A stretch of 64,000 bases of DNA. It comes from Tanypteryx hageni. Its lineage: Eukaryota > Arthropoda > Insecta > Odonata > Petaluridae. Shown piece after piece: positions 1-64,000 of this stretch. The stretch is taken from assembly GCA_028673005.1 (NCBI GenBank), contig CM054118.1:65281401-65345400 (forward strand). The letters run 5' to 3'. Positions within the stretch are counted from its first letter, which is position 1. Each line of letters opens with the position of its first letter. The notes below the pieces were generated by a model that did not search any database, was not told where the DNA came from, and saw only the letters and a program-made list of their open reading frames with translations. Made by a program: the position numbers and the translations under genes.

Positions 1-495
1 CCCATCGGTGTTCCCGTGCGACGATAAATTTCTAGGTTTTTTTATAGCTCGAATCTTTTGTATCTCTTTCACTTTTTTCCTTGCCTCGAGGATCGCGCAG
101 GTTCCACCGTGGGTTTTTTATTCGATGACGGACCAGTGCTAGGATATTACGCGCGAATCAGTACGGACGGTGGAATCGGAACGTTTATATTGCATCCCGT
201 GCATCTTTTTCCCGCTTCACAATGCCTCTGCGTTCTTCTACGTCCAGTTTGTTTCTGGACGAGGGAAAACGGTCCGCCCCGAGGAGGGGGCGAGTAGGTG
301 GTGTGTGTGTGTCGCACGCAGGCGAGCATAAAGACAGGAATTGCGAGTCTCTTCGAGCAGATATGTGGGAGGAGGGAGGAAGAGAGGAGAAGAGGTGGGG
401 GATGGCTGCGCGAAGTGTGGGGCCGCATTTAGTAGAGCGGCCGCGTCGGCATCTCGCGTTATTCCTTTTTTTTCCCTCGTTCCCCAAAGGGATGA
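1..495. other. unassigned non-repetitive sequence
   Basis: Mixed-composition DNA with short GA-rich patches near 275-410. Overlapping short open frames occur on both strands, but none has a recognisable domain. No RNA gene or transposon terminus was seen. Confidence 0.4.
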
Positions 496-1197
496 ATGTC
501 ACATGCCTCTCTTTCTCCCTCCTTCCCTTCACTCTCTCTCTCTCCCACTCCATCTCTCCTCCACTCCCTCCATGTCTTTCGCTCCATCTCATCGGTTTTC
601 CCTCTCATGATTGCGAGCCTCCCCACCGTTCGTTCTCTTCCTCCCCCTCCTCTCCTCCCTTTCCCCTTTCTCTATCCCTCCCTTTCCCTCCGCTCACCAT
701 TTCTCTTTCTCTCTATCCCCCTACTCTCGTGCACGTCATTCGCTAGAGTATACAAAGTAAATTTTAAGCTGAAGCAATCGATCAAACGCCCCTCCCTATT
801 TTCTCTCTCTCCTCTATTTTTTCTCTCTATTCTTCCTCTCTCCATTCTTTCTCTCTCTCCCCATTCCCTCTCTCGTCTGTTTTTTCTCCTCCCTATTCTC
901 TCTCTCTCCTCCCTATTCTCTCTCTCCTCCCTATTCTCTCTCTCTCTCTCCTCCCTATTCTCTCTCTCACCTCCCTATTCTCTCTCTCTCCTCCCTATTC
1001 TCTCTCTCACCTCCCTATTCTCTCTCTCCTACTTATTCCCTATCTTCTACATATTCTCTCTCTCTCTTCTACTCCTCCCAGTCTATCCTTCTCTTCCCAG
1101 TTTTCCTCCTCCTCCCAGTTTCCCTCCTAGTTTTCCTCCTCCTCCTAGTTTTCCTCCTCCTCCTAGTTTTCCTCCTCCCTCTCTCACTACCTCCATC
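496..1197 (+). repeat. polypyrimidine (CT-rich) tandem arrays
   Basis: Pyrimidine-rich low-complexity sequence. About 890-1030 is a degenerate minisatellite built on CTCCCTATTCTCTCTCT, and about 1100-1180 on AGTTTTCCTCCTCCTCCT. A short non-repetitive island (about 740-785) separates the two arrays. The 367-codon open frame across it is Ser/Leu/Pro-rich and is a by-product of stop-free CT repeats. Confidence 0.9.
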
Positions 1198-1505
1198 CTC
1201 TTAATCATTGATACTCATTCTTTTTTAATCCAAACATCTCAGCAGTCTTACCGCGTGAGGCGCCTCTCCTGTTATACCCTCGCACTCTGCATTCCTGGTG
1301 TTCATATCTCATTCTCACGGTCCGACTTCGCATCACTTTCGGCTTTTGGGAAGGAAATCCTCTGGTTGTCTCGGTGTGCAAAATTTTGTAGAGAGTTTAA
1401 AAAAATAAAAGTTTGGATTGCGCTTCCGACGGTATCGGGCGATCTCAACCATCCCTTCCGCTCCGCCGTCGAGCGCTGCGCCCTCTGCGACGGTTGCGTC
1501 TCTTG
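1198..1505. other. unassigned sequence flanking a hAT MITE
   Basis: Ordinary mixed sequence between the CT array and the MITE. Positions 1498-1505 (GTCTCTTG) are the left copy of the MITE's target-site duplication. No gene was seen. Confidence 0.4.
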
Positions 1506-1810
1506 CAATGGCGGATTTAGGCATTCTGGGGCGCCTGACGCTAAACTATTGGGGACCCTTGCGCCAAAGAAATGGTGGCCCTGGAATCTGAAAATATAGT
1601 GAAACTTCACATAATGACTACCCCTTTATTGGACCCCTATTGGCGATCGTTTTAATAAATCAAGTATCGCAATGCAAAAAGTTTATTTTTCATCGTAATT
1701 TTTAAAATGAGATATTTAATATTTCTGATATTATATGTATATAACATTTTTTTCGAGGATCATATCTTCAAGGAGCTCCTGACACGCGACCTCCATTAAA
1801 TCCGCCGCTG
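1506..1810. mobile_element. non-autonomous hAT element (MITE), 305 bp
   Basis: The left end reads CAATGGCGGATTTAGG and the inverted right end reads CAGCGGCGGATTTAAT, matching at 12 of the first 14 positions. Both ends are bounded by the same 8-bp direct repeat, GTCTCTTG (1498-1505 and 1811-1818). An 8-bp duplication and CA(G)-start termini are characteristic of the hAT superfamily. The interior is AT-rich with no coding capacity, so mobilisation would need a transposase supplied in trans. The apparent similarity of the next two flanking bases arises because the element itself starts with CA. Confidence 0.85.
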
Positions 1811-1989
1811 GTCTCTTGCATCTCTTCCTCGACAGACAAATGTGACTTTATGTGTCGAAAACAGGAGCTTATCTAACTTTTGCCTTCCGCCTCCTCCAAT
1901 CAATTCCTTTCTCTCCATATCCATCTTCGCACTACATGTCGCTCACCACTCTACTCCCTGTTCAGGCACGCCTACTATTTTTAATACCA

Positions 1990-4900
1990 AGCTCCCTTCT
2001 CCCTCTGTTACATATGTCATCCTCCTTTCTCTCTCCCTCCTTTCTCTCTCCCTCCTTTCTCTCTCCCTCCTTTCTCTCTCCCTCCTTTCTCTCTCCCTCT
2101 TTTCACTCTACCTCTTTTCACTCTACCTCCTTTCTCTCTCCCTCCCTTATCTCTCCCTTCCCTTTATTCTCCCCCCTCTCCCTCCCCTCCCACCCCTCTC
2201 CCTCCCCTCCCCTCCCCTCTCCCTTCCCTCTCCCTCCCCTCTCCCTCCCCTCTCCCTCCCCTCTCCCTCCCCTCTCCCTCTCCTCTCCCTCCCCTCTCCC
2301 TCCCATCTCTCCCCCTCCCCTCCCCTCTGCCCTCCCCTCTCCCTCCCCTCTCCCTCCCCTCTCCCTCCCCTCTCCCTCCCATCCCTCCCCCTCCCCTCTC
2401 CCTCCCCTCTCCCTCCACTCCCCCTCCCCCTCCCTCCCCCTCCCTCCCCCCTCCCTCCCCCCTCTCCCCCCTCTCCCTCCTCTCCCTCACCTCTCCCTCT
2501 CTTCTCTCTCCCTCCCTTCTCTCTCTCCCTCCCTTCTCTCTCCCACCCATCTCCATTCTCTCTCTCTCCCTCCTCTCTCTCTCCCTCCTCTCTCACTCCC
2601 TCCTCTCTCCCTCCCTCCTCTCTCCCTCCCTCCTCTCTCCCTCCTCTCTCCCTCCTCTCTCCCTCCTCTCTCCCTCCTCTCTCCCTCCTCTCTCCTCCCT
2701 TCTCACTCTCTTTCTTTCCACCCTCACTCTTCTTCATTTATCTTTCTCCCTCCCGACACGCCACAGCCACGCCCCGCATCACCTCCCCCTTACGTCACCG
2801 GAAAACAGATTCCCTCTAATTGCAACGGATCTGCTGCTCCGATTGCTTCCTCGCAGTGGCGGGAGTAGTGCACTCTTTCTTCCCCACCCATTCCCTCCTA
2901 CCCCACCCATTCCCTCCTCCCCCACCCATTCCCTCCTCCCCCACCCATTCCCTCCTCCCCCACCCATTCCCTCCTCCCCCACCCATTCCCTCCTCCCCCA
3001 CCCATTTCCCCCTCCACCAACCTTTTCCCCCCTCCACCAACCTTTTCCCTCTTCACCACCATTTCCCCCCTCCACAACCCTTTCCCCCTCCAACACCCTT
3101 TCCCCCCTCCAACACCCTTTCCCCCCTCCAACACCCTTTTCCCCCTCCAACACACTTTCCCCCCTCCAACACCTTTTCCCCCCTCCAACACCCTTTCCCC
3201 ACTCCAACACCGTTTCCCCACTCCAACACCGTTTCCCCCTCCAACACCCTTTCCCCCTCCAACACCCTTTCCCCCCTCCATCACCCTTTCCCCCCTCCAT
3301 CACCCTTTCCCCCCTCCAACACCCTTTCCCCCCTCCAACACACTTCCCCCCCTCCGCCACCCTTTCTCCCTCTACCAGCCTTTCCCCCATCCACCACCTT
3401 TTTCCCCTCCACCACCCTTTCTCCCTCCACCCTTTCTCCCTCCACCACCCTTTCTCCCTCCACCACCCTTTCTCCCTCCACCACCCTTTCTCCCTCCACC
3501 ACCCTTTCTCCCTCCACCACCCTTTCTCCCTCCAACACACACTCTCTCTCTCCCTCCATGTCTCTCTCGCTCCCTCAATATCTCTCTCCCTCCATGTATC
3601 TGTCTCTCTCCCTCCATGTATCTGTCTCTCTCCCTCCATGTCTCTCTCTCCCCATGTCTCTCTCTCTCCCTCCATGTCTCTCTCTCTCCCTCCATGTCTC
3701 TCTCTCCCTCCATGTCTCTCTCTCTCCCTCCATGTCTCTCTCGCTCCCTCAATATCTCTCTCCCTCCATGTCTCTGTCTCTCTCCCCCCATGTCTCTCTC
3801 TCCCTATGTCTCTCTCTCTCCCTCCATGTCTCTCTCTCCCCCTCCATGTCTCTCTCTCTCCCTCCATGTCTCTCTCTCCCTCCATCTTTGTTTTCCACCA
3901 CCTCCCCCCTCCATATCCCTCTCCCAATCTCTCTCTTCCTCCATCTCTCTCCCTCCATCTTCCTCTCCCTCTTCTCTTTCCCTCCATGTCTCTCCCTCTC
4001 CATCCATGTCTCTCTCTCCCTCTGTCTCTTTTCTCTCCCCCCCCTCCATGTCTCTTTTTCTCTCCCCCCCTCCATGTCTCTCTCTCTCCCTCCATGTCTC
4101 CCTCTCCCTCCATGTCTATCTCCCTCCATCTTTCTTTCCCACCATCTCTCTTCCTCCATCTCTTTTTCTCCATTTCTCTTCCTACATCTCTCTTCCTCCA
4201 TCTCTCTTCCTCCATCTCTCTCCCTCCATCTCTCTCCCTCCATCTCTCTCCCTCCATCTCTCTCCCTCCATCTCTCTCCCTCCATCTCTCTCCCTCCATC
4301 TCTCTCCCTCCATCTCTCTCCCTCCATCTCTCTCCCTCCATCTCTCTCCCTCCATCTCTCTTCCCTTCCATATCTCTTCCCTTCCATATCTCTTCCCTTC
4401 CATATCTTTCTTTTCCTCCATCTCTCTTTCTCCATCTCCCTCTTTCTCCGTCTCTCTCCATCTCCCTCCATCTCCCTCTTTCTCCATCTCCCTCTTTCTC
4501 CATCTCCCTTTTTCTCCTTCTCTCTTTCTCCATCTCTCACTCCCTCCATCTCTCACTCCCTCCATCTTTCTACATCCATCTCTCACTCCCTCCATCTCTC
4601 ACTCCCTCCATCTCTCACTCCCTCCATCTCTCACTCCCTCCATCTCTCACTCCCTCCATCTCTCACTCCCTCCATCTCTCACTCCCTCCATCTCTCACTC
4701 CCTCCATCTCTCACTCCCTCCATCTCTCACTCCCTCCATTTCTCTCTCTTCCTCTATCTTGCTCTCTCTCCCTCCCTCCATTTTTCTCTCCCTCTTCCCC
4801 CTTTCTTCTTCCATCTCTCTGCCCCCCCTTCTCACTCTCTCTCCTTTCTCACTCTCTCTCCCTTCTCAATCTCTCTCCCTTCTCAATCTCTCTCCCATCT

Positions 4901-5095
4901 CACTCTCTCTCCCTTCACTCTCTCTCCCTTCTCACTCTCTCTCTCCCTTCTCACTCTCTCTCCCTTCTCACTCTCCCATCCCACTGTCTCTGCCTTCTCA
5001 CTCTCTCTCCCATCCCAGTGTCTCTCCCTTCCCACTCTCTCTCCCTTCTCAATCTCTCTCTCCCTTCGCACTCTCTCTCTCCCTTTTTCCATATC
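1990..5095 (+). repeat. 3.1-kb composite of consecutive pyrimidine minisatellites
   Basis: A chain of different short-unit arrays, all pyrimidine-rich on this strand. They include TCCTTTCTCTCTCCC (about 2030-2150), CTCCCTCCC-type units (2160-2720), CATTCCCTCCTCCCCCACCC at 20 bp (2885-3005), CAACACCCTTTCCCCCCTC at about 19 bp (3070-3350), CCACCACCCTTTCTCCCT at 18 bp (3400-3535), TCCATGTCTCTCTCTCCC (3555-3890), CCATCTCTCTCCCT at 14 bp (4195-4360), CTCACTCCCTCCATCT at 16 bp (4540-4740) and CTCTCTCCCTTCTCA-type units (4835-5085). A short non-repetitive island at 2740-2880 interrupts it. Open frames of up to 776 codons on both strands here are repeat artefacts. Confidence 0.92.
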
Positions 5096-7679
5096 TCGGA
5101 ACAGATAGAAACGGGTGGATTTGAAATCGTGCCGTGGGATGACACTCCCTTTTTTTTCCCTTCACCGTGCTGAATTTCCCCGCTGGCGACGCGTAGTGTA
5201 CCTAACGTACTTCTTTCTCTTCCCCGCTTGTAACGCGAACGCCCTCTGGATCTCCCCGTTTTTCTAGTTGGACGTGCTCGGATTTGCGTCGCATCTTCGG
5301 GATAGCGCCAAGGAGGGCGGGTTTTTCATCGCGAAGTGACGGACGCCGAGAAAAACTCAATTTTTTTCAAATCGCCGGTGGAGTATGAATGTATTTGGTG
5401 GAATTTATTAAAGCGATCGCTCTGCGGAATACGTGGGGTGTTTTAATCGCCGAATAAAATCTAATGACCTCGTTTAATAAAATTTAGAAAAGCGAGAATC
5501 GCTACCTACGCGCTTTAAAAATTGTTCGCGTTTTATCGTATCTTAAAAAAATTTATACCGCGAGGGCTAATATTGATTTGCACAGTAGGTACTTCGGATC
5601 TCCTTAGGGGGACTTGGTTTGGAGCCCAGGCAGAGAAAGTCGTAATTCTGGGATATCGGGAGCCAATAAGTGCAGTTCGTGCCAGGAAGGAAATTAACTC
5701 CGGGATCTGTGTCGATGACAGGTTTTTGGCTGCCATTATAGAAATACCATGGACAAGTTAGCCGCGGGATGTTGTTCGTATTAAGAGCGAGTGGATTCCA
5801 CGACACGTCTGTGGTCTGTTTATTTAATACCGCTGGTTATACATATAGAATTCGATGCGATGATTGGGATGAGATTGGGCTGAAATAGGCCTCAGTGGAT
5901 ATCTTCCAAAATGAGAGACGTGATCGGAATTTGAGGTGTATATCTCGAACTTGGCTGCTTGTAGTCGTAAACAATGTTTCGCTCTTTCATCGAGAGAATC
6001 CGTTACCTCCTGGATTCCTTTTCTCTGAACAAAAAACGCTCTCTCGAGTTCTGTAGCGTCTTTTATTTTGGATCATTAAGCGCCGTTGCTTAATAAACGT
6101 ATAGGAAAAATATGGCGTTTAATACAAGGCATGTTTATGGAGATCGAGTTCTGCTCGAAACTATAACTTATGCGTTCCTCGGGTCATATAGATTTAATAT
6201 TCAAAATTGAAAATGACGTATAAAGTAATGTTTCATCGGATGAATTCCCTTCCATAAACTAAAAACCAAACGACACCAGAAATTGGAGAAGTCTACTGTT
6301 AAATGGCCTCAAATGTGATTAAATTAGCGACTCCGTTACCAAGTGAATTTTCGTCATTTGTCCCCATGTGGCTCATGTTCAAATAATTTTAATGTCCGAA
6401 AAACTTGGCACGGCATCCAATCCGACCCCAATTCACTCTCACATTAAGTTACGATTTATGCATCCTTCATTTAAATTGTACTCGTTAAATTGTTCGCTTC
6501 GGAGAATATCCAAAAAAGTTATTTACTAGCTACATTTCATTAACTTTAGCCTTTTGGAACCGACCGAAGGATTGGAACCGGCATATTCGTGGTTCTTTAT
6601 CGCAGGAGAGTAATGAATGCTAATGGATTAACTATGTCTTTCTGAAATAATTGGCCAAAGGAAGGAAGGGTCCAAAGGCCGGCTGATCTGCATTCCAGCC
6701 CAGGACGAGACGTTTTTTTAACCATTCGCTTTTAATTCAAATCGTCGCTATAATTGTACGTCCCTGTTTTCTTAGTAAGATCTTAAAATTCGCAGAATGT
6801 TTCATGTCATAAATAGTCTTAGGATCTAACGTTACCTTTTAGCTTACAGCGATTTCACTAAAACGTCCTCCGCCATAACACATTATTCGCGAAAACTTCG
6901 TCTTGTCGTTAAATTGTTCTCAAAGTATGATTTTGATTACCGCAAAAATATGTTCCTTCAGCAGAAAAAAATATGAGCTTTAAAAAAATCTAGTTCTTGG
7001 AATCAAGAGTTAAGCTCCAGCGAAATAAGTTTCAATAAGCATCTATAAACAAGAAGATGAATTAAAATGGAGAGGACGGGTTAGTTGGCAAGAGAAGCAC
7101 GTTTTCGTTTCTAAGAAAACGTGTTGAAAATGACAATTTTATATCAAGCAATTAAGTCCTACAGAAAACAGGTTAAATTCAGCTATAAAATTATGGGAGC
7201 AATTTCCCACTTAATTGTTCATTAACGCCTTGTGTCTAGTTTCATTCGTGTTGAAAGACTTATTAAATTACTATTTAGGAATCAAAAATAATTGCATGAT
7301 TTTAAGCGGATTTTATTGGTTTAAATTTTACGACATTGCGCTTTAGACGTAATTATTTTATCTTGCGAATAATCGGACCGTCGTCGTTTTATTTGTAGTC
7401 GATAAAAGATTTTGTGCACGATTTTCCCTGAAGGACGTGCCAAGGTTGCTCAATTAAACATCAAAAGTTTTACACGGTACCCTAATTACGTTATTAACGA
7501 ATCTCGAAAATTATTTTTGTCTCGGAAGTCCGCCCATAACTCACGAGCAATCAAAGTCGTTTTAGACGCCATCAGAGGGGACAAAACTTGACGGTAATGA
7601 AAGCCCTTAGCCCCCAATAAAAATGATTAAGCGAAACAGTAAAATTTATATTAACATCCTCGTTAATCGCGTTCAAATT
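5096..7679. other. unassigned AT-rich single-copy-like sequence
   Basis: About 2.6 kb without tandem repeats or recognisable transposon ends. Small open frames around 5522-5806 on both strands (67-79 codons) match no family I recognise and lack supporting splice or start context. Nothing else was identified. Confidence 0.4.
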
Positions 7680-8045
7680 CGATCCCCATGCCCCCTATCC
7701 CTTCCTCCTCCCTAACCCGCTCCTTCCCGTCTTTCCTTCCCTAATGTCCCTCGTAATGCCTGCCCCCTTGCCCTCTCCTTAATAAGAAAATTTCATCTTT
7801 CTTTTCTCCCTGGTGCTTCTTCTCGCTGATTGCCCCAGAGAGATCTTCGAGCAGCTCAGACGCATCGCCCCTCCCCACTCCTCGTCCCCCTTCTCCTCAC
7901 TCCGGGATTCCCCCCCTCCCTCCCTTCCTTCCTCTCCTCCTCATCATTCTCCTTCCTCTCCTCCTCCTCATTCTCCTTCCTCTCCTCCTATTCTCCTTCC
8001 TCTCCTCGCCCTCCTCTCTCCTCCGCCTTCTCCCCCTCGCTCCCT
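7680..8045 (+). repeat. CT-rich low-complexity tract
   Basis: Pyrimidine-rich stretch containing a short array of CCTCCTCATTCTCCTTCCTCT-like units at about 7920-8010. It is not coding. Confidence 0.8.
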
Positions 8046-8500
8046 TTACCTCCCCATTGCTCAATTTAAACCCTTCTCCAGTCTCATCTTCTACTTTATA
8101 ATTTTTTCGCCGACCTGTTACTCATCTCGTTAATGATAAAAAAATCCCAATTAGACGAATTAATGGCATAAATGTTTGGTATTTTGGCGATTATTGGTTC
8201 CGTAGGTCTCGGTATAAATGAAAATTTTCGCATAAAATTGCCACGCTATATTTCAAGATGATAATAAATGTTACGTGGAGACTGGACTGATTCTCAAAAT
8301 GCTTCAATTAATTATTCTCTTCGAGAGCTTCGTTCTCGGTCTTCGCGAGAAATTATTTTTTTAATTTTTTAAATTTCTTTAGCTTGTTTCGTTCATCTTG
8401 TGTTTTCCTAATATTATTATGAAAGAAAAACTGTTGTCGATGCCTAGTTAAACTTGTTTTACATCCACGTCGGCTCTAAGTGATATCTTAAATCTATTTT
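8046..8500. other. unassigned AT-rich sequence
   Basis: Nothing recognisable before the start of the family Y repeat. Confidence 0.35.
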
Positions 8501-9309
8501 TTTACTTTTTCATGTACGTAGTATATTGAGAAAGTATTGTAATTGTGGAAAAATTCGACTTAGATTTTGATGGAAATACACGTTTTAGGTGTCCCCGAGT
8601 CCATAAAAGTGGTTTTCGCCATGCCGTCTGTCTGTTCGCGGTTTTAGGGCCCAAATGCGTACATAAAATCGAATGATATCTCGCATTTATGCAATATATA
8701 ATCTTTTGCAGACCCTTTTTTGATAAAAATGATATTGCGCAAAAATTAAGGGTATTTTATTCTTGGCGATTTTTAGAAAAAATTAATTTACTCAAAAATG
8801 TCTCCAGAGAATTTGATTAAAATCAATCCAGTTGTTGAGCCTGATATCACAAATAATACTACATAAGCCATATATCTCTTAAAATCACTATATGGCGTCC
8901 AGTGGCATTACAATGTACGCTAAGCTTTCTTACCTAAACTCTATGACGTCACGCCTCCGCCGCGATCAACTCAAAATCTTAATCTAGCCTAAACGGTTAA
9001 ACTAAATCGAATGATATGTCATATTTGGGGATAATATCATTCATAATAGACACTCTGAAGAGTTGAACGATATTGCGCCACAAGTAAGTGTACTATATTG
9101 TAGGATATTTTGAAACAAAATTCGTTTTACTCAAAAATGGCTTTAAGGATTTTGATTAAAATCCATCCAACCGTACAGCCTGATGTCACAAATAATACCA
9201 ATTATGTCATATGTACCAAAAATTACTAAACATCAGCGTTTTTCTTTTATAAACGTACACAGTCTACCAAACGTAGAGTTTGTGCAGTGTATATTGCGCT
9301 GTTTATTTA
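8501..9309 (+). repeat. family Y interspersed repeat, copy 1 (~0.8 kb)
   Basis: Co-linear with 10691-11491 over essentially its whole length, so this is an interspersed repeat. It opens with a hairpin-prone module (TTTACTTTTTCATG near 8501, its complement GAGAAAGT near 8529), then a block also present in family X (GGAAATACACGTTTTAGG), then a short block with CCGTCTGTCTGTTCG. The body contains two diverged direct half-units, about 8664-8875 and 9003-9215, each with TCGAATGATAT, ATTTTGATTAAAAT-like and GATRTCACAAATAATAC motifs. It has no coding capacity. I do not know its superfamily, and its exact ends are uncertain. Confidence 0.8.
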
Positions 9310-10400
9310 ATTAGCAAACTAATGGGACTTGGGCGTTGGCACTCAATTTCTTCGACTCCGGCAGTTCTCGGCTTCTCTCTCTCTTCCGAAAGTAGCTGCT
9401 CCCATTCATTCATAAAAACGCATGAGGAAAATGACGTGTGTGCAGCGAAGTTGAGATTATCTCTGCGTGACCGCAATCCAGGCTACAGCCAACGACATTC
9501 GCACCTTCGGCATTCCTCTCTCTCTCTCTCTCTTTATCTCTCTGATTCCTATAATTTGCTCCTCGTTTTCGCTCTCCGACTGACTTTCCCTCTGCGCCTC
9601 TGTCCACCGTTCGTGTGACCTTTGCTCGCCTAGGACCCCAAAGGGCATTTCTCTTTCTCTCTCGCCCGGTGAATTCGGTCGAACACTGATTCGTCAAAAG
9701 ATTATATGTATTTATTTCCTATGCTGCTGATATGGGTCTCGCGCGCAGCCCGAACCAGAAAGTTAGGCGTTTCTGAAAATACGCGGTGACCTTCATATGG
9801 TAAAAGCTCCGCGAAGCTTTTCTTTGAAAGTTCTGTTTGTGGGACAGTAACGGAGTCATTTGTTACGTGTGAATTTTTACCCTTTTGCAAAACGTTAAGT
9901 TTTATTTTCTTGATATTTCTATCCAAACTTCGTAAATAATTTTTCGAGAAATATTGACGGCGTCATTTTTATTATCGCGTCTGCTAATACTGCCAGCTGT
10001 TAACAGTTACGGGAAAAATCTATCCGTGATTACTGTTCCCAAACGAGCGACACAGCTAAAAACAGTCCAGTAATGTACTGGTTTCTGTGGCACTCGCTTC
10101 TCTTTCGTCAAATGTTATAGTAGCGCTTGGACGTGAAGAGGAGGTGTGGAAGAAGAAGGGCGATCCCCAGCGTCTTGCTGTCGATCTCATGACCGCTTCC
10201 TTCCTCATTCCGACTCCCTGCCTTTCTTCCTCCTTTTATGTACTTCGCTTTTTGCATAATTCAACACTTTAGCACGTGTCCCCCTTTCCGTCCCCGCCGC
10301 CCTTTGTTTCTCGTATCTATCCTCTCTCTCTCTCTCTCTTTCTTCCTCCCCTTCTATTTCTCTTTTCCTCTTTTCCCTTACTTCCAAAAATCCGCATTAA
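9310..10400. other. unassigned sequence
   Basis: Mixed-composition DNA with a short (CT)n run near 9516-9532 and another near 10322-10342. No gene was recognised. Confidence 0.4.
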
Positions 10401-10690
10401 TTTGCCGCTGAATTAAGAAGTATAGGCGCTGTACATAAACGCAGTACTAGAGGGAACCGTAAACTCCTTATTTCTCATCACAGAAGAACAATATTCAGCA
10501 AGTCCTTCATTGCAGCCGCTTGTAGATACTGGAACGAACTTCCCCAAACAATAGATAGCTCGCACTCGCTCTCATTCAAACAACACTGCTATCAAACCCT
10601 CTTTATCTTTTCAAAGGAACAGATAAACACGATTAATACTTCAAGTTTCCTTATTCTCGAATTTGACGAAACAATATTTGCTGTGTTTAT
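10401..10690 (+). pseudogene. 5'-truncated LINE ORF2 C-terminus
   Basis: Reading the frame of codon 10440-10442, the translation contains HHRRTIFSKSFIAAACRYWN followed by ELP, then HSLSFKQHC. The pattern (basic stretch, S-F-x-x-A-A-x-R-x-W-N-x-L-P, then S-F-K) is the familiar C-terminal end of ORF2 in CR1/Jockey-type non-LTR retrotransposons, downstream of the reverse transcriptase. A stop lies immediately upstream in frame (10398-10400), so nothing of the polymerase domain remains here. The frame runs into the family Y repeat at 10691, which separates this coding tail from the LINE 3' UTR at 11492-11925. It is a dead fragment. Confidence 0.75.
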
Positions 10691-11491
10691 TTACTTTATC
10701 ATATACGTAGTATATTGAGAAAGTATTGTTATCGTGAAAAAATTCGACTTCGAGATTTTGATGGAAATTCACGTTTTAGGTGTCCCCGAGTCCATAAAAG
10801 TGGTTTTCACCATGCCGTCTGTCTGTCGTCTGTTCGCTGTTCTAGGGCCCAAAACCGTCCATGAAATCGAATGATATTTCGTATTTGTGCAATATATCAT
10901 CTTTTTTGATAAAAATGATATTGCGCAAAAATTAAGGGTATTTTATTCTTGGCGATTTTTAGAAAAAATTAATTTACTCAAAAATGTCTCCAGAGAATTT
11001 GATTAAAATCAATCCAGTTGTTGAGCCTGATATCACAAATAATACTACGCTAAGCTACCTTACCATAGCCCTATGACGTCACGCTTCCACCGCGATACAC
11101 TAAAAATCTTATTACAGCCTAAACGGTTAAACTGAATCGAATGATATATCATATTTATGGTTAATATCGTTCATATTAGACACTCTGAAGAGATTAAAGG
11201 TTTTTTCGCAACAATTAAGGGTACTTTATTCTTAGATATTTTGAAACAAAATTCGTTTGACTCAAAAATGGCTATAAAGATTTTGATTAAAATCCATCCA
11301 ATCGTACAGCCTGATGTCACAAATAATACTTACTAAGCCATATGTCCCAGAAAATTACTAAATATTCACCAGTGACATTAAAATATACACTAAACCACGG
11401 TTAACTTTGATTTATCAGCGTTTTTCTTTTACAAACGTACACAGTCGACCAAACGTAAAGTTTGTGCAATGTATATTGCGCCGTTTATTTA
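10691..11491 (+). repeat. family Y interspersed repeat, copy 2, inserted in a LINE
   Basis: Same organisation as 8501-9309, including the 5' hairpin-prone module, the two internal half-units and the shared terminus ATTGCGCYGTTTATTTA. It lies between a LINE ORF2 C-terminus and a LINE 3' UTR in the same orientation, so it most simply inserted into that LINE. TTTATTTA occurs at both edges and could be either a target duplication or part of the element. Confidence 0.78.
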
Positions 11492-11925
11492 TTTATTCAT
11501 AGTAATGTTAAGATCTATTGAGTTTGTCATTTTACTTGTTTATTTTTATCCATAATCAATGTGTAATGTACTATATAATTTGTCCTATCGATAACTAACG
11601 TTTTCATTTATTTTTCTAAAACAATTTATTTTAAACTTCATTTATTGATGTCGTTGGTGAGTCTCAGTAGGTTTCGCAGGTTTTCCACGCCCCCTTCTTG
11701 TGCCGGCGTTCTCCTGCAGTGGCTTTTTTATATGCATTTCATTACACAACGTCATTTTTCCCACACAATTACATATTTTCTTTTCCAATAGTTGTATTTT
11801 TTATTGCATTGCATTTACATTGTTAATGTTCTATGTATAGTTGTATATGTATCATGACGAGGAGTTAGGTGGAGTCTCAATCTCGCCCCAAATAAAGACT
11901 ATATCAATCAATCAATAATTCAATC
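11492..11925 (+). mobile_element. LINE 3' UTR and (TCAA)n tail
   Basis: Contains the block GTTTCGCAGGTTTTCCACGC (about 11670) shared with the LINE tails at 15.9 and 16.7 kb. It ends with CTCGCCCCAAATAAAGAC followed by CAATCAATCAAT. AATAAA lies just upstream of the tetranucleotide tail. Together with the coding fragment at 10401-10690 it forms one LINE 3' end split by family Y. Pyrimidine-rich DNA follows directly. Confidence 0.75.
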
Positions 11926-13497
11926 ATCTCTCTTCACTTCTCTCTCCTGTCTCCCAATTTCTTTCCCCCTCTACCTCCCCCTTTCTATCTCTCTTTGATC
12001 TACGTTTCCTCTTTTCTCTCCAATTTCCTCCTTTTTCTCGTCCTTCCATGGACACATGGAATACTCTCCATTGGCAACTCAGACGCAATTATAATTCACC
12101 TTGTATCCACTCTCTTATTTGTATCCACTCTCTTATTTATTTTCTCGCCTGGCAATTTACGGGTAAAAGCCTCACCGAGAAGCACTTTTCTCCTCAAAAA
12201 TGAATAGAATCCGCGGTAAGGTGCTTATTTCTCAGACCAACTGCGAAATGGCTTATGAACTTCCGAGAGGTAGAGGAAGAGCGGTATCTCCTGCAGATCC
12301 GTGAACTATTAGAAGCAAAAATGACCTCATTTACAACTTCGCCTGATTTCTTTGTTGAGTATTATGCTACATTTATAAGTTATACATGATTCAAAAGAAA
12401 AAATATGAACTTTCCGGTGTGTGAGAGAAATTTCAATCTTTGCCTTTTGTTAAAAGACATTTAACAACAAAATAACCAAATTTTTTTTAAAATTATAAAT
12501 GTGCCGGATTTGTATTAGTTTAAGGATTCTAAATGCGAAATTTCCGCCCTTTTTGTTGAACAGCGAATATTCGGGTCCAAAAACCCTCTGTCCGGTAGTC
12601 TCTTTAACGCGTCCAGTCCAATTTGAGCACGTGTGCGTGGAGTGTCGATCTCGCACTCTCTCTTTCTCTCTTTCTCTCTCTTTTTATCTATCTTTTTATA
12701 TGTTTGGCTCTCATTCTTTTGTATCGAACGACTCATCCTATGGAAGCACTTGAAGTATTAATGAGTAAAGGGCGAAGCGATCTACTGGACGAGATAATCG
12801 CGCCTTCGCTTTCCCTTGTCGTGACTGGATTCGTTAAACGCAGCCTTCCGCAGTGAAGTAACGGATTCGAGTAAGGTGCCTCTCCCATCGTCCCCTTTCC
12901 AGTTTCCCCTGCCTCCCTGCGAGTGAACGAGTGCGAGCGCAAACCTCTCCTATAACGCCCCCGATCCACGTGCAGTCCCTCCCCTCTTGTTTTCGCGCTT
13001 TCCCCTTCCGATATCACGCACCTTAGCATTTCTCTTTTAGCAGCATTTCTTTAATTTTTTCGTCTGCACCGTACGGTCCTGCCAATCCCTTTGCTTATTC
13101 TTTTATTCCACGCTAATTTTTTGGCGTCTTTCGATCCACGTCCAAACTATTCTCATGAAGTCGAAATGGTTGATGTCATTTTCGATCTCCGGTATTTTCT
13201 AGCGTTATGTTTCTGATTGTGCTGTTCCATGTCTGTCATTCCATACTTCTCTTTGTGGACTTTTTCTCCTTAATGTACTTGCGTCGTCTCCATATGTCTT
13301 CCGCAGATCGCCTTTATTCGATTTATCGCCTTCCTCGACCTCCTTTCTCCTTTCGAATACCTTATTATTAATTACTCCATTCTATGTCGCTACAATTTTC
13401 ACAGTGGTAGTAAACTCGTTTCGCTTCATCCGGCTCCTTACACAGCGAAAACAAAAACGAAAAACTATATCAGATGCATAGATGCAGATCGTAAAGA
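11926..13497. other. unassigned sequence
   Basis: Starts with a short CT-rich stretch (to about 11995). It includes a two-copy tandem of TTGTATCCACTCTCTTAT at about 12109-12140 and a short CT run near 12660-12685. No recognisable gene or transposon terminus. Confidence 0.4.
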
Positions 13498-14473
13498 TTT
13501 ACTTTCTCTATAAACGAAGTATAAAGTATTGTTTTCGTGAAAAAAAATCGAATTCGAGATTTCAGCGGAAATAAATGTTTTATGGTCCCCTAATCACGTT
13601 TTGTCTATTTTTTCGATGATGTCTGTGTGTGCGTGTGTCTGTGACCGTAATTTTGTGGGTGCTCTAACTCAAAAACTATTAATCAGATCAACGCGAAATT
13701 GTATATTTGACATATCTGTTGAAGGCGCAAGAAATGATTAGTTTTTGGCAAAAATCGATCAACCGGAAGTGGGTGCTTACTCGTGTCACATTCGTTTTTA
13801 CTTTCATTCATGAAAAAAAATCGACCGAGATTTCAACGGAAATACACGTTTTGAGGTCCCATGAACACGTTTTGACCATTTTCTTGATGAAATCTGTGTG
13901 TGTGTATGTGATAGCTTGTTTGTGGGTGCTCTAACTCAAAACCTATTGATCAGGTCAACGCGAAATTTTATATTTAACATTTTTATAAATGTCACAAGAA
14001 CTGATTAGTTTTTGGTAAAAATCGGTCAACCGGAAGTGGGTGTTTACTCTTGTCACGTATCCGTTATTTTTTAATATTTGCTTTATTGTTGGGTAAATGT
14101 AAAAATATATCGGAATTAAAGTTGTAGGAAATTTATTTTTCTACAACCTTTGTTTGAAACATTTTTCCATGTAATGCATTGTTAAGAGATATTTTTAAAA
14201 ATAAATGTTTTTGGCGCCGCCACCTCTGGCGATTAATGTTAACAATTGACGCTTAGTTCCGTCTTATCAACGCTCCTTTTTTTTTAATTGTTGGAGATTT
14301 CTGGCTACATTTAATATCAGAAGGCTACGATATGAGTCTATTTCTGTTCCTTGTAAAGTCTTTAAGTTTTTCTCGCAGTTCCTTAAAATATTCATTATCA
14401 TTTAACCTATTTGCAGTTTTTAGAAATATTACAGGTAAGTAGAAAGTCATGTGCTGGCCACATCAGATTTTTT
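13498..14473 (+). repeat. family X interspersed repeat, copy 1 (partial unit plus longer unit)
   Basis: Two 5' units lie head to tail: a partial one at about 13498-13794, then a longer one at about 13795-14473. Both contain ATTTCARCGGAAATA, an ACACGTTTTG block, a GTCTGTGTGTG block, GTGGGTGCTCTAACTCAAAA and CAACCGGAAGTGGGTG. The second continues to the family's 3' end, AGAAAGTCATG...GGCCACATCAGATTTTTT. It shares its 5' module with family Y but has a different body. It has no coding capacity, and the superfamily is unknown to me. Confidence 0.8.
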
Positions 14474-14689
14474 AATAGTTATGTGTCTCCTAATAGCAAT
14501 ATTCATTTCTGTATTTAAAGGTCCAGTATGTGTAATTTAATGCCATTTTGCTGAAAACGTAAATACCAAGCAGAGATATATATAAATAATAAAGTTGTTT
14601 TCACCCAGTGCATTGCTTGTAAATTTAAGATATTTCTCTCGTAAAAATGGAAACAATCCAATTTGGACAGATTGGCAATGAGGAGGAAA

Positions 14690-14775
14690 AATTCAGAGAC
14701 GGACTGGAAATGGAAACCGGATCTTCCAGTTCGCAGGCGAATGCTCCACCACCGAGCTGTCAAGGGAAATTTCCT
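14690..14775 (-). repeat. tRNA-like sequence (SINE head or tRNA pseudogene)
   Basis: On the minus strand a D-arm-like segment (GCTCGGTGGTGGAGC) is followed by an anticodon-arm-like segment whose 7-nt loop CTGCGAA would place GCG as anticodon. A degenerate T-arm region (GATCCGGTTTCCATTTCC) follows. The flanks do not form a 7-bp acceptor stem, so I do not call a functional tRNA. The segment CTGGAAGATCCGGTTT is similar to the tRNA-like halves at 18317-18527 and 51601-51716, suggesting one SINE-like family. Confidence 0.55.
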
Positions 14776-15364
14776 TTCCTGTTTTAGAGCTTAAATCTCG
14801 CGCTGCTTTAATTATGTAGCCTGGGTGAATCGAATTACGTGGATTTTTCGAAAATTCACAGTCTAATTAGGAAGCTTGGAATTTGGGGATTGTCGTTTGT
14901 TTTTTTTCGACATCGTTCGCTTGAATTTCAACGCACGCCAACGATGATCCCGTGTATTAGGGGAAGGGTATAAATTTTAATCGATTGCCTTAAAAGATTT
15001 TAATTACCTTTTTCTCTTCCAACCAACGTGTTGTTTATCTGCGTATAGGAAGTTTTTATATTTTTGCGATATTCGGCGTTTCGCCCAGAAATGATTCGCG
15101 TGTTTCCCTTTGCAGTTGCGTCTTGTTTTTCCCGTTCCGCAGCCGAGGTGGCCACGGGCGCCATACTCGTCGACTCTTTAACGCCCGCCGCGTCATCTAT
15201 AATCCGCCCCTTCTATCAATCCCCCTCTCAAATTCTGTTGTTGAATTATGCGATATAGCATCGAACATCCTTGTGCGTGCCCGCACACTCCGCGTTAGAG
15301 AGAAGAGCCACCGCCGCACAGAGAGCGTCCCCAGTGAAAACTAATCAATCATTGGAAAGGTCAC
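14776..15364. other. unassigned sequence
   Basis: About 590 bp with no recognised feature. It leads into a CT array. Confidence 0.4.
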
Positions 15365-15655
15365 GTGACTCCTTTCCACCTCTCCTCTCTCGCTCTCCTT
15401 CCTACACTTCCTGTCCTTTCTCCCAAATCCTCTTCCCTCCCCTTCCCGTACCTCCCCCCCTCTCCGTCCCTCCTCCCTCTTCCTCCCTCTCCCTCCATCT
15501 CTCCTCCCTCTCCCTCCATCTCTCCTCCCTCTCCCTCCATCTCTCCTCCCTCTCCCTCCCTCCCTCCTCCTTCCTCTCCCTCCTCCTTCCTCTCCCTCCC
15601 TCCTCCCTCTCCCTCCCTCCCTCCCTATATCTTTTCCTCTCCCTATATTTTTTCC
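15365..15655 (+). repeat. CT-rich minisatellite
   Basis: Repeats of CTCCCTCCATCTCTCCTCC and related pyrimidine units. It directly precedes a LINE 3' tail. Confidence 0.88.
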
Positions 15656-16177
15656 TGCTTTCTTATAATATGCATGCCCCAACAACATTCTTTATATTCA
15701 TTCATTGTATATATTTCATGTATATTTCATCTCATTCTGCATACTTGTATATTTCTTGTTTACATTATGTTATTACCTTTACGTTTTTATGACGGTATAT
15801 AATTACGCTGTATATACGAACTCTCCCACTGTACATACTCCTTTCTATTTAATGTTGTAGTTTTGTATTACCATATGTACACTATCTAGGGGTTTCGCAG
15901 GTTTTTCACACCCCCCTTCTTAGTGGGTGTTTTCCTGCGTGGGTTTTACTAGGGAGGACATGTCTGTCTTTACTTAGGTTTTCCCCACAAACACAAATCT
16001 GTATTCAATTTTATCTTTTTAATTTGTATTATTTAGGTACATAATGTTTATATAATGTATTTTGATATACCTTATTTTATTCTTTTTCTTGTATTTATTA
16101 TATTGACGAAAGGTTAAATGTAAGAATGGACCTTCTGGTCTAAATTTCGCCCGAATAAAGACGATTATCTATCTATC
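15656..16177 (+). mobile_element. LINE 3' UTR with (TCTA)n tail
   Basis: AT-rich 3' UTR containing GGGGTTTCGCAGGTTTTTCA (about 15890) and GTGGGTGTTTTCCTGC. It ends TAAATTTCGCCCGAATAAAG, then GACGATTATCTATCTATC. Clearly homologous to 16553-16992 and to the short tails at 54.2 and 54.4 kb. It contains no ORF2 remnant, so the insertion is 5'-truncated within the UTR. It lies between two CT arrays. Confidence 0.8.
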
Positions 16178-16552
16178 CCTCCTCCTTCCTCTCCCTCCCT
16201 CCTCCTTCCTCTCCCTCCCTCCTCCTTCCTCTCCCTCCCTCCTCCCTCTCCCTCCCTCCCTCTCCCTCCCTCCCTCTCCCTCTCTCTCCCTCCCTCCCTC
16301 CCTCTCCCTCCCTCTTCTCCCTCCCTCTCCCTCCCTCTTCTCCCTCCCCCTCCCTTCCCCTCTCTTCCCTCCCCCTCCCTTCCCCTCTCTTCCCCTCTCT
16401 CTCCCTCACTCTCCCTCCCTCCCCCTCCCCCCTCCCTCCCCCTCCCTCCCCATCCCTCCCCCTCCCTCCCCCTCACCCCCCCTTCCTCCCCCTCACCCCT
16501 CCTTTCTCTGCCTCCTTGCCCCTCCGTTCCTCCTTTCCTCTTCATCCCTCCT
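16178..16552 (+). repeat. CT-rich minisatellite between two LINE tails
   Basis: CTCCCTCCCTCCTCCTTCCT units at the left grade into CTCCCTCCC and CCCCTCCCTC units. Starts immediately after the (TCTA)n tail of the preceding LINE. Confidence 0.9.
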
Positions 16553-16992
16553 GTTATTTTACCTTAAATATTTTTCTCGTTTATTTATTTATTATTATAT
16601 TTTGAACCTGCTATATTAACAGATTTTTTTATTTTTCGCGTTATTGTGTCATTGTATCGTTCATATTTTTCTTTTATGTATCTAGGGTTTTCGCGGGGTT
16701 TTTCCGCTCCCCTTTCACTTCGTGGGTGTTTTCCTGCATGGGTTTTTACTTGGTTGGCCAAGCCAGGTCCTTCCTAGGTTTTTCCCACAAATACCTTGTC
16801 TTTCTTAGAAGTTTTCCTGAATATGTGCCTATCTATTTCTATCTCTCTGTCTCTCCCTTTTATTATCTTAATCGTTTTTATGTAAATTAATGTATTTTAA
16901 TATAATGTAACAACACTGACGAAGGGTTAAATGTAAGAGTGAACCTTATGTTCTAAATTTCGCCCGAATAAAGACATTTATCTATTCATCTA
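16553..16992 (+). mobile_element. second LINE 3' UTR with degenerate (TCTA)n tail
   Basis: Homologous to the preceding LINE tail. It shows GGGTTTTCGCGGGGTTTTTC, GTGGGTGTTTTCCTGCATGG and the end CTAAATTTCGCCCGAATAAA, then a short TCTA-like tail. CTTTCCTCT occurs just before and just after the element and may be a target duplication, but the flanks are repetitive. Confidence 0.8.
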
Positions 16993-17170
16993 TCTTTCCT
17001 CTCCGTCCCTCCTCCTTTTCCCCTTCCCCTCCCTACCCTTACTCTGCCCCCCTCCATTCCTCCTAATGCGTTTCTCTACGCCCGCTTTCCTTCCTCACCT
17101 GGCGCAATCTACGGAGAAAGTTTCCCTCCCCCTCCTCCTCCACCACCCCTCTTCCCCTTCCACCACGCCA
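16993..17170 (+). repeat. CT-rich tract after a LINE tail
   Basis: Pyrimidine-rich, weakly repetitive, directly downstream of the LINE tetranucleotide tail. Confidence 0.75.
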
Positions 17171-17995
17171 CCCGAGGTTCCATCCGTGTAATATATTGCG
17201 GCGTATCATTTTGAGCGACTGTTGTAGATCCATCACACGTGCGAGAAGCAGATTTTAAAAGGGTTAAAATGGCGGGATATTTCCATATTCATTAGACAAC
17301 TTTTTTCATCGTCCAACAAAAGGTTTCGATTCATCAGCGGTGTCGCTGTCTTCTGGCTGTTTCATCCGTCCATTCCATCCTTCTTTTGGCTCATATCCTC
17401 TACGTCACCCCGTTCCACATGCTTTCATTTGCTTCGTCCTGTCCCTCTTCTCTACGACCGATGCTTATCGCAAAATTCGAGCGTCGCTAATGTTTCTCGC
17501 GGGAGAACTTCTTCATCCGCTTGTTTTTGCACACAGTTTGCGCACATCGTTCCATCCGGTGGCCGCGATCGGCTGGCGTTAAGGGTTGAAACGTCATCGC
17601 GCTGCCGTTCACGCGGGAATTTGGATGAAAACAGAGTCTGCGCGTATTGGGTCACGCTGGATCGAAACGTCCTTCGTTTTGGTTCGACAAATCGAAGGCA
17701 AGCGTGCGCTATTCACGTCGCGTGTCGCCGGAATGTATGACGCGATCCCAGTCTCTTTCATAATTTTCCGAAAGGTCGACTCTCCAAAAAAAAAAGGAGA
17801 AAATTTTAACTGCTTCAAAGAGGACTGCTAAACAGGCTTTCCCACGCTAGTTTATTATCAAAACGGTCCCGTAAAACAGTTAAAAAGACCCGTCGAGGTA
17901 GTACGCGTGTACCTTTCATTTTACGACGGAACGGGGATCAGGTTAAAGATGGCTGCGGATTGTAGTCTCCTCCCTCTTGTTTCATTCTCTTCTTT
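17171..17995. other. unassigned sequence
   Basis: About 825 bp of moderately CpG-containing sequence. Overlapping short frames occur on both strands without recognisable domains. Confidence 0.4.
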
Positions 17996-18718
17996 TTTAC
18001 TTTCTCCATACGTAGTATAGGGGATTGTGTTCATGAAAAAAAAATCGACCGAGATTTCAACGGAAATACACGTTTTGAGGTCCCTTGAACACGTTTTGAC
18101 CATTTTCTTGATGATATCTGTGTGTGTGTTTGTGATAGGTTGTTTGTTGGTGCTCTAGCTCAAAACCTATTAATCAGGTCAACGTGAAATTTTATATTTA
18201 ACATTTTTATAAAAGTCACAATAACTGATTAGTTTTTGGTAAAAATCGGTCAACCGGAAGTGAGTGTTTACTCTTGTCATATCTGTTATTTTGAAATATT
18301 TGTTTTAATATTTGATTTGGAACAATTTTTGAAACGAGAAAAAAGTCTGCTATGACCGGGAATTGAACCCGGGTCTTCCACTTGCCGGGCGAATATCCGC
18401 CCGGCAAGTGGAAGACCCGGGTTCAATTCCCGGTCATAGCAGACTTTTTTCTCGTTTCAAAAATTGTTCCAACTTTCACAGCTTATGCCTGTCTGCATAG
18501 GATCTTCGGATCATATCATTCCATCAATTTAATATTTGATAACTATAAAAATGTACTGGAATAAAAGTTGTAGGATATTTAATATTCTACAACCTTTGTT
18601 TGAAACATATTTCCATATAAGGCATTGTTTAAGAGATATATTTTAGCTGCCACCGCAACGCCACCTACCGACGACTATTGTTAAAAATTGACGCTTACAA
18701 TTATTAACGCACCTTTTT
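17996..18718 (+). repeat. family X repeat, copy 2 (interrupted, 3'-truncated)
   Basis: Matches the other family X copies from TTACTTTCTCCATACGTAG through the CACCTACCGACGACTATTG block, then stops where copy 3 begins head to tail. It is interrupted at 18317-18527 by an insertion carrying a long palindrome. The sister copies at about 19045 and 37665 show the uninterrupted sequence. Confidence 0.82.
18317..18527. mobile_element. retroposon-like insertion with a perfect tRNA-half palindrome
   Basis: The insertion is flanked by identical 13-bp direct repeats TTTAATATTTGAT (18304-18316 and 18528-18540). Sister family X copies carry that sequence once, so the boundaries are supported by an empty site. 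Positions 18317-18391 and 18398-18472 are perfect 75-bp inverted arms around the 6-nt centre AATATC. Each arm, read outward, resembles the 3' half of a tRNA. On the + strand there is an anticodon arm (18396-18412, loop CCGGCAA, anticodon position GGC), a 4-nt variable region, a T-arm (18417-18433, five paired bases each side of TTCAATT) and an acceptor-like strand. D-arm and 5' acceptor are absent. A 55-bp unique tail (18473-18527) follows the palindrome. A duplication of this length fits target-primed reverse transcription rather than hAT or Tc1 transposition. Confidence 0.85.
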
Positions 18719-19600
18719 ATTACTTTCTCCATATCCGTAGTATAGGGAAAAGTATTGCATTCATGGAAAAAATCGACTTCGAGATTTCAACGGAAATATA
18801 CGTTTTGAGGTCCCCTGAACACGTTTTGACCATTTTCTCGATGATGTCTGTGTGTGTGTTTGTGTGTATGTGATAGCTTTTTGTGGGTGCTCTAACTCAA
18901 AAGCTATTAATCAGGTCAACGAGAAATTTTATATTTAACATTTATATAAAAGTCAGAAGACCTGATTAGTTTTTGGTAAAAATCGGTCTACCGGAAGTGG
19001 GTGTTTACTCTTGTCAGTTATCCGTTATTTTGAAATATTCGCTTTAATATGTGATAAATGTAAAAATGTAATGGAATAAAAGTTGTAGGAAATGTAATTT
19101 TCTACAACCTTTGTTTGAAACATTTTTCCATATAATGCATTGTTTAAGAGATATCTTATATTTTAGCTGCACCGCCACGCCACCTACCGACGACTATTGT
19201 TAACAATTGCCGCTTAGTTGTCTTAGTAACGCTCCAATTTCTTTTCTTAATTTTTGGAGCTTTGTGACTATATCCAACATCAGAAGGTTTGAGTTTATTT
19301 CTGTTCCTTATAGTCTAAAATTTTCTCGCAGTTTCTTAAAATATTTCTTATTATGCAACCTATTTGGAATTTTTATAAATATTACAGATATGGAGAAAGT
19401 CATGTGTTGGCCACATCAGATTTTTTTCTTGATTGTTGGAGCTTTGTGACTATATGCAATATCAGAAGGCTATGGTTTGAGTTTATTTCTGTTCTTAGTC
19501 AATTCTAAAATTTTCTCGCAGTTTCTTAAAATATTTATTATTATGTAACCTATTTGGAATTTTTAGAAAAATACATATGGTGGCCACATCAGATTTTTTC
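18719..19600 (+). repeat. family X repeat, copy 3, plus a duplicated 3' end
   Basis: A full-length X unit (about 18719-19428) starts directly at the end of copy 2. It runs to the GGAGAAAGTCATGTGTTGGC / CCACATCAG terminus. A second copy of only the 3' portion (TTGATTGTTGGAGCTTTGTG onward) follows at about 19430-19600. The order truncated unit - full unit - extra 3' end suggests unequal exchange between tandem copies. Confidence 0.8.
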
Positions 19601-19935
19601 TAAATAAAAAAGTGCTTACGTATTCGGCTTGGCTACCGTTCGTCCGTCCTTTCGTACGACTGTACGGGCAGCATCTCTGTAATCCTGTAACTTTGAGAAG
19701 CAAAAATTTTCGAGATAGATTGGTCTGTATGATGGATGAACCTGGCAACAATTAGGTGGATATAGAATCAGCTGCTGGGGAGTAATCGGAAAATATCGCA
19801 AAAAACTACATGCTGCTATACATGCAGGCACCCAGCAATAAATCGCATTTGTGATTCTTTATTTATTCCAACGAAACTTGGGCAGTCGGTGAAATAAAGC
19901 GCCTTATGTAATTTTATCTGGAGTTCTTCCCTCAC
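19601..19935. other. unassigned sequence
   Basis: About 335 bp with no recognised feature. Confidence 0.4.
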
Positions 19936-20241
19936 TTGTTCTCATTTTCTTCCTCTCTCTCTCTCTCTCTCTATCCCTCCCTCCCTGCAGTGGGGTTTTT
20001 CCTAGGGAAGGGTACTTTCATTTTCCCTACTTTTTCCCCACAAACAAATCTCCATCTCTTTTCATTTCCTAAAATGTTAACTTGTTATTGTATTTATGTA
20101 GTACTTTATTTTATGTAACTTTTCTTTTATTCTTATTATTTGTTACTTTCTTCCTGTCTGTTATTGACAATGGGTTAGATGGAAGAAGAGACTGTTTAGT
20201 CTCAATCTCGCCCAAATAAAGACGCATGTCTGTCTATCTAT
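19936..20241 (+). mobile_element. LINE 3' tail in CT-rich flanks
   Basis: After a short (CT)n stretch the LINE part begins near 19987 (CTGCAGTGGGGTTTTTCC). It ends TCTCAATCTCGCCCAAATAA followed by AGACGCATG and a TCTG/TCTA tail. CTATCCCTCC lies immediately before and after it, a plausible target duplication in pyrimidine-rich DNA. Confidence 0.7.
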
Positions 20242-20980
20242 CCCTCCTTACCCCTCTTTTACATCCCACTAACCGTCAAGCTCCCTTCAATCATATTCTC
20301 TTCTTATTTTCTTTCTTTTTCCCTTTCCCCAGTTTTCCCCTCTTTCCACCCTCTTACCTACTCTCTTCCTCTCATCTACTCTCCTCCTCCCTCCTCTTCT
20401 CATTCGCCCTTAACTGCGCGAGGGATATCTCATCCCAGCTTCATTCAGCCACCCGCGGTCGTAAAAAAAACAATGCAAATTCGCATCTCCTCCTATTAAT
20501 GGAAGCCGAGCACAATATGTACCACTTTGTTCCGAGGTCCTTTTTTTATGCGAGCGAGCGAGCAAAGGTCGCTCTCACCGCCTGTGTCACCACGAGCGGT
20601 GCGCAAAAGGGAGACGGGCGGCGGCAATGCAAACGAAGCGGGCAAAGGGCGCTTTTAAGAGAAGGGGCGCGCTCGTCTCGGGGCGATGGTGGGAGGTCCT
20701 CCTTCCCCCTCTCCTCTGAAATAATGGCCTCGGAAATAACTCGTTCCTCTCGTTGGTCGAGTGGAGGTGTCGAGAGGCTGGAGTCGAATTAGGGGAGGTG
20801 AGTGCTCCGCCTCGCTCAGCCTCGGGGTCGATCGAAACGGTCGCTCCTCTACGGAGGCTGGTTATTGACCCTTTTAAGGCGTTCGCGAAACCCTTGCCTC
20901 GCTCACCCTTTCGTTGTGTACCATCGCCGTGTGTGTGTGTTTGCGTTTTAACGTTCGGGTCCCGTCCGGTTACTCTAGTC
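20242..20980. other. CT-rich start, then unassigned GC-richer sequence
   Basis: Pyrimidine-rich to about 20400, then moderately GC- and CpG-rich DNA with no recognisable exon. Short GT run at about 20931-20941. The octamer CTCTAGTC at 20973-20980 flanks the hAT element that follows. Confidence 0.4.
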
Positions 20981-22048
20981 CAGGGATGGGAAACCTTTTT
21001 TTTTGCTCGCGTGCCAAAATTAAAAAAAATGGTTTTCCCTTTCCAATTTAAGTGCCAATTTGAAATATATCCAAAAAAGAAATAATTTAATGGTTTAACT
21101 GTGATCATTTATTCTAATACTTAGAGCACATAAAACGATGGATTGGTTTTATGGAAGTCAATTCATCGTCTAAAAAGACTCATTGTTCCAGATCATTTAC
21201 GGCCGAACTACAATTATTGAGCAAAAAGCACCTCGTTCTCGGACAAAAAGTTCGTCAGTTATTTTATCGACATAATTGCAATCTCGCTATAAATAGGCCT
21301 CGACTTACGTAAACCCCCACTTACGTAAGCGGCCCCATAAATTACTGAAAAAATTTCGTTGTTTATGTTCAAGCTTACCTTAGCGGTTTTAGTAAGCGAG
21401 CGGGAACTAAATATGTGTGCGGAGGAAGAACGCATAGCGTGGGTTGTAATGCGGTAGCCGCACTATGCTACCCAGCCACTGTTGCCAATCTTGCAAATTT
21501 TTAGCTAGATCTAGCGACTTCGGGTTCAAACTAGCGTCTAAAAAAAGGCCACAGCGACTACCTACGAATCTAGCTAATCGATTTAACAATCTACCTAATT
21601 CTAGCGACTGGCTATAATCGCGGCGTATATCTGCACTCATACGAATACAAAAATATATTACATTATAATATTAACATAATAACAGTAAATGATATTATTT
21701 CATCTTCATCTGATACTATACATCAGCACACGTCTACAAGTGGCAGCAATGATTCCTCTAGCCAAAACATGATTTATGTATCGGCCTTTCAATTATTCTT
21801 CAGGAGAAAATACAACTAAGTTTTTCGTTCTACGTGTAATTTCCCCACTTCCGTAGTAATTTTCGACACGCAAATTTCGAGTTACGTAACCGGTGCTGGA
21901 ACGCATCCTTACGTAACCCGGGGAGTACCTGTAGTCTTTTATATCGTGTCTGTCAAAAATGGAAAAATATTAAGGAAACAGTCCATAAACATTTTTTTCT
22001 GTTGCGTACCATCCAAAATCGTACCGCGTGACAGCTTTTCCATCCCTG
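20981..22048. mobile_element. hAT-like element containing a nested Tigger-like element
   Basis: Left end CAGGGATGGGAAACC; right end, inverted, CAGGGATGGAAAAGC, with nine identical terminal bases. The flanking octamers CTCTAGTC (20973-20980) and CTCTTGTC (22049-22056) match at 7 of 8 positions, as expected for an old hAT target duplication. The interior has no transposase frame. A Tigger-like element occupies 21296-21931, leaving a host of about 430 bp. Confidence 0.75.
21296..21931 (-). mobile_element. pogo/Tigger-like non-autonomous element, copy A (nested)
   Basis: Reverse-complement homologue of 62909-63597 along its whole length, including subterminal CTTACGTAA-type motifs. The right end, inverted, reads CAGGTACTCCCCGGGTTACG. 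The left end starts inside the terminus, lacking roughly the outer 24 bp. TA dinucleotides flank both sides. No intact transposase frame remains. Confidence 0.72.
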
Positions 22049-23441
22049 CTCTTGTCGGTGATCGATGGTCTGAATCTGAATAAATACCCTGCAAGTTGGT
22101 ATGTGGCAGGGGGAAGAATATCACCGACCTATCATGTTATGCTCTCTTATTGTCTTAGGAAAAAGGGTCCCTTGAATCTATCCGTCCTACAATCAATTTA
22201 TCGTATATCGTGGCCGTCCTACTTAGGATGGGCTCTTCATTACGTCTGATAATTCATCTTTAAATTCTTCTGATATAGATATCCGCAATAATCGATGGTA
22301 TTGGAAGTCTACCGCGTCGCGGTCGATGCTAATCTTTTCCGTTGTCCGTTGCAAAACGAAGTGAACTCAGAATTGCAGACCAAATTACATAAGCCGCTTT
22401 TTCACCGACTGCTATCCTTCCAGCGGAAAAAAGAATGCAGATGCGATGTATTGCCGGTTGTCTACATAGCAGCCTCTACATTTTAGCGATGTTTTCCGAT
22501 CACTTCCCAAAAGCTACCCAAATTTTCCCATGTCTAATCCTCATATAGACCATCATATATCCTGAATTTTTAGCTTCTCCAAGTTCCAGTATTCCAGAGA
22601 TATTGCCCGTACAGAAAGATGGAGGGACAGGCAAACCGAATACACAAGCGCTTTCTTCGGAAAAAGTGCTAATAATATTTGTACCTTGCCAACTGAGTGA
22701 TTTCTTGGATTTTTTTTTTGTTTCGGCGAATCGAACGCTGATTCCGTGGACGAATTTTGCTATTATTTTATTAGGAAGGGTCACCTCTTTTTCTCCACAA
22801 ACTTTTTATCCCTTGGCGAGTTCACGAGCTTCAATCTATGCGCGAATAGAGATTTATTAGACGTTTATTTTCACGAGGGGACGAGAGCGCTCAGAAAATT
22901 TGTATGGATTATTTTTTTGAGCTTATACTAGTGAGGAGAGCAACTTGAAACGAAAAAAGAAATCCTTAACGTTTTTTGAAGATTGGTTGCTAGTAGTCAT
23001 TTTTTTAAACGAGCTGTCTCCCTTATTAAAGCCGTTGCGACACATACGTATTGGAAAAAAGAAATAAAAGGGACGGAAAAAATATTTATATGTAAATAAT
23101 CCACCTAACTATCTATTTAGCTTTGTATTTATTGTATGAAAATGTTCCTGGTACGTAAAGGATTTTCTTTTTTTTATTGTCATAAACAAATGTTTCTCCG
23201 CCATTAGGCAAAATTGTATAGCATTAGTTAACTATTAAGTTCCCCCCATTTTTCCACTGTTTATCTATACTGCTGGAAAAAAATGAGACACTGTTCACGC
23301 GGACGGAAATCACTAGGTCCTTCAGACCGTTATTAAGGATTGAATTGGATTGGCAGCCGTTCCGTTCCTATGTAGCGGGCTCGTCGCTTGGAGTGGCACA
23401 TTTGTCCCATTCCGCAGAATATGAGGGCGGATGGCTTAGGC
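22049..23441. other. unassigned sequence
   Basis: About 1.4 kb without recognisable repeats or genes. GCTTAGGC at 23434-23441 is the left target duplication of the next element. Confidence 0.4.
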
Positions 23442-25288
23442 CAGTGGTCCCCAACCTTTTCTAATGGCGGGCCGAAATTTTCGGCAGGCCGGATTAAAGT
23501 TTAAATCGTAAGTAATACATTCTGAGAAGCGAAGCTATGATGAATAAGTAATCCGAAAAAATTAACACGAACTCATGTATTTCTATGAAAATGTTGACGA
23601 AACTTTTAATGTTGAAATGTTAACCGTAAGAACCTTACTTAGAATTGATTTTCACTTATTTATATGGCACCTCAGAATGAGTATCCGGAAAGTTCACCGC
23701 CAGCAATTCATCGCCACGGAAAATTCGTCGCCACGGGAAATTTATCGCCTTGTATGGATTCATCTTGTTAAAAAAATGCTTTATTAAAATGCGTGTGCGG
23801 ACTCTACGCCGACAGAAGAATGTAAGGGCAAATAATCCAACTATAACGATTTCGATAAATACGATAATGTTTCATTTTTTGCAAATTTTAAATTTAAAGC
23901 ATAAGTAATCTTTAAGTTATGAAATTCAGCCAAAACTGCAAACAATTTAAAAGCATTCCTTGGCGATGAATTTGCTTTGGCAATAAATTGTTGGTGACAA
24001 ATTTTTCTTGTCGGTTAATTGTTGATTTAAAATTTGAAGCATAATTAATCTTTAAGTTATGAAATTCAGCCAAAACTATAAACAATTTTAAGCAAATGTT
24101 CGTGTGCAAAAAATACTAAAACGGGTATTTCCGTTGAAATCTCGAAGTAGATTTTTTCATGAAAGAATACATTCTCTATACTCCCTCTGGAGAAAGTAAA
24201 AAGATAAAAATTGTTTTGAAATTGTATTCGCAATTCTCGATTTGTAAGTGATCAAATGGAAGTGTCCGAAATTTTATTCGGGAAATGTTAAAATAATTTA
24301 TTTGTTGATATATATATAAATATATATATATATAAATACAAGAAGATCTAGACTGAAGTTATAATGCCTGTTCTTCTAACATTTTCAAGTAAGGATCATG
24401 GAATGCAAAATATAGATTTCCTAATGTTGTTTATTTACAATTGATCTACAAAAATAACATCCTTCATTACATTCCCCTTCCTTTCTTCTCTATCCCCTAC
24501 ACCACTTTTATTTCCTTTTTTCCTGCAGACTCTTAATTGTTGTTAAATTCCTAGTTGATAGATATCAGCATTGCCTATATTTGATTCTTGTTTGATTGAT
24601 ATCAATATTAATTATGTTTCATTATAATTTCTTACGCGTCCCCCCTTTCCTCATCTCTCGACTTACTTTTCCATTTCTTTATTACATCCTCCTCCCGTTC
24701 CTCCCTCCCTTACTCTTTGTTAATTTTTCTGCATATTATTATTTTTAAAATTCTCATTCGGTTGTCATAAACAATTGGCATATTACTTGTAAATGTAAAT
24801 TACTTACATTTCGTCTCCGGTCAAAAAATGAAACATTATCGTATTTATTAAAACCGCTATCGTTGGATTATTTGCCCTTATATTCTTCTGCCGGCGTAGA
24901 GTCCGCACACGCATTTTTAATACAGCATTTGTTAACAAGATGAATCCATAGAAGGCGATAAATTTCCCATGGCGACGAATTTTCCGTGGCAGTGAATTTT
25001 CCGTGGTGATGAATTTCTGGCGGTGAATTTTCCGCGGCATTGAATTGCTGGCGGTGAACTTTCCGAATACTCATTCAGAGGTGCCATATAAATAAGTGAA
25101 AATCAATTCTAAGTAAGGTTCTTATGGTTGACATTTCAACATTAAAAGTTTTATTGTCAACATTTTCATAAAAATGCATAAGTTCGTGTTAATTTTTTCG
25201 GATTACTTATTCATCATAGCTTCGCGAGCTGCACAAAAACCCTTCGCGTGCCGCACCCTACCCGCGGAACGTAGGTTGGGCACCATAG
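23442..25288. mobile_element. foldback hAT element with ~440-bp terminal inverted repeats
   Basis: The left terminus CAGTGGTCCCCAACCT and the inverted right terminus CTATGGTGCCCAACCT are hAT-type. Identical 8-bp duplications GCTTAGGC lie at 23434-23441 and 25289-25296. Inverted similarity extends far inward: about 23442-23881 pairs with about 24824-25288, including AAGCTATGATGAATAAGTAA near each end. Each arm contains degenerate tandem units of the type CGCCACGGAAAATTCGTCG, with more units in the right arm. The interior holds a direct repeat of about 57 bp (23893-23950 and 24036-24094), a family X fragment and a short TATA run at about 24308-24335. No transposase frame is present. Confidence 0.85.
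24118..24203 (-). repeat. family X 5'-end fragment inside the foldback element
   Basis: Reverse complement of the family X 5' module: TACTTTCTCC at the outer end, then CATGAAAAAATC and CGAGATTTCAACGGAAATAC. It lies in the internal region of the hAT foldback and is probably a nested, truncated insertion. Confidence 0.7.
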
Positions 25289-25479
25289 GCTTAGGCGATG
25301 GATTTGGTGACAGCGTCGTCATGTGGGCGTCGTCGGCGGTGAGAGCAACAAGTGTGTTCTCGGCTAATCGAGTGGCTGACTTCTTGTCCTCTCGTAGCTT
25401 GACTTTCTAATAAGGCTTGCTAGGAATGAGATTGATGAGCTTGGAAAGCGATCGAAAGGTGGGCGTTTTGGCGTGAACT

Positions 25480-26062
25480 GGCTCCTGCTCTCTCTCTCTC
25501 TCCCCCCCTCTCCCCCCTCTCTCTCCCCCTATCCTCCCTCCTATCCTCCCTCCTCTCCCTCCTCTCTCTCCCTCCTCTCTCTCCCTCCTCTCTCTCCCTC
25601 CTCTCTCTCCCTCCTCTCTCTCCCTCCTCTCTCTCCCTCCTCTCTCTCCCTCCTCTCTCTCCCTCCTCTCTCTCCCTCCTCTCTCTCCCTCCTCTCTCTC
25701 CCTCCTCTCTCTCTCTCCCTCCTCTCTCTCTCTCCCTCCTCTCTCTCTCTCCCTCCTCTCTCTCTCTCTCCCTCCTCTCTCTCTCTCCCTCCTCTCTCTA
25801 TCTCCCTCCTCTCTCTCTCTCCCTCCTCTCTCTCTCTCTCCCTCTCCTTCCTCTCTCTCTCCCTCTCTCTCTCTCCCTCCTCTCTCTCTCTCTCCCTCCT
25901 CTCTCTCTCTCTCCCTCCTCTCTCTCTCTCCCTCCTCTCTCTCTCTCTCCCTCCTCTCTCTCTCCCTCCTCTCTCTCTCTCCCTCCTCTCTCTCTCCCTC
26001 CTCTCTCTCTCCCTCTCTTTCCCTCTCTCTCTCTCCCTCCCTCTCCCTCCCTCCCTCTCCTA
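25480..26062 (+). repeat. CTCCCTCCTCTCTCT minisatellite
   Basis: About 580 bp of 14-18-bp units alternating (CT)n and CCCTCC. The 196-codon Ser/Leu/Pro open frame is an artefact. Confidence 0.93.
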
Positions 26063-27540
26063 GTCTGTCTGTGATGTCGGGCGCATTTTAACCATGTCGC
26101 CAACGTCATGCGCTCATTTTATTAGACCGTGCATTTCCGAGCTTACCCGGAGGAAAGAGGGCCTGGAATTTGATGGATTATGGGTAAGGTTGGCGACGAA
26201 GGAAGGAGAGGCGCATTCGGAGCAGTCGGGTGATGACGAACAAAGAATTGGTCCGTGAATGTCATTAAGGGGAATTTTTATGAAATCCATCCAAGGTAAG
26301 CGTGGAAATTCGCAGAAAGGTATTTCCATCCGATTCGATCAGGGATGATTGTTATTTTCATACCGAAGATCTCGTTCGATGAAAGAAAAATCTCTGGTGG
26401 TGTTGTGAATGCAGTTTAATATTTATGTTCCTTCCAGACCGTTGTTTCGTGTGGAGACTCATGAAAACATTTTGAAGGTTTCATCAAAGAATATAACCTT
26501 GCTATATATGTCGTTAATACTTGAGCTATTATTTTACACGAGTGCAAATGATAAGGTATCTAGAAAAAATCTCAACTTTCAATTATCAGGAGTAACTATT
26601 CCGATTTTCACAAAACCTTTTGAAGATATAGCGGAAAGACGAATGAATCGCTTGGTTATCATAGAAAGTAAACTTTGATGGAATCATGTATATTATAATT
26701 CTAATAAGAAATGGAACTATTATTAGTTTTCATCGGCCGATACCCTATTAATTTCCGGAAAAAGTCACAATATTCGCAAGCGTTGCATAAAGGCTCCATT
26801 AAAAAGAGTTGACCTTATGTTTGAATCACAACGAAATTGGAGTTTATACAAACATCTTGAAAATTTTTTTGCGGCACGCGTCTTGAATCTGGATAATTTC
26901 AATCCTCAAACATCCAACGTGATCCCTAAAATCCATACTCTTCACAGATTCTCCTTTACATTCCGTCCGCCTCTATCTAATCTCTCTTCCTCACCCGGAA
27001 GACATTTCCGATGAGATCGCCATCTGTGGCGCATAATCCAACTTTTCTCCCGAATAACGAGAAGTGACGTTTTCTTTTCTCTCCTCTCACTCTCTCAGCC
27101 TTTCACTCTCCTGAAAGATTACATTTTTGAGACCTTCTCCCTCACCACGCTGCGTGTCATGAATTCCTTTAGCCAAAATATTTTCCCGTCGTCCGTTCGT
27201 CGAATGGAATCTCCCGGGCTCTTCCCTCGCTTTCCAAAATGGTGACTATCTCTGTTCGTCGCTTTTCTTGGCGTATGGAAAGGCGATTCGAATTTCTTCG
27301 GCGATTGATATTTTGGGATAAAAACGGATAATTTTCCCAAATATCTTGTAACAATTTCTGCAATCCGGATGACTTTTCACTCGTTTAATAGCAAACGTAT
27401 GTGGAAGGCGGTTTATATTTTAAAATTTCTTCCCATCTCCCCTCGTTCATCACATTTCGTGTTCTCCATTCTTACCATCCACTCTTTTAGCGTCGCCTTT
27501 TTCTTTCTCTCTCTTCTTCCTCCTTTCCCCTTCTCACATT
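26063..27540. other. unassigned sequence
   Basis: About 1.5 kb. An 89-codon frame at 26409-26678 (+) has ordinary composition but no domain I recognise and no splice context, so I do not call it. CCAAGGTAAGC at 26291-26301 resembles an isolated splice donor. Confidence 0.35.
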
Positions 27541-27763
27541 ATGTTCGTTAATACTGTATTTTATTTACTTTTATTATTATTTTTTTTTATAAAATTAATT
27601 TTTACATATAGATGTATGTATATACACATATCTTAACTTGACTACATTGTAAATTCTGTATGCTTTAGTAATCTACATGATGTGGCGATATACGAGGTTA
27701 GGTGGTAGAGAGGCCCAACAGAGCATAACCTCGCCAATAAAGGGTACAATCAATCAATCAATC
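27541..27763 (+). mobile_element. LINE 3' tail with (TCAA)n
   Basis: AT-rich end with ACGAGGTTAGGTGG and CTCGCCAATAAAGGG, then CAATCAATCAATC. Similar to the tail at 11.8-11.9 kb. Pyrimidine-rich sequence follows directly. The 5' boundary is approximate. Confidence 0.65.
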
Positions 27764-29925
27764 TATTCCTCCTTATTCTTTCCTGCGGTTCATCCTTCAT
27801 TACACCTTTTTAATCTTCCTTTTTCGACGACTCCACCCTGCTCTCCATTCTTTCCATTTTTTCTCTTTCCTGCTTCTATCATCACCACGCGCCCTCTCCT
27901 CTCTCTCACTCTTCCGTCCTCCCAAACCTGCCCGCTACCTCTTCTCTTCTCTATTTCCTCTTTACCTCCTGCCCATATTTCATCGTGGGATCCCGTCCTA
28001 TTCTTGGGTTTTATCACTCGAGGTTGGGCGGCGAAAGAGATTCACTCCATATCACTAGGTCTCCTCCTTTCTCTTCCGCAAAATGAGGCCTCTCTTTCTC
28101 TCTCTCCCTTCCCGCCATCTCCCCTTGGCTCCACCTCCCGTCATATCATTCCTCCCCACCTCTGCTCCCCCTTCTTCTGTCCTCATCCTTCGATCCCATG
28201 CACCTTCCATTCCTCCGACCTGTCACGCATATTAATAGCGCTGCCACTCATTTTATCCGATAACGTGAGAACAGTGCCTGTTATGGACGAACGAAAGGAG
28301 AGATGGTGGGTGTTGGTGGGGGAGTGTGGTCGTGGGGGTATATGACGTGTGCGTGGGGGGAGGTGGATGCGGGGGAGGAATGCTGGAAGGGCAGCGTGTG
28401 GCCGAAGAATACGAGAGGAGGGGGTGGAGGCGTTGAAGTGGCCGCTTGCGTCCGAGAGAGAGAGAGGGCATGTTACGTGAAGGGTGGTCTATTAATAGGG
28501 GGCGGTGCGTGGGTAGTTGTTCCGAGTGAGGGGGGGAGGGGAAAAGTGTTCGCGTGGGAAAAGAATAGCCTATGCGAGAGAGGGTGTGCTTCGGTGGGAA
28601 GGATACGCCTCCGTGGCCGGCGTTTTCTCCCGTCTTTCCCTGTCGCCTCGTTCCTCGGGATGACCTCTCTCCTCGACCTCTTCTCTGGGTGGATGCCTCT
28701 GGAGGACGGGATGACCCCGCTGTTTCTTTTCTCGAGTCGATTTCGACCGATGTGCCGCTCTTGAGGGCGTCATCCTTCCAGCTTGAACGTTCGAGAGGTT
28801 TCCTCTCACGTGATTCACTAATTTAAGAGGTCGCCGTCGGAATTTTACTCTTCCGAATGATCGGCAATTTCTCTCTCGACCGTTTTCGCGTTGAGTAACA
28901 GGAAGTCTATGCAGTGAATGAGAGGATAAATTCATTCATTTCACCGATCGGACCGAGACGTTTTGAGTGTTGATGGTGTTTCATAGGGTGGTGAAATTAA
29001 TGCGGTGCCTTTTGATTCCATACGAAATATATTTATTTCTATATAAGCGTTCGTTAGATGTATTATGCATAGAATGGGAAATCATTTTAATTTAATATTG
29101 GGAGAAATTAATATGCATTCGGACATTTCGAGTAGGTAAAAATGGATACGTATAAGTAATTGTGGAACAGGCATCTGTCGAAAATGCTGAGCTCGTTCCG
29201 AACGAATATCTTGTAACGACGTTCTGCTTTCGTTATTAAAGTTGTTTAAATCTTTTACCTACTGCTAGTAGTACTTTCCAGAAATTATCCTTAAATACCT
29301 CCTAAAATTAATTTTTTTAAAGCATAGGGTTGCATCACCTAAGAACTTTTCATTTCCGACAATAATACATTTTGGTTCGCACTATTTTATTCAGTCGATT
29401 TTCTGCATCATTCAGGCGTACCATTTTCGTACTTCTTCGCCGAGTGCAGTAAATGCCTAGCTTTTGGATCAGTTTAATATTTTTGTCATGTACAGCTTTT
29501 GAATTCACTTTTGTTGAACCAAAAATCAAAGAAGAGCTCATAAGCCCTCTCACGGTTGTGGGTTTGTAGCGATAAAATTTTTATGCACTCGTAGGTGGTG
29601 ATGCTTACAAAGAACTCCGAAGAGTTAATAGAGACCCGAGGAAAGTTTTTACTTATCGAGCAAAGTTTTTATTGCGGTCTCATAGACATGCGGGGGATCT
29701 CTTCTTGAAAGATTTCTCTTTGAAGGTACGGACTTATCAATTCATTTTGCTTGAACGGTGTAACAGGATTAATGGTTTTTAGGTGCCCACTATCAAGACG
29801 CAAGCATTTACCTAAGATATTTCTAGGGAAAATAAAGAAACCACTAATGTGACTAAATTAACGGTAGATTCTTCCCTGAAAAACTTTTACGGAAACATAT
29901 GGGAGCTTGGAAAATGATGTCCTCT
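27764..29925. other. pyrimidine-rich then mixed unassigned sequence
   Basis: Irregularly pyrimidine-rich to about 28230. A G-rich segment (28300-28560) and AT-rich DNA follow. No recognisable gene. Confidence 0.35.
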
Positions 29926-30000
29926 CTGGGAGGGAGGGGGGAGGTAAGGTGGGGGAAGAGGGAGGGAGGGGAGAGGTAGGGAGAGCGGGGAGAGGGCGGG
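29926..30000 (-). repeat. GA-rich tract
   Basis: GGGAGGGGGGAGGTAAGGTG-like purine-rich DNA. One of the few purine-rich tracts on the given strand. Confidence 0.7.
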
Positions 30001-31521
30001 GTCGTAGTCACCATTATCATCCTGTCGTTGTTGGTACCGCAAGGATGGCTATCGACTGCGTCCAATAGATATTTTTTCCTAGATAATTGAAATCGGATGC
30101 GTAGCAGACGAGAAAAATGAGAAGGTTAAAGGCGCAGCTTCGGCCGAGGTGATGGATAGGGCCACTCTCGGTAGATGACCTGGGGTGTGGGATGGCGCGT
30201 ACTGGTAGTGTGAACTGGCAGGCATCAGCAAATGAGGACAGAGGCGGGGAGCAGACGGCGCGGGATATGAAGAAGACGGGAGTTTGGCCGAGAAGTCATC
30301 GCATTCCCGAATGAGAAATATTGTGGAGGAAGAGGATGAGAAGAGGGTCGCGTAAATAGACAACGGGAGGAAAAAGGTCTCCTTCGAAAGTTCTTGAGTA
30401 TACTCGTGGTCCATAACCCAAAGAGAAGACCGAACTGTTTGCGGGACGTAATAGGCTGCAAAACTGACAGCGACTGCAAATTCGGAATTCTTTTCCTGTA
30501 ATTAAATTTTTTCCTCGTCTCGCGGGATTACTTTTCCCTGGATAAAGAAGAAAACGGAGCGGAAAATTGCTTGGGAGCCTGATAAACATTTCATGGAAGA
30601 ATCGAACCTGGGGAAAGGGAAGAGAGTCGCTTTGTCCGAGTAATCGTTTCTCGGCGGCCCTTGGCGGTTCGCCCCAGTCGATATCTGCGTTTCTCCGTCG
30701 GAGGGGCAGAAGAGGGCGCCCCTCCCCTTTTGTCACTCTCCGCATCCTCCTTCCACCCCCCCCCCCACCCACGCTCTCCCCTTCCCTCGCGATCGCCGCC
30801 TCCGTAAAATGTAAGCGCGAAAGAGGCGTACATTTGATACCAAACACGTCCATTATGGATTCCTTTTATTAGGCCTCTCTCTCTCTCTCTCTCTCTCTCT
30901 TCCTCTGCTAGCCCAGATACTCCTCTCCACCTCTCACACGCGCGCGCTCTCGTAGAAGGCCTGCAGGAGCCGTATGAATAATGCATGCCATTTTTCGTGG
31001 CCTCCTGCGGACGCGCCCCTCTCTCATTTTCCTCGCCCTTCACTCACTCCCTCCCCTCCACATCCCTCCTCTCCTCCACTCTTCCCCCTTACCTCCTCCC
31101 CTCCCCACACGCTAACCTCTCTGCCCCATCTCACCCGGGCCGCCTCCATTCTCTGCATCCCACCATCGCCTCCTCTTTTCCACCCCCGCCGCTTCGCTTC
31201 CAACTTCCCTCGATTCTGCGTCGAGGAAATCGCTTTTCCTTTGCATATTATCTGCGAAAGGGGGCGAACGTTCCCTCGTCCCGCTCCGGAAGTTCGAAAT
31301 CGAGGGAATAGGAGGGGTATTCGGTTGAGGACGCATTTTGAGGTATCCGCGGGACTCTTGAGCACGCGATTCTTAATTCATGCGGCATTTCCTTCACCCC
31401 GCAATCGCTACGCATGAATCGATAAAAGATACGAAAATCGCTAACGTTTTTGTCCGTGCCGCGTGACCGATCCACGCGCGAGGTCATTGCGGGTCCGCGA
31501 TTCCTCGTGCTGCGGTGAGGG
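30001..31521. other. unassigned, partly CpG/GC-rich sequence
   Basis: Contains a (CT)n microsatellite at about 30872-30901 and a C-run near 30757-30767. 30600-31350 is GC- and CpG-richer than its surroundings, with overlapping open frames on both strands, which is the expected effect of few stops in GC/CT-rich DNA. It could be a promoter-like region, but there is no direct evidence. Confidence 0.35.
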
Positions 31522-31724
31522 TAGGGATACGATATCGAAACGAAAGTATCGATACCGTAATCATATGATGTATCGAAAGAAAAGTATCGATACCACAAAA
31601 GTTTCGGGCCGAAAGTACCGATGTCACTAGAAAATCGAAAGAAAAGAATCTAGTAGAAAAGTACTTGGTATCGAAAGGAAATTACCGATATGAGTAAAGT
31701 ATCGATACTTTTTTCGTATCCCTA
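31522..31724 (+). mobile_element. 203-bp hAT MITE, copy 1
   Basis: Perfect terminal inverted repeat TAGGGATACGA / TCGTATCCCTA, flanked by identical octamers GGTGAGGG (31514-31521 and 31725-31732). Several internal AAAGTATCGATAC-type motifs lie in both orientations. It is the same length as, and the reverse complement of, 40722-40924, with few differences. Non-coding. The 8-bp duplication supports hAT-type mobilisation. Confidence 0.9.
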
Positions 31725-33456
31725 GGTGAGGGGGTTCGTTCGGCGCAAGAACTCTGAATTCTCTCCGCCGTTTTACCTTTATCGTTTCTTCTTTTTTTCC
31801 CTCTCAAAAAAAAATAGAAACGAGATTTATCGGGGATAGATGGCGTTTAAGATCTTTGAGCTTGTCGTCGTTCGCAGTGGGAGGTGATTGCAAAAGATTT
31901 TTTTTTAACGTGCTTGAAACGCTTCTCCTAGATGGAAGATATGGTATCGCTTTTTCCGATTGGTTGCTCATGGCTGACGTAAGGACATCCGCTCTGGAAA
32001 TTGCTTCCACTCCAATGCTATCAAACGTGTAAATGCTGAGGTAGGTGGTTCTCTGCGCCGAAAGCACGCCACCCAGCGGATTTCGAAATTGACACTCGGC
32101 GGTGACTGAATAAATTGTATCATATAAATACATCCTTTGCTTTTAATACTATCATTTGTACCTTTTAAGCATGGACGGAGATCATGAACGGTTGGTACTC
32201 TTCTATCATTTTCCCGAATTTTTTTCCTGTTGAAAACTGGAAATGGAAAAGAATATTTGGACAGTGGACTACAATAATTTATTAAAGCAATCTTGATTCC
32301 CTAAGTAGTGAATGATACGATTATATCGGTTTAAGTTTCTTTTGGGTCTTCCGTTGCAACAGAGATACGTACCCCGTATCCCCATGTACCCCTTCCTTTC
32401 CATCTCTGCTTCGATGCTGTTCAATCTCATTACATTCCTTCGCGCATTTCTCCGGGGCGCCATCAACATCAATTCAACTCCCATCGCCAGGGGCCACCAG
32501 AGGCCTCCCCGATCCCCTCCCATCGCATCTAATTTCCCGGAAGACCGCTCCGCGCCAGAGTCCGAGATGAGTTTCGCTTTCATTTGCGCGTTTAAGTTTT
32601 TCCTTGGGCGGCGAGCACTCTACTCGCGGTTTAAGATATATTTGTTTATGGAGTCGTTGCCATAATATTCGTCTGGGTATATTGTCCTAAATACTCGAAA
32701 ATCCTCTCGCCAAAAGTATATTCTCGGCAAAAATATTTCGCTTTATGGTTTACCTCGATTTCCGCATAAGGGAAGGCGCGACCGGGAGCGTAAATTGTGA
32801 ATTGGCACGGAACGGCAATTTAGCATGTGACTATGCAAGAAACCTACTCGTAAAAATCGATCACCCCGTTTGAAGGTTCGAAAATGTTGTTACTGATAAG
32901 GGGCCCGTTCATATGCACGCGCGGATAAAATCACTCGGTATTTAGCGCATGAAATTGCTGCTCGAACAGTGGACACAATGGACTCAGAAGACGGAATATT
33001 TGTTTTTCTCGTCTTTTTAACGGACGGGAGTAAATGATCGTGCTGCCATGAGAATCAATCGAAACTTCGCTTAATTCCTCGAAGTACTCGGATTTGAATT
33101 CGACTTTCAAAGGGACCCGTGCCAACTCGCCAAAAATCTCCTCAAGCACTTCGGTGGAAGAGAAATTATCGCATTCAAAATTTTTCCTTTTGAAGCTATT
33201 CTCTCTTTCTTTCGGTCTGTCAATTTAGAGCTTAAAAGTCCACTTTTTAACCATGTGATGGCAATGTGTCATTTTCGTTATCAGTAAGGGATAACGGTGC
33301 GCAATATACAGAAGCAATAAATAGTAGTAAAAGTAAAAAGTAAAATATTATTATTTGAGGCTTTAAATGTTATCGCATTATCATACCCATTAACTCGGCG
33401 AAGTTATTTAATCTTATATCCATAAAAACAAAGCTGGTTTTTTTACAATTCTGAAT
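31725..33456. other. unassigned sequence
   Basis: About 1.7 kb of ordinary sequence. A minus-strand frame (31804-32133) and a plus-strand frame (32312-32665) show no recognisable family. AATTCTGAAT at 33447-33456 is the left duplication of the SINE that follows. Confidence 0.35.
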
Positions 33457-33808
33457 AAATATGTATATGTATGTTCCCAGCTGATTCACCTCTTCCTACG
33501 CGCAATGGGTATCTAAGAGGTAGTGCAATGAATAGCCGGATAGGAAGGGAGGAGAGAAACCTGGTGCCGGCTTTTAGCCTGCTCTTAATGAAGAGCACCA
33601 AGGGGGACAACGGCTTAACGTCCCTTCCATAGGACGGAGTGTTGATTTGACCGCGCTCCTCATTTCTCTTTTTCTCATTGGCTCATCCTCATCTCCTTAG
33701 TTCCAACAAGCACAAATAGGGGGCCGGGCGTCCTCGGAAAAAAATCCTAACTGGGTGTCGCTTTAGCTGGCTGGGTCAACACGCTAACCACTACACCACC
33801 GGCTCCCC
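33457..33808 (-). mobile_element. tRNA-derived SINE, copy 1
   Basis: On the minus strand the head reads GGGAGCCGGTGGTGTAGTGG then TTAGCGTGTTGACCC, which resembles a tRNA acceptor/D-arm with a Pol III A box. The B-box region is degraded here compared with copy 2. The body is shared with 45500-45822. The tail is A/T-rich (ACATATACATATTT on the minus strand). The 10-bp direct repeats AATTCTGAAT at 33447-33456 and 33810-33819 indicate LINE-mediated retroposition. Confidence 0.82.
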
Positions 33809-33819
33809 TAATTCTGAAT

Positions 33820-34862
33820 TATCACCGAGGACGGCGGCTTCGTATGTTAACTGTGCTGTGGTTAATCGTGTCATGGTTGTTGAAATGACGTATATTATTG
33901 ATGCGATGCAGGCCATGGGTTAAGTTTGCTAGTTCATTTTTGAAGGCCCATTAAAGTCTTTATTTAAAGAGTGTATCGTGGACCGAAAAAATGTACCAAA
34001 TAACTCAATGCCATTTCAGGTTGTTGTTGAAACAGATGGTACGAATTTTTTTCTCCGCCCTGCTCTATGCCCGTGCCGAAGAGTGTTTAGCACGCATGTG
34101 GCGTATTTTTTTCCCTCGTCGCAAACTTTCCCTAGTGATGCGCACACTTAGTTGTTGCGTGAAATTTTATGGTTCGACAATTTTTTTATTATGTCTGGGT
34201 TAAACGGAAGACGAAGTTTTAATGTGGAGCAAGAGATTTTTAGATAAGCGAGGTCGTAACTTTAACTCGAGCAATAAAATCTCGATTTAATATCAAGAAA
34301 GCGTGAAACGTGTGTTTTTGTATTATCATTGTTGGGTCAACTGCGCGAACTTTTAAAAGTGTTAAGCCATTGTTTTTTCGCGCACGTGCTTTTCATATCA
34401 AAGCAAAAGTTCGCGTATCTATAACTGGTCACGTGCGTGAGAAATCTAAAACCCTCCCTCGTGCTGCGTTATTTTTATCGATGTGACCCCTCAAAACTGT
34501 GGCGTTATATCAGCAAAATTTACAATTTCTATTTCGTCTTTCCGTAAAAATAACACCGCGGCCGGTAACACAAGGTGCATATTTCGGCTGCCACTCCTCC
34601 TTCCTCAGTGGTGCTTCACCGAGCCTTGATTCCAAAATGTTCGTTTTATTTCCACAACCTACTTATTTGTGGTCTTTGAAGTTATCTCGATTGTCAGCTG
34701 AATTAAGCCATATAATAAGATAGATAATTCATTTCTGGAAATAATAAAAGTAGCAGAAATATATGTGCTATGTATTGAACAATTTGATACAAATTGTTTT
34801 ATAATGGCTGAGATACTTACTGTGAATATTTTGTGCATTACCGTCATCTCTCGCGTATCATT
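33820..34862. other. unassigned sequence
   Basis: About 1 kb with no recognised feature upstream of the splice-site-like motif at 34.9 kb. Confidence 0.4.
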
Positions 34863-34901
34863 CACTGACTGTTTCTTGTTTCCTTTCTTGCAGGTGAGTA
34901 T
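34863..34901 (+). promoter_or_regulatory. candidate recursive (zero-length exon) splice site
   Basis: A branch-point-like CACTGAC (34863-34869) precedes a strong polypyrimidine tract (GTTTCTTGTTTCCTTTCTTG, 34871-34890). Next is CAG (34891-34893) directly abutting GTGAGTAT (34894-34901). The juxtaposed acceptor and donor consensus is the signature of ratchet points in long insect introns. The putative branch adenosine is about 25 nt from the AG, an appropriate distance. No flanking exon is visible in the window, so the host gene is unknown. A chance occurrence is possible. Confidence 0.4.
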
Positions 34902-35924
34902 ACAGCGTCACGTCCAAGTCTTCCGATTTCCTTTTTGACTGGAACGAGCGGTAATATGTGTCGACATTTTGAATTTCTTATCCTAAGGGTATAAATATTT
35001 GCTGGCCAATTCTTTTTTATCCTCGTTTATATTTAGATTTCCCACAGATGGAGCCTTAAAGAATTCAGTGTCGTACAAGCTTGGATTCATACAAAATGAT
35101 TCAAATATTCGGTTAATTTCATTCATATTTCCTTTCCCACGAGCAATTTTAAAAAAAAACGCTTTTTGGAGGTCAAAATTCTCTATTAAATGTAATATAT
35201 AAATTTCCGAATGTATTTTTATCACCGTATCTTTCAAAGAAACATAATTTTGTATTGGCTTCCTGGTGGATTTTTGTAGAGTATATATTTCCTAGGGCGA
35301 ATAAAATATCTGAAGTTCTATCATATCGTTGTGTGGCGGATACTTTCCTATAGAGCAGGGGTGGCAATGATTTTTCTTTATACGTCTTCGTCAATTGTCC
35401 TCTTCTCGTCCGCATTTCGACGTAATCATGGAAGGACCTTGGTTGCAGAGAAATATTTATAAAGCGCTTGAAAAAAGCGACATTTTGGGTAAATGTTTTG
35501 GTGCAACCGAGTCGCAATATAGACGTTTATCTTTTCATGCTCTTTCTGTCTCTCTCTCTCTCTCTCTCTCCCTCTCTCCCTCTCTCCCTCCGGTCCAATA
35601 ATACATACGAGAATTCTCATGTACACAGTCATGCAGAATTCGGAGCGTAGTAAATTTCGAATTTTATGAAATGTCTGCGATGGGCAGGATGGCGGAAGCA
35701 ATTGCATAGCGTGTTTCTCCTCGTCTTTCCGCGCAATATAGCCCAAGAAACCGTTTCCTCCGAATCCCTATCTGTCGGGAGAGAGAGAAAATAAAAAAAT
35801 ATCTTCTCGTCGCTCCGTCCGATCCGTTTGATGCATGGCGCCCTCCCTTAACCCCAACACCAGCTATATCCTGCGTAACTACGAGTTATATATCCGTCGT
35901 GGTGCTGTCAGGAGGTGCCACCTA
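34902..35924. other. unassigned sequence
   Basis: Contains a short (CT)n run near 35551-35590. CAGGGGTGGCAATG at 35356 looks like a lone hAT left end. No right partner was found nearby. Confidence 0.35.
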
Positions 35925-36173
35925 AGGCGCGGGGAATGATGGGAAGGGGAGGCGGCTGGTTTGGAGAGGGGTCGAGTGGAAAGGGGAGAAGACAGTCAGC
36001 AGAGCGAGGAGAGGGGAAGGAGATCGGGTTGGGTTGTGGGAAGGATAGAGGGGTGAGGAGGGAGGGTGAAGGGATGGAGGGAGGGAGGGAAGAAAGGAAG
36101 GGAGGATGAGGAGAGGGGAGAGATGGGGAGAGGGTGGGAGGGAGAGAGGGGAGGGAGGGTGAGCATGATGGAG
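35925..36173 (-). repeat. GA-rich low-complexity tract
   Basis: Purine-rich on the given strand (GGGAGGGAGGGAAGA-like). It is continuous in character with 36463-36620, from which the inserted MITE separates it. Confidence 0.8.
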
Positions 36174-36181
36174 GGTAGTAT

Positions 36182-36454
36182 CAGGGCCAGCCAAGTGGGG
36201 GATGCAGCGAATGCAAGGCATCTGGGCCCCCGATTTTTAGGGGTCCCCAAATGTTGAGTATAAATAATATATTTACATCTTTAAACAAATTTTTTTTATA
36301 ATTAATTGTCATTATAGTTACCTTATAATTATAAGTACATGTTCTCTCTAAGCTGTAACATTGATGTTCACAAAATGGCAGGTGTTTTTTTGTCATAGGG
36401 GAGCCCCAAAAACTTGCTTGCATCCGGGTCCCCGAAAATACTTGGCCGGCCCTG
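36182..36454. mobile_element. 273-bp hAT MITE inserted in a GA-rich tract
   Basis: Termini CAGGGCCAGCCAAGT and, inverted, CAGGGCCGGCCAAGT match at 14 of 15 positions. They are bounded by identical octamers GGTAGTAT (36174-36181 and 36455-36462). The interior is AT-rich and non-coding. GA-rich sequence resumes beyond the right duplication, so the MITE split a pre-existing tract. Confidence 0.88.
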
Positions 36455-36462
36455 GGTAGTAT

Positions 36463-37360
36463 GAGGGAGGATGAGCAGAGGGAGAGAAGTACATGGAATC
36501 GGAGTTAAGAGAGAGATTGAGAGTGAAAGGAAGGGGGAGAACGAGAGATACGTGAGAGGGGGATAAAGTGAGTTTGGAAGGGAGGTGGTATTGGGAGTGT
36601 AGGGTTAGGTTAGGAGAGGGATAGGAATAAAGGAAGGGATTGTTGGCGCCCCTGCGGGCGTCTGAGTAGATGTCGTCCCAAACCCTCCCCTCCTCCTTGT
36701 TCCTCGTCTCTTTTCCTCCCCCCCCCCTCTTCCCCGCTCTGCAGCTGTTGATCCCGGCTAAAAAAGCGGCATCTCGTGAGCGTGCGTATGCGGCGGCGGG
36801 AGCATTCGCGAGGGAGGCTGGGAGGGAGGGAGAAGAGGGAGGGAGAGGAGGGAGGTGTGTTTTGAGTGTGATGTCGTGTGCAAGTGGGAGGATGCCGAGG
36901 ACGTCGGTAGATAGCAACGTCTGGATCGGTTGAGATGAGAAACGGCGTCGATTGGGGAGGTCGTTGTGGGTGTTGCGTGGTTGCCAGGGGGATAGGGGAG
37001 AGTTTCGCTGCTGAGATGGGAGATGTCGATGTCGCGAGAGTGTGAAGCGACCCGGAAAGATGCTATCCCATCGCGATATTCGGTGCGGTTTTCTTGAAAA
37101 GAGACGGGACTTAATGGATCGGAACGGATCTAATGATTCCTAGGAATCTTTTGCGTCGAGGATTTGTCGCGATGTCGTGGACTTGAACGGTTAAATCATA
37201 AACGCGATTTTTTTAACGCGTGTGAAAGCAGTGGTCTGCTTCACAATTCGGAGTTTTTGATGATTTATTTATTTTTTCAGTCCGTTTTAAGGACCGCCAA
37301 GTTCGCTTATAAATTGTCAAACTGTCGGAAATGTTTGTCTTCTAAGCGCTTATCTTCCCA
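36463..37360. other. GA-rich remainder and unassigned GC-richer DNA
   Basis: GA-rich to about 36620. It is then mixed, with a short C-run near 36719-36727 and G/A-rich patches. No exon was recognised. Confidence 0.4.
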
Positions 37361-38042
37361 TTTTTACTTTCCCCATACACATTGGGGAAAGTATTGTATT
37401 CATGAAAAAAATCGACTTCGAGATTTCAATGGAAATACGTTTTGAGGTCCCCTGAACACGTTTTGACCATTTTCTCGATGATATCTCTGTGTGTGTGATG
37501 GCTTTGTTGTGGGTGCTCTAACTCAAAACCTATTAATCAGGTCAACGCGATATTTTATATTTAACATTTTTACAAAAGTCAGAACTGATTGGTTTTTGGT
37601 AAAAATCGTTCAACCGGAAGTGGTGTTTACTCTTGTCACATCCGTTATTTTGAGATATTTGGTTTAATATTTGATAAATGTAAAAATGTATCGGAATCAA
37701 AGTTGTAGGTAAATTAATTTTCTATAACTTTTGTTTGAAACATGTTTCCATATAATACATTGTTTAAGAGATATCTTATATTTTTGCTGCCACCACCACG
37801 CCACCTACCGATGACTATTGTTAACAACTGACGCTTAGTTACTTCTTAGTAACGCTCCTTTTTCTTTTCTTAATTGTTGGAACTTTGTGGCTGTATCCAA
37901 TTTCAGAAGGCTATGGGTTAAATTTATTTCTGTTCATTGTAAAGTCTAAAATTTTCTCGCAGTTTCTTAAAATATTTATTATTATGCAACCTAATTGGAA
38001 GTTTTAGAAATGAAAGTCATGTGGTGGCCACATCCAATTTTT
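37361..38042 (+). repeat. family X repeat, copy 4 (full-length)
   Basis: The most intact family X copy. It starts TACTTTCCCCA, with the perfectly complementary TGGGGAAAGTA 7 nt later (an 11-bp stem). It continues through ATTTCAATGGAAATACG, GGGTGCTCTAACTCAAAACC and CAACCGGAAGTGG, to GAAAGTCATGTGGTGGCC. It shows the uninterrupted sequence TTTAATATTTGATAAATG at the site where copy 2 carries the palindromic insertion. Confidence 0.85.
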
Positions 38043-38575
38043 CTGTATGGCGGCCTAAATGTGTTGTCCTAATGTTATCGTCAAAGATAAACAAACACAT
38101 TTGTAATTTTTCGTTCTTTTCTGATGAATTCACGTTGTAATTTTAGTTGAGATATGCTATTCAACTAAATTTTGGTGAGATAACTCCTAACGAAACGAAG
38201 TTTTAGTGATTTTTTACCGTTACAATTAGAAGTACGAGTTAATTGTAGTGTAATTTCCTTGAAGTCGCAGTTAACGTCAACTCGGGCAAAATAAATGTAG
38301 GTCATAAAAACGAAATAATTTCCACCGTGAGTATGCGCATACATGTCTTGTATATCAGCATGATCTTTAACTCAGTCTATGCGGCTGTTTCTTCGTCTCC
38401 GTTCCTTTCTTATGCCGAATAAAGTTTGCGAGGTGATTAATTGGGGTCGTGGACGCGCCTCGTGAATCGAAAACAAAAGACTGTGGTGTACCTTTCGGAG
38501 TCCCCTTTCTCTCTTCTCCATTCCCAAAGTTTCCTCATTGTTTCGCATTTCCTTGGGCGACTTAGCGCCGTGGAA
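38043..38575. other. unassigned sequence
   Basis: About 530 bp with nothing recognised before a minisatellite. Confidence 0.4.
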
Positions 38576-38841
38576 TTCTCTCCATCCCCCTCCCGTCCTC
38601 CCTCTCCCCCTCCTCCCCTTTCCCCCTCCTCCCCTTTCCCCCTCCTCCCCTTTTCCCCTCCTTCCCTTTCCCCCTCTCCCTCTATCTCTCCCTCCATCTC
38701 TCCCTCCATCTCTCCCTCCATCTCTCCCTCCATCTCTCCCTCCATCTCTCCCTCCATCTCTCCCTCCATCTCTCCCTCCATCTCTCCCTCCATCTCTCCC
38801 TCCATCTCTCCCTCCATCTCTCCCTCCATCTCTCCCTCCAT
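38576..38841 (+). repeat. 12-bp minisatellite (CCCTCCATCTCT)n cut by the assembly gap
   Basis: After a CCTCCCCTTTCC-type lead-in, near-perfect 12-bp units run from about 38680 to the first N at 38842. The assembled length is therefore a minimum. Confidence 0.93.
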
Positions 38842-39341
38842 NNNNNNNNNNNNNNNNNNNNNNNNNNNNNNNNNNNNNNNNNNNNNNNNNNNNNNNNNNN
38901 NNNNNNNNNNNNNNNNNNNNNNNNNNNNNNNNNNNNNNNNNNNNNNNNNNNNNNNNNNNNNNNNNNNNNNNNNNNNNNNNNNNNNNNNNNNNNNNNNNNN
39001 NNNNNNNNNNNNNNNNNNNNNNNNNNNNNNNNNNNNNNNNNNNNNNNNNNNNNNNNNNNNNNNNNNNNNNNNNNNNNNNNNNNNNNNNNNNNNNNNNNNN
39101 NNNNNNNNNNNNNNNNNNNNNNNNNNNNNNNNNNNNNNNNNNNNNNNNNNNNNNNNNNNNNNNNNNNNNNNNNNNNNNNNNNNNNNNNNNNNNNNNNNNN
39201 NNNNNNNNNNNNNNNNNNNNNNNNNNNNNNNNNNNNNNNNNNNNNNNNNNNNNNNNNNNNNNNNNNNNNNNNNNNNNNNNNNNNNNNNNNNNNNNNNNNN
39301 NNNNNNNNNNNNNNNNNNNNNNNNNNNNNNNNNNNNNNNNN
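38842..39341. other. assembly gap (500 N)
   Basis: Exactly 500 ambiguous bases, a round number typical of a placeholder rather than a measured size. The long frames crossing it are meaningless. Confidence 0.98.
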
Positions 39342-40721
39342 ATCTCCGCTTGAATGGGCTTCCCTTCCCAATCCCCATCGCACTTCCTTCGATTACTCGG
39401 ATGTCTTTGGATTGCTTCTCTTGAATTCATCCTCTTGCGTTTTGTTGAGGCTTTACGAGACACATTGCGCGCATTCACAAACGTTTGGACGAATCTCGCG
39501 TATTGTTCTGCGATTGAATGCAAGTATCGTCGACAGAAACTATGTATCGATCGTGTTATTGCGGCTATGTCTTCTCAAGCGAGAAGTGGTGCAGCCTTCC
39601 ATTCGGCTAACACTAACCTTCGGCCATATGTTATCAACAGTTTGGAAACAGGTTTCCATAGAAGGTAAACCAAGTGGTATTTAACCTTAGAGTTTATTTA
39701 AATAGTTCCTAAATTGTGTAAAATTTGCTGCCTCGTGTAATTCACAATTTATACGTAATAGACGGATTTCTGATGCCCTAAGTGCAGTCGTTCGCATGAA
39801 AATATTAATTAATTGTGGCAAAATGTGTCTTTATTAGGTCTTCATCGACGAAACGAACCTCGAATAAACTACAATTCTATGTATATTTTAAATACATAAA
39901 GGGGCATCCAAGAGTCTCAACTGCGGAAAATTGTCTTTCGCGGTGTGGATAATTTTCTGCTTTGTTGTCGTGATAATTTGGGATGGTGACGCTAAACTGA
40001 CAAATGAAACGAACGCTTACAAAATATCTCGGCATACTACGCGAAAAATTCCAAGTACACAAACGCCGATCCACCCAAATCCGCCGAGTGAACCCGCAAG
40101 AAACTCTGCGTTGCATCCACAGACTCGATTAGCACGCTTGAGTATCATACAATAATGGCGAAGGATAAATCGCACCGAAGGGTGCTTTCAATTTTAATGC
40201 GCAATATTCCCTTAGAGTACGGAAAGTTGCCCATTCTCCACCTCTATGAAATCGTACGGGTGCTGAGATCTCTTGCGTGCCGTCAAGCCAAGGGCACATT
40301 CATTTGTCAGGTTGAATCGTGGTCATTTTTTTAACACCCTCGAAAATATGAGTCTCTTCCCGTTTGGAGCTTTTATCGGCGTGTTGGTTGGCGAAATAAA
40401 AGGAACGCACCGAAAACCCCCCGCAGTTTCCCATTGAGTTGTAATCCGGATTGGTTTGGAGTAAAAATAAACACTATCTGGGACCTCGTGAAGCTCACTT
40501 TTTATATTGCATATTCCGTGTAAAAGGCGCGTCTGATAAAGCATATTTTTCACGCCTTACACCGCAGTGGTTTTAATACATATTTTTGGACTCGCGTCGT
40601 AAACATCGGTCGTTAAATTTTGGTTCACTATGGAACTTATTCCAGCATAATCGTAAACTTAACATTAGTGATTTTGTAGCGCTTTGCACGTCATTTATAA
40701 TTTAGCTAATAACATTGTAAG
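39342..40721. other. unassigned sequence
   Basis: About 1.4 kb of ordinary sequence. The 104-codon frame at 39354-39668 has no recognisable domain. ATTGTAAG at 40714-40721 is the left duplication of the next MITE. Confidence 0.35.
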
Positions 40722-40924
40722 TAGGGATACGAAAAAAGTATCGATACTTTACTCACATCGGTAATTTCCTTTCGATATCAAGTACTTTTGTACTCGATTC
40801 GTTTCTTTCGATTTTCTAGTGACATCGGTACTTTCGGCCCGAAACTTTTGTGGTATCGATACTTTTCTTTCGATGCATCATATGATTACGGTATCGATAC
40901 TTTCGTTTCGATATCGTATCCCTA
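40722..40924 (-). mobile_element. 203-bp hAT MITE, copy 2
   Basis: Same element as 31522-31724 in the opposite orientation, with the same length and termini TAGGGATACGA / TCGTATCCCTA. Flanked by identical octamers ATTGTAAG (40714-40721 and 40925-40932). Strong similarity to copy 1 and intact duplications suggest relatively recent activity of the family. Confidence 0.92.
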
Positions 40925-40932
40925 ATTGTAAG

Positions 40933-41450
40933 TAACCGCTCCAAGAAGGCGTTACTAGCCCTGCTACTTGGTACTCTCGAAAAAAATATTACCGTTGAGC
41001 TCTAGGTTTCCCCCTTCAGTCTTTTTTAGACAGCCAGCATTAAGTTTTAATTTCGGACGCGTTTGTTTTCTGTTTTGACAGCATCCCGTTATCCTCGCGT
41101 CTCCGAGACTTCACTCCAGGCTCCTGGAGCATAAAACGCCCCGCTCTTGTAAGTCATTAGGCGAGGATATGTTTCATCCGCTCCAGAGGGCAGTCGGCTG
41201 CTTTCAGCCGCGGAGCGAGCGATATTAAAACCCGAGAGACTAAGAGAATAGAGAGGCGGCGGCTGAAACTAAAAAAGGTCGCCCATATCCTCCGCGGATT
41301 TGAAAACTACGACCTAACTCTTATTATCCTTTCTCGCAACCCTTTCCCAGGTGTTGCGTAGTGGTTGGTAATACTTTACATCTCTTTGATAACGAAAAGA
41401 ACCGACGAAGCACCATTCAGCCCTACACTCCTCCTGCCTGCTCCTCCGTA
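40933..41450. other. unassigned sequence
   Basis: About 520 bp. Nothing recognised before the CT array. Confidence 0.4.
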
Positions 41451-41738
41451 AGCAGGATTTCTCGACCTCTTTTTCCCTCATCTTTTTTCTCCTCTTCCTC
41501 CTCCTCTTCCTCCTCCTCTTCCTCCTCCTCTTCCTCCTCCTCTTCCTCCTCTTCCTCCTCCTCTTCCTCCTCCTCTTCCTCCTCCTCTTCCTCCTCCTCT
41601 TCCTCCTCCTCTTCCTCCTCCTCTTCCTCCTCCTCTTCCTCCTCCTCTTCCTCCTCCTCTTCCTCCTCCTCTTCCTCCTCCTCTTCCTCCTCCTCTTCCT
41701 CCTCCTCTTCCTCCTCCTCTTCCTCCTCTCCTTCCTCC

Positions 41739-41770
<32 letters not shown>

Positions 41771-42275
41771 CTCCTCTTCCTCCTCCTCTTCCTCCTCCTC
41801 TCCTCCTCCTCTTCCTCCTCCTCTTCCTCCCTCCTCTTCCTCCCTCGTCTTCCTCCCTTCTCTACTTCCCTCTTCTTCCCTCCTCTTCTTCTCTCCTCTT
41901 CTTCCCTCCTCTTCTTCCCTCTTCTCCCTCTCTCTTTTTCCCTCCTCTCCCTCCCTCGTCTTCCCTCCTCTCCCTCCCTCGTCTTCCCTCCTCTCCCTCC
42001 CTCGTCTTCCCTCCGCTCCCTCCCTCTTCTTCCTTCCTCTCCCTTCCTCTTCTTTCCCCCTCTCCCTCCCTCTTCTTCCCTCTTCTTCCCTCCTCTCCCT
42101 CCGTCTTCTTCCCTCTTCTTCCCTCTTCTTCCCTCCTCTCCCTCCCTCTTCTTCCCTCCTCTCCCTCTCTCTTCTTCCCTCTTCTTCCTCTCTCTTCTTC
42201 CCTCTTCTTCCTCTCTCTTCTTCCCTCTTCTTTCCTCCTCTCCCCTTCTCTCTCTTCTCTCTCTCTCTCTTATCT

Positions 42276-42332
<57 letters not shown>

Positions 42333-42808
42333 CTCTCCCCTCTCTCTCTCCTCTCTCTCTCCTCTCTCTCTCCTCTCTCTCCTCTCTCTCTCTCTCTCTC
42401 CTCTCCCCTCTCTCTCTCCTCTCTCTCTCCTCTCTCTCTCCTCTCTCTCTCTCCTCTCTCCTCTCTCTCTCCTCTCTCTCTCCTCTCTCTCTCTCTCCTC
42501 TCTCTCTCTCCTCTCTCTCTCTCTCCTCTCTCTCTCCTCTCTCTCTCCTCTCTCTCCTCTCTCTCTCTCCTCTCTCTCTCTCCTCTCTCTCTCTCCTCTC
42601 TCTCTCTCCTCTCTCTCTCCTCTCTCTCTCTCCTCTCTCTCTCTCCTCTCTCTCTCCTCTCTCTCTCTTCTCTCTCTCTCTCCTCTCTCTTTCCACTTCC
42701 TCCCTCCAATTCTTCCCTCTTCTCTCTCCCTCCACTTCCTCCTCTTCCCCTCTCCTCTTCTTCCCTCCACTTCCTCCACTACTTCTCTCCTCCCTCCCTC
42801 CACTTCTT
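41451..42808 (+). repeat. CT array: (TCCTCCTCTTCC)n then CTTCCCTCC and (CT)n blocks
   Basis: A 12-bp unit TCCTCCTCTTCC spans about 41490-41830. CTCCCTCCCTCTTCTTCC-type units follow to about 42240. (CT)n interrupted by CTCC covers 42240-42690, then CCTCCACTTCCTCC-like units. It produces polySer/Pro/Leu frames on one strand and Glu/Arg frames on the other (up to 542 codons). All are artefacts. Confidence 0.94.
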
Positions 42809-42870
42809 AGGTGGAAGATGGGACTTTTTAGCCTCAATTTCGCCCCAAATAAAGACCACATCAATCAATC
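42809..42870 (+). mobile_element. 62-bp, extremely 5'-truncated LINE tail with 18-bp duplication
   Basis: AGGTGGAAGATGGGACTTTT then CTCAATTTCGCCCCAAATAA, AGACCACA and TCAATCAATC: the LINE 3' end only. The 18-bp direct repeats TCCCTCCCTCCACTTCTT at 42791-42808 and 42874-42891 flank it, which is diagnostic of target-primed reverse transcription into the CT array. Confidence 0.85.
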
Positions 42871-43985
42871 CTCTCCCTCCCTCCACTTCTTCCATCCTCT
42901 GCCTACCTCCACTTCCTCCCTCTTCTTTCTCCCCTCCACTATCCATTTCTCCCTCCCAGCGTCCAATCTGCGTCTTCATAGCAATTTAATTCGCTGGGCG
43001 TGCGACGGCAAATTCCGCAGAAAAGCGAATCTATGGAGCGTCAACGGGGCATGTAACAGATGGATCTGGGGGTGTGTGGAGGGTAAGAAGAGAAGAGAAG
43101 AGGTGACCGGGATGGGGCGGAGAGTTAAAGGGGAGGAAGAATGTCCCACGCAATGCGCCGAGCGTATAGCGAGAGCCGCCTCCTCCAGACCTTGTCCTTA
43201 TGTCCCATTTCGTGCCTTCGCGCGAGATTGCGCGCGGAACAAAAGCAATTCCGCTAATGCCATTTCGTCCCCACCTCCCCCCTCTCCCATTGCCACTCCT
43301 CCCACCCCTTCCCTCCCTCTCTGAAACACTTATTTCTCCCCCCCCTGAGGAATCCTACCTCCCTCCGCTCCCCTTCACTTGTTTTCTTCCCATTCTAACG
43401 CCTCCCCGCCACTTCTTTGTCTCCAAAAACCACCCACTACTATTCTTCCCCCCGCACTCTTGTCTTCCGCGTACGCTCAGTTCCAATTATTCTCCGCCTT
43501 CTTCAAAGTCTTGAGTCGCAATGCATTCATTGGTCTCTGGACGCCCTTTCTCGGCCCCCGGTATCATCCTGCGCTATTTAGGGAAACGTCTCCTTTTTCG
43601 CTGGAGACGGCTCTTCAGTCAGCGTCTCGGATTCATGCGAAAGTTCCGAAAAATTTCCCAGGAGACCGAATTTATGTCGGAAAATAATTTAAAGGGAGTG
43701 GGGCAGTTAATCTACTCCGACAGCTGTTGAAATAATAAAGGGAAAAGTGAGTCGTGGAAAGAATTTGAGGTCGGGTTCATTGTGAAAGTGACTCGGGGTG
43801 CATCTTCCTTAGCTTAGCGAGTCTTCGAAGTGGATTCCGATTACAAGAAGATGTGAGAATGTTCGCACAACTTGCAGAAGCGTGAATGAATGCAATGTTG
43901 GCAATCGGCGCCAGCGAAAGGAAGATTAATAGGTTCGACTCCTGACGTGAGGCGTAATTGAGATAGCTGAGAAACGTTAGGTGGC
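42871..43985. other. end of CT array, then unassigned sequence
   Basis: CT-rich to about 42960 and again at 43260-43480. The remainder is mixed, with no recognised gene. Confidence 0.4.
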
Positions 43986-45499
43986 TTGACAATGCATTTG
44001 AGGAAGAGATTTTTGTCTGGGACTCGAGATAAACAAGTAAGGAAAGAGCTGCTGAAACACTGTAAATGGCGGTTTTTTTTTCCTAAAATAAATTTGAGAC
44101 AGACCGACAAAATAAGAAAACGTGCACGAGACGAAATCAATTGGCGAAAAAAGGAAGTCTGTATATGCGAATTCGTTCGGGAGGACGGACAGAGCGAACG
44201 GAGAAGCGGATTTTTAAAAACAGCTAAAAATATTCGAAAAATTATAAAGATTGGGAATGTAAATTTACCTTTGAAAGACGTGGAAGGCGGAGAGAGAGAG
44301 AGATTTGGTGCGTGCATGAAAATGTCATGGAGAGATGCAGCAGCGTGGAACTATGAAGAATGGAGGGCATGATATCGAGCGATTTGGGACATTCGTAAAC
44401 AAACCATGTGTCCCTCGAGGACCTCATGCGACGTCCGCTAGGCTTTTTTTTTAGGATTGTCTTCCCCCCTCGCTTCAGGTCTGTAGAGCATTTTCGGTCG
44501 TGGGTTATGGCTCTCCCCTCTGCAGGAGATAGAATAATATGACGTAAACTTCTTTCTATTGTGCATTTTCAGTAACGTACGGAAAGAACTGTATAGTAGG
44601 ATTGCTTCAAAGCAGGATACTGTTGTATTCGCTTATTGTTAGTTAGGCCGAAACGCTTTACATTCAAACGATACTTTCTCGCATAATTACTCACATTTCT
44701 TCCGGTAAAACAGGGAGGAGGACATTATGTGGATAATTTTTCACTTTAGCGTGAAAACTGATATGTCAGTACCAATGTTATTGATAACCGCGAACTAGAA
44801 GGAAACATTAATTTCATTACTAAGTGATGCGTGGGATTTATTCTTCATTTATCGCCGCGTTGTGAAAATATTGGGGAATTATGTGGATAGATGGTTTTAT
44901 TTCTACCTCGAAATGGTGACAGTGGAACTCAAACGACTGGAAAATTACACGATTTAATTCGGTGTATCGTTTTCGCATCTCAGATGGAACAACTGTTATT
45001 AAGTCGAGAGACGGAGTGACGACCTGACGAGCATACGCGTGAACTGTGAGCGAAACTCTTAATGAACCTCTGTGATGAAGAAACTCCCTAACGAGCGAAT
45101 ATTCCTACTGCTGCCGCCGCATTCACGCGTTAGCGTAATGAGGTTACTCTCGGGGATTCGCTGAAGTTTGCATTTCCTTGGTCGTGCATCTTGCGCCGTC
45201 GTCTTCTCCAAGTTACCGGAAGCCTTTCTTCTGGCGCTGATTCGTCATGAGCTAGTAGGTCGTATCAATTACGACTTGAGCATTCACGTAGTTCGACGTA
45301 GTTAGTTTTTAACTACTTTTTGCGTTATATGTATATTTAGCTTCGAACGAGGAATTAAAAATATAAGCATTAAAACGAATCCTAAGAAACTTGGCTTTTC
45401 CAGAGGAAATCGAGTAAAATTATTTCTCGTTCGAAACTTTGCCGGTTCAGTGGAGGTTAATTATGGGCGTGCTTACTCATAAAATCTTCGAAATAATTT
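43986..45499. other. unassigned sequence
   Basis: Contains a basic 128-codon open frame (43986-44372, +) opposed by a 158-codon frame on the other strand. Neither resembles a family I know, and the overlap suggests chance. Nothing else was recognised. Confidence 0.35.
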
Positions 45500-45822
45500 A
45501 TGTTCCCAGCTGATTCACCTCTTCCTACGCGCAGTGGGTATCTAAGAGGTAGTGCAATGAATAGCTGGATAGGAAGGGAGGAGAAAAACCTGGTGCCGGC
45601 TTAACGAAGAGCACCAATGGGGCTAACGGCTTAACGTCCCTTCCGAAGGACGGAGTGTTGATTTGAGCGCGCTCCTCATTTCTCTTTTTCTCGTCCTCAC
45701 CTTCTTAGTTCCAACAAGTACAAATAGGGGGCCGGGCTCCTCGAAAAAAAACCTACAGGATTCGAACCGGGTTTCGCTTTAGCTGGCGGGGCCAACACTG
45801 ACCACTACACCCCCGGCTCCCC
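45500..45822 (-). mobile_element. tRNA-derived SINE, copy 2
   Basis: On the minus strand the head GGGAGCCGGGGGTGTAGTGG / TCAGTG contains an A-box-like segment (about 45797-45809). A good B box GGTTCGAATCC lies at 45758-45768. The rest parallels 33457-33808, lacking about 20 bp that copy 1 has near GGTGCCGGCTTTTAGCCTGC. No clear target duplication is left. Confidence 0.82.
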
Positions 45823-47609
45823 TGGTCGTAGTACGGTCCTTACTTACGTGGAAGTACGTGTTCGTTCCATCGTGTCTAACGGGATATCTCCTGACTTTAA
45901 CTGTACGCAGAATGCTACGAAAGTAATTAAATTAGGCGCGTGGTTTGAACTCGGAGCGATTTTCTCCCGCGCGGGGAGAGAAAGATAATTTCGAGAGACG
46001 CCGGATTGTCTCCGATTCACTCGATGCTGCCATAGTCAACGCACACGCACAGTGGGTGTGGGTGTCTCACTCCCTCTCGTGTCCACCTGTGGAAGAATTG
46101 GAAAGCACCACACGGACAGGAATAGCGGAAATAATTTCTTCGCTTATTTTAATTCTTCCCGTCGTTGGCGATATCTCTGCCACCGTATGGATGGATTGAT
46201 GTTCATATTTTTAACTCGGAATAAAAATTTGTGGCGCCAATTGAATTTATTCAAAATGGTTGAGCTTCGTGATGAGATGCAGAGGGAAGACAGGGGATAA
46301 CGTGCGCAACACGAGCACGACTCATTAGCCCTGACAAGTTAGCGACTCACTCAAAAGTTGTAATTGCTTCTGCGAAGAATGTTATTAGTACTTAACGGTT
46401 GCTAAGAAACAAATTTGGTATTAATGTGTCGGTCAATGATTTAAGCAAAATACATTATCCTCTTCCAAGCCAGCTGTTAATGTCTTTTTTCTAAATCAAT
46501 CAATGCTCTCATGCAGCTTTTAGGTTCACAATAAAAGTTATTATGCGCATTTTCAATTTTTCAAATGTTATTATCTTTGCCGGTTTTCGAGTAAATTTCG
46601 GAGCAACAAACCCCTTAATCTTTAAACTATAACTATCAGCAAATATAATCGCAAACAAAAAGCAAAGACTCAGCTGTGAAATAGCTTTAGTGCTTCAATT
46701 AGGATGCATGGAGTTAACTTATGGTAACCGAATTGATTTCATTCTGGAGACGTCTTGAGTCATCCAGTAAGAAATGGATAATATAATTTGATACCGTGGG
46801 TGTCGAAGGGAGATTGTGGAGAATGAGTTGGCGGAAGCGGTGGAAAGAAAACGAGATTTTTACTCGGCCTTTGCGCAAAGGGTCGAAAAAAACAGCCTCC
46901 TGTAAGTAAGACGAGGCGGATGACGCGGGAAACGGAAGGCGATTCTCGTGGGAGGGGCGGGATAAGAGGGGAGAGGGAGGGAGGGGAGGGGCGCCTCATA
47001 AAAATGGAGGGTGGGGAGGGAAGGCCCTAAAAAAACTCGCCGATGATGATGATGATTTATTTGCAGCGCCGGACCAGCGCATTCTGCCGGATGAGAAGGC
47101 TGGCGGGGTGAGAGGGAGTGAGGGAAGCGTAGCGGAGGGGGGGGAAGAGAGGGTTGTTGGAGGGTGAATGGTCGCGCCATTTTCTATTTGTCTTTCATGT
47201 GCTCCCTCTTCCATTTATCCTGGAGAATTCACGTTATTTCACTGCTTCACTCGGGGACGAGTGGGTTGGGGAGGAGAAAAAGAGCTGGAGCAAAGGAGCT
47301 GAGTGCTTTTGTGTGATAAATCCCGCGGTTACTACTTAGAGGCGTAAAATATATTTATTTGTTTCAATTCTTCGCGAATATTTTTAGGAAATTGAATCTT
47401 CGAATATGTGTGGGGTGATGCGATAAGAAAAATCATTTTTAAAAATATGGATTCTTTAAAGGAGACAAGAGCGGTTGAATAACTTTTGGCATACCACGAC
47501 GCAGGTATTTTTTGAAAATGTTATTTGGGCTGGATGTTAGAATGATTAAATTTCCATAGACGACTGAGTAGACACTGTGAGTTGGTTGTTTTTTCAATGA
47601 TGATTTTTA
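45823..47609. other. unassigned sequence
   Basis: About 1.8 kb. It includes a G-rich segment (46920-47160) and (GAT)5 at about 47042-47056. No gene was recognised. Confidence 0.35.
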
Positions 47610-47880
47610 GCCTACTATCCATAATGGAAATAGGCTTATAGTTTTGTCGTGCCTGTCTGTCCATCTCCCCCTATTAACTTTTGAACTAATAGACCGATTT
47701 TCATGAAACTTGGTGGAAATCTCTTTCTGTGTGGGCCTAGATCTTGAGGATAGTTTTTGTTGCGAAGGTTGAAGTCCCGGGTTCGTTTCCAGGAACTATC
47801 CTTCCCATTTGATTTATCGTACATGGGAAATCTGAAATCCATCGTGCAGGGTAATTTTCTGTTGCACATTAAAATATCTT
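47610..47880 (+). repeat. possible third repeat family (Z) resembling the X/Y layout
   Basis: CCTACTATCCATAATGGAAATAGG-type near-palindrome at about 47611-47634. Next come TGCCTGTCTGTCCATC, AACTTTTGAACTAATAGACC and GATTTTCATGAAACTTGGTG. The order (hairpin, CTGTCTG block, 'act on accession' style AACT-rich block) parallels families X and Y, although sequence identity is low. GGATAGTT...AACTATCC at about 47748-47803 flanks a B-box-like GGGTTCGTTTCC. Only one copy is in the window, so repeat status is inferred. Confidence 0.35.
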
Positions 47881-50800
47881 AGAATTGTAATATCGGAGCG
47901 AGTTATGTACTATTCTCTGAGGAAAGGAATGAAGATTCTAATTTTTATCGTAGCATTTTGCATATCTATTGTATTTCTTATAATTTCTCGTAAATACTGG
48001 CGATTTTGCAGTTTTTATTACTCATTACGAGTGTTGCCATAGCAACAACTATTTTTGGACTCAGATTCGATATATTCTAATCCGTACACGCGTTAATTTT
48101 GCCGAAAAAATACGCGTGATCAATTTAATATTCCGTTCGAATGTATTTGTAATATTTTATAACGCTAAATTATGACATCTGGGAACGCAAAAGAGCTACA
48201 TATCCGCGATGACTTTAAAGCTATTAAAGCCAATATAAGTATTAAGTAAATGTTTAAATGGAAAGTAGGCATCATAAGTTCTGTTTGGATCATCTTGTTT
48301 CTTTCGATTTATTCTGTCTTCACGCCACTCTTGGCAAATAGGAATTGTTGCTTTTTCTGCATCAGTGTTTGGCATTCGATGGAGGTTTTGCCACTTTTTA
48401 GCGTCGTTTCGAATAAAATATAAAATTTCTTCGGCCTGAAAATCGTAGCATATGCTTGAAGAAGTTGGAGGGCTTTGTAGCTCATTGTGAATATAATTCG
48501 CTTTGTTCGAGCCTTTCTTTTTCGTATTTGGTTGTGAATCTGCGTTTATCAATTTCGTCGAGGCGCCTTTCACCAGAAAACTGAAGTCTCTTCTCGTCAT
48601 ATGCTCGGAAACGTATTTATTTTCGGCAAATGTTTTCGTTCCTCCAGCCCTGGTCCCTTTCTCCCATTTTCTCAATTTCTACGGAACTTGCCCGACTGTT
48701 CACTCACGGGATGAGGAGTTATCGAGGGAAGGAAAGCGGCGTTCCATTCCGAGGGAATTGGGATTTATTGCGTTAAGGGTTAATGTTGTTTGCAGGAAAG
48801 AGGCTTTTTTATCCATTTTGGCTCCAATGGCGGAGGGCTCTCTTACGCATCACCAAGTTTGGGAAATGCAATCGAATCGTATCGGCAGGGCGCAAGGTTT
48901 CCTCAATTCACGTCCTAACTTCCGAATCCGCCGATAGATTGGGCATGAAATAAACATCGCTACCGGTAAAGAGATTGAGTCGAAATTTATTGCTCGACAA
49001 GCGAATAATCCAATGAAATTCGCGAAAAATATTTCATGGAATTTTGTCAACTTCTGGAGTAATATCCCTCCTTTTGCTGTTGAGAGTGGAGAATAAATGT
49101 TATTGCAGAGTATGAATTGTTTCCACGCGAGTTAAAACTTCCTCTCCTGAAATTTCCCTCAAGTTAACCCAAAATTTTCAGAATAAGAAAAAAGTCGGAA
49201 AGAAAAAACGTCCGCCGTAATATCGGTAAATTTATCTTTATGCCAACGTTGGGTGTTCATTCGTGATTCCTCGCGTCCTGCCGCACTGGAATAAATCGAG
49301 CATCTCTTTCGAATTTAAAGCCACCTTCGCGTCATTGGTAATCAAGTAATTGAATGCTTCTGCGGATCATTCGCCTGCTATTTGATATCGAGGTTCACTC
49401 AAAGTCTCGTTACGACAAATGATCGGTTTTTTTAGCAGGATGTCTTCTATGTCGAGGTCGTCGCTCACGATGACGTAGCGAAGCGTCCCACCTTGGAAAG
49501 CCCTTATCTTTCTTTCCCCGGTGGATGGTGTCCTCCTCGTCTCCCCCCCGCAGTCTGCAGAGTCAGCCGCCATCTTCCCTACCACCTTCGATCGGAATTC
49601 CTCGGAAAGGCGGTCATTTACTCGGCAGTTGAAAATTGAAATGTTTCGAGGTCCGTCGTTTTCGCGCCGCTAATGGTTTTCCGATACGCGTCGTCATCGC
49701 CCCTCCGCCGCCTTCCTCCGCATAGCATCGCGGACTCTCCTGCGATGCTCCTCTCGGCCTGCGGATGGTTGTGGATCGCCGCAGACGTGTTGGCCGTCGT
49801 CCCGGGATACACCTCCCTTCCCCCACCCCCCTCTCCTCCCCTCTCCTCCCCTCCCCTCATCCTCTCCCCCTCCACCTTTCCTCCCGCACCCCTTTCCTTG
49901 CGATGGAGCAACACCAAAGGGGCCATTCTTCCTCCTCCTGCTCCAGGGGCGGCGGCCATTTGCGGTTAGGGAACCATTGATCACGCGAACTGGGCCATTG
50001 CTGGTCCATTAAAAAAAAGGAGGGGTTATTTTTTTAAATATATCGCCGGGTTCACCTGATGCGGGATGCTGCGCCAAAAGAAGGCCTTTTCCTGTACGCC
50101 CGCCCAGGATTATGCGCCGCCATTTACATTTAGGGTTAAATGCTTTTCAGTATTTTTTTCCCATTAATATGGTCGAGCTAAGGTAGCGGGTATAAAAAAA
50201 AGAACATAATAGGCGGTTTTATTTTATTGTTGGCGTTGCGAAATCTCGTAATGCGAGTTCTTTCGCATTAACTCCAACACAGATCTGATTCCATTGTATC
50301 TTTTTCCGTTTTCCCCCATAGAAATGGCTTTCTTTTTTTATTCATTTGCTAGTTGTTTGTGTCGGGATTCCCCAAGTTCCTCATATCTCTCGGCTGAATC
50401 TCTCTTTCTCCCTCTTCTCTCCCTCTATTTCTCTCTTTTTTCTCTCTCTCCCTCGAGATTTTCCTTGTTCCCTATCTCAGATCAACACTTTCGGCAAACA
50501 ACGAGTCTCTGTCTGGAACTTCCTTTAGCAACTCTCTCTCCCTTTCTATAAAAAAAATAGGATTAAATGGGTGAGGTATTAAGAAACAAGACTCGTGGCG
50601 GCAAACTACTCTTTATGTTTGTATAAGCTCATCATTTTTCTATTTTATATGCAGAGGCAGTAGAGCTCGTTAGTTGTAAATTTACATAATTTGAAAAAAG
50701 GGATTAGTTGAAATTAATTCCGTGGCTCACTTAAAAGGATATAAAATCCATTTCAGTTACCATCTTTCCTCCACTAAAACAATCACTAAATACATAATAC

Positions 50801-51600
50801 CACATATTTATAGGAATTGAAACGTCTCTCCAACTTTGTTGTCTCTTTTTCTATGAAATTGAGAAGGAAGAATATAAGCCCTTGATGATTTAATCTCTTA
50901 AATTGGAGACAATTTATTTTAAACTCCTCTGCATATAAATGTGATTCGGTATTGAATATAGAATGAAACAAGAGAGGTAGGTGAGGATTCTTACCAGTTG
51001 GAGCACGTGAAAGGAAAAGCGTCCACTCCCCGGGGAAATTTTATTTTGTTCAAAATAAGCTACTTAGAATTTCCACTGAACGTGTTTGTTCTAATTTTCA
51101 GGACTGGTAGTATGAAGTTCCTCGATATGGGAAAGATATTTTTATTTGGTGATTGACGTGTTTCATCGCTTGATTTTGCAAAGGTCGCGGGTTCTAATCC
51201 TTCCTAGATCATAGTAGTATGTTCTTTTCATTGAAAATCTATTATAATACCTGTAGTAGGGAAAACCATTTTATGAGTAATGCATTATTATTATTTCAAG
51301 TGTTAGATGATTTTGCAATGGGGAAACAAAAATTATTTCCGTGTAACCTCTTTGTAAATTCTAGATAATATTACTTCATCGTCAAACTGTCTTTCATTTC
51401 TTGCGAACGCCCATTTTCCGTGAGTTGTTCCATCAACGGCATTCCTCTTATCTGAGTTCTCTCTATCAAAACACATGTCCTATTTGTCGCTTATCCATAC
51501 AGCATTATACTCCCATTTGTCCTCTCCAAGAGCGCACGATTTTTCTTACTGCTTCCATTTACCCCGAACATGGCGCAGTTTTATGATTTGCTATTTCGTG
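47881..51600. other. unassigned sequence
   Basis: About 3.7 kb. 48196-48675 (-) holds a 159-codon frame of ordinary composition with no domain I recognise, overlapped by a 144-codon frame on the + strand. About one such frame is expected by chance. CT-rich patches lie at 49815-49890 and 50400-50460. GCGGGTTCTAATCC at about 51189 is an isolated B-box-like motif. Confidence 0.35.
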
Positions 51601-51716
51601 AGAGAAATTTAGTAATCAGGAGAGAAATTCTGCAATTGCCGGGAATCGAACCAGGATCTTCCGCCTGTTGGGCGTATACGGCAGGTGGAAGATCCGGGTT
51701 CAATCTAAATTTCTTC
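51601..51716. repeat. imperfect tRNA-half foldback, related to the 18.3-kb palindrome
   Basis: On the minus strand the left arm reads GGCGGAAGATCCTGG then TTCGATTCCCGG. The right arm on the plus strand reads GCAGGTGGAAGATCCGGGTT then CAATC. Both contain B-box-like sequence, arranged head to head around TTGGGCGTATACGGC. Outer pieces GAGAAATTTAG and CTAAATTTCTTC are also complementary. The right arm lacks about 25 bp of the left arm. Same layout as 18317-18527 but older or imperfect. No clear target duplication was found. Confidence 0.6.
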
Positions 51717-51900
51717 CATATTCTTGTTGCATAAGGAATTCACAATCCACACTTCCTATCGTAATATTTCGTGGATTAAACTGTTTTCGGTCGTAATTGC
51801 TGGACGGTTATTGATGCGCTCTCCTGCAGTTGCGTGACTGGCAGTTGTTTAGCCTTTCGAGTCACGTCTGCTTCTTCCACTTCATACAGTGATATAGTCT

Positions 51901-52205
51901 CCTCTCGAGTCTTCTTCTTATCTCCCTCTCTTCCTCTCTCCCCTTCCTCTCTCCCTTATCTCCCTTCATCTCTCCCTTCTCCTCCCCCTCCTCCCCCCTC
52001 TTCTCCCCCCTCTTCTCCCCCTCTTCTCCCCCCTCTTCTCCCCCCTCTTCTCCCCCCCTCTTCTCCCCCCTCTTCTCTCCCCCTCTTCTCCCCCCCTTCT
52101 CCTCCCCATCCCCTTCCCCTGCCCCCTTCTCCCCCCTCCCCTTCTCCTCTCCCTTCTCTCATTTCTTCTCTCACTTCCCTCCCTTCTTCTCTCCCTTCGT
52201 CTCTG
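51901..52205 (+). repeat. CT-rich array (CTCTTCTCCCCC units)
   Basis: Units of CCCCTCTTCTCCCCCC and related pyrimidine repeats. The 137-codon Ser/Pro frame is an artefact. Confidence 0.9.
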
Positions 52206-52774
52206 ACGTCTCCACGTGAATTTTGGCCACACCTTATCTGGATCTAGTTCACCACTTTGGCCTCATTTCTTCCAAAACCTTTCATAACCTTTCTCTCGTC
52301 CCGTTTCCAGCTATATCCTACTTATATTTTCTCCTGTTCATGTATTCTCCTATTATTTCTTTTTGTATCTTCCTGAAGGTCTTTCTTACAATGCTCTTTG
52401 TAAAACAGTTTTTTTCCTTCCTTGCGATTTCTTTGTTTAGTGGTTCTTTTAGCTTTCCTCAGTCTATTAAAGGACGACGTCGATTTTCAGAAGATGAAAG
52501 CACTTCTCCGAGTCTAAAAATCATATTGCATTGACAAGTTTTATATATCAATGGACTAATAAAAAAATTGTGCATAAAGTTTATTGGGGTAGTAATCTCA
52601 GGAAGTCACATCACCATGGTGACATAACAGTAATGAATCTGCTTCCCGCTTGCAATTATCCGTTGTTGAAGGGCGGCACTGCTTAGTTTTTCCTGCTTGA
52701 CAGGTATTAAACAGCAGCATTTTACCATAAAAAAAAGTTTCCAAGCTTTATGAATTCCTTACAGTTATCTTATC
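52206..52774. other. unassigned AT-rich sequence
   Basis: About 570 bp. A (+) open frame extends from the CT array into AT-rich DNA without recognisable content. Confidence 0.35.
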
Positions 52775-53035
52775 AGTAACATATAATTCGAGAACAATCC
52801 CTTAAAAAATACTTCGTCTCAAGTATCCCCAATAGCCACGACTAGGTTATAAAAAGCAGATGCGCATTTCTGCTTTCTTGTATTAGAGTCTACATATTTT
52901 TGGTGAATTACCACTGAAGATGGCTGCTTTGTAGCCGAAATGCGCATCTGTTTTTTATAATCTTGTAGTGGCTATTGGAGATATCTAAGACAAATATTCT
53001 TTAAATGCTTGTTCTTGAATCTTTTCAGCCATAAG
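52775..53035. mobile_element. foldback element, possibly Penelope-like, with ~95-bp inverted arms
   Basis: Imperfect inverted arms, about 52775-52870 and 52937-53035. Paired blocks include CCCAATAGCCAC with GTGGCTATTGG and GCAGATGCGCATTTC with GAAATGCGCATCTG. A hammerhead-like core lies between the arms, spanning the start of the right arm. Penelope-like retroelements are known to carry hammerhead motifs within terminal repeats, which is why I suggest that origin. No reverse transcriptase or endonuclease sequence is present, so the assignment is tentative. Confidence 0.6.
52914..52950 (+). ncRNA. hammerhead-ribozyme-like motif (degenerate)
   Basis: CTGAAGA (52914-52920) matches the CUGANGA core. 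Stem II follows, GGCTGC (52922-52927) with GTAGCC (52931-52936): six pairs with one G-U, loop TTT. GAAA (52937-52940) and the self-complementary TGCGCA with TC (52947-52948) at the expected cleavage position come next. Three departures from an active ribozyme are visible: an extra U at 52921 between the core and stem II, a zero-loop stem III that would need dimerisation, and a weak stem I (ACCA against TGTT, one mismatch). Self-cleavage is therefore uncertain. Confidence 0.4.
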
Positions 53036-53379
53036 ACAAGCTTGATAATTCCATGCTGCAGTAACATATCATAATAAAACATTCCAAAATCAAATCGTAT
53101 ATTTGATTTCTTATTACGTTTATAATGTTTCGAAATTCATTAATGCTGCAGTCAATAACTGTCGCCTCTTTCAAAGCAAACATTCAGAAATATGTTTAGA
53201 GCTTCATAATTATGCTTCCTCGAGTCATCATGAAGCGTTTTCCTAGATGGCACAGCCCTTAGATATTTCTTTGTCTATCAAAAGAACACGTTTCCGTTCG
53301 CGTTGGATGCAAAAAAAACCGAATGAAACATGCAGCTGTCCTATCTTTCCTCTTTCATCGCTTCCTCTTCCCTCATACA
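53036..53379. other. unassigned sequence
   Basis: About 340 bp between the foldback and a CT array. Nothing recognised. Confidence 0.4.
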
Positions 53380-54155
53380 CTCCTCGCATCCTTCATCCTT
53401 TTTCTCCCTCCTCCCTCTCCTATCTCTCCTTCACTCTCTCAACCCCCTTCCCTCTCTCTCTCTCCTCTTCTCTCTCTCTCTCCCCCCTTCTCACTCTCTC
53501 TCTCCCCTTCTCTCTCTCTCTCCCCTTCACTCTCTCTCTCCCCTTCACTCTCTCTCCCCTTCACTCTCTCTCCTCCCTTCACTCTCTCTCCTCCCTTCAC
53601 TCTCTCTCCTCCCTTCACTCTCTCTCCCCCCTTCACTCTCTCTCCCACCTTCACTCTCTCTCCCACCTTCACTCTCTCCCCTTCACTCTCTCTCCCACCT
53701 TCACTCTCTCTCCCCTTCACTCTCTCTCTCCCCTTCACTCTCTCTCCCCTTCACTCTCTCTCTCTCCCCTTCACTCTCTCTCTCCCCCCTTCACTCTCTC
53801 TCTCTCCCCTTCTCTCTCTCTCCCCTTCACTCTCTCTCTCCCCTTCACTCTCCCCTTCACTCTCTCTCCCCTTCACTCTCTCTCCTCCCTTCACTCTCTC
53901 TCCCCCCTTCACTCTCTCTCCCACCTTCACTCTCTCTCCCACCTTCACTCTCTCTCCCACCTTCACTCTCTCCCCTTCACTCTCTCTCCCACCTTCACTC
54001 TCTCTCCCACCTTCACTCTCTCTCCCCTTCACTCTCTCTCTCCCCTTCACTCTCTCTCCCCTTCACTCTCTCTCCCCTTCACTCTCTCTCCCACCTTCAC
54101 TCTCTCCCCTTCACTCTCTCTCTCTCCCCCCTTCACTCTCTCCCCTTCACTCTCT

Positions 54156-54209
54156 CTTATGGTCTAAATTTCGCCCGAATAAAGACGATTATCTATCTAT
54201 CTATCTCTC
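54156..54209 (+). mobile_element. short LINE 3' tail inside the CT array, copy 1
   Basis: TTATGGTCTAAATTTCGCCC then GAATAAAGACGATTATC and three TCTA units. Matches the 3' end of the LINE at 15656-16177. Confidence 0.82.
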
Positions 54210-54380
54210 TCTCCCCCATTCACTCTCTCTCCCACCTTCACTCTCTCTCCCCTTCACTCTCTCTCTCCCCTTCACTCTCTCTCCCCTTCACTCTCTCTCC
54301 CCTTCACTCTCTCTCCCACCTTCACTCTCTCCCCTTCACTCTCTCTCTCTCCCCCCTTCACTCTCTCCCCTTCACTCTCT

Positions 54381-54434
54381 CTTATGGTCTAAATTTCGCC
54401 CGAATAAAGACGATTATCTATCTATCTATCTCTC
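54381..54434 (+). mobile_element. short LINE 3' tail inside the CT array, copy 2
   Basis: Identical to the copy 225 bp upstream, including the tail length and the flanking CT units. It arose by duplication of the array block, not by a second retroposition. Confidence 0.82.
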
Positions 54435-54600
54435 TCTCCCCCATTCACTCTCTCTCCCACCTTCACTCTCTCTCCCACCTTCACTCTCTCTCCCACCTTC
54501 ACTCTCTCTCCCCTTCACTCTATCTCCCCTTCACTCTATCTCCCCTTCACTCTCTCTCTCCCCTTCACTCTTTCTCTCCCCTTCACTCCCGCACTGCGCT

Positions 54601-55115
54601 TTTCTTCATCTGTATTGCTCTTTCTTCTCCCCACTTTCTGACCTTTCTTTCTCTCCCTCCCTTTTCTACTGCCTTATTTATCTCCCTTTACCTTTGCTCC
54701 CGCCATTCATTTTGCTCACATACCCCACCTATTTGATCCCTCTATTTTTCCATTCTCTCTTTACTCTGTATTCCATTCCATTTCTTCTCACTCTCCCTTT
54801 CTTCTTCCTCTCCCTTTCTTCTTCCTCTCCATTTCTTCTTCCTCTCCCTTTCTTCTTCCTCTCCCTTTCTTCTTCCTCTCCCTTTCTTCCTCTCCCTTTC
54901 TTCTTCCTCTCCCTTTCTTCTTCCTCTCCCTTTCTTCTTCATCTCCCTTCCTTCTTCATCTCCCTTTCTTCTTCATCTCCCTATCTTCTTCCTCTCCCTT
55001 TCTTCTTCCTCTCCATTTCTTCTTCCTCTCCATTTCTTCTTCCTCTCCATTTCTCTCTCCTCCCTTTCTCTACCTTTCTCTCTTTCCCTTTCTCTCTCTC
55101 CTTTCCTTTTCTTTC
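54601..55115 (+). repeat. CT array (CTCTCCCTTTCTTCTTC)n
   Basis: About 17-bp units CTCTCCCTTTCTTCTTC at 54785-55060, with a less regular pyrimidine lead-in and tail. Confidence 0.9.
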
Positions 55116-55691
55116 CTCTATCATCTTCCTTCCCCGGTTTCCATCTCCTCGCTGTCTGGCCAAGGGAAAGAGAAGGTAGGAAGGGAGAGAGAGGAGCCGT
55201 AGCCTTCGCCGCACTACTATTCCTCCGCCTTATATCGATCTGCCGCCTTGCGTGGAAGCGGCAGGGTGGATGGTGAGGGGATGAGGGGGAAAAGAGAAGG
55301 GGGAGTATGAGGGGGAGAGAAAGAGAGAGAGTACTAGCGACGGCGGGAATAAGAGCGAGCGTGAGGGAGATAGAGAAGGGAGAGAGGCGTGCGGCGTGGC
55401 CTCCGGGGACCAGTTGCAGCCCCCGTTTGGATTATTGAGCAGAACATCGTGCCGAGGAGGAAGTAATGCGGCCTTTTAAAACATTGCGAGCCCGCACGCG
55501 ATACTTGCGAGCGTCCGCGCGCACGCCTCGCGAAGAATGATCCGCCTTCTTCCTCAAGACTCCATCCGTCCATCGTTCTTTTTCGGCCATTCCTTTTGAA
55601 CCCGCACGTTTTAAAGAGCGAGGACGAGAGAGAGAGAAAGGGACGTGAGATGGAGAGAGTGAGAGGGTCGATTTTAAAGGAGCAGTTAAAG
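55116..55691. other. unassigned, partly GA-rich and CpG-rich sequence
   Basis: GA-rich around 55270-55380, then CpG-richer. No exon recognised. AGTTAAAG at 55684-55691 is the left duplication of the next element. Confidence 0.4.
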
Positions 55692-56179
55692 CAGGGGTGC
55701 ACATCATACGGCCCGCGGACCAAATTTGTCCCGCCGACACATTTTTTGCGGCTTGACAGGGTTTAACTCGGCTGGTGCTTTCCTTTTCCGAAAAAATACA
55801 TGCAAAAATTATGGATATTTATCGCATGTGTGAACAAACATTCTCTCTTATGAAATTAAACAAAGCTCCATTACGTTCAGCACTGGCAGATCAGAGTTTA
55901 AGAGACATTCTAAGAATAGCAACTACCAGCATTACTCCGGATATAAGTGGAATGGGAAGAGAAAACCGGTGCAACATCTCCCATTGAATAAGTAAATTAT
56001 ATTTGTTTGTCACCTTATTTTTGTCGCATAAAAAATGCATGTTAAATTGTTACGGTAATTACTGAATCTGCAATAGGGTACTGAAATTTTTTTACGTAGA
56101 AAACTCTCACGGCGTGGGCCGCTTATGTCCAATCAAGGTCGATTTTGGCCCGTGTCAACTTTTGAGTTGTGCACCTCTG
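55692..56179 (+). mobile_element. 488-bp hAT element with transposase remnant
   Basis: Termini CAGGGGTGCACA and, inverted, CAGAGGTGCACA match at 11 of 12 positions. Flanking octamers AGTTAAAG (55684-55691) and CGTTAAAG (56180-56187) match at 7 of 8. GGCCCGCGGACC follows the left terminus, as in many hAT families. The interior retains the end of a transposase gene, so this is an internally deleted copy. Confidence 0.87.
55775..55987 (+). pseudogene. hAT transposase C-terminal (dimerisation) fragment
   Basis: The frame encodes CEQTFSLMKLNKAPLRSALA followed by DQSLRDILRIATT and PDI, ending at a TGA at 55985-55987. The pattern C-E-x-x-F-S-x-M-K-x-x-K...R-x-x-L-x-D-x-x-L-x-x-x-x-R-I-A is that of the hAT C-terminal dimerisation region in ZBED/GTF2IRD2-related transposases. 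Only about 50 recognisable residues remain. The BED zinc finger and the catalytic acidic residues are missing, and an in-frame stop lies upstream at 55754-55756. The first codon of the open frame is GTG and need not be a real start. Non-functional. Confidence 0.8.
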
Positions 56180-56187
56180 CGTTAAAG

Positions 56188-56934
56188 AGGAGTTCCGCAT
56201 CTGCGATGCGTACTTATCGTTTGAATGAGGTTCTCTTCCGATCTTCGCGCGTGTAAGCTAATTTTGTCCTTTTGGCGTCTGCCGCGCCTGGAATCCGTCG
56301 TCGCGCCTATTACGTCTTCTTACGTCTAGTTCTCTCTCTCTTTTTCCCTCACCGCTGGGCCTCCCTTTTTCGCCCCTTCGAAGATCCACCTCTTTCCCCT
56401 CCTACCTTTCCTCACCTACCTTTCCCTTCTCCCCTATATTTTCCCTCCCCATTTCCTTTCACCCTCCCCTCTTCCTCCTTTCCCTTTCCCCCTCCATATG
56501 GCGCGTATATATCCGTTCTCGCGGATGTGCGAAATTGGCACGGCGTGATGCTATCGCTTGTCCGCGCGCGCGCGTCGATGCCAAACACGCGTCTCGGTCA
56601 CGCGCTGCGTATTTCACGGTCCCTTCGTTCCTCGGGGAAAATGAAACTCGACTCGGACGAACGGTTCGCATGGCGGAGAGGGAAAAAAAAGAGCGACGAC
56701 GTCCGCTTTCTTCGTCGTCTCACTTCTTTTTTGCTAGCCGTACTTTCAGCGGCCGTGTTTGGTAGGCGGCAGCGGCGGCGGGGTCAAAAAGGGTGGGGGC
56801 AGGTCGGGAAGGGGGCAGCCATGTAGATCTCTCTCTCCAGTCCCAGTACTTTTACTTAGCCTCCCTTTCGGGCCTTTTCCCCGTCTTTCGAGTTATCCTC
56901 GAGTAATCCTGGGCCTTCCTCAAGGCTCCCTCCC
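56188..56934. other. unassigned, CpG-richer sequence with CT-rich patch
   Basis: CT-rich at 56330-56500, then CpG-rich (56500-56800). The 184-codon frame (56272-56826) is of biased composition and unrecognised. Confidence 0.35.
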
Positions 56935-57590
56935 CGCCCCCTTCATCCCCTCCCCCTAACCCCCTCCATCCCCTCCCCCTAACCCACTCCATCCCCTCCC
57001 CCTAACCCCCTCCATCCCCTCCCCATAACCCCCTCCATCCCCTCCCCATAACCCCCTCCATCCCCTCCCCATAACCCCCTCCATCCCCTCCCCCTAACCC
57101 CATTCATCCCCTCCCCTAACCCCCTTCATTCCCTCCCCCTAACCCCTTTCATCCTCTCCCCCTAACCCCCTTCATCCCCTCCCCCTAAACCCCTTCATCC
57201 CCTCCCCCTAAACCCCTTCATCCCCTCCCCTAACCCCATTCATCCCCTCCCCCTAACCCCATCCATCCCCTCCTCCTAACCCCATTCATCCCCCCCTAAC
57301 ACCCTTCATCCCCTCCCTCTAAACCCCTTCATCCCCTCCCTCTTAACCCCTTCCCTAACCCCATTCATCCCCCCCTAACCCCCTTCATCCCCTCCCCCTA
57401 AACCCCTTCATCCCCTCCCCTAACCCCATTCATCCCCTCCCCCTAACCCCATCCATCCCCTCCTCCTAACCCCATTCATCCCCCCCTAACACCCTTCATC
57501 CCCTCCCTCTAAACCCCTTCATCCCCTCCCTCTTAACCCCTTCATCCCCTCCGCCTAACCTCCTCCATTCCCTCCCCCTCCCCTCGACTA
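56935..57590 (+). repeat. ~20-bp minisatellite with CCCTAACCCC core and 190-bp higher-order repeat
   Basis: Roughly 32 units of the type CATCCCCTCCCCCTAACCCC with small variants. A block beginning TAACCCCATTCATCCCC occurs at 57231 and again at 57421 (190-bp offset) and matches for more than 100 bp, showing higher-order duplication. Confidence 0.93.
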
Positions 57591-59150
57591 CTTGTTCCAT
57601 TATTTTTTCTCTTTCTCCGCGGTACTTTACGCTAAAAATACGGCGAGCGTATATGTGTTGGTGTATGTTTGTGTGTGGCTGTCCTGCGCACTTAGCTTCC
57701 TTGGCCTTTCGGTCCAAACGAGCCATGGCATTGTTAAATATCGGGAAAATAATAACTAGCTAATCAGCTTAAAATTAATTATGGAATAAGGGTATTTATT
57801 AATGCAATTTTTCTGCGCTCGTATTTGGAGATGATTATTGTTTCGTATTTATCGGTTTTCTCTGAATCGGCTTCTTTATCTTCGGCGACTATAGTATTGG
57901 TATTTATTTTAAATTAGGTGCTCGTCTTAATCTTTCATCCTTTGCTTCCATTTCTTTGTTATCCCTGTTTTCCTTTCGGGTGAATTTTATGCAATACTCG
58001 CCTTCGTTAACGCTTTCGCTCTGCAGCGAAATAATTTCAAGGAAAGGATAAATCAGCTGATGTTGCGAATCCATCGTGGATCGCTCTCTGCGAGGGCAGC
58101 TTTTTCAAGTTTTCATCATCATTTAAATCTGATAAATCACCATTTTGCAGAGGGCTTCGTGGTATCGTATATCCATGTTTCTTGAACCAGCGACCTGTGT
58201 TGGGGGGGGGGGGGGGGGGGGGGCAGAAACGTCACCCACCACCCAACTAAGACCGTCCATGAGAATCGAAAATTGATGTCTTTTCGGTTTAGCTCTAAAT
58301 GTACGTACCCGTGTAATTTCCTTCCTAAAATATCAAGTTACATTTTCCCGGAAAAAAATCCTGGCTTCTTGATGAAATACTCGGTGTCGTTCTCTCGTCC
58401 ATTTCGTATGATATGCCGCGCGCGGTGACGCGCTTTCGAAAAATAAAACTTTTTCCATCGATGAAGTTCGTCTCCTCCTCCTGCTGCCGCGGCGGATAAA
58501 CTCGGACCAAGTTTATGGGACGCCCTAGCCAAATTTGCATGAGATTAAAACTTCGCCGGGGAACGTACCGCCGTCGGATGAGGAGTTGCGTGTATCATCC
58601 CGCTTCTAATGCGGTCTCGCGTGGGTTTGGGGGATGGGGGGTGGGCAGGAAGGAGGGAGGCGGGGATAGATCCCTCTCCGATCCTTTGTGCAATCTCTTT
58701 ACCCTCCTCTCTCTTATTTTATCCCCCGCAAATCCCTTCGGCTTGCGCGGACAGGTGGCCCGATATCGCCCGCGACTTCGACAAATCCTCCGGCCGGGAA
58801 ATAGAGAGAGAGAGAGTGGAGGAAAAGGGGGAATGTTTTGGAAGGCTCGGGTGATGGGATTTTTTTTGGGAGGGGGAAAGGGAGGGGTTGGGTTGGAGGA
58901 AAGGATGAGAGAGCTGAGAGAAAAACAGATGAGGTGCCCGGGATGGCTTGGGAATTTACTCGAGTTCGGCAGAAAAGAGGCGCCTATGGCCATCGCCCAC
59001 GGGATAAAGTTTTTTTTCTCTCTCTCCCGTGGATGAAAATCTCTGCACCTGATGATGACTAGTCGAGGGGTCGATGCGCATCTCTTCCCCATGACTCTGT
59101 CTCCGTCTACCTCCCGTCGGTATCTTTCTTGTCCTTCCCTATGCCGAGGA
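57591..59150. other. unassigned sequence with GC-rich part
   Basis: AT-rich to about 58200, G-run at 58202, then GC-richer DNA to 59060 with overlapping unrecognised frames on both strands. Confidence 0.35.
58202..58223 (+). repeat. G homopolymer (22 G)
   Basis: Uninterrupted guanines, probably of unreliable length in the assembly and able to form a G-quadruplex. Confidence 0.9.
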
Positions 59151-59151
59151 A

Positions 59152-59370
59152 GTGGGGATTGGAGGAGGGGAAAGGGAGATAGGGAGAGAAAGGGAGGTAG
59201 GGAGAGAAAGGGAGGTAGGGAGAGAAAGGGAGGTAGGGAGAGAAAGGGAGGTAGGTAGAGAAAGGGAGGTAGGGAGAGAAAGGGAGGTAGGGAGAGAAAG
59301 GGAGGTAGGGAGAGAAAGGGAGGTAGGGGAGAGAAAGGGAGGTAGGGAGAGAAAGGGAGAGAAAGGAGGC
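59152..59370 (-). repeat. 18-bp GA minisatellite (GGGAGGTAGGGAGAGAAA)n
   Basis: About 10-11 near-identical 18-bp units. Purine-rich on this strand, opposite to most arrays in the window. Open frames on both strands are artefacts. Confidence 0.93.
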
Positions 59371-60809
59371 CCTTTGCCTTGGGCATCTGAGCGAACTGCG
59401 GGGAATCCCTCGAAACGGGTTCATTCGCCAACTTTCGAAAATTTAATGGACTCTCCCAAGAATGAATTTCATTTCGCTGCGTAGATCGGGATGAGCCATG
59501 ATGTCGGAGAGTATCGCTGTGGGTAGAGGGGGGGATGTATTTTTGCCAGGAATAGAGAAAGGGGAGGAAAACTGTTTTGACGTGCAGTATTCGGAAAACG
59601 GGAGATAATAATTGTCCGCGCGACTGTACCTTTATGCGACGGGTGACGCACTTTTGAGCGGGGCGTAACGATATTTTTATTGCGGCGCCAATTATTAGTC
59701 TGCTAGCAGCGGAGGCGTTTTATTCCCTTTTTGAGTGAGTCGTAAACGAATTCGCCCGTTCATATTTCTTGGATTTTATTTGCGAGGCTCCCCCTCTCTC
59801 TCAGTCTCTTTCTCTCGCTTGCTCGATGTCTCCCTCTCTGGGGGAAAAGAGCGAGGGTCGTTATTCTGCCTCCGTATAAATCCCCGTTCGAGGGCGCTGA
59901 CCTCTCAAAAGAAGGCTTCGCCGCTGCGGATCCTGGCGTTGAATAACCCAAGGGGTTTACTGTAACCAAGGGTCACTGAAAACTTGATCACTGGGAATTC
60001 GACAAAAAATCCTTGAATATACCGATTGGAGTTTTTTTTTGACGGTGAGGATTGAGATTTTTATTGATGAATAAAAAAGAGAATCGAATGGTCGTTAGGT
60101 ATCCTACGAGGTTTTTGATGAAAGTTCTTTTATAAAAATGTTCCATCATAGTCGGTTTGGAAATGGGATTTTTTTAGGTCACAACGATCCCGAACGAACA
60201 TCGTTGACGATGAAAGTGAGTCAAGCGTTAGGTAATACTGTTGAAAGGATTTTTGTTTCTCGTATACTATATCCAGCAAAGTAAACCCTAACCCCTGGAT
60301 AATAAAATGATTTTTTGGTCGGTGTTTCTCGGACCATGGATATCAAATTGTAAATAGAAGAAGTAATTAATGCAGGCTTGTTTTTCTAAGCAACGTATTT
60401 TATTTTCTTAATAGTTTCTGCATTTGGCATAAAAAGCGCTATTTTTACGTCGCTTGTATCAGTGATCATAAATTAACCGATTGTATTACTCGTGGTAATT
60501 CATATTAAATTATGATATCAGTGGGCAGAAGTGCTAATCGAATTTTTTTCTGGCAATCCAGTTTTAAAATCCTATTTTTATTTTTCTACGATAAAACTAT
60601 AGCACAAATTCTTTTAAAAAATATGGATTAGTACGGATGGCTTAACCCTTAATATGCTATAGGAAATAACTACTCATATTCCCGGATTGTAGACTTCCAG
60701 TTTTATCGGATAGCGTTTTTATTGAGTTAAATGAAAAATCCTACTTTATCTTAAAAAATATGATATTTTATCGTATCTGTGAAACGGGATGCGACACGAA
60801 AAAGAAATA
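59371..60809. other. unassigned sequence
   Basis: About 1.4 kb, increasingly AT-rich. No recognised gene or repeat. Confidence 0.4.
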
Positions 60810-60995
60810 CAGTCAAACCCCGACTTAGCGCCTCTGTTTGTCCATCAGTGACAGGCGCTAAAGCGGGGGGTGGCAATAAATCGAGGTATATTCTTGCTCT
60901 ATGTAATCTTAAGATGGAAATTCTGTTCACAACGATTCATGGGCGGTATTCGGGGTCGGCACTATATTGGGGGGCACTAAAACGGGGTTTGACTG
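60810..60995 (+). mobile_element. 186-bp Tigger-like MITE
   Basis: Left end CAGTCAAACCCCGACTTAGC; inverted right end CAGTCAAACCCCGTTTTAGT. A TA precedes the left end (60808-60809). The right flank is TG within a GT repeat. CAG(T/G)-start termini with a TA target are typical of pogo/Tigger elements. A diverged second copy (62841-63703) has been split by another insertion. Confidence 0.8.
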
Positions 60996-61005
60996 TGTGT
61001 GTGTA

Positions 61006-61086
<81 letters not shown>
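60996..61086 (+). repeat. (GT)n / (GTAT)n / (TA)n compound microsatellite
   Basis: Starts directly at the MITE's right end and passes from GT through GTAT to about 28 TA units. Confidence 0.95.
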
Positions 61087-61088
<2 letters not shown>

Positions 61089-61138
61089 ATGTCAACAAGG
61101 TGTTGGGATGAGGAAACACCTTGTTGACATCCATATAT
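61081..61138. repeat. perfect 24-bp-arm hairpin at the end of the TA microsatellite
   Basis: 61081-61104 is perfectly complementary to 61115-61138 around the 10-nt loop GGGATGAGGA. The arm includes GGATGTCAACAAGGTGTT. Only the outermost AT bases overlap the microsatellite, so most of the arm is not simple repeat. Confidence 0.9.
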
Positions 61139-62840
61139 TCATTTTACCTTTCCTTTTCCGTAAGTTGTTATATATATATATATCAGCAAAAGTAGTATAA
61201 AGTGACGCAAGATAGCGATTAGCGTAAATTTGCTATTCGTGTAAATGTTGAGCTAACGAGTCGTATCCATTAAAGCCAAATAATGTTTAACTCACCACTT
61301 ATTATAGTTACATCCCCATTAAAAATCATTTGCTAATTTATCGCTTAATCTATCTATTATTTATTTTGGGAATCTTTTGGTGTAATGCATTGTCTTGCTT
61401 AAAGATTCAGTAATAGTTGTTTTCTTTATTATCGTATAGTATTTATTTGTACAACCTCGTATCGATTTTGTTATTCATAGCCTGGCATCCATGAATATTT
61501 ACATTAATAATAATTAGATTGTTATTATTAATTTAATTCAGTGTTTTCAAATTATGAAACAAAAACATTGTTCGATTTTCATAATTATATTCGCTCAAAA
61601 TACAAATTATATGTTTATTCACGTCGGAAAGCGAGTAATCGCAAAATTTATCAATTAATTGCAAAATTGAAGGAACTTTTTACTCGCGGCACATTATGAC
61701 TGGAATGGCTGTAAATAACAATTTTAGAAATGTTGCTAAAGAAATAAATACTTGCCAGTTGTATTCTTTTTCGCAATACATGTATATTTTTCGACTGAAT
61801 ATCAATATTGCAAGAACCGCATGATACTCGCTTTCAATTTGTGCACCGAAATTTCCCTTTCCTTGAAGGAACTCATTTCCGAAGCTCTTGTGCTTTATCG
61901 AAGAGATCGCGAGGGAAGATTCCCTCTCACCTTCCGCGTGTTTAACTTTTACCCGCGAAAAACACGGTAACGCGCCTCGCCCCTTTCGGAGTCTGAGAGA
62001 GCAAATTACTGGCGCTCTTAACCATTTCCACGGCGGCAGGAAAATTACACTCGTCAGAAAATTATATCGCACATGTCTCGATGAACCTTGGGGGAGAGGC
62101 AACGGGACGGGGATTGTGCCGAAAGTCAATCAAACTATCAATCGATAAAAATGTCCTCCCCGTTTTGAGCAACGTACAAGGCTTCTCCCCCTCCAGGAGT
62201 GGTAATGGAAGGATATGGGAGGCGTGTTGGGGGGGGGGCGGAGAGGGTATATATTGAAGGGGGAGGGAATCAATCTCCCCTTCCCTCCGTCCTTTCTCCC
62301 CCACTTCACGGCTCCTCCTTTCCACATCGCATTCCTTTCCCTTCCTTCTCGATCGGTTTTCGGCATGGAATTAAAAAAAAGAAGGAAGGAGGCGGTGGGA
62401 ACGGGGGGGGGGGGGGGGGGCGTTCCGTGGGAGGCTCGAGGAGTCGTTAAAGGGGAATTTTGGAGCCTCGCGAGCAACGCGCCAATTGGCCCACGCGCCA
62501 TCTCGACGCGCGGTTGGTTTTCCCACACTGCCGTAAACCGTTGTGTCTCATATAAATGTTTCCTTTTTGCTGATAGGTGTTTTGGATCGAAGGCGCCACT
62601 GACACGAATTAGAGAAGAAATCGATATATCATAGGTAATCTGTCCATAGACGGATCCGTGATTATTAAATTGAACATGGCTCTCCGCATACTCGTGCTTT
62701 CCGCTGTCTTCTGCATTTCTTGGCAGCCCTCTCTCCCTTTCAAGTCGTCTGTCAGTTGGAACCTTGTCATTTCTCTCTCTCTCTTTTTCTCGTTCCGACT
62801 TTCCTTCTAACACACAATTAAACATGTTATATGCTATATA
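61139..62840. other. unassigned sequence with G-run
   Basis: AT-rich to about 61680, then mixed. G runs at 62229-62237 and 62403-62420 (18 G). No recognised gene. Confidence 0.4.
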
Positions 62841-63703
62841 CTCCTGAGGTGATTACCGATTTAGCGTCACCGTTTGCACATCACTGATATTGGCGATAGA
62901 TCGAGGTACAAGCACTCTCCGGGTTACGTAAGGAATGCGTTCCGGCACCGATTACATAACTCTAAATTTGCGTAAATCGAAAATTACTACGGATTGTATA
63001 CAGTACAACAGATGCGGGGAAATTACCCATAGTATAACGAAAAACTAACAGTGTTGTATTTTCTCCTGAAGAATAATTGAAAGGCCGATATATAAATCAT
63101 GTTTTAGCTAGAGGAATTATTGCTGCTACTTGTAGACGTGTGTTGTTTTATAGCATTAGATGGAAATGAGATAACATCATTTACTGTTACTATGTTATTA
63201 TTATAATGTAATTTATGTTTTGTATTCGTATGAGTGCAGATATATTACGCCGCAATTACAGCCAGTCTCTAGTATTAGGTAGATTGTTAAATCGATTAGC
63301 TAGATTCGTAGGTAGTCGTGGCCTTTTTTTTAGACGCTAGTACGAAACCAAAGTCGCTAGATCTAGCTAAAAATTCGCTAGATTGCCAACAGTGGCTGGG
63401 TAGCATAGTGGGTCTACCGTATTACAACCCACGCCTTACGTTCTTCCTCCGCGCACATATTTAGTTCCCGCTCGCTTACGAAAACCGATAATGTAAACTT
63501 TAACGTAAACAACGAAATTGTTTTAGTAATTTACGGGGCCGCTTTCGTAAGTGCCGGTTTACGTAAGTCGAAGCTTAAGTAACCCAGGAAGTGCCTGTAT
63601 ATGGTTGCCCTGTGTAATCATTAGATGGAAGTTCTGTCCACAACGATTCATGGGCGGTATGCGAGGGTAGCACTACATAGGGGGGCGCTAAAGGGGAGTC
63701 TGA
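62841..63703 (+). mobile_element. diverged copy of the 186-bp Tigger-like MITE, split by an insertion
   Basis: The left part (about 62841-62908) aligns with 60810-60893. The right part (63598-63703) aligns with 60892-60990, including AACGATTCATGGGCGGTAT. The sequence between belongs to another element. 60.8 kb thus supplies the empty site. Confidence 0.75.
62909..63597 (+). mobile_element. pogo/Tigger-like element, copy B (689 bp), nested
   Basis: Left end CAAGCACTCTCCGGGTTACG; inverted right end CAGGCACTTCCTGGGTTACT. It is flanked by TA (62907-62908 and 63598-63599). Comparison with the empty site at 60.89 kb shows that only TA is duplicated, as in the Tc1/mariner-pogo group. Homologous to 21296-21931 in the opposite orientation. 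No intact transposase. Confidence 0.85.
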
Positions 63704-64000
63704 ATTTACAGGAAATATTTTTCGGCTTGTTATTTAATGTTGTATCTGCTCTCAAATGGTATCTCCTGTCATCGAAGCTGTCCACATTTCGGAACTCTTA
63801 ACTCGCTTGGGTTTAAACAACGGCGGGGGTTGTGGTCGTTGGTATCGGTCAACTCTTTATTCTTTCTATTCCGCTCTCTCACTCCTCCCTTCCCCTCCTT
63901 CCATCCACCTTTTCCTCTTGACTCGGCCATACCCTCTTCTCAAATATTTGCACGATAACGGAAATTCTTTCAATCGATTCATTCGCCCCTGAAGTTCTTT
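63704..64000. other. unassigned sequence
   Basis: Short CT-rich patch near 63870-63925. Nothing recognised. Confidence 0.4.

Follow-up and report, generated by a model that had tools for sequence, protein, structure and literature searches.

A family of short tRNA-bearing retroelements in Tanypteryx hageni that forms head-to-head palindromes and probably integrates in the manner of Penelope elements

The window analyzed here is a stretch of 64,000 nt from the genome of the dragonfly Tanypteryx hageni (G000:C7:65281401-65345400 in the own-genome search, which covered 1.68 Gb in 1022 contigs). It harbors an insertion of 211 bp (18317-18527) that is flanked on both sides by 13-bp target duplications with the sequence TTTAATATTTGAT (18304-18316 and 18528-18540). 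An uninterrupted target site is present in three related host repeats of the window, in the stretches 18930-19160, 37540-37780 and 13970-14200; empty sites had been proposed near 19045 and 37665, and the third repeat is additional. The sequences 18317-18391 and 18398-18472 are complementary at 75/75 positions around the 6-nt centre AATATC; counted through this centre, the palindrome has arms of 78 nt with 1 mismatch. Both arms contain a tRNA anticodon arm, a 4-nt variable loop and a T arm, without a D arm or 5' acceptor, and consist, in this order, of the tRNA 3' part, GAC, TTTTTT and 22 more bases. The original prediction, which was made from the window alone, is confirmed at the coordinates it gave. 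The features are given below, with unit positions referring to the 308-bp reference unit U (L013:230-537):

18304..18316, no strand: left copy of the target duplication, same as 18528-18540 and single in the three related empty sites
18317..18391, minus strand: inverted arm, tail-less antisense copy of unit positions ~174-253, its outer end flush with the target duplication
18348..18397, minus strand: tRNA 3' part (about nt 23-73) of the inverted arm; covariance model R1 matches at 18350-18397 (-)
18392..18397, no strand: centre AATATC, where two cDNA ends would overlap in an AT-rich stretch (tRNA nt 22-28)
18392..18441, plus strand: tRNA 3' part of the main arm, with anticodon arm, 4-nt variable loop, T arm and 3' acceptor strand
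18398..18472, plus strand: main arm, sense copy of the stretch found in the inverted arm; 18391-18527 is identical to unit positions 172-308
18419-18430, plus strand: B-box-like GGGTTCAATTCC in the tRNA part of the main arm
18445..18450, plus strand: TTTTTT right behind the tRNA, a possible Pol III terminator judging by its sequence
18473..18527, plus strand: 55-nt tail, present at one end only (right, outside the palindrome)
18482-18488 / 18495-18501, plus strand: predicted 7-bp stem-loop in the 55-nt tail
18528..18540, no strand: right copy of the target duplication, matching 18304-18316

A chance origin of the palindrome is excluded, since its self-complementarity score is 302 and none of 1000 first-order Markov shuffles exceeds 52. 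Perfect palindromes are a well-known type of artefact, which would arise here from one arm folding back during assembly or amplification. Yet the end of the arm coincides exactly with the edge of the target duplication, and a further 54 head-to-head insertions were dissected in the genome, most of them with the same plan and dozens with their own target site duplications (TSDs). For these reasons an assembly fold is unlikely, and an artefact of either kind is given next to no credence. The palindrome is instead a young insertion of a short tRNA-carrying retroelement, in line with the recent formation that had been proposed. Its left junction shows no microhomology. ARAGORN makes zero tRNA calls on the window and calls a full tRNA in the relatives described below.

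Several other classes of element were considered and rejected. A MITE or another element with terminal inverted repeats does not account for the 55 nt that lie outside the repeat yet inside the duplication, nor for a duplication length that varies among copies. Matches to the miRNA families MIR821 and mir-2057 stay below the gathering score on both strands. A foldback of DNA after insertion would not be expected to produce an arm that stops at the duplication, and a cDNA snapback, weighed from the window alone, was likewise rejected.

Further tRNA-like sequences are present in the window. A covariance model built from six tRNA halves (threshold E < 0.001) yields six matches at four places, all of which were used in its building: the insertion at 18304-18540, 51633-51711 (also two-armed), 14698-14745 and 47752-47799. 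No measure of covariation among the six halves beats shuffles, and the pairing percentage does beat slid controls. The second two-armed place, which the original prediction had not listed, is older, and both its duplication and the homology of its tail are only suggestive:

51592-51600 / 51765-51773: possible 9-bp duplication TATTTCGTG
51601..51764, plus strand: older two-armed relative
about 51603-51672: its inverted arm, followed by a palindromic centre, CGTATACG
about 51673-51714: its main arm with a 32-nt deletion, then a tail of about 50 nt

The sequence at 47752-47799 is tRNA-like without a D arm and displays a possible 8-bp acceptor (GGATAGTT/AACTATCC) and perhaps an 8-bp duplication (GGAAATCT), and 14698-14761 (-) appears as an old tRNA-derived copy with a D arm. 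Elsewhere in the window, 52824-52983 forms an inverted repeat (arms of 51 nt, spacer of 58 nt), and long polypyrimidine tandem-like stretches (2000-5200, 41300-43000 and 53200-55200) give rise to huge low-complexity ORFs. Pfam searches with ten ORFs of the window returned nothing informative, and the same applies to phage and plasmid searches and to exact patterns sought in viral and GTDB contigs.

The parent of the insertion is a repeat unit of 308 bp. In the own-genome search with the window insertion, the best 40 of 746 candidates were scored, and main arm plus tail (18391-18527) turned out to be identical to U172-308 at 137/137 positions. Complete units hold an entire tRNA cloverleaf (anticodon GGC in ARAGORN; 59.5 bits for the Rfam tRNA model in the best one), and the flanks of this tRNA form an inverted repeat of the unit itself (U132-156 against U215-241). 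A 17-nt body motif, GACTTTTTTCTCGTTTC, occurs at 3216 + 3490 = 6706 places in the 1.68-Gb genome, the reversed control at 0 and 2. The units are often arranged in tandem at 306-309 bp; the period is 308 bp in L013, and 26/28 same-strand spacings on contig C1 fall within 306-309. Units within one insertion diverge by a median of 0.44% (41 pairs, including 15 from the L013 array), and young insertions diverge from each other by 2.4% (1606 pairs). tRNA-derived SINEs are defined by a complete tRNA-like head in which A- and B-box-like sequences occur, by their short length and by the lack of an ORF. The 308-bp unit shares all these traits, and its head, recognized as tRNA by ARAGORN and Rfam, would provide a putative internal Pol III promoter. 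It differs from such SINEs by the T6 directly behind the tRNA, by its tandem units and by its two-armed insertions. Near 15.02 Mb of C1 (G000:C1:15017181-15023949), 9 minus-strand motif copies are followed by at least 13 plus-strand copies at 309-bp spacing, forming a very long two-armed array, and host DNA near the L013 array includes a near-perfect palindrome (L078:1001-1100).

Recurrence of the palindromic form, for which a search of the whole genome had been proposed, is borne out. A genome pattern search for the inverted and then the direct body motif 70-100 nt apart retrieved 65 places, and the reversed-pattern control retrieved 0. The set of dissected insertions, 55 in total, comprises 50 of these 65 places plus L001, L004, L005, L007 and L008; very short arms are missed in the pattern set because the pattern needs the body in both arms. 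It includes L036, scored 308 at both ends, and the nested array L029, and leaves out L035, which duplicates L006. In L029 (1267-1814), an 82-bp part of the unit is itself repeated in tandem on both sides of the head-to-head centre.

The outer ends of these insertions are clustered. The main arm ends at U306-308 in 51/55 copies and the inverted arm at U248-259 in 45/55, with peaks at 251 (13), 252 (7) and 253 (11); this favoured internal end is denoted X in the following. Of the 10/55 inverted arms that end beyond 248-259, some represent truncated alignments in older copies (L032, L054), and in L056 both ends are unusual. Exact target duplications measuring 10 bp or more (10-16 bp, median 12.5) are present in 44/55 copies, and 11/55 have none of 10 bp; duplication and X end occur together in 35/55. 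The duplication overlaps the start of the inverted arm in 31/44 (by 1-6 nt in 30), which is possible microhomology, bearing in mind that the TSD was defined as the longest match, so that about a quarter of the copies would overlap by 1 nt by chance. An alignment of the tail ends of 32 insertions shows T or C as the base preceding the duplication in 30, part of which may be placement ambiguity because the tail ends in TTT, and the duplication itself starts with A (25), A (28) and T (21) in the same 32. One site of a dispersed repeat (TTAAAC/AATGCATTATATGG) is occupied by two insertions with different centres, L083 and L090; its sequence resembles the reverse complement of 18607-18639 in the window.

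The centres vary: 44 distinct pairs of inner ends are found among the 55 copies. The suggestion had been a SINE family with a hairpin as its unit, moved in one piece, each copy inheriting its palindrome from a palindromic source; in its favour, start and tail are the same in the window copy and L002, and their centres nearly so. Nevertheless, it is the outer ends that cluster and not the centres, and complete units carry the full tRNA, so that this explanation is hardly conceivable and the idea of a single mobilised unit is not supported. The expected copies with target duplications of their own do exist, in 44/55 as stated, but mostly with centres that differ. With so many centre pairs and with complete units that contain the whole tRNA, each insertion appears to build its palindrome afresh.

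Two samples inform on how common the two-armed form is. Among the first 100 motif places, a minus-then-plus order was seen in 12/60 clusters and plus-then-minus in 0; owing to exact motif matching, 12/60 is a lower bound. A second sample was drawn from 32 places by matching main arm plus tail only, giving 31 insertion loci, six of them extended. A head-to-head junction is present in 27/31 of these loci (L028 by eye and by its duplication), and the remaining 4/31 (L013, L022, L026 and L089) show no clear inverted arm. L089 may retain 5 nt of it, L026 has an 11-bp duplication with filler in place of the arm, and L022 has no target duplication. Both ends were examined in 21/31 loci, 17 of which display the X end and a TSD of 8-16 bp; L085 ends at U49. 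The value of 27/31 may be 26/30, because L011 and L012 share flank and junction and are possibly one event copied, and it describes the fraction among young copies and not among all, because the query was palindromic and only the best-scoring candidates were taken.

The inner ends are informative with respect to the mechanism. An arm is longer than one unit in 19/55 copies, and in 15 of these the inverted arm still ends at U251-253. A clean single-unit set of n = 31 is left when the 19 multi-unit copies, 4 copies whose junction has a long natural inverted repeat, and 1 aberrant copy are set aside; it supersedes a comparison of inner arms across all 55 copies (28/17/10) that included multi-unit arms. 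In this set, the inverted arm reaches further in the 5' direction in 14 copies, the main arm in 7, and both are equal within 2 nt in 10. This distribution argues that the arms stop independently, and because the longer arm may be either one, the best fit is a head-to-head fusion of two cDNAs that were primed separately.

The junctions themselves show an overlap of at least 1 nt in 43/55 copies, of 1-3 nt in 24 and of 25-26 nt in 9/55, the latter using the unit's inverted repeat U132-156 / U215-241. In one class of copies (L001, L002, L031, L059 and L072), which includes that of the window, the arms are joined within the tRNA's AT-rich stretch, with the junctions GAATATCC in the window copy, GGATATCC in L002 and L072, GGATATATCC in L031 and GGATATATATCC in L059.

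A palindrome might also be created by self-priming foldback of one cDNA (or of antisense RNA). Such foldback accounts for near-perfect palindromes and was proposed for Penelope elements (Arkhipova and colleagues, PMC3846280), where the Discussion favors self-priming on an antisense template as the origin of inverted copy and tail and leaves the matter unsettled. Here, the loop should read main-arm sense only, but single-unit copies have an antisense loop in 14 and a sense loop in 7, and a copy templated on the tail-less arm could not bear the tail. Moreover, the arms of L019 differ by 2.3-2.8% and those of L084 by 2.0%, so that the two cDNAs sometimes derive from different templates. Foldback as a general route is not tenable on the 14/7/10 counts, and overall we regard it as very unlikely. 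The earlier proposal of an origin by retroposition stands as far as the target duplications and formation during reverse transcription are concerned; a simple foldback of one cDNA does not account for the 14 single-unit copies with a 5'-longer inverted arm.

Two cDNAs are also expected from twin priming, the process proposed for 5'-inverted L1, in which the reverse transcriptase of a LINE would mobilise a SINE of tRNA origin and internal priming would be provided by the second target strand. The head-to-head arms, the target duplications, the start at the tail end and the microhomology agree with such a process, as do the inverted 5' part, the microhomology dependence and the frequency of 5'-inverted L1 (30.9% of L1 insertions; PMC2912911) and the duplications described at internal inversion breakpoints of twin-primed L1 (PMC12350158). 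On the other hand, two-armed copies are the majority of the sample (27/31) and their arms duplicate the same region, sometimes over several units, unlike L1 or Alu, the latter being 5'-inverted in 1/5554 (PMC2912911). The position of the second start is likewise at odds with this comparison. In L1-type twin priming the second, internal priming site is variable, whereas in the 308-bp-unit family it clusters at one site (U248-259 in 45/55). LINE-driven twin priming is therefore considered improbable.

A candidate source of enzymes resides in the same genome. A GIY-YIG profile gives 146 matches among the best 150 scored of 6908 candidates, and the corresponding elements, which also occur in tandem (~2723 bp) and as head-to-head pairs, have open frames reaching 851 aa. 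One open frame (at least 792 aa, read as it stands) encodes RVT_1 (3.2e-12) followed by GIY-YIG (3.3e-6), an order that is the domain pair of Penelope elements; solved structures for this protein were not found. Two head-to-head copies of the resident element have unequal outer ends, one exceeding the other by ~30 or 43 nt, and their insertions lie between direct repeats of 12 bp that partly overlap the tail-less arm. The resident RT/GIY-YIG element thus shares the plan of the small 308-bp-unit element, which consists of tandem direct units, an inverted, usually shorter 5'-side copy flush with the duplication, and a tail (~55 nt) on one side only. Because its anatomy is the same as that of the resident element, it is well supported that the small element works like a Penelope-type element; it may be mobilised by the resident Penelope-like element (PLE). 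A unit of 308 bp cannot encode RT plus GIY-YIG. Comparison of the unit termini with sampled Penelope-like ends gives a local score reached by 210/2000 shuffles, which is not significant, and in ten further stretches downstream of GIY-YIG the sole good match is to the unit interior (106-170). The TTCCAA at X, a short hexamer, also occurs at the corresponding point of several resident GIY-YIG elements. The family is best filed as a non-autonomous, tRNA-bearing, Penelope-type element, with termini shared with a partner unproven.

Similar architectures are known from PLEs. Penelope inserts are described as direct pLTRs next to an inverted pLTR of lesser length, with only one of the inverted ends bearing a tail (31 bp), and with target duplications of 8-10 bp (9 bp in the described insert) (PMC3846280), and a curation guide notes inverted pLTRs and short 3' extensions of Penelope-like elements (PMC8969392). 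The 308-bp-unit family resembles EN+ PLEs such as Pen2a_Av of Adineta vaga (PMC3846280) in its pLTR-like tandem units, the shorter inverted 5'-side copy, the one-sided tail, the junction overlaps or palindromes and the short duplications (8-10 bp there, 10-16 bp here). It differs from them by a 308-bp unit that carries a tRNA, by the lack of an RT/GIY-YIG ORF and proven shared termini, and by the hammerhead, a motif reported in many PLEs (PMC7761336), of which no core was found. Metazoan non-LTR retrozymes also consist of short non-coding tandem units (about 150-300 bp), and PLEs were suggested as their mobilisers (PMC7761336). A hammerhead retrozyme was rejected, since the core search and Rfam on L013, L026 and L005 gave no hammerhead match, Rfam reporting only tRNA and one sub-threshold miRNA match; the tRNA in the unit is a further difference. 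The titles retrieved from the open-access literature mention neither this family nor a tRNA-bearing Penelope-type element, which is not proof of absence.

Taken together, the insertion in the window probably arose by integration of a short retroelement that bears a tRNA, has no coding capacity and inserts in the Penelope manner. The order of steps that we infer, with Penelope-type enzymes acting in trans, would be as follows. A staggered cut at the target would expose two DNA ends, one of which would prime an antisense cDNA at the 3' end of the element (unit 308, ...CATCAATTT). The other would prime a second antisense cDNA at the favoured internal site X (unit ~253, ...GTTCCAA), ~55 nt upstream, often via a few nt of sequence match. 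As a guess from two short strings, a resemblance of X (GTTCCAA) to the true 3' end (ATTCCATCAA) might explain the second start. Both cDNAs would extend toward the tRNA, sometimes across several 308-nt units, stop at unrelated places and be joined head to head, mostly by short overlaps, yielding an inverted repeat with a tail at a single end and a target duplication of 10-16 bp. In the window copy, the cDNA stops would lie ~2 nt apart in the AATATCC stretch of the tRNA and overlap by ATAT, resulting in an almost perfect palindrome. A more specific version is tentative and rather doubtful: the template might be an RNA of a single 308-nt unit with its tRNA, in circular or multimeric form, on which a Penelope-type enzyme would start cDNA synthesis at each side of the staggered cut. 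Repeated passage around this template would give the multi-unit arms, and two favoured start sites 55 nt apart would set both ends.

If this more specific version holds true, two-sided target-primed synthesis would be the normal route of the 308-bp-unit family, and the one-sided 'tail' of Penelope elements would merely be the spacing of two cDNA starts. The family has thousands of motif copies, many of them young, and in each the start, stop and joining points of two cDNAs are preserved. This makes the origin of the Penelope inverted copy and one-sided tail testable by counting, and the family argues for two separate cDNAs over self-priming. Likewise, near-perfect palindromes around tRNA halves can arise without a hairpin source gene. 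Apparent Penelope-like tandem arrays are found on C9 (G000:C9:159685040-159696187 and C9:5358120-5597393), where GIY-YIG matches are repeated at ~2723 bp and ~2764 bp.
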